DNA of 64,000 nucleotides, from assembly GCA_023129715.1 (NCBI GenBank), contig JAGMBO010000040.1:1-64000 (forward strand), given 5' to 3'. This stretch comes from Candidatus Eiseniibacteriota bacterium (GTDB lineage Bacteria > Eisenbacteria > RBG-16-71-46 > CAIMUX01 > WJJG01). The notes beneath the pieces are model-generated. The model worked only from the letters and a program-made list of their open reading frames with translations, did no database searches and was not told the DNA's origin. A program made the position numbers and the translations under genes. Below are positions 1 to 64,000 of this stretch, in pieces; within the stretch, counting starts at the first letter, position 1; each line of letters opens with the position of its first letter.

Positions 1-89
1 GCTATCGCAGGGACACGACACTAGAAGGGTGCACAACAGGAGGTTTCCGAAAGTCCTCATTGGCGCCACCGCTCTCATGCGGCGGACGG

Positions 90-1199
90 TCACCGGCCGG
101 ACCCCCGCGGCCTGCGGCAGTAGGCAAGCAACTGCTCGCCGTCTTTCGCCGCACCGTAGACATAGAGGCCATCCAGTTCCGGGCCGGAGGCCCGCAGACC
201 GGCCTCGACCCATGCCCGGATGCGGGACTTCAGCACCGTGGAGTTGAGGACCCTCGGAACAGGCCTTCCCGCGGCCAAACTCGGGCCCGCTCCCGCCGCT
301 ATCGTTGGGTCCGCACCCGCGTCCGGAGTGGGCCGGTGAGCTGCGTCGGGTGCCGTTTCCCGCCCACCTTCCGAACTCGATGCCTTCGGACTGTGATGCT
401 CCAGCCTCTGCGCCAGCCGCCGCAGCCGTGCCCGCACCGGCGCGGGGATCCATTGCCGCGGGTCAACACCGACCGCACGCTCGACGGCCACCGCGAGCCG
501 CCGCCCGGCGCGACCCTCTCGCCGGCGCCGCAATAGCGCGGGCCCGGGGATCTGCCCCTCCAACTCCACCTCAAGGAAGTGGGGCGCGAGGAAATCGCGC
601 AGTTCCTCCGGCGCGTACTCGCGCACGTGGTGGCGGTTGGGCGGGATGGTCCATCCGGGCGACACGAGACCGCGGTTCGGCGTGGAGAGCACGAGGCAAC
701 CGCCGGGGGCCAGAACCCGGCTGACCTCGCGCAGGAAGGACTCGGGATCACGCAGGTGTTCCAAGACCTCGAGGGCGACGATCACCTCGACGGCACCGGC
801 ACGCAACGGCAGGCGACCCAGATCCCCTGCGGCGTACCGGACGCGCGCAGCGCCGGTGGTTGCCCCCTCGGAGGCGATCGCTGCAGCCGTTCGCGGAGCG
901 TCACGTTCGACATCGACGCCGGTCACCGAGGCCGCGCCCGCCGCGGCGAGCAGCAGAGAGCCATACCCGTACCCGCAACCACCGTCCAGGACCTTTCGCC
1001 CAACGGCCAACGGCAGTGCCCGGAGATAGCGCGATAGGTGCTCCATGGGACCCTCGGCCCGCGGGTCGAGCGGCGTGCGCTCGGGGTTGCGGTCGCCGTT
1101 TTCCCGATAGCGCTCCTGCTCGGCGCGGCCCCCCGGCGGGCGCACCACCGTTCGTGCGTACCGATTCCAGGTCCAACGGACGGATTCGCGTTCACTCAT
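90..1199 (-). CDS. class I SAM-dependent methyltransferase
   Basis: VLDGGCGYGYGSLLLAAAG...VTGVDVE motif I, EVLEHLRDPESFLREVSRVLAPGGCLVLSTPN. ATG at 1199 (MSERESVRWTWNRYART) preferred over the longer ORF. Confidence 0.85.
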   Translation of the reverse strand: MSERESVRWTWNRYARTVVRPPGGRAEQERYRENGDRNPERTPLDPRAEGPMEHLSRYLRALPLAVGRKVLDGGCGYGYGSLLLAAAGAASVTGVDVERDAPRTAAAIASEGATTGAARVRYAAGDLGRLPLRAGAVEVIVALEVLEHLRDPESFLREVSRVLAPGGCLVLSTPNRGLVSPGWTIPPNRHHVREYAPEELRDFLAPHFLEVELEGQIPGPALLRRRREGRAGRRLAVAVERAVGVDPRQWIPAPVRARLRRLAQRLEHHSPKASSSEGGRETAPDAAHRPTPDAGADPTIAAGAGPSLAAGRPVPRVLNSTVLKSRIRAWVEAGLRASGPELDGLYVYGAAKDGEQLLAYCRRPRGSGR

Positions 1200-1530
1200 G
1201 ATAGCGGTGAGCATAACCCAGGCTGGCAGCCCAAGACAGTGTAACCACCCGTCGGTCCCGAATGCGGCGATCCCCCACCCCTCTGATGGGCAGACACCCT
1301 GCTTCCCCATTCCCGAGAAGTGCATCAGAGTCCCGCTGGCCCTGCACTGACGGCGCAGATGGGGTAGTTGGGATGGACAGGTGGGAATCACAGGTGGGAA
1401 TCAGGTTGCCTCCGATGTCGGCAGACGCTATCATACTGTTGTGGCCTGGAGGCATTCAGACCACCTAGCGACTCATGTCCCTGGCCTCCGAAGAACCGTT
1501 CTCCAGCGATTGGACACAGGAGGTTCTCCC

Positions 1531-3969
1531 ATGAGCATCCGTTGCAGCTACTTCTCGTGCACTCTTCTGAGTTTGGTTCTTCTCTTCGTCATGACGTCGT
1601 TCGCTGCGGCCTTCCAGGTCATTCCCGTGCCGCAGAATCCGTCTCACCCCGCAATCCCCCATCTCGCCTACAATGACCGACCCATCCTTTTCAAGGCAAT
1701 CGCCAGGGATGCGGGCTGCGCCAGCGTTTACTTCCGTTGGGACTTCGACGGGAACGGGGTGTGGGATACGTGCCTGGGACGAACTCCGGCCATCCCCACT
1801 GGCAGCTGGTATCTGGATGATGCCTATCGAATCGACGGTGCGTGCGTCCTCCCCTACGTCGATCCTGCGGTGAGCGAGGAAAAGCTGTATATCGCCACTC
1901 TTCAGGTCGCAACTGCCGTTTCCCCCGATGGTATACCCGCCGACCCGGTCTTCGCCTCGTACTGCGTGCTTCTGGACGCTACGGTGCCAGGCCCGGAAGC
2001 GGCAGAGCAGGCGGCTGATGACGATCTGGCTGTCATGCGCATGGTCGCGATTGACGATGCTCTCTGGTACTTGCATGAGCAGATGACGCGCATCGGATCG
2101 GGCACGGCCACGATCACCGGCTACTTGGGCCCGGATTCACACCGGAGCCAAGTGACCGCGCTCTTCCTGCTGGCCATGCTCGCTCATGGCCACTACGGGG
2201 CGTATCCGGTCGGAACCTACGATCCGATGGGTCTCCCCGTCCCACCCGAATTCCTGGAGGAGAACGATTGGCGCTATGCACACGATCCCTATGCCGAAGA
2301 TGTCATTCGCGCAACCAACTACCTGCTGATGCAGATGGGCAGCTATGCGATTCCCGCGGCAGACGAGGGAGATGACGGGTATCCCGCGCTCGCCGGGACG
2401 AATGACTTGACCGGATACTACGTGAGTTCTCACCTCGGCGACGAGTTCGGCCGGGGCGGGCTAATGCTGGCTGCGCTTGCGGCCAATGGCCTGGAGGGTA
2501 CCGCGGTGCAGGTGGCATCGCCATTGGTGTCGGGCCAGCTCATGGAGTTCGTCGTCCAACAGTTCGTCGACTTCGCCGTGGCCGCGCAGAACGATGCAAC
2601 CGTGGATCCGACCCTCGTGGGGGGTTGGGGTTGGCAGCCCTGCCTCGATTGCGCGTCGAACTCCGTGGCCTCGCACATCACGAGCTTCTGGGTTCTCGGG
2701 CTGGAAACGGCCGAGCGGAAGATGGGGCCCAGCGGCGTATATGTGAATCAGCGACTCAAGACCCGTTTGCCGAACGCGGTCTACTACAACCAGCATTCCG
2801 ACGGCGGACCGCGCTACTACACGGGCGCCACCAACTCTATCTTCGAGACCGTCGGAGGGGCGATCCTCGCCTGCCGTTGGATGCAGTGGGACAGCTGGGA
2901 CACCGCCGACCCGACGCCGACGGGATATCCACATCTGGCCATCACCCGCGGCGAGGCGCGCGGGATCTACGATGACTATATCAACTACACGAATAGCCAT
3001 TGGAATATGGCGGGTGGCACGGGGAACATCTACGATCCCACCCGCGCACTCTGGAAGGACGGCCAGCCGGTCGACATCACACCCTGCTACGATGCGGACA
3101 TCTGGACTCTGTCGGGCAGCCTCCTATGCAAAGGGGCGCGGTATCGTGGAGTGACGGATCCGTTGGAGTTGATCGGTGGACACGACTGGCGACACGACTT
3201 CGCCGTCAGCCTCGTCGAGGGGCAGCATCCCCACTCAGATGCATGCCCACCGTACCTCTGGTTCGACTTCTTTCACGAACCGGGGGCTTCCCTGGTCGGG
3301 GCCTACCTGGGAGATCGGGGTGCAACGGCACATGCCGTGCTCATGGCCGCAACGGAGAACATGGCCCCCGTCGCCGTACTCGGCGCCTCGCCCTGTCATG
3401 GGGGTGAATGCTCGAGCGATTGCTGTGTCGACACACAGACCGATGTCGCTTTCGCCGCGGGAGCCTATGATTCCGACGGCCTGATTGTCGAGGCCAGCCT
3501 CGACTTCGGCGACGGGAGTCCACCGGTCGAGATAGCGCCTCCCGAAGACGTGGTCTACTACCGCTACACGTCTGCAGGCATCTTTCCAGCGGTATTGACC
3601 GCTACTGATGATGAAGGCGCTACTCGTGCCGATACGCTGGTGATGGAGGTGGAGGAACCCAGTGAGGTGCTCCCGGAATCGCTCCCGAGGCGCTATCGCC
3701 TTTATGCATCTCGGCCGAATCCGTTCAGCCCGCGTACGGTAATCGCGTACGAGCTCCCCGAAGCCGTACCGGTGACAATTGAGATCCTCGATATCACCGG
3801 ACGGGCCGTCCGGACGTTGGTCGATGGGGCGCGTGAGCCCGCCGGCCACCGGCAGATCCTCTGGGACGGGCGTGATCACCGCGGCCAGGCGCTCCCCTCC
3901 GGCGTCTATTTCTGCCGCATCCATGCAGGACCCTATCGTGAGACGCGAAGGCTGATTCGGAGCCGGTAG
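1531..3969 (+). CDS. secreted protein, possible alpha/alpha-toroid repeats, PKD domain, FlgD-like C-terminal module
   Basis: AGGAGG upstream of ATG 1531, signal peptide MSIRCSYFSCTLLSLVLLFVMTSFAAA, PKD-like DGLIVEASLDFGDGSPP, C-term GRAVRTLVDG...WDGRDHRGQALPSGVYFCRI. Confidence 0.8.
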   Translation: MSIRCSYFSCTLLSLVLLFVMTSFAAAFQVIPVPQNPSHPAIPHLAYNDRPILFKAIARDAGCASVYFRWDFDGNGVWDTCLGRTPAIPTGSWYLDDAYRIDGACVLPYVDPAVSEEKLYIATLQVATAVSPDGIPADPVFASYCVLLDATVPGPEAAEQAADDDLAVMRMVAIDDALWYLHEQMTRIGSGTATITGYLGPDSHRSQVTALFLLAMLAHGHYGAYPVGTYDPMGLPVPPEFLEENDWRYAHDPYAEDVIRATNYLLMQMGSYAIPAADEGDDGYPALAGTNDLTGYYVSSHLGDEFGRGGLMLAALAANGLEGTAVQVASPLVSGQLMEFVVQQFVDFAVAAQNDATVDPTLVGGWGWQPCLDCASNSVASHITSFWVLGLETAERKMGPSGVYVNQRLKTRLPNAVYYNQHSDGGPRYYTGATNSIFETVGGAILACRWMQWDSWDTADPTPTGYPHLAITRGEARGIYDDYINYTNSHWNMAGGTGNIYDPTRALWKDGQPVDITPCYDADIWTLSGSLLCKGARYRGVTDPLELIGGHDWRHDFAVSLVEGQHPHSDACPPYLWFDFFHEPGASLVGAYLGDRGATAHAVLMAATENMAPVAVLGASPCHGGECSSDCCVDTQTDVAFAAGAYDSDGLIVEASLDFGDGSPPVEIAPPEDVVYYRYTSAGIFPAVLTATDDEGATRADTLVMEVEEPSEVLPESLPRRYRLYASRPNPFSPRTVIAYELPEAVPVTIEILDITGRAVRTLVDGAREPAGHRQILWDGRDHRGQALPSGVYFCRIHAGPYRETRRLIRSR

Positions 3970-4187
3970 GCAGAAGGAGCATCGTGGTTTCGATCCTTGT
4001 GCCTGTCGGTCCCGGGAATTCCATCGCTGTGGCTCCCAACAACTCCATCGACCTGCGTTTCCTGGAGTTGCTCCGGTCAGAGAATCGGCTGATCGACTAC
4101 CCTGCGCCGTTCCTTGCCAAACCCGTGCCCGAGTTCGCATTCTCCTCGTCTCGCCCCTTCCCATCGCACACAGCCGCGGAGGTTCTT

Positions 4188-4224
4188 CCATGAATATTGA
4201 GGTTTCCGCTCCGAATATTCATGG
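4188..4224. repeat. perfect 11-bp inverted repeat, 15-nt spacer
   Basis: CCATGAATATT (4188-4198) and AATATTCATGG (4214-4224), 13 nt before the ATG of the ATPase remnant. Confidence 0.8.
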
Positions 4225-4237
4225 ATACCATGGAGCC

Positions 4238-4950
4238 ATGATTCAGCGACTCACCTACACGCAGAGGATCTCCACTGCTCTCAAGCGGGCCCTGATCGTC
4301 GCGTTGCTCGGGGCACGGCAGTGCGGCAAGACGACCCTGGCGGGATTGATCTCCTAAGAACATCCGGCCACGTCTTTCGATCTCGAATCCCCTCAGGATA
4401 TCGCCCGGCTCCAGAACCCGGAGTCGGCCCTTTCGGCCATCCGAGGCCTTGTAATCATCGACGAGATCCAACGCAAGCCCGAGCTGTTCGAAGTCCTCCG
4501 TGTGCTCGTAGACCGCGAGGGCGCCCCGGGGCGCTTCCTCATTCTAGGCAGCGCGTCGCCACAGCTCATCGAGGGAGTCTCCGAATCGCTCGCCGGGCGC
4601 GTGGAGTTCGTCGATCTCGGAGGACTCAATCTCGATGAGGTCGGCGCGCAATCACTGGTCCGCCTGTGGATCCGCGGCGGCTTCCCGCGTTCATTCCTGG
4701 CAGCAACCGATGAGGACAGTCAGGCCTGGCGCGAGGGTTTCATCCGCACCTTCCTCGAAAGGGATGTCCCTCAATTGGGAATCTCGATCCCGGCGCCCGC
4801 CATGCGCCGCTTCTGGACGATGTTGGCGCACTACCACGGACAGACATGGAACGCGTCCGAGCTGGCGCGATCTATGGGCCTCGATGGCAAGACGGCCAGA
4901 GGCTACCTGGATGTTCTGACAGGGACCTTGGTCGGAGCCGAGCATGCAGC
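4238..4950 (+). pseudogene. AAA_14/DUF4143-type ATPase, interrupted and C-terminally truncated
   Basis: One frame reads [94 protein letters not shown]...[66 protein letters not shown] at 4355-4357; recognisable homology ends near 4925-4950. Confidence 0.8.
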
Positions 4951-5014
4951 ATGCCCGGGGCGACCCGCTCGGATCGCCCGGGCTCATGCTGGAGGAAGCC
5001 TCGGATCACTGAGT

Positions 5015-7429
5015 CTAGTCCGCCAGCACCATCGTGTGTCGGCTCTCGCCATCGGCCGCGCGGATCAGGCACTGATAGACACCCGCGGCGACCCTCCAAC
5101 CACCGTCATCGCGACCATCCCAGCGGATGACCTGCGGGCCCACTTCGCGACGGCCGCTGGCGAGCATCCGCACCTGGCGGCCGGCCACATCCACGATGCG
5201 TACATCCAGCTCTCCGGCTGCCGGCATCTCGAAACGGATCGAGGTCCAGTCCCGGAAGGGATTGGGCATGCTCGCACCGAACGGCACGTGCACTGTCGGA
5301 AACGCCTCGACACTCTGGCTGCCCGGGCAAGGATCCCAGGTGCCCGAGTCGTTGGGGACCGCCTGCCGATGGTAGACGCCCTCCGAGGTCGCGGCATAGA
5401 GCTCGCGGTCGGAACTGGACGGCCAGGGAGGCGCGATGTCGAGCCTCCGGACCTCCACATCGGGCGGCAGCCCTTCGCCCTGCTCGATCCAGTGTTGCCC
5501 GCTATCTTCGGTGACGTAAACCTGCCCGGCACCGTTGGCGTCCGCGGCCACCGCCCAGAGCCAGCAGGGCATCTCGGGGTGGATCACCAGATCCTGCACA
5601 CCCACACAGGCGATCCCAGTGCTTGCCGCCACCCAAGTGTGGCCGCCGTCTCCGCTGCGGTAGACACCCGTGGATGTCCCGGCATAGATCCCGGTGTCGC
5701 TGGAGTAGTTCACGACCAGACACCGAATGGCGGCACCGATGTTGCTGCGATGCTCCAAGGTGACGCCCCCGTCCCTGCTGGCCAGGAACTCACCCTCTTC
5801 GCCGCCGAAGTAGAGAAGGTCGGGCGTGCTAGAATCGACGGCCAGGCAAGTGAGATCGTAGGGCAGCTCCGTGGCGCTCTCGTCCCAGGTCACGCCTCCA
5901 TCCTCGCTGCGCAGTACGAAGGAGAGCCAGCCCTGAATCCAATCGTAGTACACGCCCGTGCCATAGACGCGATCGGGAAGCGACGGAGCGGAGGCGAGAT
6001 CACACAGCCGCGCCTCGCCCGGGAACACGTAGCGGCTCGACCAGGTGTAGCCCCAATCGTCACTGCGCAGAATCCGAGACTCGTAGAAGTCGGCATCGAC
6101 CAGTTCCCGCCAGCCATCGCTGTCAGCGGTCGGCAAGTAGGCGAGGCCTAGCAGAAAGACGCCCGCCGCGGGGTTGACGATATCCCCTCTTCCGGAGAGG
6201 GGGTTGCTACGCAGGGTCGTCGACCATGTGAAGCCACCGTCGGGGGAGATCTCGGGGGTGCCCATGGAACTCAGGGCGCAGAGGAAGCCCTCGGGCGTGG
6301 CACAGATCACCCGATTCAGCGAGCGCGCGGGCTGCCAGCTACTCATCTGGCGCCAGTGCTGCCCCCCGTCGCTCGTCTGGAAGAAGCCGGCATCGTATTC
6401 GCCCGCATAGATGCAGTCGGGCACGAGCGGATCGAGGGTCAGCCGCGTGTACCACATGTCGGTCACCCAGATGCCGTTGTTCTGCGGCGCCCAGGCGTAC
6501 CCCCCATCCTCGGAATACCAGACACCACTCACGCGCCGCGAGATCCAGATGCGATCGGGCTCGGTCGGGTGGAGGGCGATCGACTGGATGTCTTGCGCCA
6601 GGTTCGGCAGGGTCGCGATCGTGCTCCAGGTCTCGCCGCCGTCGGTGCTCATTAAGAAGTAGGGAGAGCCGCCGGCATAGAGGACGTCGGGATCGGTCTC
6701 GGACATCGCGAGCGAATAGATGGGCGTGCCATTGAATACCTGCCGCCAGGTGTCGCCGCCATCGCTGCTCTTGTAAATACCGCGATGCGTCGGGTAGAGG
6801 GCAACGCAGGAGAAGAAGACAATCTTGGGCTCGCAGGGATGGATGACAATCTCGGTGATGTTGCCGGCCTCGGGGCTAGTCAGGGGCAGCACGTTCGTCC
6901 AGGTATCGCCCCGGTCGATGCTGCGATAGAGCTTGCCCCCGCTGCAGCACCGGCCTGCCCCCGCATAGACGACATCGGGGTCGGATGGAGCAATCGTGAT
7001 CGTTCCGATCGCCGGGCGGTCGATCCCGTTCTGGCAAGGTTGCCAGCTCCCACCCCCGTCGAGGGAACGGTAGAGCCCGGTGTCGCCGCCGGTGCGAATT
7101 GCATCCCGCCCGACGAAGACGACCTCCGGATCGAACAGGTGCGTCTCGACGGCGTAGAGATTGGATTCGCGGAAGATCTCCTCCCAGGACTCGCCGTAGT
7201 CCATGCTCTTGTAGATGAAGCTCGATGGCCACGGTGCATCGTGATTGTGGACACAGGCATAGAACGTGGGAATCGTCGGAGCGCCGTAGCTGAGCGCGAT
7301 CTCGAACCCCCGGCCGCCGGCCGGCTGCTTGGCCGTGGGGGCCCATGGGTCCGCCGACGCGCCGGGTGCGTACAATGCGGCCGCCAGGAAACAGACGACT
7401 ACCAGGAATGCTGTCGGCATGCCCTTCAT
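5015..7429 (-). CDS. secreted BNR/Ycf48-like beta-propeller protein with FlgD-like C-terminal module
   Basis: Signal peptide [26 protein letters not shown], repeated SxDGGxTW motifs, C-term [10 protein letters not shown]...[27 protein letters not shown] upstream. Confidence 0.85.
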
Positions 7430-7593
7430 GGGATCCTCCTGTTGGTTGATCTCCGATCGTCGTGCGACGGGCGTCTGGTCAATGGTGCGTCAGCCACGCT
7501 CAGGGGAGTGGAGTCCGAGTGTCCGGGGCTGCTCGCGCAGGCGCCGCTCTCTTCGCTGACCGGCGGTCATGGACATGACGTCGCCCCTGTGGC

Positions 7594-7652
7594 CGCCTGT
7601 CTCTCTGCAGGGGTTTGGTTGCGGCGCGGCGCAGGATATTGAATGGGGCGCC
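7594..7652. repeat. degenerate dispersed repeat, copy A (toxin-remnant-like)
   Basis: CGCCTGTCTCTCTGCAGGGGTTTGGTTGCGGCGCGGCGCAGGATATTGA closely matches 26864-26922; minus strand reads FNILRRAATKPLQR. Confidence 0.6.
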
Positions 7653-7867
7653 GGCTCATTGTTCCTCGCCCACCGGCGGCAGGACTCCGCCCGCAGGCAC
7701 GCCGTTTGGCGTTTGCGGAACCGACCGCGAGCGGGGAGCCCTGGCGAGGGGTCGTGACGGCAAGAGGGCCTGCGAACTGCCTAAGTCAAAGAATGATAGG
7801 GGTTTCGGCGTTCCAGCAAAGACAGCCTTGACGCCATCGCGCATTAGGACACATAATAGTACAGATT

Positions 7868-8698
7868 ATGAGTGAAAGGGGGCTTCGGATGAGAGCGACC
7901 GCACGCTCCGTCCTGCCAGCCGTCGGGGTTCTGTTCGTGATTGTGGGTCTTCTGCCCATTGTCGATGCTGCGGCCCAGACCCCGCAGACCTTCACGACCG
8001 ACCTCGGCTTGGCTGACTGCCGCTTGCGACTCTGGATCGTGAACTCCGCGACCGATGACCTGCTCGACTGCGAAGCGGCCCTTGGCGTCGTTCCTCCATT
8101 CCTCGAGAATGTGAACCTTGTGTACGTACCCGCTTCCGTGCCTGCCGGGATGATGCGGTGGGTCGAAGTCCGTTTCGACACGCCCGCGAGCTATGACGGA
8201 TTCGATTCCGGGGATCTCGAGGTTGAGCTGCAATTCGTCCTCGGCGATAGCCTCATCCAGCTCACCGAGAGTCATCCAATAAAGCTTCGACATCATCTCG
8301 TGGGCGGGGATTGCGTCACCACGGTCCAATACGAGACCGGCCATCCGCGCGTGTTCCCCTATGCCAGTGCCGTTCCTGACGACGAGTCCTCCCCGGGGGT
8401 CCAGGGGAACGCGCCTCGACATGCCTTCATGGGGCAGAGCTTCCCGAATCCCGCCGTGCGGTCCGATCTGCGGATTCCATTCGGGCTGCCTCAGAAAACG
8501 ATCGTCTCGCTTCGTGTGTATGATCTCTCCGGACGTCTTGTCCGGACGCTGCACGATCAGGAGTTCCCGGCCGGGTACCATATCCTCACTTGGGATGGGT
8601 GCGACAATGACGGTGGCCGTGTTTCTTCTGGTGTCTACTTCTACGAACTCGCCCTTCCCAAGCAGACGATGCGCCGCTCGCTGATCCTGCTGAGGTAA
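7868..8698 (+). CDS. secreted protein with FlgD-like C-terminal module
   Basis: N-terminal hydrophobic segment VLPAVGVLFVIVGLLPIVDAAAQ; C-term GRLVRTLHDQEFPAGYHILTWDGCDNDGGRVSSGVYFYEL. Confidence 0.75.
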   Translation: MSERGLRMRATARSVLPAVGVLFVIVGLLPIVDAAAQTPQTFTTDLGLADCRLRLWIVNSATDDLLDCEAALGVVPPFLENVNLVYVPASVPAGMMRWVEVRFDTPASYDGFDSGDLEVELQFVLGDSLIQLTESHPIKLRHHLVGGDCVTTVQYETGHPRVFPYASAVPDDESSPGVQGNAPRHAFMGQSFPNPAVRSDLRIPFGLPQKTIVSLRVYDLSGRLVRTLHDQEFPAGYHILTWDGCDNDGGRVSSGVYFYELALPKQTMRRSLILLR

Positions 8699-8733
8699 CA
8701 CCGATGACGCGTAACTCCACAGAGCGGGTGGTA

Positions 8734-8759
8734 ACTCCCCTGGCGGTCGCCAAGGGAGT
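8734..8759. other. near-perfect hairpin between two surface-protein genes
   Basis: ACTCCCCTGGCG-GT-CGCCAAGGGAGT, 12-bp stem with one mismatch; no U-tract. Confidence 0.5.
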
Positions 8760-8798
8760 CCGGGTAGTGATGTAGTGACGGTGACAAGGGGATTCGCC

Positions 8799-10904
8799 AT
8801 GAAGTGTAGCGCGCTAGCCCCTCGGACGGCGCTCCGGAGCTGGAGTATTGGCCATGCCAGCACGTGGCTTGCCGGGGCAGCGATCGTCCTGTCACTCCTG
8901 GTGACGGTGTCATCAGCATCTGGTGACAGTGGCTTTCACAGCCCTGGGTTCAGCCATGCCCCGGGTGTCGTCAAGCACGGGCCGGAAGCCACGCGAGATC
9001 GCGATACCTATGTACACCTGTACCACGACGATGGAACGTACGAGAATGCCTACGCCTGGTCTGACTTCACCGTCGCCCCACCGGATACGGGAGCCTTCGC
9101 AGAGTACTTCGATACCCCGGGCATTCTCGAGACCGTGATCTTCGGCCTCTCCCAGGCGGGAGGGCAGACGAATCAGACGATGGACATCGTCATCTGGACT
9201 GACGAGGGGGGGAATCCTGGGGAGGTCCTCTACTGTTTCCCCGGCTACAACCCCGGGCCGGTTGCAGTGTGGCCGGAGGTCTCCTTCCACGAAGTGTCTC
9301 TTGGCTTCGTCGAGATCATGGGCCCGCATTTCATCGGTTTCTGGCCCAACTGGCCGGGAGAGGACTTCGGCTGGTACATCGCGGCTGACGAGAACGGACC
9401 CGGGGGGGGAGCACCCCGGACGAACATCCTGGCAGGCCAGGACTTCCCTGCGGGATGGCAGCATCCCAATGTCATCCCACCGGCGATTGCCTGCCAAGCT
9501 CTGGCGATCCAGGAAGTGCTGTTTCCCTTCCCTGCCGAGGTGGCACATGACACCTATGAGTACTCTCCGGCTCTCTGTGGGGAGTTCGAGGAGTATGTCG
9601 ACACCCGTCTGGCCTGGGACGACTATCAGGCCTGGAATGGAGTCGAAGGCTGCCTGCCAGAGTTCGATACCAGTGGTCCTGACGTCGTCTACTTCGTGGC
9701 GCTTCCCGACAGCGGGGTCTTCTCGGCAACGCTCTACGATGACACCGGGGTGGGAGTCATCTACCTCGTCGAGAACCCCACGAAACCCGCGCAGAGCTGT
9801 CTTGACGGCGTTCCCTCGGCCACCGAACTCGTCTACGCGAACTACTCGGGGCAGACGCAGGAACTCTATCTGATTGTCGATTCTCCCTATGCCGCCGGCC
9901 TTACCGGATACCTCTGGGGCTATCTCGATGGCTATGTTTCCTTGGTTGACTGGAACTGGCTAGTCTCCGTTGTGTCTGAGGTACCGACGACGACAACCTC
10001 GACGACCACGACCACCACCACCACGACCACATCGACGACCGAGACGACCACGTCGACGACGACCACGACGACGACGACCACGACGACGACATCCACGACG
10101 ACATCTACCACGACCACGACGACTGTTTCAACGACCACCGAGACGACCACCGAGACAACCACCACAACGAGCATTACATCGAGCGAGACCAGTACAACGA
10201 CCGAAGCAACGACGACATCGACTGGATCCACGACGACAACGACGACTGTCTCGACCACCTCGACGACGATTCAGCCCACAACCACTGCTGCGACTACGAC
10301 GTCGACCTCTACGGCAACGACCTCGAGCACCACCTGCACGACAACCACAGTCACAACGACGACCTCGACGAGCGAGACGGTTACAACGACCACGACGACT
10401 ACGACCACGACGAGCACGACCACATGCGCTCGATGGACCAATGGCACGCAGACCCTGAATGCTACCGGGCTGGGCTATGGTCTGCGCGTGGGGGTTCACT
10501 GGCAGAGCTCATCGGGCAAGCTGGCCGACCTGGCAGGCGACGATCTGCGAGAGGTCGTCGACTACACGCGCAACGATTGGGGAGCAACACCGTCTCGGGT
10601 GATCATCGAGGTGCCCGGGATCGGCAGTGCAGGTCAGGCGGTGGATACGCATCGGATCGGTCCCGCAGGCGTACCACTGGAACCGGTCCGCGAGCGTCTG
10701 CCGGCTTACATGATCGCGTCCCAGCGATACGAATGGGATTGCCATGATGGCAACGGATGGCACAACCTGATGAACAACACGATCGAGCGCAAACTGTGGC
10801 GGCCTGCGGCCGGAGTGCGCTTCACGACGACCAAGAGCGGGCCCGGGGGGCCGTTCGTCTCGACGGAGGTCTACGCCGGACCGCCGACGACGACAAGCTT
10901 ATAG
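8799..10904 (+). CDS. secreted protein with long Thr-rich low-complexity stalk
   Basis: Signal-like N-terminus; about 150 residues of TTTTSTTTTT from about 9985 to 10430; globular segments on both sides. Confidence 0.75.
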   Translation: MKCSALAPRTALRSWSIGHASTWLAGAAIVLSLLVTVSSASGDSGFHSPGFSHAPGVVKHGPEATRDRDTYVHLYHDDGTYENAYAWSDFTVAPPDTGAFAEYFDTPGILETVIFGLSQAGGQTNQTMDIVIWTDEGGNPGEVLYCFPGYNPGPVAVWPEVSFHEVSLGFVEIMGPHFIGFWPNWPGEDFGWYIAADENGPGGGAPRTNILAGQDFPAGWQHPNVIPPAIACQALAIQEVLFPFPAEVAHDTYEYSPALCGEFEEYVDTRLAWDDYQAWNGVEGCLPEFDTSGPDVVYFVALPDSGVFSATLYDDTGVGVIYLVENPTKPAQSCLDGVPSATELVYANYSGQTQELYLIVDSPYAAGLTGYLWGYLDGYVSLVDWNWLVSVVSEVPTTTTSTTTTTTTTTTSTTETTTSTTTTTTTTTTTTSTTTSTTTTTTVSTTTETTTETTTTTSITSSETSTTTEATTTSTGSTTTTTTVSTTSTTIQPTTTAATTTSTSTATTSSTTCTTTTVTTTTSTSETVTTTTTTTTTTSTTTCARWTNGTQTLNATGLGYGLRVGVHWQSSSGKLADLAGDDLREVVDYTRNDWGATPSRVIIEVPGIGSAGQAVDTHRIGPAGVPLEPVRERLPAYMIASQRYEWDCHDGNGWHNLMNNTIERKLWRPAAGVRFTTTKSGPGGPFVSTEVYAGPPTTTSL

Positions 10905-10932
10905 GCCGCGGCAGGCGGGGAGGTTCGGCACG

Positions 10933-11589
10933 ATGAGATGTGTTCCTGGTGGCACGCTGCGCTTCTTGTTCCTCGCGGGCGTCATGGGCACGCTGGGTGC
11001 CCCCGTCATCGTGACAGGTGAGGAGTCCCCGGCGGTTGATGGCGCGATCCTCGAGCGCCCCCTGGCGGAAGTCATCGCCCGCGACGCAAGCCTCGGCAAG
11101 GCAGTCAACCGACTACAGGACTACCACATCCTGGTCTGCTATGAGCAACTCAACTCCATTGACGAGCACACGGGCGCAATCGAGAAGCCCCGGGTGAACC
11201 TGGATGTCAAGGGGGTGACCGTGCGGGCGGTCCTCGATGAGATCGTCGCGGATGTCGGGGGCTACCGCTGGGAGTTCGATGCCGAGCACGGACTGGTCAA
11301 TCTATTGCCCGAGAATGCGTACGCCGAGCAGGTGCACCTGTCGGTGCACGCGGCCCAGGTCGGTCTGATGGACTTGCTGTGGGAGAGCGATCTCCATCTT
11401 GAAAGGTTCGGGATCTATCTGGTGCACGACGGTGTCTGGGCACCCAACATGCCGGTCTCGATCGATGTGGAGGACGAGTCCCTGCGAAACACCATGAATG
11501 CTCTCGTGGCCCAGGCACCAGGATGGGTCTGGCAATTGGTCGGCGTGGAGGGTCGGCGCACGCTGACGCTTTCTTACGCCGGCAAGTGA
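10933..11589 (+). CDS. periplasmic protein, possible STN/secretin-N-like fold
   Basis: Signal peptide; ERPLAEVIARDASLGKAVNRLQDYHILVCYEQ...VNLDVKGVTVRAVLDEIVADVGGYRWEFDAEHGLVNLLP resembles an STN-type module followed by a second similar unit. Confidence 0.45.
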   Translation: MRCVPGGTLRFLFLAGVMGTLGAPVIVTGEESPAVDGAILERPLAEVIARDASLGKAVNRLQDYHILVCYEQLNSIDEHTGAIEKPRVNLDVKGVTVRAVLDEIVADVGGYRWEFDAEHGLVNLLPENAYAEQVHLSVHAAQVGLMDLLWESDLHLERFGIYLVHDGVWAPNMPVSIDVEDESLRNTMNALVAQAPGWVWQLVGVEGRRTLTLSYAGK

Positions 11590-11634
11590 TGCCCAGTGCC
11601 GGCTCGGCGGATCCTATCGGAGCATCGGAGCAAT

Positions 11635-11664
11635 GGCGCTGCTCGTGCGTCCATGAGCAGCGCC
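11635..11664 (+). terminator. candidate terminator hairpin
   Basis: GGCGCTGCTC-GTGCGTCCAT-GAGCAGCGCC, perfect 10-bp stem, followed by CGTTCATTTCT, 46 nt after the upstream stop. Confidence 0.45.
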
Positions 11665-11813
11665 CGTTCATTTCTAGCACACGATGCCGCTGGTCCGCCG
11701 ATGGCACTCTCCGCTAGACGACCCGCATTTCGCCGACGCCCACGTCATCATCGGCAATAGAATGCGCTTGCCGGCAGTCAGATGGGATGGGAGGATGATC
11801 CGCGCGCGGGGGT

Positions 11814-12794
11814 ATGCGTCGGCGCTTTGGCGCGCCGGTGACCATGCCGCGCCCGGCAGAAGAGGGGGGCGAGCGGCAGTCATCGAGCGGAGGACCTACA
11901 TTGTCAGTCGATGAGAGAACTTCCGAAACTGTTCGAAGCACACTGTCCCGATTCCGTTTTCGGGGAGTGTTCCCTCACCGCGCTTGGCACCATGGATGGC
12001 CGCTTCTCCTCGGACTGCTCGCATCTGTGAGCTGTCCCCCCGCGGCGCGGGCTGACGTGATTACGATTTCGGCAACGCCGAGCTACGTCGCGGATACCCT
12101 CTCGATCCATGTCCGCAACGATGGCGATGAGCCGGCAGTGAATGTTCAGGTCTCGATTGATCTCCAGGGTATCGTCCGGCAGAGCCCCATGGTGGAGGCG
12201 CTGCATCCGGGTGAGGCTTACCGTTTCCCGTTCGCCATCGATGAACGGGAAGGTGTCGGTACCTACGCGGTTGCGATGCTGATCGAGTACTCCGATGCCA
12301 ATCTCCATCCCTTCTCGTCGCCGCTTGTCTACCTCCTGCGGATTGGACCGGCGCGCCGCTCAGAGGTGTTCGGATCGATTGATCCGACCAGCATCAGCGA
12401 CGAGGCGGCGCTGTCTCTCCATCTCCACAATCAGGGCGAGACGGCCCGCGAGGTTGCGGTGCGATTCCATGGTCCCCGGGAGCTCCCCGCACTTGAGAAG
12501 GAGCAGGTGGTTGTCCTCGACCCGCTCGGCGAGGAAGACATCACATTCCATCTGCGCAACTTCGCGGCCACTCCACGAAGCCGCTACACGATCTTCGCGA
12601 TTCTGACCTACGAGGCAGACGGCCTTCTCTTCGCCTCCTTTGCCCGGGGCGAGGTCGAAGTCGTATTGCCCAGTCGCTTCCTCTCGCCACGGCTCTGGAC
12701 CGGCCTGGGGTTGCTCCTGGTGATCGTCGCGACGATCACCGTTTGGCGGCGCACGCGGAGGAGTTCCGCCCAGGAGTTGGATGCTCACCGATGA
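11814..12794 (+). CDS. CARDB-like extracellular protein with C-terminal TM helix
   Basis: ADTLSIHVRNDGDEPAVNVQVSIDLQG and ALSLHLHNQGETAREVAVRFHG repeats; C-terminal LWTGLGLLLVIVATITVWRRTRR. Real start uncertain. Confidence 0.6.
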   Translation: MRRRFGAPVTMPRPAEEGGERQSSSGGPTLSVDERTSETVRSTLSRFRFRGVFPHRAWHHGWPLLLGLLASVSCPPAARADVITISATPSYVADTLSIHVRNDGDEPAVNVQVSIDLQGIVRQSPMVEALHPGEAYRFPFAIDEREGVGTYAVAMLIEYSDANLHPFSSPLVYLLRIGPARRSEVFGSIDPTSISDEAALSLHLHNQGETAREVAVRFHGPRELPALEKEQVVVLDPLGEEDITFHLRNFAATPRSRYTIFAILTYEADGLLFASFARGEVEVVLPSRFLSPRLWTGLGLLLVIVATITVWRRTRRSSAQELDAHR

Positions 12795-13834
12795 GAAGAG
12801 ACCAGATCCGTGGGACTCCGCGCGCATCGCAAGGGGAACGGCCCGCAGGCGTGGCCGCTCCCGCGGTGGCGGTTTCGATCGTCATTCCCCTGTTCAACGA
12901 GGAGGCCAGTATCGCAGAGCTCCTCCGGCGGCTGACAGCGACCATGCAGGCTGCTGGACAGTCCTACGAGGTGATCTGCGTCGACGATGGCAGCACGGAC
13001 GCTACGCCACGCACACTACGGGCATTGCGCGAGGCGGACGCGCGAATCAAGATCATCCGACTAAGGGCCAATTTCGGCCAGACTGCGGCCCTGGCGGCCG
13101 GTTTCGCGGCGGCCCGCGGCGATGCCGTGGTGGCGATGGACGGCGATCTGCAGCATTCGCCGGAGGAGATTCCCCGTTTCCTCGATAAGCTGGCCGAGGG
13201 GTACGACATCGTCAGTGGCTGGCGGACGCAGCGTGTGGACTCAGCTCTCTGCCGACGTCTCCCCTCCCGCGTGGCCAACTGGATGATGGCCAAGTTGTCG
13301 GGCATTCCCATTCATGACTTTGGGACGACCTTCAAGGCATATCGGAGACATGTCATCCGCGGCGTTCGATTGTACGGGGACTTCCATCGCTTCATCCCGG
13401 CGCTGACCAAAGACATGAAACTCCGCGTCACCGAAATCCCGGTTGCGAACTGCTTGCGGCCGGGGGGATCGTCGAACTATGGACTGGGACGAACGCTGAC
13501 CGTGTTCTTCGACCTGATGCGGATCAAGATCCTCACCCAGTACATGAGCCGACCCCTGCATCTGTTCGGGTCCATCGGGCTGCTGATGGGCGCCTTCTCG
13601 GCCTGTACACTCCTCTATCTCGTATATGTCAAGTTCACGCGCCACGTGCATATCATGGAGGAGCGGGGTCCCCTCTTCTTGTTGATGATTCTGACGATGA
13701 TCGTGGGCATCCAGCTTGTTTGTGTCGGCATCCTCGGCGAGATGATCTTCAAGATGTATGCGGATACGAGCGATCGGCCGATCTACTCCATTGAGGAAAC
13801 CGTTGGATTCGAGGATGAAGAAGCTGATCGTTAA
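12791..13834 (+). CDS. family 2 glycosyltransferase (ArnC/DPM1-like) with C-terminal TM helices
   Basis: VSIVIPLFNEEASIAELLRRL, VDDGSTDAT, VAMDGDLQHSPEEIPRF, FGTTFKAYRR; ATGA overlap with upstream gene. Confidence 0.9.
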   Translation: MRRDQIRGTPRASQGERPAGVAAPAVAVSIVIPLFNEEASIAELLRRLTATMQAAGQSYEVICVDDGSTDATPRTLRALREADARIKIIRLRANFGQTAALAAGFAAARGDAVVAMDGDLQHSPEEIPRFLDKLAEGYDIVSGWRTQRVDSALCRRLPSRVANWMMAKLSGIPIHDFGTTFKAYRRHVIRGVRLYGDFHRFIPALTKDMKLRVTEIPVANCLRPGGSSNYGLGRTLTVFFDLMRIKILTQYMSRPLHLFGSIGLLMGAFSACTLLYLVYVKFTRHVHIMEERGPLFLLMILTMIVGIQLVCVGILGEMIFKMYADTSDRPIYSIEETVGFEDEEADR

Positions 13835-14726
13835 TGCGGATGACTTCGGCTGGTCGGATTCTGTCAATCGCGGCATCATTGCGGGCCACCAGAACGGAAT
13901 CGTCTCCAGTACGTCCGTGATGGTCAACATGCCTGGTTTCGAGGGTGCGGTTGACCTTGCCCGGGCGAATCCAGCTCTGGGCGTGGGTCTGCATCTCAAT
14001 CTGGTGCGGGGAAGAGCAGCGGCGGCGCCGGAACGCATACCGTCGCTCGTGGATCGCGAGGGCTTCTTCCGTCGCTCGGCGACCGCTCTGCTGCGAGATC
14101 TGTGGGGGCGGCGGGTCTCTCCGCTCGAGATCGCCCGGGAGTGGCGGGCGCAGGCGGAACGCTTGCTGAAAGCAGGCATCCGCCCAACTCATCTGGATAG
14201 CGAGAAGCACCTGCATGCCCTGCCCGGTCTGGCACCGATTCTGGTCGAACTCGGCCGGGCGATCGGTGTCCCGGCGTTCCGGCGGGTGAGCTTCGAGCGG
14301 CTGACTCCGCGGGTGCTCCTGTGGAGAAGCAGCTATAAGATGATCGGCCTCGCCACGGGAACAGCGCTGGGGCTCGCGCTGGTGGGAAGAGCCGGGATCC
14401 GTCCGCTGCGCGCGCCCGACCGGACCGTGGGGCTAACGGCGGCTGGGCACCTGACAGTCGGGGAGTTGCTGCGCATCCTGCGCCGCGTAGCTTCGGGGAT
14501 CAGCGAGCTGGTGGTGCATCCGGGACTCGTGGATCAGGAGTGTCGCGAGATCAGCGCGCACTGCGGGGGAGCCTTCATCGATGCCCATCGCGAGGGGGAG
14601 CTGCAGACGCTCACTGATCCGCTGGTGAGTGCGGCCTGCCGGGAAAGGGGAATCCAACTCGTTGACTTCGGCGCGCTGACAGAGGAGGCCGATCGGGCAA
14701 GTGTCCCTCCGGCGCCAGGAAGGTGA
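13815..14726 (+). CDS. ChbG/HpnK (YdjC-like) family deacetylase
   Basis: MKKLIVNADDFGWSDSVNRGIIAGHQNGIVSSTSVMVNMPGFE, GVGLHLNL, HLDSEKHLHALPGL, LVVHPG. Confidence 0.9.
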   Translation: MKKLIVNADDFGWSDSVNRGIIAGHQNGIVSSTSVMVNMPGFEGAVDLARANPALGVGLHLNLVRGRAAAAPERIPSLVDREGFFRRSATALLRDLWGRRVSPLEIAREWRAQAERLLKAGIRPTHLDSEKHLHALPGLAPILVELGRAIGVPAFRRVSFERLTPRVLLWRSSYKMIGLATGTALGLALVGRAGIRPLRAPDRTVGLTAAGHLTVGELLRILRRVASGISELVVHPGLVDQECREISAHCGGAFIDAHREGELQTLTDPLVSAACRERGIQLVDFGALTEEADRASVPPAPGR

Positions 14727-14729
14727 TTG

Positions 14730-15812
14730 ATGGCTGAGGGGTGGGATCGGCTGACAGTCGGGCCGGCGGCGGCGGATGATCTGTCGGCGGGTGGCGAGCT
14801 GGAGACGTTCGTGCACTCCCATCCACAGGCTTCCATCTACCACGAGCCCGCCTGGCTGCGGCACATCGCCGGGAGCTATGGAGTGAGACCGCTGCACCTG
14901 TTGGCACGCCGCCGGAAGGAGCTGGTCGGATTCCTGCCGCTCTTCGTGATGCGGACGATCCTCGGTGAGCGGGTGGCGGTCTCCTCTCCGTTCTCCAACT
15001 ATGGCGGCCTCCTCGCCACCAGCCCGGAAGCCGCGGCGCAACTGCGCGACGCGGCCGCCGCCCAGGCCAGCCGGCGTCACTGTCGCTACGTGGAGATCAA
15101 AGAGCGCAGACCAAACGATTGGCCGGATGCCTGGGTCCAGGCTGTAGACTTCTGCTCGCCGGTCATCGACTTGCGTTGCGGAGACGCGAGCCAATTGTGG
15201 AAGCATGGTCTTCGACCCAAGACCCGCAATCAGGTGCGCAAGAGTATTCGCAGTGGCCTGACCATGAGGGAAGCTCCGGAGGAACAGCGCGGAGATTTCC
15301 TGAAGGTTCATGATCGGGCGATGCGGGACCTGGGTACCCCAGCCCACGGGAGGCGGTGGTTCCGCAGTCTCTTCACGCTGCTCGCAGCGCGGGCGCGGGT
15401 CTACGTCGTCTATCATGAGGGTGACCCCGTGGCGGCAGCTCTCCTGCTGCGCGAATCTCGCGGGGCGGTCCTGCAGAACTGCCTGGCCCTCCTGTCATCG
15501 CTGGAGATGTGTCCGAACAACCTGATCTACTGGCGACTCATCGAACAGGGGATCGAGCAGGGTTGGGAGTATCTCGATCTCGGCCGCAGCCGCATCGGAA
15601 GTGGGACGTACCGATACAAGATGCAGTGGGGTGCCGAGGCGGTGATTTCACCATACATGTACCATTTCCCGCGGCAGCGGGCGCGGCCGAACCTGCCCAG
15701 CCTCCATCCCGACAATCCCGCCTTCGGGGCGCTGATCAGGATCTGGCAGCGCCTGCCCGTGGGGATGGCGCGCTGGATAGGGCCGGCGATTCGACGCCAC
15801 ATCACGACGTAG
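14730..15812 (+). CDS. FemAB/GNAT-family acyltransferase
   Basis: ASIYHEPAWLRHIAGSYGVRPLHLLARRRKELVGFLPLFVMR, LRPKTRNQVRKSIRSGL, GWEYLDLGRSRIGSGTYRYKMQWGAE. Confidence 0.85.
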   Translation: MAEGWDRLTVGPAAADDLSAGGELETFVHSHPQASIYHEPAWLRHIAGSYGVRPLHLLARRRKELVGFLPLFVMRTILGERVAVSSPFSNYGGLLATSPEAAAQLRDAAAAQASRRHCRYVEIKERRPNDWPDAWVQAVDFCSPVIDLRCGDASQLWKHGLRPKTRNQVRKSIRSGLTMREAPEEQRGDFLKVHDRAMRDLGTPAHGRRWFRSLFTLLAARARVYVVYHEGDPVAAALLLRESRGAVLQNCLALLSSLEMCPNNLIYWRLIEQGIEQGWEYLDLGRSRIGSGTYRYKMQWGAEAVISPYMYHFPRQRARPNLPSLHPDNPAFGALIRIWQRLPVGMARWIGPAIRRHITT

Positions 15813-15908
15813 CCGAACAGTACAATCAAGTGCGATTGGAGGAATGGCCTCGAATCGAATCGGCAGCAAGGGAGTGACATTGACAATCTCGTTGCGGAGG
15901 AAGGCTCG

Positions 15909-17087
15909 GTGATCGTGGAGCAGCGGAAGCAGAAGCGCAGGCCCGGCTGGCATGCCTGGTTTCCATTGCTCGGACTGTTGCTCTTCGGGGGTCTCCTGTT
16001 GACCGCCGATCGGCAGCGGATCCTGGAGATCCTGGGCCAGGCTGCGCCCATGCCACTTGTCGCCGGGGTACTCCTCTATGTCCTGGTCTACGTGCTCAAG
16101 ACAGTTCGCTGGCTGGTCTGCCTGTCGCTGCAGGGGATTCCCGCACCCTATGGGGGGAGTCTGGCCGCCTACACGGCGGGAGCGGCGGTCGGCAGTGTCA
16201 CTCCGGGGCGTATCGGGGAGCTCATCCGCTGGAGTTTCCTGCGAGCGCGGGGTGCGGGGGCGGCGCGCGCCGCGGCGGGCGTGCTGCTCGACCGGATCCT
16301 CGATGTTGCGATCACGCTTCTGGCTGCCGCAGTCCTCGTGGCCGGAGCGTTCGGTCTTGGCCTCGGCGCGGGAAACGAGAGCGAGTGGGTGCCGGCGGGC
16401 TGGTCCCTAGGTGGACTCCCCGGGGCCCTCCTGGCGATCCTGGCCGCTCTCGGGGTCGTCGGCGCGGCCTTCCTGCTTCTCTGGCTGGGGCAGCGCCGCC
16501 TCGCCCGCCGACCGGGCGATTGCGGTGGCGAGCCGGTCGAGCGGGTCGGCTCTGGGCAGGCGCGGCGAGCGTCGGGCGGGCTTGGCCGGATGGGGCGCCT
16601 GCTCCCCGCCTGGGTACGCGAACGACTGCCGGCGGAGGCTTGGGCGGAGTTCACGGACGGTCTCCTGGTTCTCCGAGGGCGCTGGTTGTGGTTCACCATT
16701 GCCTTGAGTCTGCTCATCTGGGGGCTCAATCTAGCGGTCAGCTACTCGATCTTCCGGGCGGTGGGGCCGCAGCCGCCCGTGGCGCAATTCGCACTCGCCT
16801 ATGGCCTGGCAGGAGTGGCCTCCTACCTGCCGATCTCGATCTCCGGCCTCGGCTCGCGCGAGCTGATCTTCATTGGATTGATGGCCCCGCTGGGGGTGCC
16901 GCGGGAGGTGATCCTGAGCTACGGCATCCTCGAGGTGGCCTTCGTCACCCTCCTGACGGGGTTGCTCGCGGCGGCATTCGCGCTTCTCGCAGGGGGAGTG
17001 AACCGGACGGCGCAACTCGTTGGGGATCTCCTGCGCAGCAGGTGGTCCCGTTCGCGGCCCATCCGGGATGGAAGGGAGCGCGATTAG
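15909..17087 (+). CDS. lysylphosphatidylglycerol synthase TM-region/flippase-like integral membrane protein
   Basis: VLKTVRWLVCLSLQGIPAPYGGSLAAYTAGAAVGSVTPGRIGELIR...GVASYLPISISGLGSRELIFIGLMAPLGVP. Confidence 0.85.
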   Translation: MIVEQRKQKRRPGWHAWFPLLGLLLFGGLLLTADRQRILEILGQAAPMPLVAGVLLYVLVYVLKTVRWLVCLSLQGIPAPYGGSLAAYTAGAAVGSVTPGRIGELIRWSFLRARGAGAARAAAGVLLDRILDVAITLLAAAVLVAGAFGLGLGAGNESEWVPAGWSLGGLPGALLAILAALGVVGAAFLLLWLGQRRLARRPGDCGGEPVERVGSGQARRASGGLGRMGRLLPAWVRERLPAEAWAEFTDGLLVLRGRWLWFTIALSLLIWGLNLAVSYSIFRAVGPQPPVAQFALAYGLAGVASYLPISISGLGSRELIFIGLMAPLGVPREVILSYGILEVAFVTLLTGLLAAAFALLAGGVNRTAQLVGDLLRSRWSRSRPIRDGRERD

Positions 17088-17157
17088 CGCGCCTCCAAGA
17101 CTGGCGGTCCACGGCAGCGCATGGCTCACTGAGTGGCTCACGGAGTGGCAAAGATCG

Positions 17158-17841
17158 ATGTCTCGGTTCCGATCACCAGGCGTGCGGGAACGCTGCTTCC
17201 GGGAGCACTTCGACCGCAACGCTCTGGCACGGGATGATCTCCGAACGGCGGACTACTCCAACGCCGCCAGCTACGGCCTCCGTCAAGCGGTCGTCTCCCG
17301 GTGGCTGTCGGGTTTGGTCGGCCTGCGAATTGCCGACATCGGATGCGGCAATGGTCTGCTCACGACTGACCTGGCGAAGACCAACCGTGTCTTCGGCGTC
17401 GATCTGGCCCTGGGCATGGTTCGCCTGGCCGGCGGTCGCGGTTTGCTGGGCGCTCAGGCTCGTGCCGCGCAACTCCCGCTCCGCGGAGAGAGCTGTGACG
17501 TAACCCTGGTCGTGGAACTTGCGCAATATCTTCCGCACCTGGAGGACCTCATCACCGAGATCGTGCGTATCACCCACCCGGGTGGCCGGATCATCTTCTC
17601 CTGCCTGCACCGCTCGCTGGCACGCCGCATGTGGTCGACGCTGAAGCCCGCCGGGCCGCTCAATCCCTATCTTCACTCCCCGAGGTCGGTGCAGCGGATC
17701 CTGGCGGCGGGCGGGGTTCGGGTCATCGAATCGTGCGTTTGGTTCCAGCCGTTGCGCGTGCGGAGTACGTCGCGGCTTGGTCGCTGCCTGGGCCAGCTTG
17801 CCGGAAGCGCGTTTGCCGTCATGGGGATTCGAGAGTCATGA
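17158..17841 (+). CDS. class I SAM-dependent methyltransferase
   Basis: IADIGCGNGLLTTDLAKTNRVFGVDLALGMVRLA ... VVELAQYLPHLEDLITEIVRITHPGGRIIFSC. Confidence 0.85.
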   Translation: MSRFRSPGVRERCFREHFDRNALARDDLRTADYSNAASYGLRQAVVSRWLSGLVGLRIADIGCGNGLLTTDLAKTNRVFGVDLALGMVRLAGGRGLLGAQARAAQLPLRGESCDVTLVVELAQYLPHLEDLITEIVRITHPGGRIIFSCLHRSLARRMWSTLKPAGPLNPYLHSPRSVQRILAAGGVRVIESCVWFQPLRVRSTSRLGRCLGQLAGSAFAVMGIRES

Positions 17842-19094
17842 GGCGCCCCTTTCCGTGGGGCCGGGTGGTGCCGGTGGCCCGAGCTCCGCTGCGCAGCGCC
17901 GACGTTGTCGGCGCGTTTTTCGAGGCGCTGAGCTCCCGACGCGTCCATCTCGCCGAGCGCCTGCGCCAGGCGCTGGGCGAGGCGATGGAATGGGACGGAA
18001 CGCTCGTCCTCGGCACCTCGGCGCGCGCCCTGATCAGCCGATGTCTCGCCGGCCTGGCCCGCCAGACGGGGACGCGACGGGTGATCGTGCCGGCCTTTGG
18101 CTGTCGGGCGGTGAGGCAGGCCGTCGCCGAAGCGGACTGCGAGCCGGTTGCCTGTGATCTCGATGCGGCTACGGGTGGCATCGATCCCTCGGCGTTGGCC
18201 AGGGCGCTGCGGGAACCAGCCGCGGCGGTTGTTCTGGTTCCGCTCTTCGGCGTCGCGGGCACCCTGACGGCCTGCAGCGAGATTGCGCAGCGAGCCGGGG
18301 TGCCGACGGTGGTGGACGGGGCCCAAGCCTTCTGCCCTCAATTGCCCCCCCTGGTACCCCACGCGCGAGCCCATGTCTTCAGCTTCGCTCCCGGGAAGCA
18401 CGTACCCCTCTTCAGTGGTGGCATGGCCCTCTACCCCGGCGGGGCGGACGAGCCGTTTGCGGACCAGGCAGACGGGCGAACGGATCCTGGTCCGCCTGCG
18501 GAAATGGACGCCACATCCGTCTCCTCTGCCGCAGGTGCTCTCGCTGCGGCCATGCAAGCGCTGCTCTATGCACTCCTTTGGCGCCCCCGTGCGCACCGGG
18601 CGCTCGTGGCAATGGTCGCGCGTCGGGCACGTGACGAGGGTCCGGGCACCCGACATCTGTGGGCGTTCTCCGCGGCACTCGGGCTCCGCCTGTTGCCTCT
18701 CTTGAAGGCCGATCGCGACCGACGGCACGAGAACGAGCGGCTCTACCGGCGGCTGCTGGCCGGCTGGACGGAGGGGACCACCCGCCCTGGGAGCTCCCGC
18801 GGAGCGGCCCACCGAAGCGTGCAACTCGCCTGCGGAGAGTCACCCGCGCTGCCCCTGTTGCGGTTCCCGATTCTCCTGCCGGAGGGGACGGCTCGCGAGC
18901 GGCTTATCGTGCGACTCTGGCAGCAGGGATTCTGGGTTTCGGAGACCAACTATGGGCTGGATGGAGATCAGGAGGCCTTCCCCGGTGCTTGGGACTACCG
19001 CCGCCGCCTGTTGACTCTCCCTGTACACGCTGGTATGGGAAGCGAGGACATCCACCGGCTGGTCGATCTCCTGTGCAGCGAGGTCATGCGGTGA
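17838..19094 (+). CDS. DegT/DnrJ/EryC1/StrS-like PLP aminotransferase
   Basis: RVIVPAFGCRAVRQAVAEADCEPVACDLDAATGGIDPSALARAL, VVLVPLFGVAGTL, GVPTVVDGAQAF, FSFAPGKHVPLFSGGMAL; 4-nt ATGA overlap upstream. Confidence 0.8.
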   Translation: MRRPFPWGRVVPVARAPLRSADVVGAFFEALSSRRVHLAERLRQALGEAMEWDGTLVLGTSARALISRCLAGLARQTGTRRVIVPAFGCRAVRQAVAEADCEPVACDLDAATGGIDPSALARALREPAAAVVLVPLFGVAGTLTACSEIAQRAGVPTVVDGAQAFCPQLPPLVPHARAHVFSFAPGKHVPLFSGGMALYPGGADEPFADQADGRTDPGPPAEMDATSVSSAAGALAAAMQALLYALLWRPRAHRALVAMVARRARDEGPGTRHLWAFSAALGLRLLPLLKADRDRRHENERLYRRLLAGWTEGTTRPGSSRGAAHRSVQLACGESPALPLLRFPILLPEGTARERLIVRLWQQGFWVSETNYGLDGDQEAFPGAWDYRRRLLTLPVHAGMGSEDIHRLVDLLCSEVMR

Positions 19095-19095
19095 A

Positions 19096-21645
19096 ATGAT
19101 GTTGGGATCTGGCAGATTCTCGGGTCGGTCTGCGACTCAGGTTCCCGCCTGGATCGGATGGGGCCTGCTCGGAGTGGCAGTCCTCTTCGGCTACCTGCTC
19201 ACCGCCCCGATCCTCGAGCCGGGCCACAACCGTGCCGGCGATGATGCGATCCACTTGGCCTACGCATACGAGCTGAAACATTCTCTCGAGGCGCAGCAGA
19301 GTGTTTTCGGCTGGAGCTACGTCTACGGAGTCGGTGCGCCCCTATTCGTTCTGCGCCCGCCACTCTTCTACAGTCTAGTGGTCTTCCTGCACATGATCTC
19401 GGGGGAGCACATCCCTCTGGCCCTCAGCAGCAAGCTGATCTACCTGTTCTGCATGGTCGCCTTCCCCGGAGCGGTATTCTACTTCATGCGCGCACTGCGC
19501 TTTCGTCCCCTGGAGGCAGGTGCGGCAGCACTCTTCAGTCTACTTCCGATCAGCACGTTCGGCCACACACTGGATGCCTATTTCACACTTGGACTTGCCA
19601 AACAAGTTGTCCCAATCCTGCTCTTCCCGATCGCCGTGGCTTGGGGACATCGTGCGCTGGCCGGTGAGCGGTCTCCCCTGCTCGCGGCGATCCTAGGCGC
19701 GATCATCCTGCTCGGACATCCCTACGTTGCCTTCTGTCTCGTTCTCGTCCTGGGACTCGACTGGCTGATTCTGCTACTGGGCAAGGGAGGACGATTCGGA
19801 CTGCGGAGCCTCGGCCGCCTGGCGGTTCTGCTGGTGTGCATCGTCATGCTGAGCGCGTTCTATCTCGTGCCGATGGAGCTGTCGCCGGAGATCATGCGAA
19901 CCGGGGGGTACAGCGCCACCTGGCGGAGTGGATTCGAGGTGATCTGTGAGACGGCCGCGCGAACAGGAGAGCTCCTGATCAACGGAGGCCTGCTCGACAC
20001 CACCGCGGCCGGCCGCTTCGGCGGGGGGGATTGGGGTTGGCATGACAACGCGGGGGTGGCGCGGATTCCGATCCTCTCGTGGCTCGCCCTGGCGGGGTTG
20101 CTGCTCGCGTTGTTTCGGCTCAAACACGCGGGCGCGGCCCTGGCGGCGTGCGGGTTTCTGGCTTCCTTTCTCCTCTTCATCGGCCCGGATGATGTACCCC
20201 TCCTTACATGGATTCCACTGCAGGGACAGTTCCAGTACATCCATGCCGTGTTCCTGCTCGAGTTCTTCGCCATCGTGCTGGCGGGTGTTGCCCTGGGCAC
20301 AATCCTGCGGCAGGTCTATGTCCTCGCGCGGTCTCGGTTTCCTGGAACCACGGGCAACCGTCGCCCTTCCACGGGCAATCTGCTAGCAGCCATCCTGGTG
20401 ATCGTGCTTGCCCTGGCGGCGGTCTTCAGTCCCGGTCGGGAACGGTGGGCCTATTCGTCGCAGGTGGTGGATACGCGGCCTGCCGATACGCGCGGCTCGC
20501 AGTTTCTTCCTTCGGGTCGGGTCCTGGCCCACAGCGACCGCGATTTCGCCGCCTGCCTGGATGCGCTCCGCCGATCTCCGCCCCTGACGCGACTCTATGG
20601 CGCACCGGCGGGAGAGGCGGATCCAACCGAAGTCTACTATCTCAACCTCGCCCCTGCGCTGCTCAATCAAACGAACGTGATCAGCGGGTTCTTCGCCGTC
20701 GAGGTAGGCGGAGCGAACCATATGCTCAATGAACACTTCCGCAAAGAGGCCGCGGGGAATTCCAATCTGCTCTCGCTCTACAACGTGCGACATCTTCTCG
20801 CCCATCGCTCGAATCGGGAGCAGTTCCTGCCACTCGGCACCCGGATCATGCCGCTGGTCGAAGACGGCTCATGGGTGCTCTATCGGCTGCTCGGATCCTT
20901 CCACAGCTTCGACTATGCTCGGACGAAGCCCATCCTGGTTCTGGCAAGTCGCGTGCATTGGGAAGAGATGTGCCACGAATGGTTGATGAGTTACAGCAGT
21001 CTACCCTCGGCGGCGGCACTTCCTCCCCTGGTACTGAGTGATGAGCAGCGGGTGTCGCGGCTGGAGCTGGATCCGGAACGCTTCGCTGCGGTGTTCCTGG
21101 TCGACTACGAGCTCGCCGGTGAGCGTGATGCACGGCAAGCGCGGCGCCTTCTCGAAGCGTTCCAGGGGGCCGGCGGCGTCGTCGTGACCATGGAGCCGTT
21201 CGTTGACCTGCCCGCCGTGGTGGCGGGTGATCAGCCTTGGCTCATCGATCCCCTGGTTCTGCAAGGCGTCGGGCATGAGGTCACTATCCGGGAGACCCGC
21301 AATGTGCGCCACGACCACCGGGCGCACTACACCGCCACCGCCGAGCATCTCTACCTCTTCAAGACCGCCTACTATCATGGGTGGCGCCCCTTCGTCGATG
21401 GAGAGGAGGTGCCGCTGCTCAACGTCAGTCCTGGCTTCGTCGGCTTCTTCGGCCCGGCCGGCGAGCACGAGATCCGAATCGCCTATCGCGGCGCCAATGG
21501 CGCGGGCTGGGGTCGGGGGATCAGTGGCGTCACCCTGCTTCTGATGGCGGCTTGGTGGGGGCGTGGTCTGGTAGGGCGCCTAGTGAGGCGGCGGGCGCCC
21601 CGCGGCGGCAGTCGGCCTGCTGGCGATTCGGGGAGGCACCCATGA
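19096..21645 (+). CDS. large integral membrane protein, 6-PTPS-related/YfhO-like
   Basis: 849 aa, many TM helices; GDDAIHLAYAYELKHSLEAQQSVFGWSYVYGVGAPLFVLRPPLFYSL; C-terminal FKTAYYHGWRPFVDGEEVPLLNVSPGFVGFFGPAGEHEIRIAYRG. Confidence 0.75.
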   Translation: MMLGSGRFSGRSATQVPAWIGWGLLGVAVLFGYLLTAPILEPGHNRAGDDAIHLAYAYELKHSLEAQQSVFGWSYVYGVGAPLFVLRPPLFYSLVVFLHMISGEHIPLALSSKLIYLFCMVAFPGAVFYFMRALRFRPLEAGAAALFSLLPISTFGHTLDAYFTLGLAKQVVPILLFPIAVAWGHRALAGERSPLLAAILGAIILLGHPYVAFCLVLVLGLDWLILLLGKGGRFGLRSLGRLAVLLVCIVMLSAFYLVPMELSPEIMRTGGYSATWRSGFEVICETAARTGELLINGGLLDTTAAGRFGGGDWGWHDNAGVARIPILSWLALAGLLLALFRLKHAGAALAACGFLASFLLFIGPDDVPLLTWIPLQGQFQYIHAVFLLEFFAIVLAGVALGTILRQVYVLARSRFPGTTGNRRPSTGNLLAAILVIVLALAAVFSPGRERWAYSSQVVDTRPADTRGSQFLPSGRVLAHSDRDFAACLDALRRSPPLTRLYGAPAGEADPTEVYYLNLAPALLNQTNVISGFFAVEVGGANHMLNEHFRKEAAGNSNLLSLYNVRHLLAHRSNREQFLPLGTRIMPLVEDGSWVLYRLLGSFHSFDYARTKPILVLASRVHWEEMCHEWLMSYSSLPSAAALPPLVLSDEQRVSRLELDPERFAAVFLVDYELAGERDARQARRLLEAFQGAGGVVVTMEPFVDLPAVVAGDQPWLIDPLVLQGVGHEVTIRETRNVRHDHRAHYTATAEHLYLFKTAYYHGWRPFVDGEEVPLLNVSPGFVGFFGPAGEHEIRIAYRGANGAGWGRGISGVTLLLMAAWWGRGLVGRLVRRRAPRGGSRPAGDSGRHP

Positions 21646-22082
21646 TTCGGCCTGCGGATCCACCAGGAGAAAAGGCGGGACCAGCCGGGAAGATCAAGGC
21701 TCTGCGGGTCGGAATCCTTGCTGCCGCCCTACTGCTCTGGATTGGTGTGCTCGTGTTCCGCGAGGCAGTGCTGCGGATTCCGGTCCTGATTGGTCCCAGG
21801 GGCGGCGTGGCGACGGAGAGTCTGCGTCTGGAACTGGAGTGGAATCCCCTGTGGGGCATCGATTCGGTTCTCTACGAGGTCGAAGTCGATTCGCTGAATG
21901 GGGCATTCGAGCACCTGGTCCTGCAGGAGACATGCCTCTCCGAACCGGAGCTGCGCCGCGATGGCGTGCTTCAAAGTGGTCGCACCTACTACTGGCGGGT
22001 GCGGGGGGGGTGGGACGGCAAGCCGGCGCGCTGGTCCCCAACGGCGACCTTCAGAACTGGCCCCCTGCCGAAAACTCCGTAG
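21643..22082 (+). CDS. single-pass membrane protein with FN3-like domain
   Basis: ATGA overlap with upstream gene; VGILAAALLLWIGVLVFRE TM; LRLELEWNPLWGIDSVLYEVEVDS...SGRTYYWRVRGGWDGKPARWSPTATFRT. Confidence 0.65.
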
Positions 22083-22089
22083 CGCTTCA

Positions 22090-22200
22090 ATTCCATTGAT
22101 CGTGATCCGTAATTCGCCCCGTAACCTCCCCCACAGCGCAGCAAGCTCACACCTCTCCCCGTCCTCGGCGGCGTTCAGCACGACTATCGACTGGTAGCAT
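22090..22200 (-). pseudogene. remnant of HigB/RelE-like toxin C-terminal half
   Basis: Minus strand reads VVLNAAEDGERCELAALWGRLRGELRITINGIEALRSF, like the L(D)AAE..DL..P..RLEAL.GDR.GQYSIRIN.QWRICF pattern; DNA similarity to 26830-26874. Confidence 0.4.
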
Positions 22201-22422
22201 AGTCCCGGAATGGTTCGCTGCTCCGCATGGCCGCAGATCGGCCCACATGTCCCCGGTCGTTGGAGCACTGTCCCACGCCCGAACTTGACTGCGAGACGGC
22301 CTCGACACGCCCTTTTCCCCGCTCCGACGCGACCGCAAATCCAGTCAATCAATCGCCGGACCGACCACGCTGTTTCGGAATGGACTTCTCGCGGACCACG
22401 GCCGGGGGAAAAGGGTAAATGG

Positions 22423-23484
22423 TCAAGGGCTCGCAGTCCTGGCAGCTCGGAAACCGAAGTCGAAGTCGCTGTACTGCGGGGAGATGTAGTGGATCCGATA
22501 GGCACAGCGCAACTCGCTGGCGCCGGTGGTCCAGGCGCCGCCGCGAACCACACGGGAAGTCCCACTAGTCAGCCCAGTTGGATCGGTTACCGAAGCCGTC
22601 CCAAGATCGCACAGCCACCAGTCGTTGCACCACTCCCACACGTTCCCCGCCATGTCCGAGAGGGCCAACGCTTCCGGCGCGTCCGGATAGCTCCCCACAG
22701 GGGAGGTCCAAAGGACGCAGTATTCGTCAGGGCCGAAGTTCACCCGGCTGCAATCCGGTGCCTCATCCCCCCACGGGTAGATCCGCTCGTCATCCCACTG
22801 CGCCGCGTACTCCCACTCCGCATCCGTCGGCAGCCGGTAGCCTTGCGCCCCATACGGATCTCCCCCGTTGCACGACCAGTCACCGCTGTGTTCGTAAGCC
22901 CGCGGCAAACTCGCCTGAAGGCTCAGCCAGTCGCAGTAGCGCACCGACCCGTACCAGGTGACCTCTTTCACCGGGTGGTCCGCAGGGTCGTAGCCGCCCG
23001 GGTAGGCGCTCTGCGCTGCACTCGATGGCGATTCCCGCAGGTAGAAGCTCCCAGCCCCATCGAACTGGATCTCGCTGTAGTCATTGTCCAGATCCAGAAG
23101 CTTCTCGGTGCTCCCGTCGAGGTTGTCCTGCACCGAAGTGGTCGTGGCAGTCACATAGCCCTGGTCATATGCCCACTGCACCGCCTCCAGGTACTCCTGG
23201 TTCGTCACCTCGTGCTTGCAAAGGTAAAAGTCCCGCGTCAGGGTCACCTCGTGCTCGTCCTCCCCGCAGTAGGCCACCCCGTCACCCATGATGAAGACGC
23301 CCGCAGGGACCGTGACCATCGGGATCGGGTTCGGATCGTCATAGAAGGTCAGGCTGTCAATCTCTCCCAAGCTGTGTTCCTCGACAGTCGCGCCCTTGTG
23401 CATCCGCATCTTCCACTCACCCTGACTCGCCGCTGCGCCAAAAGCCAGCGCCAGAACCATCACCACCATGATGCGTCGTCTCAT
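22423..23484 (-). CDS. secreted formylglycine-generating-enzyme (SUMF1/FGE-sulfatase) domain protein
   Basis: VTVPAGVFIMGDG, LTRDFYLCKHEVTNQEYLEAVQWA, YRLPTDAEWEYAAQW, DMAGNVWEWCNDWW, SRVVRGGAW; AGGAGGAGG before ATG. Confidence 0.9.
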   Translation of the reverse strand: MRRRIMVVMVLALAFGAAASQGEWKMRMHKGATVEEHSLGEIDSLTFYDDPNPIPMVTVPAGVFIMGDGVAYCGEDEHEVTLTRDFYLCKHEVTNQEYLEAVQWAYDQGYVTATTTSVQDNLDGSTEKLLDLDNDYSEIQFDGAGSFYLRESPSSAAQSAYPGGYDPADHPVKEVTWYGSVRYCDWLSLQASLPRAYEHSGDWSCNGGDPYGAQGYRLPTDAEWEYAAQWDDERIYPWGDEAPDCSRVNFGPDEYCVLWTSPVGSYPDAPEALALSDMAGNVWEWCNDWWLCDLGTASVTDPTGLTSGTSRVVRGGAWTTGASELRCAYRIHYISPQYSDFDFGFRAARTASP

Positions 23485-23551
23485 TACTCTATCCTCCTCC
23501 TGCTGCCAATGATCACACTTGCTTGCCTCGTCGCCATTCCTGTCCCGTCGG

Positions 23552-24118
23552 TCACGGCAGCAGGATCATCTGCCTGCTCTCTTGAACTCCGGGGGCAGTC
23601 AGGTTGTAGAAATAGACTCCGCTGGCAACCTTGCGGCCATCATCGTCTCGACCGTCCCACCGCACGGTATGCGGCCCGGCTGAGCGCTTCTCTTTCAACA
23701 GGGAACGGATCAGACGCCCGTTCACACTGTAGATCGCCAACTCCACGGGCCCCTCGCGGGGAAGCTCGAAGTCGATCCGTGTCTCCGGCGCGAAGGGGTT
23801 GGGTTGATTCTGGAATAGGTGAATGGCCTTGAAGGCCGCGACGATCTCACCGGGGTCCTCGACACCCGAGAAGCCCCACAGGAACTCGATCCTCTCGATC
23901 TCGTCGTTGGAGAAGCGGTCAGGCCCATGGGAGGCCATTACGAAGAGGGTATCGCCATCAAACTCAAGCCGGGTGACATCGGCAATCGCGTAGATCGAAC
24001 TCTGGCCCCCTACCTGCCGAATGGCGAGCATCGGCTCCTCGGCCAGTGCTGGTCGCACGAGGACAGGAAGAGAGATGACGACCATTACTCCCACTGCAAC
24101 TATGCTTGTGATGCGCAT
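23552..24118 (-). CDS. secreted protein with FlgD-like C-terminal module
   Basis: GGAGGACAAGTCATG start, signal peptide MRITSIVAVGVMVVISLPVLVRPALA, C-term GRLIRSLLKEKRSAGPHTVRWDGRDDDGRKVASGVYFYNL. Confidence 0.8.
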   Translation of the reverse strand: MRITSIVAVGVMVVISLPVLVRPALAEEPMLAIRQVGGQSSIYAIADVTRLEFDGDTLFVMASHGPDRFSNDEIERIEFLWGFSGVEDPGEIVAAFKAIHLFQNQPNPFAPETRIDFELPREGPVELAIYSVNGRLIRSLLKEKRSAGPHTVRWDGRDDDGRKVASGVYFYNLTAPGVQESRQMILLP

Positions 24119-24194
24119 GACTTGTCCTCCTCTATTGCGTGGGTTCGCTCGTTGCCACCCCAGCGAACTCATGTGCCGGACCCAGATGCCGATC

Positions 24195-26513
24195 TCACCT
24201 GACAACCACCACCCTCCTCACCACCTTCTCCTCTCCAACGCTGAGTCGCAGGAAGTACGCCCCTGCTGGCACTCGATGCCCCAGCGCGTCCGTGCCGTTC
24301 CAGGTGAGGGTGCCAGTGGCTTGGCCGTCGCTCATGAGAGTCCGGACCACGCGCCCGGCGGGATCGTAGATGGTTAGCCGGGCAGACTGCTCTGCTCCCG
24401 TGGGCAGCACGTAGCGGATCCGGGCGATCCTCGAGACGGGATTCGGAGACAGACTCGCCCAGAGCACCTGAGGATCCGGTTCCGCCTCAGCGGCCTGCGG
24501 ATCTGTGCACCCGACCGGCCAGGCACCGATCAGGCCACAACCCACCTGATTACAGGGCGAGTAGTTCCACAGGTGGTAGTCGCCGTTATCGGCGTCGCAG
24601 AAGCACGGGTCGGCGGAGAAGTTGCCGTTGATGCCAAACTGGCCTGCAATAGGGCCGACCCAGTCGCCGCCAGCATTTCCGTAGAGATCGCAACACGTGA
24701 GTGTGATCGCGCTGCCCGCCACAGCCACCCCCTGGGTGCTAAAGGCGATGATCGTATTCGCCAGCGCCGGCAGGATGCTGAGCGAATGGATGACGCCACC
24801 GCTCGGGGCTGAATGGCCCACAAACGTGCAGCTGGTGAGCGCGGGAGAAGAGTTGCTGCCGCATGATACTCCACCGCCAACGTTGGCCGAGTTGCTGTCA
24901 AATGTACATTCGCTGACGGTAGGCGCGGCGTTGGCACCGCAACATATTCCGCCGCCGGCAGTCTGAGCAGCATTGCCAGCGAGCATGCAGTCGAGGATCG
25001 TGGGGGAGGTGCCGGTTGAACAGAGGATTGCTCCTCCAAAGCCCTTGTTGCCGCCGATGATCGTCACTCCATCAAGCACCGATCCGGGGCCCTCACCCGT
25101 CTTGAAGACGAAACCGCGTCCCAGTCCTTGGCAATCAATGATCGCTCCCTGCCGGACCCTGCCGTGTGTCCGGATGATGATCGCCTTCCCGCGAAAGGAG
25201 ATGTCTCGATTCCCCTCGCCCGTGTATGTCCCCGCGGCGAGTTCGATGACATCCACGCTCCTCGTCTTGCCCCCAACCCCGTCGACTGCCGCCTGGATGG
25301 TGGGATAATCGCCGGTGCCATCGGGCGTGACGATCGTCCGGACACAGTAGACCGGCCATGCTCCAATCAGGCCGCACCCGGGGTTGTAGTCAGGGGCACA
25401 AGGAGAGTCATCCCACAGAGTGTAAGGGGATTCAGAGTGTACCCCGCCGCAGAAAAGGGGATCCGCGCCGATGTTCCCAGCGCTGCCAGACTGATCAGCG
25501 ATGTTCCCCACCCAGTCGCCTCCGGCATTGTCAAAGAGGTCGCAGCAAGTGAGGGTGACGTTGCCGACGGATCCGCTGTATACGCCCTCTCCCGCTGTGC
25601 TAAAGGCGACGATACTGTTCTCCAGTGTCACGGAGGCGGAGGCGCCGAAGACATACAGTCCGCCCCCCTCCGGAGCCGCGTTGCCAGAGAAAGTGCAGGA
25701 TGTAACTGACGGCGATGCGCCCCACACACCCATACCGCCGCCCGCGCTGACGGCCGAATTGCCGAGGAAGGTGCAGCCGGAAAGCGTCTGGGACGCGGAA
25801 ATGAACGCGAAGGAGTGAAACCCTCCGGAAATGTCAGCCTCGTTGTTCTCGAAGATACAGTTCGTGACAATCGGGTAACAGCCATCCCAAGCGGCCATTC
25901 CTCCAGCGGCACCCTGCGCTGAATTCCCGGCGAAAACGCAGTTGGTGACTGTTGGCGAGGAGGACACCCCGCAGTCCAACCCGCCTGCTCCGCCGGCGGT
26001 GTTCCCGGAGAAGATGCAGTCGCTGATCGCCGAATAGCAGTACTCGCAGCTTATCGCCCCTCCCCAGTCGGCATGGTTCCCGGTGAAGATGCAGTTCGTG
26101 AGGGTCGGGGAGGCGCTGGTGATGTATATCGCGCCGCCATAGACATCAGTGGGCTGATAGCCATTCGTGATAGTAAGACCCTCCACTACCGCACCGGATG
26201 TCTCACCGGAGTGGAAATGGAACCCTCGGTGCGGGTTGCCCGGACTGCCCTCGCAGTCGATGATACACAGCTCGGGCTCCCCGCTCTGCGATCTCACCGT
26301 GATTGTTTCGCCCACGTAATCGAGGTCGTAGTTCCCGTCTCCAGTGAATGTCCCGTCTGCGAGTTCGACGATGTCGCCGGCATCGGCTGAATCAATCGCG
26401 GCCTGAATCGTCGGAGCATCACCGCTGCCATCGGGCAGGACGTACCATGTCCGAGCAGCGGCGAGTGAAGGAACGAGGACGGCAAGCAGAAGACTAGCGT
26501 ACAGACGCCACAT
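24195..26513 (-). CDS. Pmp-like right-handed beta-helix surface protein with FlgD-like C-terminal module
   Basis: Repeated NCIFxGNxAxxGGG; two DGTGDYPTIQAAVD-type units; C-term GRVVRTLMSDG...WNGTDALGHRVPAGAYFLRL. Confidence 0.85.
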   Translation of the reverse strand: MWRLYASLLLAVLVPSLAAARTWYVLPDGSGDAPTIQAAIDSADAGDIVELADGTFTGDGNYDLDYVGETITVRSQSGEPELCIIDCEGSPGNPHRGFHFHSGETSGAVVEGLTITNGYQPTDVYGGAIYITSASPTLTNCIFTGNHADWGGAISCEYCYSAISDCIFSGNTAGGAGGLDCGVSSSPTVTNCVFAGNSAQGAAGGMAAWDGCYPIVTNCIFENNEADISGGFHSFAFISASQTLSGCTFLGNSAVSAGGGMGVWGASPSVTSCTFSGNAAPEGGGLYVFGASASVTLENSIVAFSTAGEGVYSGSVGNVTLTCCDLFDNAGGDWVGNIADQSGSAGNIGADPLFCGGVHSESPYTLWDDSPCAPDYNPGCGLIGAWPVYCVRTIVTPDGTGDYPTIQAAVDGVGGKTRSVDVIELAAGTYTGEGNRDISFRGKAIIIRTHGRVRQGAIIDCQGLGRGFVFKTGEGPGSVLDGVTIIGGNKGFGGAILCSTGTSPTILDCMLAGNAAQTAGGGICCGANAAPTVSECTFDSNSANVGGGVSCGSNSSPALTSCTFVGHSAPSGGVIHSLSILPALANTIIAFSTQGVAVAGSAITLTCCDLYGNAGGDWVGPIAGQFGINGNFSADPCFCDADNGDYHLWNYSPCNQVGCGLIGAWPVGCTDPQAAEAEPDPQVLWASLSPNPVSRIARIRYVLPTGAEQSARLTIYDPAGRVVRTLMSDGQATGTLTWNGTDALGHRVPAGAYFLRLSVGEEKVVRRVVVVR

Positions 26514-26764
26514 CACCCCCCCCCTTCTACCTCACGGCATCAGCGTCACGTTCAAGGGCCTTGCGGCGCTGCGATTATATCCCACGGAGGTCGTCACTGC
26601 CAGGATGGATCCGGCAGCTAGCGTAGGCGGACAAGACGGGCAACGTTTTCAATCACGGGGTCTTACAAGCACGTCGCCGTTCCATGAAACGACGACATCC
26701 ATGCGGCATTCGAGGGGCTGGCACCGCCAAGGCTTCAAATGGTGGGCGGCCATCGCAGGCGATT

Positions 26765-26960
26765 CACAGGATCCCGGACCCGCACCCTGAGCTGAAGCAG
26801 CCTCCACCGAGAACCGGGAAGCTCCTGGCTCTCCCGGTTCTCGGCGGCGTCCAGCACGACTACCGCCTGCCAGTCTCTGCAGGTATTTGGTTGCGGCGCG
26901 GCGTACGATATCGAGCGGGAAGGCCGCCGAGCCGCCCCGCACTCGAATCGGGTCCAATGC
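26765..26960 (-). pseudogene. remnant of HigB/RelE-like toxin gene
   Basis: Minus strand: AFPLDIVRRAATK in one frame and VVVLDAAENRESQELPGSRW in another, i.e. frameshifted; shares DNA segments with 7594-7652 and 22153-22194. Confidence 0.4.
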
Positions 26961-26967
26961 CATCTGG

Positions 26968-27909
26968 TCAACGAAGGCCCGCCAACCGCTCGCGCCGCTC
27001 CCGCAGAAGCTCGCGATACGAGTCCTTGAGAACCTCGGGCAGGAAGCTCGCGGTGATCAGGCAGTCCCACTCCGGCTGGGCCGCGGCCACCTTCTCAAGC
27101 ATCTCATCAATCGCCCCCGGGGACAGCCCCAGCCGTTCGCTTCCGAAGTACTCCAGAAGATCCTGCCGGCGCAGGTTGCGCTGCCTGCCATGCAGGGGCA
27201 GGGCCAGCTCATCCCTTGCACGCTGCAGGACGATGGTCGAGTTGACCAAGTCGTAGGCGGGAGAGAACTGAACGCGCGGCCCGCGGGTGATCAGCGAGAA
27301 GTTCTTCAGGTGCATATCCTCGCCGCCGGTCAGGAAGCAGAAGAGCGTGCGGCGCAGCAGCTCCAGCTTCTCCACCACCGGAAAGGTAGCGAAACGCTCG
27401 ACCAGGGCGGCGACCTGCTCCATGCTGGCGTCGTACTTGGTCTGGCGCGTGCGGCCGGCAAGCTGGGCGAAATCCTCGACGGCGAGTTTGCGGCCGCGTG
27501 ACAGCCGATCAAAGCGTCGAATGAAGTAGGTCCAGGAACCGTCGCGCGAGCGGACGAGGCCGTGCACCGGAACCTCGATGCCCACCTGCGCGGCCAGCCG
27601 CATGGTCAGGTCTTCGTTCTCCGGGAGGCATGGGAACCGCGGATTCGGTGGTTTGAGGATGTACTCGCCTCCGCGATCGACGATTGCGAAGCGTCCCTCC
27701 TTGACCAGCAGCTTCGCGCTGAGCTTGGGCTGGACTCCCTGGATCGACATCTTCGTCGCCCGCTGGGCGGCCTCTCGCAGTTGCTCCTCGGCGTCATAGG
27801 GGAGATCCTCCAGGTCTGAGAGCGCCCGTGACAGTCGGCGTAGGCCACGAAGGGAGTAGGTCGATTCGCCGGCCTGTAGCGACTCATAGGTGATCGGGCA
27901 CCGCCTCAT
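26968..27909 (-). CDS. hipT: HipT-like (short HipA) Ser/Thr kinase toxin
   Basis: KMSIQGVQPKLSAKL glycine-rich loop, YFIRRFDRL, CFLTGGEDMHLKNFSLI catalytic loop, FSPAYDLVNSTIV; lacks the HipA N-terminal subdomain; ATGA overlap with upstream ORF. Confidence 0.88.
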   Translation of the reverse strand: MRRCPITYESLQAGESTYSLRGLRRLSRALSDLEDLPYDAEEQLREAAQRATKMSIQGVQPKLSAKLLVKEGRFAIVDRGGEYILKPPNPRFPCLPENEDLTMRLAAQVGIEVPVHGLVRSRDGSWTYFIRRFDRLSRGRKLAVEDFAQLAGRTRQTKYDASMEQVAALVERFATFPVVEKLELLRRTLFCFLTGGEDMHLKNFSLITRGPRVQFSPAYDLVNSTIVLQRARDELALPLHGRQRNLRRQDLLEYFGSERLGLSPGAIDEMLEKVAAAQPEWDCLITASFLPEVLKDSYRELLRERRERLAGLR

Positions 27910-28229
27910 GCCGCAGCCTCATCCGCCGGCTCCACGGTGACCGCGCCGACGAGATCCCGTCCCACCGCCAGAAGCTGGCTCATGGGATCGTCGCGATCGA
28001 TCTTCGCCAGGCGCAGCAACGCCTCGAGCCGATCGCCCTCCGGCAGGAGGCCGTCGAAGAATGGTGGGAAGCGGTCGAATTCATAGGGCGCGGATTTGGA
28101 GGGTAACGCCAGCGAGATCGGCGGGCCCTCGTAGTCCCTGTCATAGGCGAGGCGATAGTGCCGATTGCGCTCGATCTCCGTAAGAACTCCCGCAGGCCGA
28201 CCGTGGACCAGGACCCTGGCGCTACGCAT
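27906..28229 (-). CDS. hipS: HipS-like protein (stand-alone HipA N-terminal subdomain)
   Basis: MRSARVLVHGRPAGVLTEIERNRHYRLAYDRDYEGPPISLALPSKSAPYEFDRFPPFFDGLLPEG; overlaps hipB and hipT. Confidence 0.85.
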   Translation of the reverse strand: MRSARVLVHGRPAGVLTEIERNRHYRLAYDRDYEGPPISLALPSKSAPYEFDRFPPFFDGLLPEGDRLEALLRLAKIDRDDPMSQLLAVGRDLVGAVTVEPADEAAA

Positions 28230-28494
28230 CCTTCGGCTCCCCTTCGGCCCGGCCGGTGAGCGGACTGCGCCAGAGCAGATCAATGTTGAGGGTCGTGAGG
28301 ACCCGCATCAGGGTCTCCAGTCGGACAGTGGCCTTGCCCTTCTCGATATCGTAGACGACGCTCTTGCCGACCCCGGCGAGGCGCGCAAGACCCTGTTGGG
28401 TGAGACCGGCGGCCTTGCGGTGGCTCCGTACAGCGTTGCCCAGCCGTATGGTCCAGTCTTGCGTGGTCATGAACCCCCGCTGATCCCTCGTCAC
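28222..28494 (-). CDS. hipB: HipB-like XRE-family antitoxin
   Basis: IRLGNAVRSHRKAAGLTQQGLARLAGVGKSVVYDIEKGKATVRLETLMRVLTTLNIDLLW; start could be 28494 or 28470. Confidence 0.88.
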   Translation of the reverse strand: MTRDQRGFMTTQDWTIRLGNAVRSHRKAAGLTQQGLARLAGVGKSVVYDIEKGKATVRLETLMRVLTTLNIDLLWRSPLTGRAEGEPKDA

Positions 28495-28503
28495 GCAGCT
28501 AGT

Positions 28504-28667
28504 ATTGCTGCCATGGCGGCAATCTGCCCTGCTTTGGGCCAGGAGTCAAGTGGTAGAACCAGGAAAGCAACAGGAATCCCTGCCATGGCAGCAATATGAT
28601 ATGCTTTGGACTGCGAGTCAAGTGATAGAATCAGAAATGCGGCCGCAATTGCTGCTATGGCAGCAAT
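28504..28667. promoter_or_regulatory. three palindromic candidate HipB operators at exact 72-bp spacing
   Basis: ATTGCTGCCATGGCGGCAAT (28504-28523), ATCCCTGCCATGGCAGCAAT (28576-28595), ATTGCTGCTATGGCAGCAAT (28648-28667); the spacers of units 1 and 2 are also similar. Confidence 0.75.
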
Positions 28668-28686
28668 ATTACCCTCTCAGGGCGAC

Positions 28687-31600
28687 TTATCGAATAAGCA
28701 CGATCCTCGATGACCCCCTAAACTCCTTTGTCTCAAGCCGATACAGGTAGATCCCCGTGCTGACCGGCAGACCGTGATCATCCCTCAGATCCCAGGTCGT
28801 CGCGTGCCGCCCCCGTCCCCTCGACTCATGATCGAGTAGGGTTCGGACGAGACGACCGGTCGTATCGAATATCTGAATCGACACATCGGCAGCAGCAGGC
28901 AGATCATACCGGATGGCGGCACCAGATGCCCGCCAGGTTGCCAGACACGAGTGCAGCCTGATCGTCTCCACGACCTCGGTAGGATTGCCGATGCCCGCAG
29001 CCTCCTCGTCGACCACAACTGTCTGATCCGCCGCGACGTCCATCACCCGGCTGATGAATCCACTCGGCCAGTACACGTACAGAGTGTCGACGACGCTCCA
29101 GGTGCCCAGTCCGAAGTGAGCCACCAGGGAGTTCTGTGAGTAGAGGCCCGACCCGCCCGAGATTTCTCGGACCTGGCCCCCACCACCGGAGACCATCCGA
29201 ACGCGCGCGCCGATGCCGCTCGCGTTCGAGAACGAGCCGAGCAATCGCACCTTCAGCCAATGGTTCCAGTTCCCAGCGTTGTTCTTGTAGAGTGCATTCG
29301 GAGTATTCCAGTTCGCCAGGTAGAGATCTTGATCTCCATCAGAATCGTAGTCGGCCCAGGCCATGCCGTAGCATCCGACCGTACTTCCCAAAGGCGCATC
29401 GGTAACATCGGTGAATGTACCAGATCCATCGTTGCGGAACAATCGATCGGCACCTATTCTACTGCCAACATACAGGTCCAGGTCACCGTCGTTGTCATAG
29501 TCGGCCCAGCCCACGCCGCGCGCCCGTCCAACATCACCAAGGCACCCCGTGGCATTGGTTACGTTCGTGAACACACCAGACCCATCGTTGCGACAGAGCA
29601 CGCATGGTCTGTCCGCATTCCCCATATACAAGTCGAAATCCCCGTCGTTGTCATAATCACCCCACGCAACACCATATGTCCGGGCACTATTTCCAAGTGG
29701 ACCGCTGGTTACATCAGTGAAGTCGCCGTCACCATCATTGCGAAGAAGCCGGTTGTTGTTTGATCGGGCCAAATAGAGGTCGAGATCTCCATCCAAGTCA
29801 TAGTCGCACCAGGCGACTCCCCTAGCATCGCCCTGGTCACCCAGAGGGTAGCTAGTAACATCCGCAAACGAACCGTCACCCAAGTTGCGTAGCAACACGT
29901 TCGACTCGTTTCCTCGCACCAAGTACAAATCTACGTTGCCGTCGTTGTCATAGTCGCCGCAGGCGATTCCTTGTGCGTATCCGGTGTCGCCCACAGGACC
30001 GCCCGTGACATCCTCGAAACCGCCAAGGCCATCATTCCTGAAGAGTTTGTTGGCCTGGCCGTCATTGGCGAGATAGAGGTCGAGGTCGCCATCGTTGTCG
30101 TAGTCGGCCCAGGCAACCCCTCTGCCCTCGTTGGAGTCGTCAAGGGGGGGGGAGGTGGCGTTCGTGAAGGATCCATCGCCTTCGTTGCGGAAGAGGATAT
30201 TCGCCTCACCTAGTTGCGAGAGGTAGAAGTCTTGATCTCCATCGTTATCATAGTCGCCCCAGGCAATGCCCCTTCCGGGGCCGTCATCCCCAACAGGACC
30301 GCTGGTTGCATCCTCGAAATCCGTGATATCCAGCTTGAGGTAGAAATGCATCTCGGGGGACCCATACTGAACATGCGCGACGCCGGTATCCGGAACCGCG
30401 ATCCAGCCCGCTAGCTCCTCGACGATGAAGTGGTACGTCGAATCAACGCTCAGTCCCTCGCAGGCGAAAACCCCCGCACTGTCCGTGAGGCACTCGCTAA
30501 TGAGTATGCCTTCCGGAGCCCTGACAAAGACGGTCAGGGCCGCCGCAGGATATGACTCCTGAGTTGTGATGTCGACCATGAACACGCTGCCGGAGACCTC
30601 AACGGTGGGACGCGATACGAACACCCAGAAACTGTCGACGACAGTATTGTCGAAGGCGTCGACTGCAGAGCAGGCCACCTGGGTGGCGCCGATCTGGAAG
30701 TAGCTGCCGCTGAGGGGATCGAAGCTCACGACCGGCGCGGGATCGCAGACATCGATGGCCGTGGCGAGTTCTGTAAAGAGAACCACCACACTATCTTCCA
30801 GGGTGCTGGCCTCGACTATGTGGGTGCTGAGAGAGAGCTCCGGCGGGATCGTGTCGATGACCGTGATCGTCACCGGGTCCGTATCCACTAGGCCACGTTC
30901 ATCCTCGACCGTTAGGGTAAAGACCTGTGGGCCGAAACCGGCCGGAACCTCTACGACGGACTCACTGCCCACAGGCGCCATCGTGGCATCCGCCCAGGAG
31001 TAGGTTAGAAAGTCCTCTTCCGGATCCGAAGACGCATTGCCGTTCAGCGTCGCAATCGCCCCGTCGAAGCTGGTCCCTTGAATCGCCTGATTTTCGCCGG
31101 CATCTGCGATTGGGGCCTGGTTGACCGGAACCTCAGCAACACTGACGATTGCCTCCTCGCCTCCACTAGGCACCTCGACGCCGGTCAGGACGACCCACCA
31201 GGTTCCCTCCTCGGGCTCTTCGATTTGATAGTACTCGTAGGTCGGGCCCTTGATGTGAACAACGTCGGGATCGACGGTATCGCGATTGATCTCTTGCCCG
31301 GTCGGGGACTCCAGCGTCAGCATGACGTCGCTTCCCGAGAAGTTGACGCCGAAACTCACGCCCGAGATTCCCACGATCGGGAGCGAGTTCCGGATCTCCT
31401 CACCGGGATTGACCAGGATCGGACTGAACGGCTTGTAGGACCGGGATCCCGAGCAGATGTCGCGGGACATACCCGCTGCTCCAGCCTCGGCGCTGGAGCC
31501 AAAGATCCATCCCCCTTCGCCCCCGGCTCCGCCGGTTCCCTCCGGACCAACGCCCGTGTAGTCGTTGTTGGTCTCATATACCTGGCTGTCCCGATCCGGC

Positions 31601-34600
31601 ATGATGCCGCAGGAGCACCCGCCGATGCCACCGCCGCCGCCGCCACCGCCACCGCCATGACCGCCCCAGCCTCCGTCACCGCCATCGCCGGCGTCCTCGA
31701 GAGGACTATTCAAGGGGGGATCGATCGTGACAGCACTCGGCCCTCCCCCTTCGCCGTGGGGTCCATTGGCTCCCCCGTCGCCGCCCGAGCCTCCTGCCCC
31801 TCCGGCGCCGCCGCCGGTCGTGTGGAGCTCATTGCCCTTGATGACCGGCACGGAGTTGTTGAGATAGATCGCAAAGCTGCCGCCGCCGGGCTGACCCCCA
31901 TCGCCGGCAAGTCCCCCACCGGCACCACCGCCGCCGCCGCCGCCACCACCACCGTAGTAGAAGAAGGGCAGAGGAAACGGGGGCACGCAGCCTACGAAGG
32001 GAACGCTGAGATAACACCGCATGGTCAGGCAGGGGCCACCGCCCCCGCCGCCACCACCGCCCTGCCCCGGTGTTCCCGATCCGCCGGCGGTCCCACTCAC
32101 TCCGATCCAATCGCCCGACTCGAAACTGCCCCAGCCCCTGCCGCCCTCGCCCGCGATCCCGCCGGACCCCGGCCCTCCGGATGAGCCCTCGCCGCCGTCG
32201 TTTCCGTGGATGGCGACATAGAAGGGGCTGGATGCGTCAAAGGCGACATGCGCTGTGCCCCGCGCCCCACCGGAGATCCCATCCACACTCCGATCGCCGC
32301 GGTATCCATCCACACGACCGACGTCGTCCAGGAACTCCTGCATCGCACCCCAATCGAACCCGTCCAGCATCCAGGTGAGGCCGCCGCCACCACCCCTCCC
32401 ACCATTGTGTCCACCAGCTCCGGCACCTCCACCGCCGCCCTTGCCTCTCTTGTGACCATCCTTTCCCTCAGCCCCGGCAACCCCGACCGCTCCGGCCGCT
32501 CCAGGAGCCCCGTCGCCCCCGCAACCTGCGTGGATGACATTGTTCGAGATGATCAGGTCGGTCCAACTGTCGGTAACCTTGACCCCGATCGAGTTCTCGC
32601 CGGCCTGGCCACGACCGGAACCATCCGCGCCGTCGCCGGAGTAGATCGTCAGCCCCTCGATCCAGGTGGGGTCATTCACCGACAGCGCTGTAATCGCCGT
32701 CGCCGAATTCCCCCGCGCGTCGATCGTGGTCGGCTCATTGGCCGTGTAGTCGGCCTGTGGCCGGATCCAGATCGTCTCGCCGCCGGTCTGCGCCGGCTTG
32801 TCGAATCCGCCGTAGACGCTCATGCCCTCCAGAATGGTGATGCCGGCGCTCGGGTAGTCTCCCTCGTGGAGGTAGATGTCGGCGGGTACGGGTGGCGAGT
32901 ACGTCATCGCCTTCTGGACGGCGTAGTCGATCGTCGCCAAGGGATCGTTCCAGCCGCCACTGTTGCCATCGTTGCCCCAGCTAGGATCATCCGATACAAA
33001 GACGGCGCGCTCCGTATCTTCCAAGACGGTGATGATGACGCCCTCATAGTCGTCATATCCCCATACATCGTGGACCTGCAAGCGCACCAAGAGACTCTGA
33101 ACCGTTGAGGGAGCTACGAAGCGATAGGCAACCGAGTCGTCGGGACTGAGCTCCTCGACATATGGGGTGGCGTTGGGCCAAGCCCCCTCAGGAATCGACC
33201 AGGAGTAGGTGATCTGATTGCCGCCCTGAGAGTCGACGCTACCCGATCCGTCCACCGTGACGACCTGACCAAAGCTCACGAACTGGTCTTCAGAGGCCTG
33301 AGCCAAATCCGCCTCCGACACTGGAATCCGTTGATTCGGCGCAACCTGCATGAGCTGCGAAATCTGTCCGCTGGGCCAGAAGACTCGCAGCGTATCCACG
33401 ATCGTGTGGGCTCCGAGGCCGAACTCGACGGTAAGCGAGTTATGGACGTTCACACCTCCGTCGCTGCACACCTGCCGCCACGCTGTCAGAGAGCCTGCCT
33501 TGATTTGCAGCCGGGCCCCGATCCCACAACGATTCGACACATCACCTGCCAGATCGACGTGAAGCCAGTTGTTCAAGTGTCCGATCTCATTGCGGAAGAG
33601 ATGATCGTCGTCCTGGGGCGGTGGAACCGGGCCGGAGTAGATCGGTTGAACGACGAAGAGATCCAGATCGCCATCCTCGTCGTAATCCCCCCAGGCCCCG
33701 TTCATGGCAAAACAGTCGCTCAACGGAGAGGCCGTTACGTCGACGAAGCCCCCCGGCCCCTCATTGCGGAAGAGCCTCATGCCATCGAAGAAGGAGCCCA
33801 TGAGGCATAGGTCGAGATCGCCGTCATTGTCGTAGTCCCCCCATAGGGGATTGTCATGGCAGCTGGGAGAACCCTGGCAGCTACCGAGATCTCCGTGGGT
33901 TTCGTCATCAAAGTTTCCGCTGCCGCCGTCGTTGCGAAAAAGATAGCCCTTCGACAGGAAGAGATCCATGAAGCCGTCGTTGTCATAGTCACCCCAGGCT
34001 GCGGCACCGCCCGGCCCGTCTCCAGGATACCACCACCAATGATCGATGAATCCCCCTTGCCCATCGTTCTCGAAGAGTCCCTGACATGCGGAGAAGAAAT
34101 CCATGTCGCCATCGTTGTCGTAGTCCGCCCACGCCGCGTCGACGCACCAGCCCCGCTGGAGGCATAAGGGCGTGACGTCGGTGAATGATCCATTGTCGTT
34201 GCGCAATAGGCGGTTCAAGTCCCCTCCCGCATAATGCTCGTTCAACAGAAACAGGTCGAGATCCCCGTCGTTGTCATAGTCGATCCAGTCCCCCGCGAAT
34301 CCGGGATTCGCATCACCCAGGGGCCCGTCTGTTTCCCGATCGAATACCCCCGCACCTAGATTTCGGAATAGTGCATTGGATTGGGAATTTCCGGGGTCCG
34401 GCTGCGTGTAATTCACCAGATAGAGGTCGAGATCGCCGTCGTTCTCGAAGTCGCCCCAGGTTGCTTCGCTGCCGTTACCTAGATCCGAGAGCTCGTGGCC
34501 TTGCATCCAAACGAAGGCGGTGCCGCTGTAGGCATTGCGGTACAGGACATTCGCCATATCAAAGCTCGTGATGTACAGGTCGAGATCGCCGTCACCGTCG

Positions 34601-34788
34601 TAGTCGATCCAGGACACTCCCTGAGAGTCGCCGGCATCCGCGGGAAGCATCCCGGTCATATCGGTCCATTCCGGATCGCGGCCGCGTTCTCCTGAGGTTT
34701 CGTTGCCGGCGGCGAGACATGGCAGACCGGCGGTAAGGTGCAGACCGAAAAACAGGGCACAGGCGAGCACACGGGCACACGGGCACAC
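28687..34788 (-). CDS. 2033-aa secreted protein: two VCBS/FG-GAP arrays, two ASPIC/UnbV modules, Gly-rich and PKD/HYR-like regions, FlgD-like C-terminus
   Basis: Many DYDNDGDLDLY repeats; two GIGARLxIxxG...NSLxxxFGLGxxxxVDTLxVxWPSGxIS modules; Gly-rich middle; C-term GRLVRTLLDHESRGRGRHATTWDLRDDHGLPVSTGIYLYRL. Start ambiguous (see findings). Confidence 0.88.
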   Translation of the reverse strand: MCPCARVLACALFFGLHLTAGLPCLAAGNETSGERGRDPEWTDMTGMLPADAGDSQGVSWIDYDGDGDLDLYITSFDMANVLYRNAYSGTAFVWMQGHELSDLGNGSEATWGDFENDGDLDLYLVNYTQPDPGNSQSNALFRNLGAGVFDRETDGPLGDANPGFAGDWIDYDNDGDLDLFLLNEHYAGGDLNRLLRNDNGSFTDVTPLCLQRGWCVDAAWADYDNDGDMDFFSACQGLFENDGQGGFIDHWWWYPGDGPGGAAAWGDYDNDGFMDLFLSKGYLFRNDGGSGNFDDETHGDLGSCQGSPSCHDNPLWGDYDNDGDLDLCLMGSFFDGMRLFRNEGPGGFVDVTASPLSDCFAMNGAWGDYDEDGDLDLFVVQPIYSGPVPPPQDDDHLFRNEIGHLNNWLHVDLAGDVSNRCGIGARLQIKAGSLTAWRQVCSDGGVNVHNSLTVEFGLGAHTIVDTLRVFWPSGQISQLMQVAPNQRIPVSEADLAQASEDQFVSFGQVVTVDGSGSVDSQGGNQITYSWSIPEGAWPNATPYVEELSPDDSVAYRFVAPSTVQSLLVRLQVHDVWGYDDYEGVIITVLEDTERAVFVSDDPSWGNDGNSGGWNDPLATIDYAVQKAMTYSPPVPADIYLHEGDYPSAGITILEGMSVYGGFDKPAQTGGETIWIRPQADYTANEPTTIDARGNSATAITALSVNDPTWIEGLTIYSGDGADGSGRGQAGENSIGVKVTDSWTDLIISNNVIHAGCGGDGAPGAAGAVGVAGAEGKDGHKRGKGGGGGAGAGGHNGGRGGGGGLTWMLDGFDWGAMQEFLDDVGRVDGYRGDRSVDGISGGARGTAHVAFDASSPFYVAIHGNDGGEGSSGGPGSGGIAGEGGRGWGSFESGDWIGVSGTAGGSGTPGQGGGGGGGGGPCLTMRCYLSVPFVGCVPPFPLPFFYYGGGGGGGGGGAGGGLAGDGGQPGGGSFAIYLNNSVPVIKGNELHTTGGGAGGAGGSGGDGGANGPHGEGGGPSAVTIDPPLNSPLEDAGDGGDGGWGGHGGGGGGGGGGIGGCSCGIMPDRDSQVYETNNDYTGVGPEGTGGAGGEGGWIFGSSAEAGAAGMSRDICSGSRSYKPFSPILVNPGEEIRNSLPIVGISGVSFGVNFSGSDVMLTLESPTGQEINRDTVDPDVVHIKGPTYEYYQIEEPEEGTWWVVLTGVEVPSGGEEAIVSVAEVPVNQAPIADAGENQAIQGTSFDGAIATLNGNASSDPEEDFLTYSWADATMAPVGSESVVEVPAGFGPQVFTLTVEDERGLVDTDPVTITVIDTIPPELSLSTHIVEASTLEDSVVVLFTELATAIDVCDPAPVVSFDPLSGSYFQIGATQVACSAVDAFDNTVVDSFWVFVSRPTVEVSGSVFMVDITTQESYPAAALTVFVRAPEGILISECLTDSAGVFACEGLSVDSTYHFIVEELAGWIAVPDTGVAHVQYGSPEMHFYLKLDITDFEDATSGPVGDDGPGRGIAWGDYDNDGDQDFYLSQLGEANILFRNEGDGSFTNATSPPLDDSNEGRGVAWADYDNDGDLDLYLANDGQANKLFRNDGLGGFEDVTGGPVGDTGYAQGIACGDYDNDGNVDLYLVRGNESNVLLRNLGDGSFADVTSYPLGDQGDARGVAWCDYDLDGDLDLYLARSNNNRLLRNDGDGDFTDVTSGPLGNSARTYGVAWGDYDNDGDFDLYMGNADRPCVLCRNDGSGVFTNVTNATGCLGDVGRARGVGWADYDNDGDLDLYVGSRIGADRLFRNDGSGTFTDVTDAPLGSTVGCYGMAWADYDSDGDQDLYLANWNTPNALYKNNAGNWNHWLKVRLLGSFSNASGIGARVRMVSGGGGQVREISGGSGLYSQNSLVAHFGLGTWSVVDTLYVYWPSGFISRVMDVAADQTVVVDEEAAGIGNPTEVVETIRLHSCLATWRASGAAIRYDLPAAADVSIQIFDTTGRLVRTLLDHESRGRGRHATTWDLRDDHGLPVSTGIYLYRLETKEFRGSSRIVLIR

Positions 34789-35051
34789 ATCGGAAGTCTC
34801 ATGACACCCCCCTACGGTTCGGTTCCATTCCCGGGGATCAAGGGGACGAGTCGCGATGGAGCTAATCAGGCCATCGCGATTTCAATGAGCATTATAGGGG
34901 ACCCGGCACGGACGATCAATCGCGATTCGACTTAGACCAAGTCATGGCATTGGCGCCGCGGACTAAGAGCCTTTGGCTGGGGGGCGGCGAGGCGGGCGGG
35001 GTCTTACAGCACCTCGACGACAAGCTCCAGCGATACCCGCAGGGCGGGGAT

Positions 35052-37739
35052 CTAGTTCAGTCCCTCGAAGTTCCTGATCAGCACGACATCCCGCCTCGTC
35101 TCGCGACGCAGGACAGCGAGCGAATCACCACTGGGAGACCAGGCGAAATCAGCGATGCGCCCTTCGGCGAACCGGGTGACCGGCTCGGGGGAACCCCCGG
35201 CGAGCGGAATCTGCCAGATGTTGTCGACACCTCCCTCCAAGCGCACGATCTGCAGCGCGTCTCCGCCGCGTGCCCAGTGGACCACATCGCTGCTGATCCC
35301 CAGGGTGTCTATGGGTGTGCCGTTCTCCATCGAGACGGTGACAATGCAACTCGCTCCCTGGTCGGTGAGGGCGTAGCAGGCGAAGATCCCACTGTCGGGG
35401 TGGACATCCGCCAGCCAAGCGTTGAACTCGATCAACCGTATGCCGGCGCCTCCCGTCGCGGACGCTCGCCAGATGCTGTAGTTCTTCTTCTTCACGACGT
35501 GGTAGAGGATCGACTCTCCGTCGGGGGCATAGAGCGGGAAGACTTCCTCCGCATCCCCCGAGTAGTTGGTCAGCCGGCGGGGATCGCCGCCATCCGCATC
35601 CGCGATCCAGATGCGACTCCTGCCCGAGCGGTTAGAGAGGAAGGCGATCGATCGACCGTCGGGCGAGACGGTGGCGCCGATGTTCATCTCACCGTCGGTC
35701 GTCAGCGGACGCGCGTTCCGGCCGTCGGGATCGGAGACGTACAGATGCAGTGCTTCACCCTCGAGCGCCTCGTAGATCAGGCGCCCGTCATGCAGCCAGG
35801 AGACCGAGGCGATCCAGTGCGCCATCCGCGACGCAATCCCGAACTGATGAGCTGAATCGGGCTCTGCCTTTGGCGCCACCCACATCGAGAGCTCGGTTTC
35901 CTGCTGGACTGCGGCCAGAAGCGTTCCGGTCCGGTCGGTGCTGACACTCCCATAGCTGGTTAGGCCGCTGGTCAGCGGGCGCACCGCTCCGTCGGTCGCG
36001 GAGACATGCCAGAGGCGGGCGGGTTCGTGGAAACGGAAGTTTCGGAACCCCGCCAGAACGATTCCACGGTCCCCGGGAAGCCAGGCCATGCTCAGGACCG
36101 CCACCCAGGTGTCCACCGAAAGGGACCGCAGGCGATTGCCGTCCAGGGTGACTGCCGCCAAGCCCGAGTCAAGAATGCCCGCGGACGCGGTGTCGGTGAT
36201 GGCGATCTCGGTGCCGTCTGGCGACCAGGCCATGCTCCCATAGTGACCGAGGCTGCGGCGGAGCAGGGTGCGCTCCTCGAAGCCATCAACGCTGGCAACG
36301 ACAATCTCGGCCTGATCGTCCACTGACCGGGCGAAGGCAACCTGCGCCCCGTCGGGTGAGACTGCGAGAACATCCCTGACTCCATCGATGAGCTTGCGAG
36401 GCTGTCCTCCGAGCATGGGGACCTGGCAGATAGTCACGACCTCCATACCGGATTCCCGGTGCAGATAGAAGATGTAGTCTCCATTGGCGGGGATCTGCGG
36501 ACTGCTCAAATGGGCATCAGAAGGAGAGACGACCTCGGCCACGCTCCCCGTCGAGAGCTGTTTCAGGTGCAGGCTGCTCATCCCCTTCTCCGACTGAACG
36601 TAGGCGATGTACTTGCCATCGGGTGAGATCGCCGCGTCCCCGGCGTTTCCGGAATTGGTGGCGGGGACGATCTCGATCGCGCTGGCAGCCAACGGGTCTC
36701 CTTCGGGGATGGAAGGGCGCTTGAGAACGCCGCTGAAGGTCACGACGAGGGCGGTGACCGCGAGCCCGGCAGCCGCCAAGGCAAGCCAGAGCACTCTGCG
36801 CGCCCGCGGCTCTGCATCTGCAACTGTTGCCGGCGACAGCGACAGCTCCCCGGAATCGATTTCCTCCTTCAGGTCCTGCAGCTCATTGCGCAACTCGAGC
36901 GCGCTCTGGTATCGCCGTTCGGGTTCCTTGGCAAGGCAGCGCTTGATGATCCGGCCCAGGTGGCGGGGCAGCGTTCGCTTCACCTGCGTCACCGAGGGAG
37001 GCGTGTCTTTCAGGATCGAGGAGATCGTCGAGATCTGCGTATCGCCCTTGAAGGGCCGCTCGCCGGTCAGCATTTCGTAAAACAGAATCCCCAGCGAGAA
37101 AACGTCCGAGTGCTGATCGAGTGGCTTGCCCTGGGCTTGCTCAGGGGACATGTAGGCGGCGGTGCCCAGGATCTTGCCCTCACCGGTGATATCCGACTCC
37201 AGGGGAACCGTGGCGCCCCCGGAGCCGAGACCCGGGGTACCGGCAGTCTCGTCCGCCGGCGCTCGCCGGACGGCCGATTTCGCCAACCCGAAGTCGAGCA
37301 CCCGCAGGCGTCCCCCGTCATCGACCATCACGTTGGTGGGTTTTAGATCCCGATGGGTGATGTTCGCAGCGTGAGCGCGGCTGACCGCATCGGCGAGCGG
37401 AACCGCCAGCGCGAAGAAGCGGTCCAGAGCAAGACCCCGGGGTGGAATCAGCTCGGAGAGCACCTGCCCCCGGATGAGCTCCATGGTGAGGAAAACAACG
37501 CCATCGGCTTCTTCGACCGAGTGGATCGTGACGATGTTCGGATGGTTGAGGGCGGCGACGGTCCTGGCCTCGCGTTCGAAACGCTGACGCCGCTCGGGAT
37601 CGTCCGTCCATTCAGCGGGGAGAACCTTGAGAGCGATCTCCCGATCGAGCTTGGTGTCGCGGGCGCGGTAGACCTCGCCCATGCCGCCGGAGCCGATCCG
37701 TTCCAAGATCTCGTAGTGGGCGAGCGTCCGTCCGACCAT
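35052..37739 (-). CDS. Ser/Thr protein kinase with C-terminal TM and WD40-like (PD40/TolB) propeller
   Basis: YEILERIGSGGMGEVYRARD, ALKVLP, THRDLKPTNVMVDDGGRLRVLDFGLAKS, TAAYMSPEQAQG; PDGxxIAF repeats. Confidence 0.92.
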   Translation of the reverse strand: MVGRTLAHYEILERIGSGGMGEVYRARDTKLDREIALKVLPAEWTDDPERRQRFEREARTVAALNHPNIVTIHSVEEADGVVFLTMELIRGQVLSELIPPRGLALDRFFALAVPLADAVSRAHAANITHRDLKPTNVMVDDGGRLRVLDFGLAKSAVRRAPADETAGTPGLGSGGATVPLESDITGEGKILGTAAYMSPEQAQGKPLDQHSDVFSLGILFYEMLTGERPFKGDTQISTISSILKDTPPSVTQVKRTLPRHLGRIIKRCLAKEPERRYQSALELRNELQDLKEEIDSGELSLSPATVADAEPRARRVLWLALAAAGLAVTALVVTFSGVLKRPSIPEGDPLAASAIEIVPATNSGNAGDAAISPDGKYIAYVQSEKGMSSLHLKQLSTGSVAEVVSPSDAHLSSPQIPANGDYIFYLHRESGMEVVTICQVPMLGGQPRKLIDGVRDVLAVSPDGAQVAFARSVDDQAEIVVASVDGFEERTLLRRSLGHYGSMAWSPDGTEIAITDTASAGILDSGLAAVTLDGNRLRSLSVDTWVAVLSMAWLPGDRGIVLAGFRNFRFHEPARLWHVSATDGAVRPLTSGLTSYGSVSTDRTGTLLAAVQQETELSMWVAPKAEPDSAHQFGIASRMAHWIASVSWLHDGRLIYEALEGEALHLYVSDPDGRNARPLTTDGEMNIGATVSPDGRSIAFLSNRSGRSRIWIADADGGDPRRLTNYSGDAEEVFPLYAPDGESILYHVVKKKNYSIWRASATGGAGIRLIEFNAWLADVHPDSGIFACYALTDQGASCIVTVSMENGTPIDTLGISSDVVHWARGGDALQIVRLEGGVDNIWQIPLAGGSPEPVTRFAEGRIADFAWSPSGDSLAVLRRETRRDVVLIRNFEGLN

Positions 37740-39133
37740 TACTTGACCGCCTTCGTACCGGACACGGGAGCAAGCAGCGCATCCAGTGTCACGGGAACCA
37801 CCGGAGGCAATGCCACACCCCGTGCCGCTGCCTCGGGATCTTTGAGCCCCGACCCCGTCACCAGCAGTACGATCGAGCTGGCCGGATCGAGCAGCCCCTG
37901 ATGAACCGCGGCTAGTGCCCCGGCCAGCGCCGCGGCGCCGGCCGGTTCAGCGAAGACACCGCTCTCGCGAGCGAGCAGGCCGACCGCATCCAGGATCTCC
38001 TCGTCGCTGACGGTCACCCCGGCGCCCCGTGTCCGTTGCAGCGCCGCCAAGGCCCAGCGACCGTTGGCCGGCGCGGCGACCCGAATCGAGTCGGCGATCG
38101 TCTCGGCCCGCTCGAGGGGACGGACGGTCCCGCGATCCTCATGCGGTACACGATCGCCTGTCCCGGCTCCTGCATGGGAAGCCGTCTCGGCGGCCGCTCG
38201 GGTTGCTCCCTCGACGCGCGCTCGGGTCGCCCCTTCGGTCCGCCCCGCCTTCTCGGATTCCCGATAGGCGGCCACCACCGCCGCACTGCCCGCGGCTTGC
38301 ACGGCGATCAGGCGTGGCTGGCGCGCGATCAAGCCAAAGCGCTCGAGGTCGGCGAAGCCCTTCTCGACGCCGGCCAAAATGACCCCATCCCCCACGGGAA
38401 CCACCACCGCATCCGGCACCTCCCCACCGAGCTGCTCCCAGATCTCGAAGGCAACGGTCTTCTTGCCTTCGATCGTGTAGGGATTGTAGGCCGTCGAGCG
38501 ATTGTACCAGCCAAGGTCATCGCCGGCCTGCAGACAGAGGCCGAAGGCGTCGTCGTAAGTGCCATCGATCCGGACGACCTGGGCGCCATACTGGAGCATC
38601 TGGACCAATTTAACTGTCGGCGCCGCGGCCGGCACCAGAATGACCGCTTCCAGCCCGCTCGCCGCGCACATCCCGGCCAGCGCCGTCGCGGCATTGCCCG
38701 TCGAGGCGGTCGCAATCGTCCGGTGTTCTTTCTCGCGCGCCTTGGCAACGACTAAGCTGGACGCCCGATCCTTGAGCGAACCTGTCGGCAACCGGGTGTC
38801 GTCCTTCAGATACAGGCGCGGCATGCGGATCTGCGCGCGCAGACGTGCCGGACCCAGCAGGGGCGTCGGTCCAACCGGCAGGTCGGGCAGCAGGGAGACA
38901 TCCGCGAGCGGCAGCAGCCCGGCATACCGGCGCTGGTCGGGAGGCCGCGGTTCGGAATGACTTCCAGACTTCAGACCGGGAAAATCCCCCGGATCGTCGA
39001 ACTCGACCCGCAGGACCCCGCAGAGACATTTTCCCGGCGTCCAGGCGGCGAAGCACTCGGGACAAGTGTAGTCGACCTGCGCGGGATCGTAGACCCGAGC
39101 GCAGTCGGTACAGATCAGCCGGTAGCCCTCCAT
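37739..39133 (-). CDS. thrC: threonine synthase (PLP-dependent, zinc-ribbon N-terminus)
   Basis: CxxC pairs at N-terminus, LKDDTRLPTGSLKDRASSLVVAKA, TASTGNAATALAGMCAASG, VVPVGDGVILAGVEKGF, LLVTGSGLKD. Confidence 0.85.
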   Translation of the reverse strand: MEGYRLICTDCARVYDPAQVDYTCPECFAAWTPGKCLCGVLRVEFDDPGDFPGLKSGSHSEPRPPDQRRYAGLLPLADVSLLPDLPVGPTPLLGPARLRAQIRMPRLYLKDDTRLPTGSLKDRASSLVVAKAREKEHRTIATASTGNAATALAGMCAASGLEAVILVPAAAPTVKLVQMLQYGAQVVRIDGTYDDAFGLCLQAGDDLGWYNRSTAYNPYTIEGKKTVAFEIWEQLGGEVPDAVVVPVGDGVILAGVEKGFADLERFGLIARQPRLIAVQAAGSAAVVAAYRESEKAGRTEGATRARVEGATRAAAETASHAGAGTGDRVPHEDRGTVRPLERAETIADSIRVAAPANGRWALAALQRTRGAGVTVSDEEILDAVGLLARESGVFAEPAGAAALAGALAAVHQGLLDPASSIVLLVTGSGLKDPEAAARGVALPPVVPVTLDALLAPVSGTKAVK

Positions 39134-40653
39134 CAGAAGCGCTCCCAGAGCGCCCGGGCCTGCTCGCGAGCGCGCGCGCTCAATTCGGCAGTATCGATCG
39201 TCAGCAGCTCTCGGTCACGCATCAACACGCGACCTGCCACGACGGTCGAGGCCACGTGGCGCGCATCGAAGCCGAAGACGAGATGGGCAAAGAGATTCTC
39301 TGCCTCCAGTGGTGTCGGCGGATCATAGTCGAGCACGACGAGATCGGCCGCCGCACCCTGCGCCAGCACCCCGAGCGAATGTCCAAAGAGGCGTGAGGCG
39401 AGCCGCGCATTGTGCGTCCAGAGCATTGCCGGAACCTCGGCCCATCCGGCGCGCGGATCCCCCCGAGCATGCCGCTGCAGCAGGAATGCCGCGCGAGCAG
39501 CGGCGAACATGTCGCTGTGCATCCCATCGGTGCCCAGTCCGACACACACGTTGTGCTCGAGAAGCTCGGGGATCGGCGCATAGCCGACCGCGTTGTTCAT
39601 GTTCGACTCAGGGTTGTGAACAACGAACGTTCCGGTGGCCGCGAGCAACTCGATCTCACGGCGGTCGACATGCACGCAGTGCACCGCCAAGGCATTCTCG
39701 GTCAGCGCCCCATGGCGCCAGAGCCGCTCGACCGGACGCTCACGGAAATGCTCGAGACTGTGCTCGACATCGGCGCGATCCTCGGCAACGTGCAGATGAA
39801 GGCGGATGTCTTCCTCACGCGCGACGGCGACACACTGCTCGAGCGTCTCTTCGGAGACCGTGAAGAGCGCGTGAACGCCGACGTGGGCGGCGATGCGGTC
39901 AGCGGGCTCTGCCGCCAGCGCCCGGGCGAAACGGCGATTCTCGACAATCCCCGCCCGCGCCAGCTCGCGTCCATTGCGGTCACTGACCTCGTAGCAGAGC
40001 GCGGCCCGCAGACCGGCCTCGTCGACTGCGGTGCGGATCAGATCGAGACTGCCCTCGCAGGCATGCGGGGAGGCGTGGTGATCGATGACCGTCGTCGTGC
40101 CGCAGCGGATGCATTCGGCCAGGCCCAGGAGGGCGCTCGTGCGAATGTCCTCCGGACCCAGCGCGCTGTCGATCCGCCACCAGAGCCGCTCGAGAATCTG
40201 GACGAAGCTCTCGGCCGGCTCCCCGCCCAAGGAGACGCCCCGCGCCAGAGCGGAATAGAAGTGCATGTGGGCATTGATCTGCCCCGGCATGATTAGCCCG
40301 CCGCGGGTATCGAGGAGTCCTGGCGGTCCGGCGGCATCCTCACTCGCGCGGGTGCTCGCGCGGCTGAGTGTGGCATACGGCCCGACCCGCGCGATGTGGC
40401 CGCCGCGTACGAGCACACCCCCCTCCGGCAGGATCCCCTCCGGGGTCACGACATAGCCGGGTCCCACCAGCAGGGTGGCGGTCTCGTCCTGGCCCGACGG
40501 ACCAGGATCCTGTGGTGACTCAGCCCCCAAAGACACCTCCCTGCTCAGGGCCCAATCGATTCCCTGTGCTGCTCTCCACCCGTGCAGCCCCAGCGCCCGA
40601 TGTCGTGAGACCCTACGCCACCAGCCGGCGGTGGTCCAGTCGCCGCCGCGCAT
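39133..40653 (-). CDS. ssnA: SsnA-like amidohydrolase (ATZ/TRZ superfamily)
   Basis: GQINAHMHFYSALARG, LERLWWRIDSAL, VIDHHASPHACEGS, ALCYEVSDRNG, LHLHVAED, GLGTDGMHSDMFAAAR. Confidence 0.8.
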   Translation of the reverse strand: MRGGDWTTAGWWRRVSRHRALGLHGWRAAQGIDWALSREVSLGAESPQDPGPSGQDETATLLVGPGYVVTPEGILPEGGVLVRGGHIARVGPYATLSRASTRASEDAAGPPGLLDTRGGLIMPGQINAHMHFYSALARGVSLGGEPAESFVQILERLWWRIDSALGPEDIRTSALLGLAECIRCGTTTVIDHHASPHACEGSLDLIRTAVDEAGLRAALCYEVSDRNGRELARAGIVENRRFARALAAEPADRIAAHVGVHALFTVSEETLEQCVAVAREEDIRLHLHVAEDRADVEHSLEHFRERPVERLWRHGALTENALAVHCVHVDRREIELLAATGTFVVHNPESNMNNAVGYAPIPELLEHNVCVGLGTDGMHSDMFAAARAAFLLQRHARGDPRAGWAEVPAMLWTHNARLASRLFGHSLGVLAQGAAADLVVLDYDPPTPLEAENLFAHLVFGFDARHVASTVVAGRVLMRDRELLTIDTAELSARAREQARALWERF

Positions 40654-40725
40654 GGCATCCAACTGTCTCCGGCTCTGCCGGATAGCAAGATGAACCAAAT
40701 GGGCCCGGTGGGGTATCAGGGACTT

Positions 40726-40766
40726 CGTTGGGCGCGTTGGGCGCGTTGGGCGCGTTGGGCGCGTTG
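40726..40766. repeat. 9-nt tandem repeat (CGTTGGGCG), about 4.5 copies
   Basis: CGTTGGGCG x4 then CGTTG. Confidence 0.9.
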
Positions 40767-40880
40767 ACTCGCAGATTCGCGAGGAGGGCCCAGGATGCCC
40801 GAGGCGCCCGGGCAGGACACGTCGTTCGCCGTCGGGCCAGGCGGGTGTCGCCCCCGGGCAGGCATCACAGGTGGTGCGGG

Positions 40881-41123
40881 ATGATCGCATCCGATAGGAA
40901 GCAGATGGCACGCAGCGAAAGGAAGGGATTCGTGAAGGATCTCCTGATCGTCGGACTGGTTGTCGGCGGTTGGTTCTTGCTCCAAGCCTACATCTTGCCC
41001 AAGCTGGGCATCTCCACCTGACTGAAAGGGGCTTGCCAGGTGGCAAGCGAGAACCCCGCCGCCCAAAAGCAGCAGCCCGCGGAAGAAGAGTCGTCTGCTG
41101 AAAAGCAGGGCACCGCTCGCTAG
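40881..41123 (+). CDS. candidate selenoprotein: small membrane protein with Sec encoded by TGA at 41019-41021
   Basis: MIASDRKQMARSERKGFVKDLLIVGLVVGGWFLLQAYILPKLGIST-U-LKGACQVASENPAAQKQQPAEEESSAEKQGTAR, ending at TAG 41121; TGA followed by a bSECIS-like hairpin. Start may be 40905. Confidence 0.6.
41019..41057 (+). promoter_or_regulatory. candidate bacterial SECIS element
   Basis: UGA CUGAAAGGG GCUUGCC AGGU GGCAAGC GAGAACCCC: perfect 7-bp stem, G in second loop position, loop begins 16 nt after UGA. Confidence 0.6.
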
Positions 41124-41232
41124 ACTCCTCGCGTGTAGCGCCGGTCCCCGGGCAACGCCCTCGCCCTGTCGGCACCAGCGTGACGGCGGTATCGAGAAGG
41201 TCTTGGGATCGGCCGGACGGATCTCTCAATCG

Positions 41233-42360
41233 ATGAGACAACGGCAAGGGGGGTGGCGAGTGACTCCGGGCCTGCTCTTCTCTCCCATTCAGATTGGATC
41301 GATGGCCCTGCGCAATCGCCTGGTCCGCTCGGCCACCGCCGAGAAGCTCTGTCTTCCCGATGGCCGCCCCGAGGAGCGCACCTTCGATATCTACCGGCGA
41401 CTTGCCCACGGCGGAATCGGCCTGATCATCAGCGGGCATGCCTATGTCGATCCTAGGGGCAAGTGTCATGCGCAGATGATGGGCGCCTACGACGATGCGC
41501 TCACCCCCGCGCTGGCGCGCCTCGCCGAATGCGCTCACAAGGACGGGGCAAGGATCGCCCTGCAGATCAATCATGGCGGGCGGGCCTGCGATCCAGCAGT
41601 CGTCGACGAGCCGGTGGCGCCCTCACCGGTCGCGGCGGAGAACCGTCCCGTCCCGCGAGAACTGACTCCCACGGAGATCTCCGAGCTGACGGCAGCCTTC
41701 GGCCGGGCAGCCGGCCGGGCCCGCGCGGCCGGGTTCGATGCCGTTCAGATTCACGCCGCGCATGGCTATCTGATCGGGCAGTTCCTCTCTCCCCTCGTCA
41801 ATCACCGCACGGATCACTACGGCGGTTCCCTGGAGAACCGTGCCCGCTTCCTGCACGAGGTCGCCCGGTCCGTACGCCGCGCGGTCGGAGTGGGTTTCCC
41901 CGTACTGGTCAAGCTGGGCGTGAGCGATCACACCGAGGGTGGCCTGACGGTCGCGGAGGGCGCCGAGGTGGCGGGCTGGCTCGCCGACTGGGGCATCGAT
42001 GCGATCGAGACGAGCGCCGGGCTACAGGGCGCGGTGCAAACACGCATCACCCGCCCGCAACGCGAAGCCTATTTGCTCGAATCGGCGCGCGCGGTGCGGC
42101 ACTATTCACCGCTTCCGATCATCCTGGTCGGCGGCTTGCGCTCGCGGCCGGTGATGGAGCAACTGCTCGCCGAGGAGGGCATCGATCTCGTCTCGCTCTC
42201 CCGCCCCCTGATCCGCGAACCCGACCTGCCGCGCAAGCTGGAGAATGACCCGGAAGGCCGCGCGGAGTGCGTCTCCTGCAATCGTTGCTGGCCACGAACG
42301 CCGGGTGAGGGGATCGCCTGCAAGCGCAAACAAGGCGAGATGGGCACCCCAACTGCCTGA
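41233..42360 (+). CDS. NADH:flavin oxidoreductase (Old Yellow Enzyme family)
   Basis: LLFSPIQIGSMALRNRLVRSATAE, FDAVQIHAAHGYLIGQFLSPLVNHRTDHYGGSLENRARF, ILVGGLRS, CVSCNRCWP. Confidence 0.92.
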   Translation: MRQRQGGWRVTPGLLFSPIQIGSMALRNRLVRSATAEKLCLPDGRPEERTFDIYRRLAHGGIGLIISGHAYVDPRGKCHAQMMGAYDDALTPALARLAECAHKDGARIALQINHGGRACDPAVVDEPVAPSPVAAENRPVPRELTPTEISELTAAFGRAAGRARAAGFDAVQIHAAHGYLIGQFLSPLVNHRTDHYGGSLENRARFLHEVARSVRRAVGVGFPVLVKLGVSDHTEGGLTVAEGAEVAGWLADWGIDAIETSAGLQGAVQTRITRPQREAYLLESARAVRHYSPLPIILVGGLRSRPVMEQLLAEEGIDLVSLSRPLIREPDLPRKLENDPEGRAECVSCNRCWPRTPGEGIACKRKQGEMGTPTA

Positions 42361-42524
42361 TTCGCGGTGCAAGCATGTTGCATATCAAACCAACCCCTCC
42401 CGGCTCATGGTTCTGCCCCCCCTACACGGCCTTGATTTGATAGCATTACAGGTGGTTCCCCCTGGTGCCTGATGGTGTTCTGCGCTCAGGATGATGGATG
42501 TGCAACCGTGCCTGGGAGGCTGCC

Positions 42525-45152
42525 ATGAGATCTGTACCCTGCCGCCCGACTCGACGCCTCTCTCCCAGCCTCATCGATCACGTTGGTCTTCTGGTCCGCC
42601 TGGCCCCCGCGGCCCTTCTGGTCCCGGCGCGCCGTCCGGCCCCTACAGCCCTGCTGGTCTCAGGAACCCTCCTGCTCCTCGTGTCGGTGGCTGCAACGCC
42701 GGTGAGCGCCGCGATCTACTTCGTCAGCCCGGACGGCACGGGCGACTTCCCGACAATCAACGCGGCAACGACTCACCCCGCGGTAGTCAACGGCGATGTG
42801 ATCGCGCTCACCGACGGGACCTTCAGTGGTACGGGGAATTACAACATCGAGCTGCTCGGCAAGGCGATCACGATTCATTCCGAGAGCGGCGATCCCGAAA
42901 CCTGCATCATCGACTGCGGAGGCGTGACCGGGCAGCGCGGGTTCATTCTTGTGTCCAGCGAGAACCCCGACACGGTGATTGAAAACATCACCATCACCAA
43001 CGGAAACGTTGACACCGGATCCGCTTGGGGTGGTGCGATCTACTGCAACCCCGCCTCACCCACCATTCATAACTGCATCTTCACCAACAATACGGCACAG
43101 CGAGGAGGTGCGGTCGCCTTCATCTCCGGCTTCGCAGAAGTCAGTGACTGTATCTTCGAGGGCAACTTCGCGGATGACGGCGGCGCACTGTATATCGCCG
43201 ATGTCTCCACTCCGATGCTCACGGGCTGTACCTTCTCCGGGAATACCGCCGAGGGCGACGGCGGAGCCATCCATCTCTACTCGGCCACGGCTTTTGTGGA
43301 GAACACGACCTTTGTGGGCAACGGTGCGGAAAACGGCGGCGCTGTGTGGTGCGAGGGCTCAGGCGCTGTTTTCTACGGCTTTGACAGTCAGTTCCTCGAG
43401 AACGAGGCGGACTTCTGGGGAGGAGCGCTGTTCGTCACTCTCAACGCGCAGGCGGTCCTCTATACCTGCACGCTGGCCGGCAATTCCAGCAGGTTCACCG
43501 GAATCTGCGCGCGGCTGGTCTCCTCGACCCTCGAACTGCACGACTGCACGCTTGGCGACAACAGCAAGGAGCTATCGACCGGGTCCGCCATCAGCTTGAC
43601 AAACACGTCGTCGACTGTGGCAGAGAATACGATCATCGCAATGAACAAGGGCCAAGCGGTCGAGTGTGACGGGACCTCGAGCGCCACCTTCACCTGTTGC
43701 GATGTCTATGGCAATGCGGACGGCGACTGGATTGGCTGCATCGCCGGGCAGGAAGGCGTCGACGGAAACATCTCGGAGGATCCAGAGTTCTGCGGCGAGT
43801 TCCACCCGGAATCTCCCTACACCCTGCAGGACACCTCCCCCTGTGCCGCGGAGAACAACCCCGGATGCGGCCAGATCGGCGCCTGGCCGATCGGGTGCAC
43901 GATCATCCATGTCGAGGCGGACGGCTCGGGCGATGAGGCGACCATCCAGGCGGCGGCCGATGTCGCCGAAGATGGCGACACCGTGGAGCTGGGCAGCGGA
44001 GTCTATCAGGGCCAGGGCAACCGGCGCGTCTCGACGCTCGGGAAGGCGATCGTCATTCGCACACAGGGCCGCGGACGCCAGGGAGCGATCATCGACTGCC
44101 AGGGAACGCGGCGGGGATTCATCATCGCGAACGGCGAGGGCCCCAATACTGTCCTGCTGGGTCTGACGATCATCAACGGGTCGGGGGTCAATGGCGGGGC
44201 GGTCTTCTGTTCAACCGGAACCTCTCCGCTGATCATCGACTGCACCTTCTCCGACAACGCCGCCGACTACGGCGGCGGCGTCTGCTGCGCGTACGACGCC
44301 GCGCCGACGATCAGGGGCTGTCTCTTCGAGAGCAACCTCGCCACCGAAGGCGGTGGCCTCTACTGCGGCGGTCTCGCCGATCCGCTGGTGGAAGAGTGTA
44401 CCTTCGACGCCGACACCGCCGCCTCGGGTGGAGCCGTCTTCTGTGACGTCGGCTCTTCTCCCCGTCTCACGAATTGTACGCTGGTCAGGAACCGCTCATC
44501 GACCGGAGCCGGCGTGGCCATCAGCTTGATCGCCTTGCCAATCATCGAGAATACGATCATCGCTTTCAGCATCTCTGGCGCAGCGGTCAGTGGCTCCGGC
44601 GCTACGTTCTCTTGCAGCGACCTGTATGGCAATGCCGGCGGCGACTGGACCGGATTGATCGCGGATCAGTACGGGGTTGACGGCAACTTCTCCCTCGGCC
44701 CGCAGTTCTGCAATCTCCCCCAGGGCGATTTCCACCTCTGGAACTCCTCCCCCTGCAACCAGGTCGTTTGCGGCCTGATCGGCGCCTGGCCGATCGGGTG
44801 CACTAATCCGCAGGGGATCGATCCGGGAGGACCGGCAGACCCGGGCCCGGAGTCTCCGCTGGTGACCGCATTCTACCTGCACCCCTCCGGCGCGAACCCC
44901 TCCCGCGGTGCCACCCGGCTGGCCTTCGCCCTCCCCGGTGCGGGTACAGCGCTCCCCGTGCGCGTCCGTGTCTTCGACCCTGTCGGTCGCCTGGTGCGCT
45001 GCCTGCTCGACGATCGTCTCCCGCCCGGCCACTACGAGGCCTCCTGGGACGGCACGCGAATCGACGGGACACCAGCGGGCAGCGGTGTATACTTCGTTCG
45101 CCTGGAGACTGGGGATCGCAGACTGCTCACTCGCGTGCTCGTGATGCGCTGA
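42525..45152 (+). CDS. Pmp-like right-handed beta-helix surface protein with FlgD-like C-terminal module (paralogue of 24195-26513)
   Basis: NCIFTNNTAQRGGAV..., two DGTGDFPTINAA/DGSGDEATIQAA units, C-term GRLVRCLLDDRLPPGHYEASWDGTRIDGTPAGSGVYFVRL. Confidence 0.85.
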   Translation: MRSVPCRPTRRLSPSLIDHVGLLVRLAPAALLVPARRPAPTALLVSGTLLLLVSVAATPVSAAIYFVSPDGTGDFPTINAATTHPAVVNGDVIALTDGTFSGTGNYNIELLGKAITIHSESGDPETCIIDCGGVTGQRGFILVSSENPDTVIENITITNGNVDTGSAWGGAIYCNPASPTIHNCIFTNNTAQRGGAVAFISGFAEVSDCIFEGNFADDGGALYIADVSTPMLTGCTFSGNTAEGDGGAIHLYSATAFVENTTFVGNGAENGGAVWCEGSGAVFYGFDSQFLENEADFWGGALFVTLNAQAVLYTCTLAGNSSRFTGICARLVSSTLELHDCTLGDNSKELSTGSAISLTNTSSTVAENTIIAMNKGQAVECDGTSSATFTCCDVYGNADGDWIGCIAGQEGVDGNISEDPEFCGEFHPESPYTLQDTSPCAAENNPGCGQIGAWPIGCTIIHVEADGSGDEATIQAAADVAEDGDTVELGSGVYQGQGNRRVSTLGKAIVIRTQGRGRQGAIIDCQGTRRGFIIANGEGPNTVLLGLTIINGSGVNGGAVFCSTGTSPLIIDCTFSDNAADYGGGVCCAYDAAPTIRGCLFESNLATEGGGLYCGGLADPLVEECTFDADTAASGGAVFCDVGSSPRLTNCTLVRNRSSTGAGVAISLIALPIIENTIIAFSISGAAVSGSGATFSCSDLYGNAGGDWTGLIADQYGVDGNFSLGPQFCNLPQGDFHLWNSSPCNQVVCGLIGAWPIGCTNPQGIDPGGPADPGPESPLVTAFYLHPSGANPSRGATRLAFALPGAGTALPVRVRVFDPVGRLVRCLLDDRLPPGHYEASWDGTRIDGTPAGSGVYFVRLETGDRRLLTRVLVMR

Positions 45153-45175
45153 CCCCACGGGGAGGGACTGGCCCG

Positions 45176-47554
45176 ATGACGGATGAGCGCACGCTGATCT
45201 CTCCCGAACCGAATGAATCTCCTCAGACGATCGCGGGCTACCGGATCATCCGCCAGCTCGGCGCCGGGGGCATGGGCGTCGTCTACGAGGCGGAGCAGCG
45301 CAGCCCCCAACGCCTGGTCGCCCTGAAAGTCATCCGCGGCGGCGCCTACATCGATGAGCACCAGGTCAAGCTCTTCCAGCGCGAGGCCCAGACCCTCGCG
45401 CGGCTCAAGCACGCGAGCATCGCCGCGATCTACGAGGCCGGGCGCACCTCCGATGGCCGCCACTTCTTCGCCATGGAACTCGCCCGGGGCGAGCATCTCG
45501 ACGAGTACCTGCGCGCGCATCCGCTGAACCCATCCCACATCCGCAGCGGGATCCGAGCGCGCCTGGCGCTCTTCCGGGAGATCTGCGAGGCGATCCATTA
45601 CGCCCACCAGCGCGGCGTCACCCACCGGGATCTCAAGCCGAGCAACATCAAGGTGATCCCCGCCGCCGACTCCGGACAACGGATCTCCGGACCGACGCCG
45701 AAGCCGCAGATCAAGATCCTCGACTTCGGTCTCGCCCGGATCACCGACACCGACATCAGTGCGACAACAGTGGTGACCGAGCGCGGCCAGATCGCCGGCA
45801 CCTTAGCCTACATGAGCCCCGAACAGGCCCGCGGGGACCCCGATGAGATCGACGTCCGCAGCGATGTCTACTCCCTAGGCGTCATGCTCTATGAGATGCT
45901 GACCAGCCGGCTGCCCTACGATGTCTCCCACGTGCCGGTCCCGGAAGCGGTGAAGCGGATCTGTGAGGCAACGCCCGAGCGGCCCAGCGGTCTGCTCCGT
46001 GAGTTGCGCGGCGATCTCGAGACTATCGTTCTGAAGGCGATCGAGAAGGAACCGGGCCGCCGCTACCAGAGCGTCCTGGGCCTCTCCGAGGACATCGAGC
46101 GCTTTCTCGCCGACCAACCGATCATGGCCCGTCCCCCGAGCGCGGTCTACCAGCTCCGCAAGCTCGTCCGGCGCCACAAGGGGGTCTTCGCCTTCGCTAC
46201 CAGCCTGCTGGTTCTGTTGACCGCCTTCGCCGTCACCATGTCGGTCATGTTCGCGACACAGCGTCGCGCCAAGGAGCGGGCGAGGCTAGAAGCGCAGAAG
46301 GCGGAGCAGGTCAGTACGTTTCTCGAGAAGATGCTCGAGTCGGTCGAGCCCGCGCAGGCGCTCGGGCGGGAGATCACCGTGCGCGAGGTGCTCGACGAAT
46401 CGGCCGAGCGAATCGAAACGGGGTTGGCCGGCCAGCCCGAGGTGCAGGCCTCGGTGCGCACGACGATCGGCAGCACCTACATGGCCCTCGGTCTCTACGA
46501 TATTGCCCAGCCGCAGCTCGAGGCCGCGCTCGCAACACAGCGCCGGGTTCTCGGAGGGCCGCATCACGATATCGCCCGGACGCTCGATGCGCTGGGCACC
46601 CTGCAATACTACCAGGGCAATTATGACGAGGCGGCTTCCCTCTTCGAGCAGGAGCTCGAGATCCGTCGCCAGGCCGCCGGCGAGAACGACCCTGGCTTCG
46701 TCCTGGCGCTCAACAACGTCGCCGCCGTCCTCTGGGCGCAGGGGAAGTATGACGAGGCCGAGCCGCGTTTCCGCGAGATCCTGCAGACCTCACGGGAGCT
46801 CTATGGCGAACGTGAGGAACAGGTCGCCGTCGCGCTCAACAATCTAGCCTCGCTGCTCAAGTACCAAGGCAAGTACGATGAGGCCGGCCCCCTCTTCCGC
46901 GAGGCGCTCGCGATCTGGCGGGGAATCCACGGCAATGAACATCCCAATGTCGCCGCCGCGACCGCCAACCTCGGCGACTTGCTCACGACCCAGGAGCGGC
47001 TCGCCGAGGCCGAGCCACTGTTGCGCGAAGTGCTGGCCATGGATCGCAAGATGCTCGGCGATGAGCACCCCGACGTGGCCACCGATCTGCACAATCTGGC
47101 CATGCTGCTCTCGCGCCAAGACAAGTGCGCCGAGGCGGAGCGCCTCTACCGGGAAGCTCTTGCGATCCGCCGTCAGGCCCTGGGTGAAGATCATCCCGAT
47201 GTCGCCTATCCCCTGCTCGGACTCGCCCTCTTGATGGTCAAGGGCGAACAGACGAAGGACGCCGAGCCGCTGCTCGTCGAGTGCCTGCGCATCCGGCGCG
47301 CGCAGCTTCCCGCAGGCGATTGGCGCACGGCCTTGACCGAGAGCACCCTGGGCCGCTGTCTGACCCTGCAGGGGCGTTACGCGGAAGCGGAGAGCTATCT
47401 GATCGAGAGCGTGCCGATCGTCCAGGCGGCTCCCACGGCAACCCGCCAACACAGGCAGCAGACGCTCGAGGACGTCATCGATCTATACAAACGTTGGGGA
47501 AAACCGGAGCGGGCGCAACCGTACCGGGAGCAACTTGCGGAACTCGACCGGTAG
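45176..47554 (+). CDS. Ser/Thr protein kinase with TM helix and C-terminal TPR array
   Basis: YRIIRQLGAGGMGVVYEAEQ, VTHRDLKPSNIKV, IKILDFGLARI, AYMSPEQARG; TPRs such as YDEAEPRFREILQ. Confidence 0.93.
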   Translation: MTDERTLISPEPNESPQTIAGYRIIRQLGAGGMGVVYEAEQRSPQRLVALKVIRGGAYIDEHQVKLFQREAQTLARLKHASIAAIYEAGRTSDGRHFFAMELARGEHLDEYLRAHPLNPSHIRSGIRARLALFREICEAIHYAHQRGVTHRDLKPSNIKVIPAADSGQRISGPTPKPQIKILDFGLARITDTDISATTVVTERGQIAGTLAYMSPEQARGDPDEIDVRSDVYSLGVMLYEMLTSRLPYDVSHVPVPEAVKRICEATPERPSGLLRELRGDLETIVLKAIEKEPGRRYQSVLGLSEDIERFLADQPIMARPPSAVYQLRKLVRRHKGVFAFATSLLVLLTAFAVTMSVMFATQRRAKERARLEAQKAEQVSTFLEKMLESVEPAQALGREITVREVLDESAERIETGLAGQPEVQASVRTTIGSTYMALGLYDIAQPQLEAALATQRRVLGGPHHDIARTLDALGTLQYYQGNYDEAASLFEQELEIRRQAAGENDPGFVLALNNVAAVLWAQGKYDEAEPRFREILQTSRELYGEREEQVAVALNNLASLLKYQGKYDEAGPLFREALAIWRGIHGNEHPNVAAATANLGDLLTTQERLAEAEPLLREVLAMDRKMLGDEHPDVATDLHNLAMLLSRQDKCAEAERLYREALAIRRQALGEDHPDVAYPLLGLALLMVKGEQTKDAEPLLVECLRIRRAQLPAGDWRTALTESTLGRCLTLQGRYAEAESYLIESVPIVQAAPTATRQHRQQTLEDVIDLYKRWGKPERAQPYREQLAELDR

Positions 47555-47726
47555 GCATGCCAGCCAAGAAGGACGAGCGCGACCGGATCACCGCCTGCGG
47601 TCCAGCCTTCTCAGGCATGGCTATCTCCCTCCTTTGGATGCTAGAATATTGGAGAAGTATCCATTGACTCAGAACTTGGTTCTGCCCCGATGACTTTGAC
47701 ACACGACAACCAGGGGGGGGTGTGTA

Positions 47727-49958
47727 ATGTCGTACCGCAGGAGCATCAGAGGGCGCATCAAGCGGAACATTCGTTCCAGTGGGTCTGATCGGATCATGAT
47801 CGCCCTGGCTTTGGGCGCAATCGGTGTCCTCTGTCTTCCAACCGCGGGCTGGTCGGACTGCGTCGACTACGGCGCCGGACCCCACATCGTGGGGGGTGCC
47901 GGCAGCGGGGACTACGCCTGGCGCGTCGCGGTCGCCGGGGACTATGCCTACATCGCCGACTACCAAGCGGGCCTGCGGATCATCGATGTCTCCGATCCGA
48001 CCGCAGCCTTCGGTGTGGGCGCCAAGGACACGCCCGGCTAGGCCCACGATGTCGCCGTGGTGGGGGACTACGCCTACCTGGCCGATTATGCGTCGGGGCT
48101 ACAGATCCTCGATGTCTCCGATCCCAGCGCGCCGATGATCGCCGGCAACCTGGTAACCGCCGCCGGCGCCTACGGCGTCGCCGTGGCCGGAAGCTATGCC
48201 TATGTGGCCTGCTCCGAGGCTGGCCTGCAGGTGATCGACATTTCCGTTCCGACGGCCCCGACCCTCGCCGGAAGTGTCTCCGACGCATTCTCCTATTCCA
48301 CCAAGATCGCGCTGCAGGGCAACTATGCCTATGTCGCCGAGGGCTGGTGGGGCCTGACGGTGATCGATATCTCGAACCCTGCCGATCCCCAGATCATCGG
48401 CGGTGTCGATACGCCCGACTATGCTGGCGGCGTGGCGGTGGCCGGCGGCATTGTCTGTGTGGCCGACTACGATGGCGGCCTGCAGGTGATCGACGTCTCC
48501 GACCCTGCGAACCCGACTGTCGTGGGCGCCGAGAGCACCCCCGACGCGGCCTCCGATGTATGGGTCGCGGGGAGCTACGCCTACGTGGCGGCGGGTGATG
48601 CGGGCCTGCAGATCATCGACATCTCGACGCCGGCCTCACCGCAGACGGTGGGCAGTGCCATGACGATGGCCCACGCCGAGGGCGTGACAGTTGTCGGCGA
48701 GCACGCCTATCTTGCCGTCGGTTACTCGGGTCTCGATATCCTCAAGGTGAGCTCTCCGGTCACGCCCGAGATCATCGGCAGCCGGGACACGCCGGGGATC
48801 GCGATGGGCGTCGCGGCAGCGGGTAGCTATGTCTGCGTCGCTGACTACCTCTCAGGCCTGCAGGTGCTCTCCCTCTCGAACCCCGCCGCGCCCCCGATCG
48901 TCGGCAGCGTCGATACCCCGGGGCAGGCGCACGGCATCATCGTATTGGTCAACTACGCCTACGTCGCCGACGGCAGCTCCGGCCTGCAGGTGATCGACAT
49001 CTCCAATCCCTTTGCCCCGGTGATCGTCGGGGCGGCCGACACGCCGGGCTACGCTTACGCCGTCACGGTGGCGGGCAACTATGCCTATATCGCCGACTCG
49101 GGCACGGGGCTGCAAGTGATCGATATCTCGGTTCCCACCGCCCCGAGCATCGCCGGCAGCGTCGATACGCCGGGGAGCGCGCGCGGCGTGGCGGTCGCGG
49201 GCGGCCACGCTTATGTCGGGGACGCCGCCTCGGGTGGCCTGCAGGTGATCGACGTCTCCGATCCGGCAGCCCCGGAGATCGTCGGGTCGGTCGACACACC
49301 GGGATCGGCCCTCCAGGTAGTCGCAGCGGGGAACTATGCCTATCTCGCCGATGGTTACGAGGGCTTGCAGGTGATCGACGTCTCCAACCCGGCGGCCCCG
49401 ACGATCGTCGCGACGGCCGATTGGCCGGGGTTTGTGGAGGGCGTGGTCCTGGGCGAGGGTTATGCCTACGTGGCGAACGACACATGGGGTCTGATGGTGG
49501 TCGATATTTCCGATCCCCTCGATCCACAGGTCGTCGGTGGGCTGGCGACCCCGGCTGAGGCCAACGGTGTGTCGGTCGACGAGGACTACGTCTACATCGC
49601 CGCTGGGGAGACCGGCGGCCTAGCAATCCTGCCGCTGCAGTGCGGTCCGCAGGGGATCGAGGACCTGGAACGTCCGATTCGGGCACGCATCTCGATGCGT
49701 GCGTTGCCGAACCCGAGCCGCGGGACGGCATCGGTCTGTTTTACGCTGGCCCGGGAGGCGCAGGTGGAGTTGGTGCTCTACGACCTGACTGGCCGGGAGG
49801 TCCGCACGCTGATTTGCAGCGCGCTCGCCGCCGGCAATCACACGCACCGCTGGGATGGCCGGGATGGCGGCGGGCGGCGGGTGCCGGCGGGGACCTATTT
49901 CGCCCGGCTCGACATCGGCCGGGAGTCGACGACGCAGAGCCTGATCGTCCTGCGCTGA
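47727..49958 (+). pseudogene. LVIVD-repeat beta-propeller surface protein interrupted by an in-frame TAG
   Basis: Same frame on both sides of TAG 48039-48041: ...DVSDPTAAFGVGAKDTPG*AHDVAVVGDYAYLADYASGLQILDVSDPSAP...; C-term GREVRTLICSALAAGNHTHRWDGRDGGGRRVPAGTYFARL. Confidence 0.85.
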
Positions 49959-49984
49959 TCCGAGGTCCGGCATGCTCGCCACAT

Positions 49985-50092
49985 ACGAAGCCGGCATAGC
50001 CGCCCCGCACGAAGCCGGGGCATAGCCGCCCTGCACGAAGCCAGGGCATAGCCGCCCCGCACAAAGCCAGCGTGACCGCTCCGCACGAAGGT
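49985..50092. repeat. about 26-bp tandem repeat, roughly 4 units
   Basis: CATAGCCGCCCCGCACGAAGCC-type unit begins at 49995, 50021, 50047 and, diverged, 50071. Confidence 0.8.
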
Positions 50093-50299
50093 GCATTCCA
50101 GTTGCAGCTCGATCTGCTGCCGCACGTTCTCCTCGGTCCTGTTCCCAGAGTTGCGGAACCCGAGCACCCGTTCTGCGGGTACATAGCGCAGCGGTCGTGG
50201 GTGCCGGGAAGCGGGCAGCAGGTTGATCGGATTGGGCGAGTTGAACGCCTGAGTTCATGCGTCCGCCCGGTCTCGGAACGATGCGGAGGAAACCGCGCG

Positions 50300-50542
50300 A
50301 TGCGTAAGATCCAGGTCGTTGGCACCGGATGTCCCAAATGCAACCGCATGGCGGCGAACGTCAGCGAAGCCGTCGCTGCCCTCGATCTCGATGCCGATGT
50401 CGAGAAGATCACCGATCTCGACGGAATCGTCGCCTCCGGCGTTCTGTTGACCCCCGGCTTGATCGTCAATGGCCGCATGCTGATCTCGGGCCGCGTTCCC
50501 TCCGTGGAACAGATCAAGGAGTGGCTGGAGCAGATCGACTGA
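50300..50542 (+). CDS. small thioredoxin-fold protein (CPKC)
   Basis: MRKIQVVGTGCPKCNRMAANVSEAVAALDLDADVEKITDLDGIVASGVLLTPGLIVNGRMLISGRVPSVEQIKEWLEQID; GGAGG upstream. Confidence 0.88.
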   Translation: MRKIQVVGTGCPKCNRMAANVSEAVAALDLDADVEKITDLDGIVASGVLLTPGLIVNGRMLISGRVPSVEQIKEWLEQID

Positions 50543-50676
50543 GGACAACCACGAGATCGATGTGAGGCGTGAAGGCCAGGCCCACGCCACGGAGCGGCTG
50601 AGAACCGAAAGTCCGTGCGCCTGCGGTGCAGGACTGAGTAGCCGTGCCGCCCGGCGTGCCAGGCGAACCGGCCGGC

Positions 50677-51246
50677 TCAAGCCTCTCCATCCGCGGCCAT
50701 CACCGCCGACAGGACCTGCTCGTAGACCTCGAAATCCCGTCGACCATGCAGCACGAAGCGGACCAACCCCACATGCCGACAGTCGCCAAGAGCCGCGCGG
50801 GTGGTAGCCAGAGCGATCCGCGCTGCAGCCTCGATCGGATAGCGATAGGCGCCGGTGCTGATCGAGGGGAAGGCCACCGAGCGCAATTGGTGCTGATCGG
50901 CGACTTCCAGGCTGCGGCGGTACGCGCTGGCCAACGATTCGGGCTCGCCGCTAGTGCCGTCCCGGTAGACCGGCCCCACGGTGTGGATCACATGCTTGGC
51001 GGGTAACCGTCCACCGGTGGTGATCTTGGCATCCCCCGTCTCGCATCCCCCCAGTCGGTCACACTCTTCCAGGATCTCCGGCCCTCCAGCGCGATGGATC
51101 GCGCCATCGACACCGCCACCCCCCAGCAGGGTCTGATTGGCGGCATTGACGATCGCATCCACCTCCTGCTTGGTGATATCTCCCTCGACGAGTTCGATAA
51201 CCGCCGGGGTCTTCCCCCCCACAACCGGGATCTCGCAACGTCTCAT
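50677..51246 (-). CDS. macro-domain protein (ADP-ribose/O-acetyl-ADP-ribose hydrolase type)
   Basis: [64 protein letters not shown]. Confidence 0.93.
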
Positions 51247-51433
51247 TGGCGCCCTCCTTCGACTCGAGTGCCGGCAGCAGGCATCCTGGCTGCCCACCCA
51301 CCCACAGGGATGCCAGCTGAGCAAGGAACGCTGTGCCGAACTGAACCGGGGAGGCGCTGCCCGTCCGGTGGCGCCTCCCCGCTCGCTCGCTTACTTGCTC
51401 GCTTGCTTACTTGCTCGCCCACCTACCCGCCCG

Positions 51434-54223
51434 TCATTCGGTAACCGTCACCATGCGGATGCAGCCCGGCACGGGGCAGACGAGCGGACAGAGCCCACAT
51501 CCGACACACCGATCCGGATCGATCTCCGGTAGACGCTCCGCGCCGATGCGGATCGCCCGGTGCCCTCCGTCATAGCACGCCCGGAAGCACCGGCCATCGC
51601 GGATGCAGAGCGCCTCGTCGATCTGCGCGCGGACCTTCCTGCCCCGCGGAAGCGCCTCGTGGGAGACGACGCGGGGCAACGCGGCGCCGGTCAGGTCCCG
51701 CGGAGTGCGCAGCTCTCGCCGATCGAGATAGCCCGCCAGACCCTGCACGAGATCATCGATGATCGCGAAGCCGAAGTGCATGACCGCGGTGCAGAACTGG
51801 ACCGTGCTTGCCCCGGCGAGCATACAGGCAACCGCATCGCGCCAGGTCAGCCCCCCCCCGGTTCCGGTGATCGGAAGGTCCACGCGGGCAGCGATCGTGG
51901 CGACCGTGCGCAGGGTGATCGGGAGGATCACCGGGCCCGAGAGCCCCGAGTAGGTTGATTGCCCTTCGAGGTCGGGCTGCGGCACGTCGCGCTCGAGATC
52001 GATCCCCATCAGCGCGGGAATCGTATTGCTTGCACAGATGCCGTCGGCGCCGGCTTGGGCGGCAGCCTCGGCGATCGCCCCGATGTCGGCCACTTGGGGG
52101 GTCAGCTTGATGACTACCGGCACACGCCGCGCGGCTGCCTTGACCCACCCGGCGACCTCGCGCACGAGCGCGGCATCCTGGCCCAGCATGGCCCCGGGTT
52201 GACTGCCCGGGGTTCCCTGCGGACAAGAGAAGCTGCATTCGATCCAGTCGACACCGGCCGCTTCGAGGCGCGCCACCAACGACTCCCACTCCTCGCGCCG
52301 CGAGCCCGTGATGCTCGCCCCGATGACCTTGCCCGGAAACTCCTTCTTGAGCGTCGCAATGCGCTCGGCGATGCGGTCGATGTGGTGTTCGGAGATGAGA
52401 TCGATATTCCCCATCGCACGCGATGGACCCAGCGGCGCCCCCATGCCCGACATCATCGGATAGGCGAGCGGAACCGGCGTGCCCTCGACCGAGGTCGTCT
52501 TGAGCACCGCCCCGGCCCATCCGGCCCGGAAGGCATCGCGCAGCATATCGAGGTCATCGGTCGGCGGCCCGGCGGCCAGCAGGAAAGGACTCTCGAATTC
52601 GAGACCGCAGAAGCTCACGCGTAGATCGGCCCGGGGCGGATGATGAACCGGCAGGGGCCAGCGACGCTCACGATTTGCCGACAGGCTCCGCGCGGGTCCC
52701 TCGCCCGCCGCTGCTCCCGCCGAGGCGCCGGCCGCTCCCGGCTGTGTACGCGTCGCCGCGAAATGCACATCGATCGCCTCGGCCGCCGCCTTGGCCATGG
52801 CGATTGCGGAAACGGCGACCCCGGGACCGGCGGCGACATCACCGGCGACGAAGACCCCGGGATGAGAGGTCATGAACGTATCGGGATCGTGGCGGATGCA
52901 ACCCCGCTTGTCCGTCTCGAGCCCGGCGATCCCCGCGGGCTGAAGACCCGCCGCAACGAGGAGATCGTCACAGGGCCAGAGGAAGGGCTCTCCATCGGCG
53001 ACATAGCGGCGGGCGGCGCGACCACCCGTCTCCCAGCGAACTCGCTGCAGCCGCATACCGGCCAGCGTCTCTCCCGCAGCCGGCACGCCGACCGGCCCCT
53101 CTCCCACGACCGTCACACCGACCGGCCCCTCTCCCACGACCGTCACACCGGCCGACCCCTCTCCCACGACCGTCACACCGGCCGACCCCTCTCCCGCGAC
53201 CGTCACACCGGCCGGCCCCTCTCCCACGACCGTCACATTAGTGGACGCCTCCCCGGCAACCGGCTCATCAGAAGCGGTGATCTCGAGCGGCATCACCCGG
53301 TAGAGCAGCTCGACACCTTCACGAGCGGCGGCCGCAACCTCCGGGGCGTACGCCGGCATCACCTCTCGATCGCGCCGGTAGAGCAGGGTGACGTCGCACC
53401 CCATGCGCCGCGCTTCGCGGGCGGCGTCGATCGCCGTATCGCCCCCTCCGACAACCGCCACCCGGCGTCCAAGGGCCGGGGGCTCTCCCGCGCGACAGGC
53501 GCGCAGGAAGGCGGTCGCCATCCGCACCCGCGCGTGGGCATCCCCCGGGATCCTCAGGGGGACCGGCTCGGCCGCGCCGGCGGCGACCAGGACTGCCGCG
53601 TAGCCGCCGGTGAGCAACTCGGCAGGGGCGCCGACCTCCGCGCCCATGCGGAACTCGACGCCGAGGGCTTCGACCAAGGAGATGTCGTGATCGAGCACCT
53701 CGACCGGCAATCGCGTCTGCGGAATCGTCGTGCGCAGCAGTCCACCGGCCTCCGGTTCCCGATCGAAGAGGGTGACCGCGAATCCTCGCCGGGTCAGCTC
53801 CGCCGCCCCGGCGAGGCCGGCCGGTCCCGCGCCGATCACCGCGACGCGTTCACGCCAGGGCGCCACCGGCGCGACCGCGAGCCCGCCCTGCTCACGCTCC
53901 CAGCGGCAAACGAAGCGCTGCAATCCGGAAATGTCGATCGGCCGATCAAGCGCCTCGTGCAGGCAGCGCCCGACGCAGAGATCACAGACGGGGCAGAGCT
54001 CGGCACACACACCGGCCAGAATGTTGGCTTCCCGCAGATGGCGGGCGGCCCCCGCCAGATCGTCGAAGCGGATCTTGCGAATGAACGTTCGCGGATCGAT
54101 CGCCGAGGGGCATCCGGCCCGGCAGGGCGGGTCCTCGCAGAGCAGGCAACGAGACGCCTCCGCCAGGGCCGCCGCCGGCTCCCAGACCTCGGCCAGCCTT
54201 CGGGGATCAGCCGATTTCGACAT
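51434..54223 (-). CDS. fused PreT/PreA-like dihydropyrimidine dehydrogenase
   Basis: CLLCEDPPCRAGCPSAIDP, VIGAGPAGLAGAAELTRRGF, VAVVGGGDTAIDAAREARRMG, FVAGDVAAG, then DHOD-type barrel and CIRDGRCFRACYDGGH / DPDRCVGCGLCPLVCPVPGC Fe-S motifs. Confidence 0.85.
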   Translation of the reverse strand: MSKSADPRRLAEVWEPAAALAEASRCLLCEDPPCRAGCPSAIDPRTFIRKIRFDDLAGAARHLREANILAGVCAELCPVCDLCVGRCLHEALDRPIDISGLQRFVCRWEREQGGLAVAPVAPWRERVAVIGAGPAGLAGAAELTRRGFAVTLFDREPEAGGLLRTTIPQTRLPVEVLDHDISLVEALGVEFRMGAEVGAPAELLTGGYAAVLVAAGAAEPVPLRIPGDAHARVRMATAFLRACRAGEPPALGRRVAVVGGGDTAIDAAREARRMGCDVTLLYRRDREVMPAYAPEVAAAAREGVELLYRVMPLEITASDEPVAGEASTNVTVVGEGPAGVTVAGEGSAGVTVVGEGSAGVTVVGEGPVGVTVVGEGPVGVPAAGETLAGMRLQRVRWETGGRAARRYVADGEPFLWPCDDLLVAAGLQPAGIAGLETDKRGCIRHDPDTFMTSHPGVFVAGDVAAGPGVAVSAIAMAKAAAEAIDVHFAATRTQPGAAGASAGAAAGEGPARSLSANRERRWPLPVHHPPRADLRVSFCGLEFESPFLLAAGPPTDDLDMLRDAFRAGWAGAVLKTTSVEGTPVPLAYPMMSGMGAPLGPSRAMGNIDLISEHHIDRIAERIATLKKEFPGKVIGASITGSRREEWESLVARLEAAGVDWIECSFSCPQGTPGSQPGAMLGQDAALVREVAGWVKAAARRVPVVIKLTPQVADIGAIAEAAAQAGADGICASNTIPALMGIDLERDVPQPDLEGQSTYSGLSGPVILPITLRTVATIAARVDLPITGTGGGLTWRDAVACMLAGASTVQFCTAVMHFGFAIIDDLVQGLAGYLDRRELRTPRDLTGAALPRVVSHEALPRGRKVRAQIDEALCIRDGRCFRACYDGGHRAIRIGAERLPEIDPDRCVGCGLCPLVCPVPGCIRMVTVTE
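53069..53248. repeat. in-frame minisatellite, six 30-nt units within the PreT/PreA-like CDS
   Basis: CTCTCCCACGACCGTCACACCGRCCGRCCC units; protein (T/A)VVGEGPxGV repeats. Confidence 0.95.
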
Positions 54224-55874
54224 AGGTTCCTCTCTGCACGACGGTCCGCGGGAGCTGGGGGGCGAAAGCACGTAGGTGCTCGGCGAGCGACCGCGCGGCA
54301 AGCCGATCGAGCGCGTAGAAGGCGATCGTATCGCCCCCGTTGACGATGTTCTTCTCGATCGTCCAGGACCCGACCCGCTCCCAGGACGCCGGTGTGCGGA
54401 GCCAATTGGGATGGAGAATGGCCACCCGGGCGCCATGCGCGCGCGCCAGGCGGTCGACGGTTTCCACGCCATAGGTGCCGGCGCGGATGTGCGCCAGCAC
54501 CTCGCGATTGGCGAGTCCGAAGAGGTCGAGACAGCGGATATCGGCCAGGAAATTCGCCGCCCCGATGTCGTTGATCGCCACCGGTGCTGCAGGATAGTAG
54601 CGTGCCAGGAAGTGGCCCATCTGGACTTGCTGCTCATAGATGTTCGCCGTCGCCCGCGGAGTCGCGAGTGCGGCGCGCACGCCGCGGTCACCGACGGCCA
54701 CAACGAAGAGGATGCCCAAGAGGATCGCCGCCGGTCGGCGCCAGCGAACGTGCGACTCCCCGCGCCGCCCGCCACCTGCGGCCGCCTGCAGTTCGAAGAG
54801 CGCGATCCCCAGCCCCACCAGGGCGAGGCCGACGAGGTAGGCCTCATAGCGATAAAACCAGCCAACGTCGGCAAAGGTGACATGCAGGAAGGTCGCGACG
54901 AGAAAGATCGTCAGCAGCGGTCGGGCGAGCGAACCCTCCCCGGCATCTCGTCGCGGGGCGCGGACGAGCCAGACCAGCGCCGCGATGACCGGCAGCAACA
55001 GATGGGGATTGACGAATAGCCGGCGCAGCGCGAGGTAGCCGCTGAGGCTTTTCAGCATCTGGCCGGGATCCCCGTGCGGAAGGTTGGCCTTGCTCAGGAT
55101 CGGATTCGGGATCAGCGCCCAACCCTGCTGCATCGAGAAGAGCCCATAGGCCACCAGGGGCGCGAGGGCAAGGAAACCAAGGAGCACCCCTTGGCCCCAG
55201 CGGCGCCGGGCGGCCAGCAGCATGATCACCGGAAGAATGACGAAGAGACTCTCGTAGCGCACCAGGGTGAGTAGGGGGGGCAAGATCCAGAACGCCGCCC
55301 GCGCCCGCGGACCGAGCGGCTGCCGGCCATCCAGCAGGCGCGCGGCCAGGTAGGCGAAGAGCAGGACGAGCAGCAGGTGCAAGACGTGTTCCTGTCCCGT
55401 CATGACCAGCGGCGCCAGCGGAACGCAGAGCACGAGGACGATCAGGACGATCGCGGCAAGCCCCCGGCGGCCAGGCCGGCCGGCATCCAGCATGCATCCG
55501 ACCACGACGATGACGAGTCCCGCTGCCAGTACATTGAGAATCAGCGGGATCGTCGGCTCGACGCCCGCTACGACGAACCCCCCTCCCAGGAGCAATGTCC
55601 ACAGGGGCGACGATGTTGAGGAGGTGAACTCGTAGCTGGTAACGCCCCAGACGCCATGCTGCGCCACGTTCTTGGCCATCGCCATGTGGATGTAGGGATC
55701 GTCCAGCGCGTAGGTCAGCCGGCCCTCGGTCAGGCCGAGACTCTGCAGCAGGAGAAGCGTGATCATCAGGATCAACACCGCGCCCGCCGCCCCGACCGCT
55801 ACCGGTATCCGGGCTGCGCCTGTCACCGGAAGCCGGCCCGCGGCCACCACCGGATGCTCTGCGCGCTGGGCCAT
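54207..55874 (-). CDS. polytopic membrane protein, GT39/ArnT-like glycosyltransferase
   Basis: LTYALDDPYIHMAMAKNVAQHGVWGVTSYEFTSSTSSPLWTLLLGG, many TM helices, C-terminal soluble domain INDIGAANFLADIRCLDLFGLANREV. Confidence 0.7.
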   Translation of the reverse strand: MAQRAEHPVVAAGRLPVTGAARIPVAVGAAGAVLILMITLLLLQSLGLTEGRLTYALDDPYIHMAMAKNVAQHGVWGVTSYEFTSSTSSPLWTLLLGGGFVVAGVEPTIPLILNVLAAGLVIVVVGCMLDAGRPGRRGLAAIVLIVLVLCVPLAPLVMTGQEHVLHLLLVLLFAYLAARLLDGRQPLGPRARAAFWILPPLLTLVRYESLFVILPVIMLLAARRRWGQGVLLGFLALAPLVAYGLFSMQQGWALIPNPILSKANLPHGDPGQMLKSLSGYLALRRLFVNPHLLLPVIAALVWLVRAPRRDAGEGSLARPLLTIFLVATFLHVTFADVGWFYRYEAYLVGLALVGLGIALFELQAAAGGGRRGESHVRWRRPAAILLGILFVVAVGDRGVRAALATPRATANIYEQQVQMGHFLARYYPAAPVAINDIGAANFLADIRCLDLFGLANREVLAHIRAGTYGVETVDRLARAHGARVAILHPNWLRTPASWERVGSWTIEKNIVNGGDTIAFYALDRLAARSLAEHLRAFAPQLPRTVVQRGTYVEIG

Positions 55875-56080
55875 CGTGTCCCCTTGGATCCCTGCCGCGG
55901 GGCCGTCCGCGGCCCGTGGCGAGATGGGCGTGGATCGGCGCGACCGGATTGTGGTACGACAATACTCGAATTCGTCGGCCCCACCAAGGCCCGGCCCTGC
56001 CCGAGACCGGCACCCGCCCCGGCGTCCGGCCGGATCGAAGGCATCCACTCCCGCCCGCGCGGGAAGCGAGGAGGCAGCCC

Positions 56081-57079
56081 ATGGCGGAGAAGCGCCCCAG
56101 CTTGGCGACCCGGTATCTCGGTCTCGACCTGCCCAGCCCAATCATCGCGGGAAGCTGCGGCCTGACAAACTCGCTCGAGAACATCGTGCGCTGTGCCGAG
56201 GCGGGCGCGGGAGCGGTCGTGCTCAAGTCGATCTTCGAAGAGCAGATCACCGCCGAGGTCGCCGACCTCGTCGAGAAGAGCCAGGACTCCTTCCTGCATC
56301 CCGAGGCCGCCGAGTATGTGCGGGCCTACGGGCAGGCCGATGCCGTCGGCAAGTATCTCAACCTGATCCGGGAGGCCAAGCAGGCGGTCTCGATCCCGGT
56401 GATCGCCAGCGTTCACTGCGTCTCCCCCGGCTCCTGGACCGACTTCTCCCGCCAGGCCGAGGAGGCGGGCGCCGATGCGCTCGAGCTGAACGTCTTCATC
56501 ATGCCGGCCGACGTGCGTCGCGCCGGAACGCAGATCGAGCAGATCTACTTCGACATCATCCGGGAGGTCACCGCGCGCAGTTCGATTCCGGTGGCACTGA
56601 AGATCAGCACCTTCTTCTCGGGCCTCGCGCAGACGATCCTTAAGTTCAGCCGCAGCGGCATCGCCGGACTGGTGCTCTTCAATCACTTCCATCGCCCCGA
56701 CTTCGATATCGACGCCCTCAAGATCATCCCGGCCCCGCTCTTCAGCACGCCCGATGAGATCTACCTGCCGCTGCGGTGGGTGGCGCTCATGTCGGGCGAA
56801 GTCGAGTGTGATCTGGCCGCCTCGACCGGCATCCACGACGGCGCGGGCGCGATCAAGCAGCTCCTCGCGGGCGCTGCCGCGACCCAGGTGGCGACGGTCC
56901 TCTACCGCCAGGGGATCGATCACATCCGCGTGATGAACGACGAGATCAGCGCCTGGATGGACCAGCATGGATACACCGAGATCGACGCGTTTCGCGGCAA
57001 GCTGAGCCAAGAGCGGTCGGAAGACCCGGGCGCCTTCGAGCGCGTCCAGTTCATGAAGATGTCGGTGGGGGTCGAGTAG
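56081..57079 (+). CDS. dihydroorotate dehydrogenase-like protein
   Basis: LATRYLGLDLPSPIIAGSCGLTNSLENIVRCAEAGAGAVVLKSIFEEQ, IPVIASVHCVSPGSWTDFSRQAEEAGADALELNVF; GAGG before ATG. Confidence 0.85.
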   Translation: MAEKRPSLATRYLGLDLPSPIIAGSCGLTNSLENIVRCAEAGAGAVVLKSIFEEQITAEVADLVEKSQDSFLHPEAAEYVRAYGQADAVGKYLNLIREAKQAVSIPVIASVHCVSPGSWTDFSRQAEEAGADALELNVFIMPADVRRAGTQIEQIYFDIIREVTARSSIPVALKISTFFSGLAQTILKFSRSGIAGLVLFNHFHRPDFDIDALKIIPAPLFSTPDEIYLPLRWVALMSGEVECDLAASTGIHDGAGAIKQLLAGAAATQVATVLYRQGIDHIRVMNDEISAWMDQHGYTEIDAFRGKLSQERSEDPGAFERVQFMKMSVGVE

Positions 57080-57096
57080 GCCCAGGCTCCCCCCGC

Positions 57097-58368
57097 TCAG
57101 TCGCGTGATTCGAAGAACTCGGCGTGAACCGCGCGCACCGCGGCGTGCTCCTGGGCTGTGTCGACGAGCACCCCGATCACCATGTTCGAATCGACGCTCT
57201 GATAGACTCCGATCCCGGCCCGGGCCAGGGCGCCGACGATGCGATGCATGACCCCCGGCACCCCATGGATGCCACCGCCGACCAGGGTCACCCTGGCGCA
57301 CCGCTCCCGGACCCGGAGGCTCCCGCCCAACCCCGCCAGGACCCGGCGGACCTCCTCCACGAAGCGCGCCTCGAGCGTGACGGCGACCCGATCGGGGGCG
57401 ATGCTCATCATATCGAGAGTGATGCCGGCAGCGGCGAAACGCGCGAAGAGCCCCTCCAACTCAGCCGGATGCTCGAGGAAGTCGACGCCCTCCACGGCGA
57501 CCTGCGCGATCCCTGCGCGGGAAGTCACGGCCACCGCACAACGCCCCCCCTCGCGCCTGGCGGGATGCTCACCGGCGGGAACCAGAACCGTCCCCGCCGC
57601 CGTCGGCGGGACCCGGGTGTCACGAATCTCAACGGGCACGCCCGCCTTGCGCGCGAGCTCGGCGGCCCGGGGATGCAGCACGTCGGCGCCCTTGTAGGCC
57701 AGCTCGGCCGCCTCCTCGAGCGTCGCCTGGGCGACGCGTCCCGCGCCCGGCACGATGCGGGGATCGGCAGTCAGCACACCGTCGACATCGGTGTAGATCT
57801 CGACGCGCTCGGCAGCCAGAGCGACACCCACAGCCACCGCCGTCGTGTCGCTGCCGCCGCGTCCGAGGGTCGTGATCTCCCCATCGGCGCTGATGCCCTG
57901 GAAACCGGCGACTACGGGAATGTGCCCCGCGGCGAGACACGCCTGAATGCGCGCCGGACGAATCTCGGTGATGCAGGCTTCCTGATGGCGCGCATCGGTG
58001 ATGATCCCCGCCTGGAATCCGCGCAGCGACGTCGCCGGCAGGCCGCGGCGGGTGAGCAGCCCGGCAAAGACAACCGCACTGATCTCCTCGCCGCAGGAGA
58101 CGAGGGCATCGCGCTCGCGTGGCGCCACGGGCAGCAAATCCTCGAGCAGGCCGAGCAGCGTGTCGGTGGCATAGGGCTCGCCGCGGCGCCCCATCGCCGA
58201 GACGACCACCACCGGGCGGACCTGCGCCGTGACCCGTTCGGCAACCCGTTCCGCCGCGGCGGCGCGCAGCTCGGGCGTGGCCAGCGATGTGCCGCCGAAT
58301 TTCATGACCACGATGCCGTGGACCGTCTTCCGCTCAGTCCCGGTCACAGCCCTAGCCCCCTCCCCCAC
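57097..58368 (-). CDS. lysC: aspartate kinase
   Basis: VMKFGGTSLATPELRAAAAERV, TTLGRGGSDTTAVAVGVAL, VEIYTDVDGVLTADPRIVPGAGRV, two ACT-like regions. Confidence 0.92.
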   Translation of the reverse strand: MGEGARAVTGTERKTVHGIVVMKFGGTSLATPELRAAAAERVAERVTAQVRPVVVVSAMGRRGEPYATDTLLGLLEDLLPVAPRERDALVSCGEEISAVVFAGLLTRRGLPATSLRGFQAGIITDARHQEACITEIRPARIQACLAAGHIPVVAGFQGISADGEITTLGRGGSDTTAVAVGVALAAERVEIYTDVDGVLTADPRIVPGAGRVAQATLEEAAELAYKGADVLHPRAAELARKAGVPVEIRDTRVPPTAAGTVLVPAGEHPARREGGRCAVAVTSRAGIAQVAVEGVDFLEHPAELEGLFARFAAAGITLDMMSIAPDRVAVTLEARFVEEVRRVLAGLGGSLRVRERCARVTLVGGGIHGVPGVMHRIVGALARAGIGVYQSVDSNMVIGVLVDTAQEHAAVRAVHAEFFESRD

Positions 58369-59493
58369 TCATCCGGCGCCGGCGTTGCCGCGGGATGACC
58401 CGGGCGTTCCTGCGATGCCGTCACCGGCGTTGCCGCGGGACGACCCGGGCGTTGCCGCGGAGCCGCCGGCGGCGTCCCGCCGCGTGCACATGCCTTGAAC
58501 AATCAAGGTCTCGGCAATCTGGATCGTGTTGAGCGCGGCGCCCTTCCAGAGCTGATCTCCCACGACCCAGAAGCGCACCACCCGCCGGTCGGCTTCACCG
58601 ACCCGGATGCGGCCGACATAGGTCGCCTCGCGGCGGGCAAGCTCTCGCGGCGTCGGCAACTCGTGCAGCTCGACACCCGGCGCCCCCTCCAGCGCCGCGG
58701 TCACGTCCTCGAGGGTCACGGGCCAGCGCAGCCGGACCAGCACCGACTCGGAATGGCAGCGTTCGACTGGAACGCGCACCGTGGTCGCGTAGACGGCCAG
58801 GTCGGCCCGGCCGAGGATCCGGCGGGTCTCGTCGACCATCTTGACCTCTTCGAGACACGCCCCATCCGCGCCCAGCTCGCCCACCTTGGGGATCAGATTG
58901 AGGAAGATCGGGCGGTCGTAGTGCTGCCAGGTCTCGGCCTCCCCCCGGGCAAAGGCGCGTGCCTGACCGAAGAGCTCATCGACCGCCGCCTGGCCGGCAC
59001 CGGAGACCGATTGATAGGTGGAGACAACGATCTCCTCGACGCCGAAGGCCCGCTCCAATGCGGCTACCGGCAAGATGAGCATGATCGTCGAGCAGTTCGG
59101 ATTGGCGACGATGCCCTTCACCGGGCGCGTGGCGAGTTCAGCGGCGTTGATCTCGGGAACGACCAGGGGGACATCCGGATCTTCGCGAAACGCCGAGGAG
59201 TTGTCGACGACCAACGCCCCCGCCGCGGCGAAGCGCGGCGCTTCCGCCCGCGCGACCTCCTTGCCCGCGGAGAAGAGGACCAGATCGAGACCGGCCGGAT
59301 CGGCGCCCGCCAACGCCTCGACGGTGATCTCCTCGCCGCCGAACTCGATCCGGCTGCCCGCCGATCGTTCGCTGGCCAAGAGCCGCAGGCGGCGAATCGG
59401 AAAACGGCGCCGCTCGAGCAGCGCCAGAAACTCGCGACCGACGAGCCCGGTCGCCCCGACGATCCCTACATCGAGGGCAGGTGTGGTTGCCAT
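58369..59493 (-). CDS. asd: aspartate-semialdehyde dehydrogenase
   Basis: VGIVGATGLVGREFLALLERR, GIVANPNCSTIMLILPV, VSTYQSVSGAGQAAVDEL, VRVPVERCHSESV; stop directly adjoins the lysC start. Confidence 0.92.
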   Translation of the reverse strand: MATTPALDVGIVGATGLVGREFLALLERRRFPIRRLRLLASERSAGSRIEFGGEEITVEALAGADPAGLDLVLFSAGKEVARAEAPRFAAAGALVVDNSSAFREDPDVPLVVPEINAAELATRPVKGIVANPNCSTIMLILPVAALERAFGVEEIVVSTYQSVSGAGQAAVDELFGQARAFARGEAETWQHYDRPIFLNLIPKVGELGADGACLEEVKMVDETRRILGRADLAVYATTVRVPVERCHSESVLVRLRWPVTLEDVTAALEGAPGVELHELPTPRELARREATYVGRIRVGEADRRVVRFWVVGDQLWKGAALNTIQIAETLIVQGMCTRRDAAGGSAATPGSSRGNAGDGIAGTPGSSRGNAGAG

Positions 59494-59634
59494 GACTCCC
59501 GCATTGCGCCGCAGGCGTCTATTCGGCGCGGGGGGGGGGCACTGACAGCGGGCGCTGCCGGCGGCGGCACCGCCGCCGGGCCGCACCCTGCGCGGCGATC
59601 GTCACTCGCCGGCTGCCGCCGCACCCCCGCCGCT

Positions 59635-60570
59635 TCAGCGGCCCGTGGACCGCTTCAGCGGCCCGTAGAGCTCGCCGCCCGTGGAGAGGATCACGGTAGT
59701 CTCCTCATCCAGGACCGTCTCATAGGTCTCCATCGTCTTCAGGAAGCTGTAGAAGGCCCGCGATTCGGCCGACCGGTCGTAGGCCGCGGCGAAGATCGCG
59801 GTCGCCTCGGCATCCGCCCGGCCGCGGATCCCCTCCGCCTCGCGATAGGCCTCCGAAGTGATGCGCTTCAGCTCGCGGTCTTTCTCCCCCTTGATCCGTG
59901 CCGCCTCGCCCTCACCCTCCGAACGGAAGCGGTCGGCAATACGCAGCCGCTCGGCGATCATGCGCTCGTAGACCTTGCGGCGGACTTCCTCGACGTAGTT
60001 GATCCGCTTGAGCTGCACGTCCAGGATCTCGATTCCCAAGTCCTCGGTGCGCGTCTGCGACTTATCGAGCACCTCCTGGCGAATCCGCTCGCGCCCGAAT
60101 TCGATCGCCTCCAGCGCGTTCTCGTCTTCGGGATTCTCCTCGGTGACCAGCGGATCGCGATTCACGCTGCGGATCACCTCGACGAGATTGCGCTTGGCGA
60201 TCGCATTGCGCGTCTCCCCATCGATGATATCATCAAGCCGCGAGTACGCGCCGCGCTCGTCGCGCAGGCGTTGGAAAAACTTCAGCGGATCGCTGATTCG
60301 CCAGCGGGCATAGGTATCGACCCAGATGAAGCGCTTGTCCCTCGTCGGCAGCTCGTTGGCATCGCCATCCCATTCGAGGAAGCGCTTCTCGAACCGGTGC
60401 AGCGCCTGAATGAACGGGATCTTGACCTTCAGGCCCGGCTCCATGATCGGGTCGCCCACCGGCTCGCCGAATTGAGTGATGATCACCTGCTCCGGCTCCT
60501 CGACGACATAGAAGGCATCGAGGAGGAGGATCAGGACAATGGCGAGCGGAATGATCACTAGCAGTCGCAT
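59635..60570 (-). CDS. hflC: HflC-like SPFH/band-7 membrane protein
   Basis: YVVEEPEQVIITQFGEPVG, DKRFIWVDTYARWRI, ADRFRSEGEGEAARIKGEKDRELKRITSEAYREAEGIRGRADAEA. Confidence 0.92.
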   Translation of the reverse strand: MRLLVIIPLAIVLILLLDAFYVVEEPEQVIITQFGEPVGDPIMEPGLKVKIPFIQALHRFEKRFLEWDGDANELPTRDKRFIWVDTYARWRISDPLKFFQRLRDERGAYSRLDDIIDGETRNAIAKRNLVEVIRSVNRDPLVTEENPEDENALEAIEFGRERIRQEVLDKSQTRTEDLGIEILDVQLKRINYVEEVRRKVYERMIAERLRIADRFRSEGEGEAARIKGEKDRELKRITSEAYREAEGIRGRADAEATAIFAAAYDRSAESRAFYSFLKTMETYETVLDEETTVILSTGGELYGPLKRSTGR

Positions 60571-60584
60571 GATCGACCTCCTCG

Positions 60585-61604
60585 TTAGCGGCCCGACGGG
60601 CCCGATTGCCCCGATTGCCGTGATTGGCCTGGTGCGAGATTGAGCAGGGGCAGGAAGCTGCGCAGGTCGTCGTCGACAACGACCTTCTGCGAAACCTGTG
60701 GCAGGACCTTGCCCATTGTCTCCAGATAGATCCGCTTGCGCGTGACCTCCGGCGCCCGACGGTAGGCATTGTAGAGCGCCACGAAACGCTCCGCATCGCC
60801 CTGCGCCCGGTTGACCCGGTCGAGGGCATAGCCTTCAGCCTGCTGGATCGTCTGCAGCGCCTCACCGCTCGCGCGCGGGATCACCTTGTTGTATTCCGAC
60901 TGGGCCTCGTTGATCAGCCGCTCGCGTTCCTGCTGCGCCTGGTTGACCTGGTTGAATGAGGGCTTCACCGGGTCGGGTGGATTGACATCCTGGAGCACCA
61001 CCTGCTCCACCTTGATGCCGATCTCGTATTGATCGCAGAGGTGCTGCAGGCGCTGCTCGACGAGATCGGCGATCTCCTGGCGCCCGACGGTGAGCACCTC
61101 ATTGACCGTGCGGTCGCCGATGATCCGCCGCATGACCGCCTCGCTCATCGCGCGGAAGGTCGCAGACACGTCGCGGACCCGGAAGAGGAACTTGTAGGGA
61201 TCGATGATCCGGAACTGCACGACCCACTCGACGACCGCCGCATTCAGATCACCGGTCAGCATGTTCGATTCGCCTTCGTAGGCCCGCGCGGCGTACTGGC
61301 TGCGCACGCCGGCAGCGAGCGTCCGGAAGCCGAACTCCTCCTTGAGCTGGCGTTGGATCGGCACCTTGCTCACCGTCTCAACCCCGAAGGGGATCTTCAG
61401 GTGCAGGCCCGGATCGGTGGTGCGGACGAATTCACCGAAGCGCAGCACGATCCCGACCTCCTCGGGACCGACCGTGTAGAAGCTGGTCAAGACAAAGATC
61501 AGCGCGACGACGGCCAGGACGATGATCCGGATCATCCCGCCGCCGACGCGCGGCAGCCGGATTTCGGGCATGCCGAGGCTGTCCCCAAATCCACCCTGTT
61601 GCAT
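60585..61604 (-). CDS. hflK: HflK-like SPFH/band-7 membrane protein
   Basis: FYTVGPEEVGIVLRFGEFVRTTDPGLHLKIPFGVETVSKV, MLTGDLNAAVVEWVVQFRIIDPYKFLF, NKVIPRASGEALQTIQQAEGYALDRVNRAQGDAERF. Confidence 0.92.
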   Translation of the reverse strand: MQQGGFGDSLGMPEIRLPRVGGGMIRIIVLAVVALIFVLTSFYTVGPEEVGIVLRFGEFVRTTDPGLHLKIPFGVETVSKVPIQRQLKEEFGFRTLAAGVRSQYAARAYEGESNMLTGDLNAAVVEWVVQFRIIDPYKFLFRVRDVSATFRAMSEAVMRRIIGDRTVNEVLTVGRQEIADLVEQRLQHLCDQYEIGIKVEQVVLQDVNPPDPVKPSFNQVNQAQQERERLINEAQSEYNKVIPRASGEALQTIQQAEGYALDRVNRAQGDAERFVALYNAYRRAPEVTRKRIYLETMGKVLPQVSQKVVVDDDLRSFLPLLNLAPGQSRQSGQSGPSGR

Positions 61605-61891
61605 GGGGTGATCTCCTTCCCCTCGCCGATGGGCGAGTCGAACGTCCCTGTATACTCATGTATCCATACCTCCCGGTCGCGCCGGAATCAAGGTGGTCCG
61701 CCCTAAATCGGGTAAGCTGCATGGCCGATTGCGGTTCCGAATTGCCCCATTCCCCACGACGCGGCTTGCCGGTACAATCAGAGTCGACCGCAGCGCGGCG
61801 GCGATGTCGAGGGTTGCGCCCCGTTCGACAACGGATGCCAACGCCGGCGTGGCGGCGATCGGACTGGTTGCAAGCCACCGGGGAGGACATC

Positions 61892-64000
61892 ATGTCCGCA
61901 CGATTCGATCGACATCGCCCCGGCCTCCGGGCCATGGCCTTCACCGGTCTGATCCTGGTCTCCGGCCCGGCGGCCCAGGGCAGTGATCTCTCGGGCGCAC
62001 TCTCGGGGTATCTCCCCGCGGGGACCTACCGGATCGTCGACGACATCGAGGTTCCCGACGGCGAGACCTTGACCCTCGCCCCGGGGGTCGTCTTCCAGTT
62101 CGAGGACAGCTTCTGGGAGGAGTACGAGTTCGACGTCCACGGGACCCTGCACGCCGAGGGCACATCCGGGCAACCGATCGTCTTCCAGGCGGCCTCCGGC
62201 GCAGAGGAGTACAACTACCTGCGGATCGCGAGCAGCACTTCGCGCCTGCGCCACTGCATCATCGAAGACGCCGGCAAGGTCTCGATACTCGACCAGGGCG
62301 GGCTCTGGATCGATAACTGCTCTCCGGTGATTGAAGACTGTACCGTGCGCAACGGGAGCTGGCACGGGATCTATATCACCGGCTCGTCGGCATGCCCGAC
62401 GATTCGCACGACGGGAATCGCGAACAACTCCGGGGACGGCATCGACGGAGACGACGGCGCCGGCATGACAGTGATCAACTGCCGGCTCACCGGCAACGGG
62501 GGCGACGGCGTCTGCGTCGCCGGCGGGGCGAACACTATCATCGGCACGCTGATCGCGCGCAATGGAGAGAATGGCGTCGACAGTCATGGAACGGCCGACT
62601 ATGCCGCGCTCTTGATCAATTGCACGATCGCCGATCATCCGAGCGGTAATCTCTCGGATTGTTCACTGATGGATTTGTACAACTGTATCGCCGTCGGACA
62701 GACATCTTCCGTCGAGCGCTGCGAGCACAGCCTCTTCGTCTCCGACGCCGCCTACTATCACTTCGTCGACTATGCGGCCGGTGACCTCCGGTTGGCGCAC
62801 GACTCGCCCGCGCGCAACTACGGCACCCGCTTCGGCCCGCCGGCCGGCTGGCTGCCGGCGGAAGACCTCGCGGGTGAGAGTCGCATCCAGGGCATCGTCG
62901 ATGCGGGCGCCTACGAGTCGGCGGGATTGCCCGAGCTGGGCGAGGAGGGTCCCTACTTCTCCCGGGCGCTGATCGCACCCCGGATGACGCAGCCGGTCTT
63001 CCGCACGCCGGAAGAGAGCTTCCCGGCGCTGGTCGGCCTGCTCGGCGACTACACCGCCGGCGAAGCCTGGGCCCAATTGGTCGATCCACTGGGCAACGTC
63101 TGGCCCTTGACGGTGCTCGCACTCTCTGCGCACGACTTGACGCCGGGAAGCGATCTCGCGGTGCAGCTCTTTGCCCCCGGACTCGAGCGGATCCAGGAGC
63201 TGAGCCTGCAGATCCCGATCGGCACGCCGGCGGGTCTATGCGATATCCGCCTCGGAATCGGGGAGCGAGAGTTCTACAGTCTGCATGCCGTGAGAGTCCT
63301 CACCACCTACCGGCAGACCTGGCGCTTCATCCACATCACCGATCCCCACATCGGGTATGATGCGGAGGCCTTCTCCGCCGCTTTGCGCCTGCGCATCTTC
63401 ACGCGTGAGGCCAACTTCCTGCAGCCCGATCTGGTCGTCCTCACCGGAGATATCTGTGATAACCAGGACCCGGGCACTGAGGCCTTCGTCGATAGTCTGC
63501 TCGAGGCGGTCGCCTTGCTGCGAGTCCCGATCCTGATCCAACCGGGCAATCACGATCACTACAACAACGGCAGCAACGGCGGCTACGATCCCGGCTACCC
63601 GCTGCGCTACTTCGAGCGAATCAACCGCTATCGCAATTGCCACCTCGAGCTCGGCGGCGCGCACTTCTTCGCCTTCAACACAGGCGACGATCTGGGCCTG
63701 CTCGAGCTCTACCGCTGCCGCGGCCCTGAGTCGCCAGCTCTCGATTGGGCCGAGAGCATCTTGATCGGCCTCGCTCCCCTCGCCGACCGGCCGCGCTTCT
63801 TCCTAATGCATGGGCCCAACTACGACTACTTCACTTGGAACTCCGAGAACGTCGGCCGCGTGCGGGATCTGATGAACGCGCACGCGATCAGCCTTTGTCT
63901 CTGCGGGCACACGCACCGCTTCGAGACCTTTCTCAACAGCGGAGAGAACTACCTTGGACGCGACGATTTCAAACACGTGGATGATTGGGGCCGCGACGTC
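61892..64000 (+). CDS. secreted parallel beta-helix plus calcineurin-like metallophosphoesterase protein, truncated at window edge
   Basis: Not in the supplied ORF track because there is no stop before 64000. MSARFDRHRPGLRAMAFTGLILVSGPAAQGSDLSGALSG..., beta-helix repeats, then FIHITDPHIGYDA, DLVVLTGDICD, QPGNHDHY, FFLMHGPN, LCLCGHTHRFE. Confidence 0.88.
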   Translation, partial: MSARFDRHRPGLRAMAFTGLILVSGPAAQGSDLSGALSGYLPAGTYRIVDDIEVPDGETLTLAPGVVFQFEDSFWEEYEFDVHGTLHAEGTSGQPIVFQAASGAEEYNYLRIASSTSRLRHCIIEDAGKVSILDQGGLWIDNCSPVIEDCTVRNGSWHGIYITGSSACPTIRTTGIANNSGDGIDGDDGAGMTVINCRLTGNGGDGVCVAGGANTIIGTLIARNGENGVDSHGTADYAALLINCTIADHPSGNLSDCSLMDLYNCIAVGQTSSVERCEHSLFVSDAAYYHFVDYAAGDLRLAHDSPARNYGTRFGPPAGWLPAEDLAGESRIQGIVDAGAYESAGLPELGEEGPYFSRALIAPRMTQPVFRTPEESFPALVGLLGDYTAGEAWAQLVDPLGNVWPLTVLALSAHDLTPGSDLAVQLFAPGLERIQELSLQIPIGTPAGLCDIRLGIGEREFYSLHAVRVLTTYRQTWRFIHITDPHIGYDAEAFSAALRLRIFTREANFLQPDLVVLTGDICDNQDPGTEAFVDSLLEAVALLRVPILIQPGNHDHYNNGSNGGYDPGYPLRYFERINRYRNCHLELGGAHFFAFNTGDDLGLLELYRCRGPESPALDWAESILIGLAPLADRPRFFLMHGPNYDYFTWNSENVGRVRDLMNAHAISLCLCGHTHRFETFLNSGENYLGRDDFKHVDDWGRDV

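Follow-up and report, generated by a model that had tools for sequence, protein, structure and literature searches.

The minus-strand genes hipB, hipS and hipT, together with the DNA directly upstream of them, very probably constitute an autoregulated chromosomal type II toxin-antitoxin operon, a HipBST module of the Legionella type with three phased operators. The window, ie the whole 64,000-nt stretch of DNA that was analysed, is from a Candidatus Eiseniibacteriota bacterium (contig JAGMBO010000040.1). Judged from sequence, this reading draws on the protein family, the splitting of the genes, the intact catalytic and P-loop residues, the three operators with their conserved spacing, and the covariation of those operators with HipB. 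The locus is ordinary in kind and was correctly recognised in the original prediction, which lacked the operator array; one worthwhile generalisation follows from it. The features are:

26968..27909, minus strand: hipT, HipA-core Ser/Thr kinase of 313 aa; P-loop Ser55 in KMSIQGVQ; kinase residues Lys86, GEDMHLKN with Asp198/His200/Asn203, and Asp220
27906..28229, minus strand: hipS, stand-alone HipA N-subdomain-1 of 107 aa; ATG 28229, stop 27906
28222..28470, minus strand: hipB, XRE/Cro-type HTH regulator of 82 aa from ATG 28470; recognition helix GVGKSVVYD
28505..28522: operator O1 (predicted), TTGCCGCCATGGCAGCAA read on the minus strand, 34 nt before ATG 28470
28577..28594: operator O2 (predicted), TTGCTGCCATGGCAGGGA read on the minus strand, 72 bp from O1
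28649..28666: operator O3 (predicted), TTGCTGCCATAGCAGCAA read on the minus strand, 72 bp from O2
28495..28638: pair of 72-bp units that share 74% identity, an operator with its spacer making up each unit
28593..28621, minus strand: candidate sigma-70-like promoter, TTGACT-17-CATATT, ending at O2, a consensus match only

The overlapping trio of XRE regulator, N-subdomain and kinase was recovered as originally described, and the domain matches agree with it. HipB and HipS share 8 nt (28222-28229), and HipS and HipT overlap by ATGA. HipB passes TIGR03070 (80.8 bits against a cut-off of 71.65) and carries a Cro/C1 HTH; its best solved relative is Legionella HipB (8ezt, 1.3e-18). HipS is a full-length Couple_hipA domain (PF13657, 2.4e-24) matching Legionella HipS (7vkb, 6e-29), and HipT is a full-length HipA_C domain (PF07804, 9.2e-46), the only one in the genome, matching Legionella HipT (8ezr, 8.6e-104) with a solved homologue at about 53% identity. 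Matches of this order to three solved Legionella proteins (E-values 1e-18 to 1e-103) are beyond chance. An alternative in-frame GTG at 28494 would extend hipB to 90 aa (28494-28222). ATG 28470 is the likelier start, because a G-rich stretch precedes it and the protein then begins near the start of Legionella HipB. The catalytic and P-loop residues of HipT are intact by comparison with the Lp-type family, and both the GEDMHLKN catalytic loop and the SIQG loop are present. The latter had been called a variant, but it is no oddity: its Ser, Gln and Gly are each at least 97% conserved across the Lp-type family, and the corresponding loop of Legionella HipT reads SVQG.

The gene order B-S-T, the N-subdomain in its own open reading frame and the lack of any fusion in relatives support the call of a three-gene HipBST over a two-gene hipBA, in which kinase and N-subdomain lie in one chain. 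The original prediction took E. coli O127 HipBST and HipA as the systems to align with. The O127 kinase does match HipT significantly (112 bits, 2.4e-31), yet Legionella HipT, at 350 bits, is the right comparator, and E. coli K-12 HipA reaches only 24-29 bits. HipS and HipB are likewise closest to the Legionella proteins. An O127-type module phosphorylating TrpS would have the same gene order and domain split, but it is very unlikely here. HipT has a single P-loop serine (SIQ) in place of the two-serine SIS loop, HipS in alignment with Legionella HipS has Asp/Arg where E. coli HipS has W65, and the toxicity of Legionella HipT was not rescued by TrpS (PMC10653801). In the kinase phylogeny that had been proposed as a check, the window HipT sits inside the Lp-type set, grouping with proteins from metagenome-assembled genomes of Planctomycetota, Acidobacteria and one further bacterium. 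Since the window proteins bear the sequence marks of that subclade, including the single P-loop serine, the locus is assigned on sequence to the Legionella (Lp) type and not to the O127 type; the other Legionella-type traits seen in it are the B-S-T order, the S-x-Q-G serine and three operators separated by about 53 bp. Legionella-type HipBST is a separate subclade, widely present in the FCB group, in which HipS Trp65 is unused and the target is neither TrpS nor GltX (PMC10653801). As neither TrpS, GltX nor PheST rescued the toxicity of Legionella HipT (PMC10653801), the tRNA-synthetase target expected in the original prediction should not be assumed, and the target of HipT is probably other than TrpS.

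Relatives were collected as 84 loci, comprising 80 bacterial loci and two on viral contigs found by profile, plus L003 and L019. HipT was found in all 84, and HipS lay in its own frame in every one except L044, where the match was partial. A broken, frameshifted hipA could mimic a tripartite operon, since short overlaps might be left by a frameshift, and L113 and L118 are among annotated relatives with a broken appearance. This explanation is nonetheless extremely improbable: fused HipS-HipT in one frame occurs in none of the 84 relatives, each of the two genes has a start of its own, and the catalytic residues are intact. Frameshift of an otherwise fused hipA in close relatives, which the original prediction had named as the observation that would count against it, was thus not found. 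In L113 (2501-3389) and L118 (2134-3364), on Bacteroidota plasmids, HipT and/or HipS are annotated in pieces, and these copies may be decaying.

Most of the host's relatives that were sampled lack a close HipT homologue: a match of any kind came from 12 of the 98 other genomes, and in just two did it reach at least 40% identity along almost the full length of the protein. Such patchiness is as expected for toxin-antitoxin modules. A phage origin was considered and rejected, because a search of 50,697 phage records gave nothing resembling HipT. Relatives were present on just two viral contigs; these putative viral contigs (L100 and L101, IMG/VR) have HipBST with divergent HipB recognition helices, GVSRK and GVSRY. 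The PADLOC defence models gave only generic HTH matches and two weak kinase matches. The Legionella adelaidensis HipT (L019, 3001-3933) is annotated as a Dot/Icm effector; its orthologue has been argued not to be translocated above control (PMC10653801). Directly upstream of the operator array in the window lies a secreted-type protein of 2033 aa that contains FG-GAP/ASPIC repeats and has a FlgD-like domain at its C-terminus (28687-34788). On the downstream side of the operon is a beta-helix protein whose tail is similar (24195-26516), and 35052-37739 encodes a fusion of a Ser/Thr protein kinase with WD40-like PD40 repeats.

A repeat search upstream of hipB revealed three palindromes, of unequal symmetry, at a period of 72/72 bp. 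A matrix trained on nine Legionella-group loci only (cut-off 7.0) picked exactly these three sites in the window, with scores of 19.5, 11.1 and 14.8, the next best falling below -3. The possibility that they are a dispersed genomic repeat was rejected, as a pattern scan of the 4.83-Mb genome confined the pattern to the hip locus. The two spacers are identical at 38 of 54 positions (shuffling p about 2e-4), which makes tandem duplication the probable way in which this array grew. The TTGACT of the candidate promoter recurs at the equivalent place in the unit adjoining O1. No known RNA element or tRNA was found.

Published Legionella operators are 18-nt sites with 53-bp gaps (PMC10653801), and in the Legionella loci the operator period was 71-72 bp. 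The Legionella adelaidensis plasmid copy has three sites of related sequence at 72/71, and these match three Legionella operators tested by EMSA (PMC10653801). Outside Legionella, 60 of 72 loci had at least two matrix sites, compared with none of 65 control stretches downstream of hipT. Two tests independent of the matrix agree. For 52 of the 81 upstream regions the best 18-mer self-match lay at a lag of 70-72 bp, and in a motif-blind search for three similar palindromes with gaps of 30-110 bp, judged against dinucleotide shuffles and real control DNA, both gaps were 70-73 bp in 56 of 80 loci (1/240 shuffles, 1/71 control regions). Several related loci had no clear operator triple, and L004 (40% identity) had no clear array. 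Conservation is mostly limited to the operators, with spacers little conserved, and spacers are duplicated in only 2 of 21 other equal-gap loci. Arrays of four or more sites were seen in L070, L077, L026 and L027; those of L070 and L077 include 41/31-bp steps summing to about 72 bp.

The operator sequence follows the HipB recognition helix. Loci whose helix reads GVGKT or GVGKS have TTACYG...CRGTAA operators (62 loci, 7 unassigned), and those with GVGKN have TTCCC...GGGAA operators (8 of 9, one unassigned); none pairs one helix class with the other operator class. This covariation supports HipB as the reader of the sites and makes a single recognition-helix position, T/S versus N after GVGK, a likely specificity switch. 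The independent events are few, as on the tree all GVGKN loci but one, from Denitrovibrio, fall in a single Desulfobacterota clade. L022, L100 and L101 have other helices and different palindromes at the same 71-73 bp, the scores of L100 and L101 being within the shuffled range. Spacing was thus kept despite altered operator sequence in the GVGKN loci and L022.

The operators are also likely to be helically phased. Within the significant loci 83% of gaps fall within 1.5 bp of a multiple of 10.25 bp (29% expected), most of them belonging to the 71-bp class. The other gaps in the Legionella-type set, mainly 31, 41, 61 and 82 bp, are mostly near whole helical turns. Taken alone against a 10.5-bp period and corrected for relatedness, these gave p values of 0.0004 to 0.08 according to how the loci were clustered. 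Related loci are not independent, and when they are clustered at 65% identity the phasing of the non-71 gaps alone is no longer significant (p 0.08). Three or more changes on starred branches of the tree are needed to explain 61 bp, and two or more to explain 41 bp; these repeated changes are graded indicative because the tree is a quick one with long branches. The sample of more distant, sister HipBST modules from Bacteroidota, taken from plasmid records, has operators unrelated in sequence to the Lp type, with gaps of 40-41 bp in L105, L106, L107, L109, L113 and L114 and of 61 bp in L108, L110, L116 and L118; the scores of several of these arrays barely exceed those of shuffled sequence or fall among them.

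In the mechanism we propose, HipS would act as antitoxin by binding HipT as a detached N-subdomain and keeping the P-loop with its Ser55 away from the ATP site, as in structures from Legionella and E. coli (PMC9325769; PMC10653801; PMC10627512). A HipB dimer on the three palindromes upstream of hipB would repress the operon, alone, and probably more tightly when loaded with HipT or HipST. The toxicity of the kinase, its neutralisation by HipS, the binding of HipB to three operators and the joining of HipT to the HipB-DNA complex are expected here by analogy with relatives, the last having been reported in Legionella (PMC10653801); the two groups working on Legionella HipBST come to different conclusions about whether HipB contacts HipT and about E. 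coli toxicity (PMC10653801, PMC9325769). With operators 72 bp apart, which is about 7 full helical turns, bound complexes would lie on one face of the DNA, where they may bridge or loop, presumably in this host also. Such bridging is plausible because HipT joins HipB-DNA (PMC10653801), E. coli HipBST hexamers pair in solution (PMC10627512), and LacI loops of 6-8 turns are feasible in vivo with repression that oscillates with spacing (PMC5081198; PMC1762422).

The serious rival to bridging is that the three operators are bound independently, their 71-bp spacing reflecting inheritance plus unit duplication, or clearance for RNA polymerase, and involving no contact between complexes. The window spacers are duplicates of each other, which would fix the spacing without function; HipB alone shifts single-site 50-bp fragments (PMC10653801); and the 71-bp class that dominates the phasing signal may be one ancestral state. 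We nevertheless consider independent binding less likely than not. Duplicated spacers are rare in the other equal-gap loci and spacer sequence is unconserved, yet spacer length holds within 1-2 bp across phyla, the changes to 61 and 41 bp arose several times and are whole turns, and the spacing outlasts changes of operator sequence. Bridging between same-face complexes can be extended, with a little less than even confidence, to all split-HipA (HipBST) modules. They would be autoregulated by helically phased multi-operator arrays on which HipB-HipT(-HipS) complexes at 4, 6, 7 or 8 turns bridge or loop the promoter; loaded toxin would close the repression loop and its release open it, the spacing being held while operator and HipB helix co-evolve.

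In the openly searchable literature, Legionella is the one group for which a three-operator array has been described. That the operators are conserved more widely, phased and covarying with HipB seems new, provisionally so because of that scope. An arrangement reported for one genus becomes a geometry conserved across many phyla and kept when the operator sequence changes, set mostly to whole helical turns, which gives a rule for the regulation of the family that can be put to the test. Altering the spacing would test directly for bridging or looping by HipB-HipT complexes, and the geometry suggests how the toxin-antitoxin switch controls its own expression.

As a module, the operon adds one more case to a family whose structures have been solved and which is known to occur widely in the FCB group. 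E. coli K-12 HipBA shares with it the kinase core and HTH regulator, but HipA holds the N-subdomain in one chain and HipB is the antitoxin. E. coli O127 HipBST (PDB 7ab3-7ab5) has in common the tripartite order, the HipS antitoxin fold and the HipA-core kinase; it differs in its separate subclade, its SIS loop with two serines, its HipS Trp65 and its target TrpS, and Lp-type operators are absent from its promoter (PMC10653801). The Bacteroidota plasmid systems (eg Runella pRUNSL02, L106) likewise have split B-S-T genes and several palindromic operators on one helical face, but their HipT is only about 36-44% identical, with GTACCC...GGGTATA operators at 41 bp or other sequences at 61 bp. The Legionella pneumophila system (lpg2368-70; PDB 8ezr, 8ezs, 8ezt, 7vkb, 7vkc) is of the same gene order and domain split; Legionella-group HipT homologues are 54-56% identical to the window HipT. 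Both have the P-loop serine in S-V/I-Q-G, no HipS Trp65, and three 18-nt operators at even intervals, separated by 53-54 bp. The window differs in an operator half-site of TTGC instead of TTAC, in its duplicated spacers, in a B/S overlap of 8 nt instead of 4, and in a host unrelated to Legionella.
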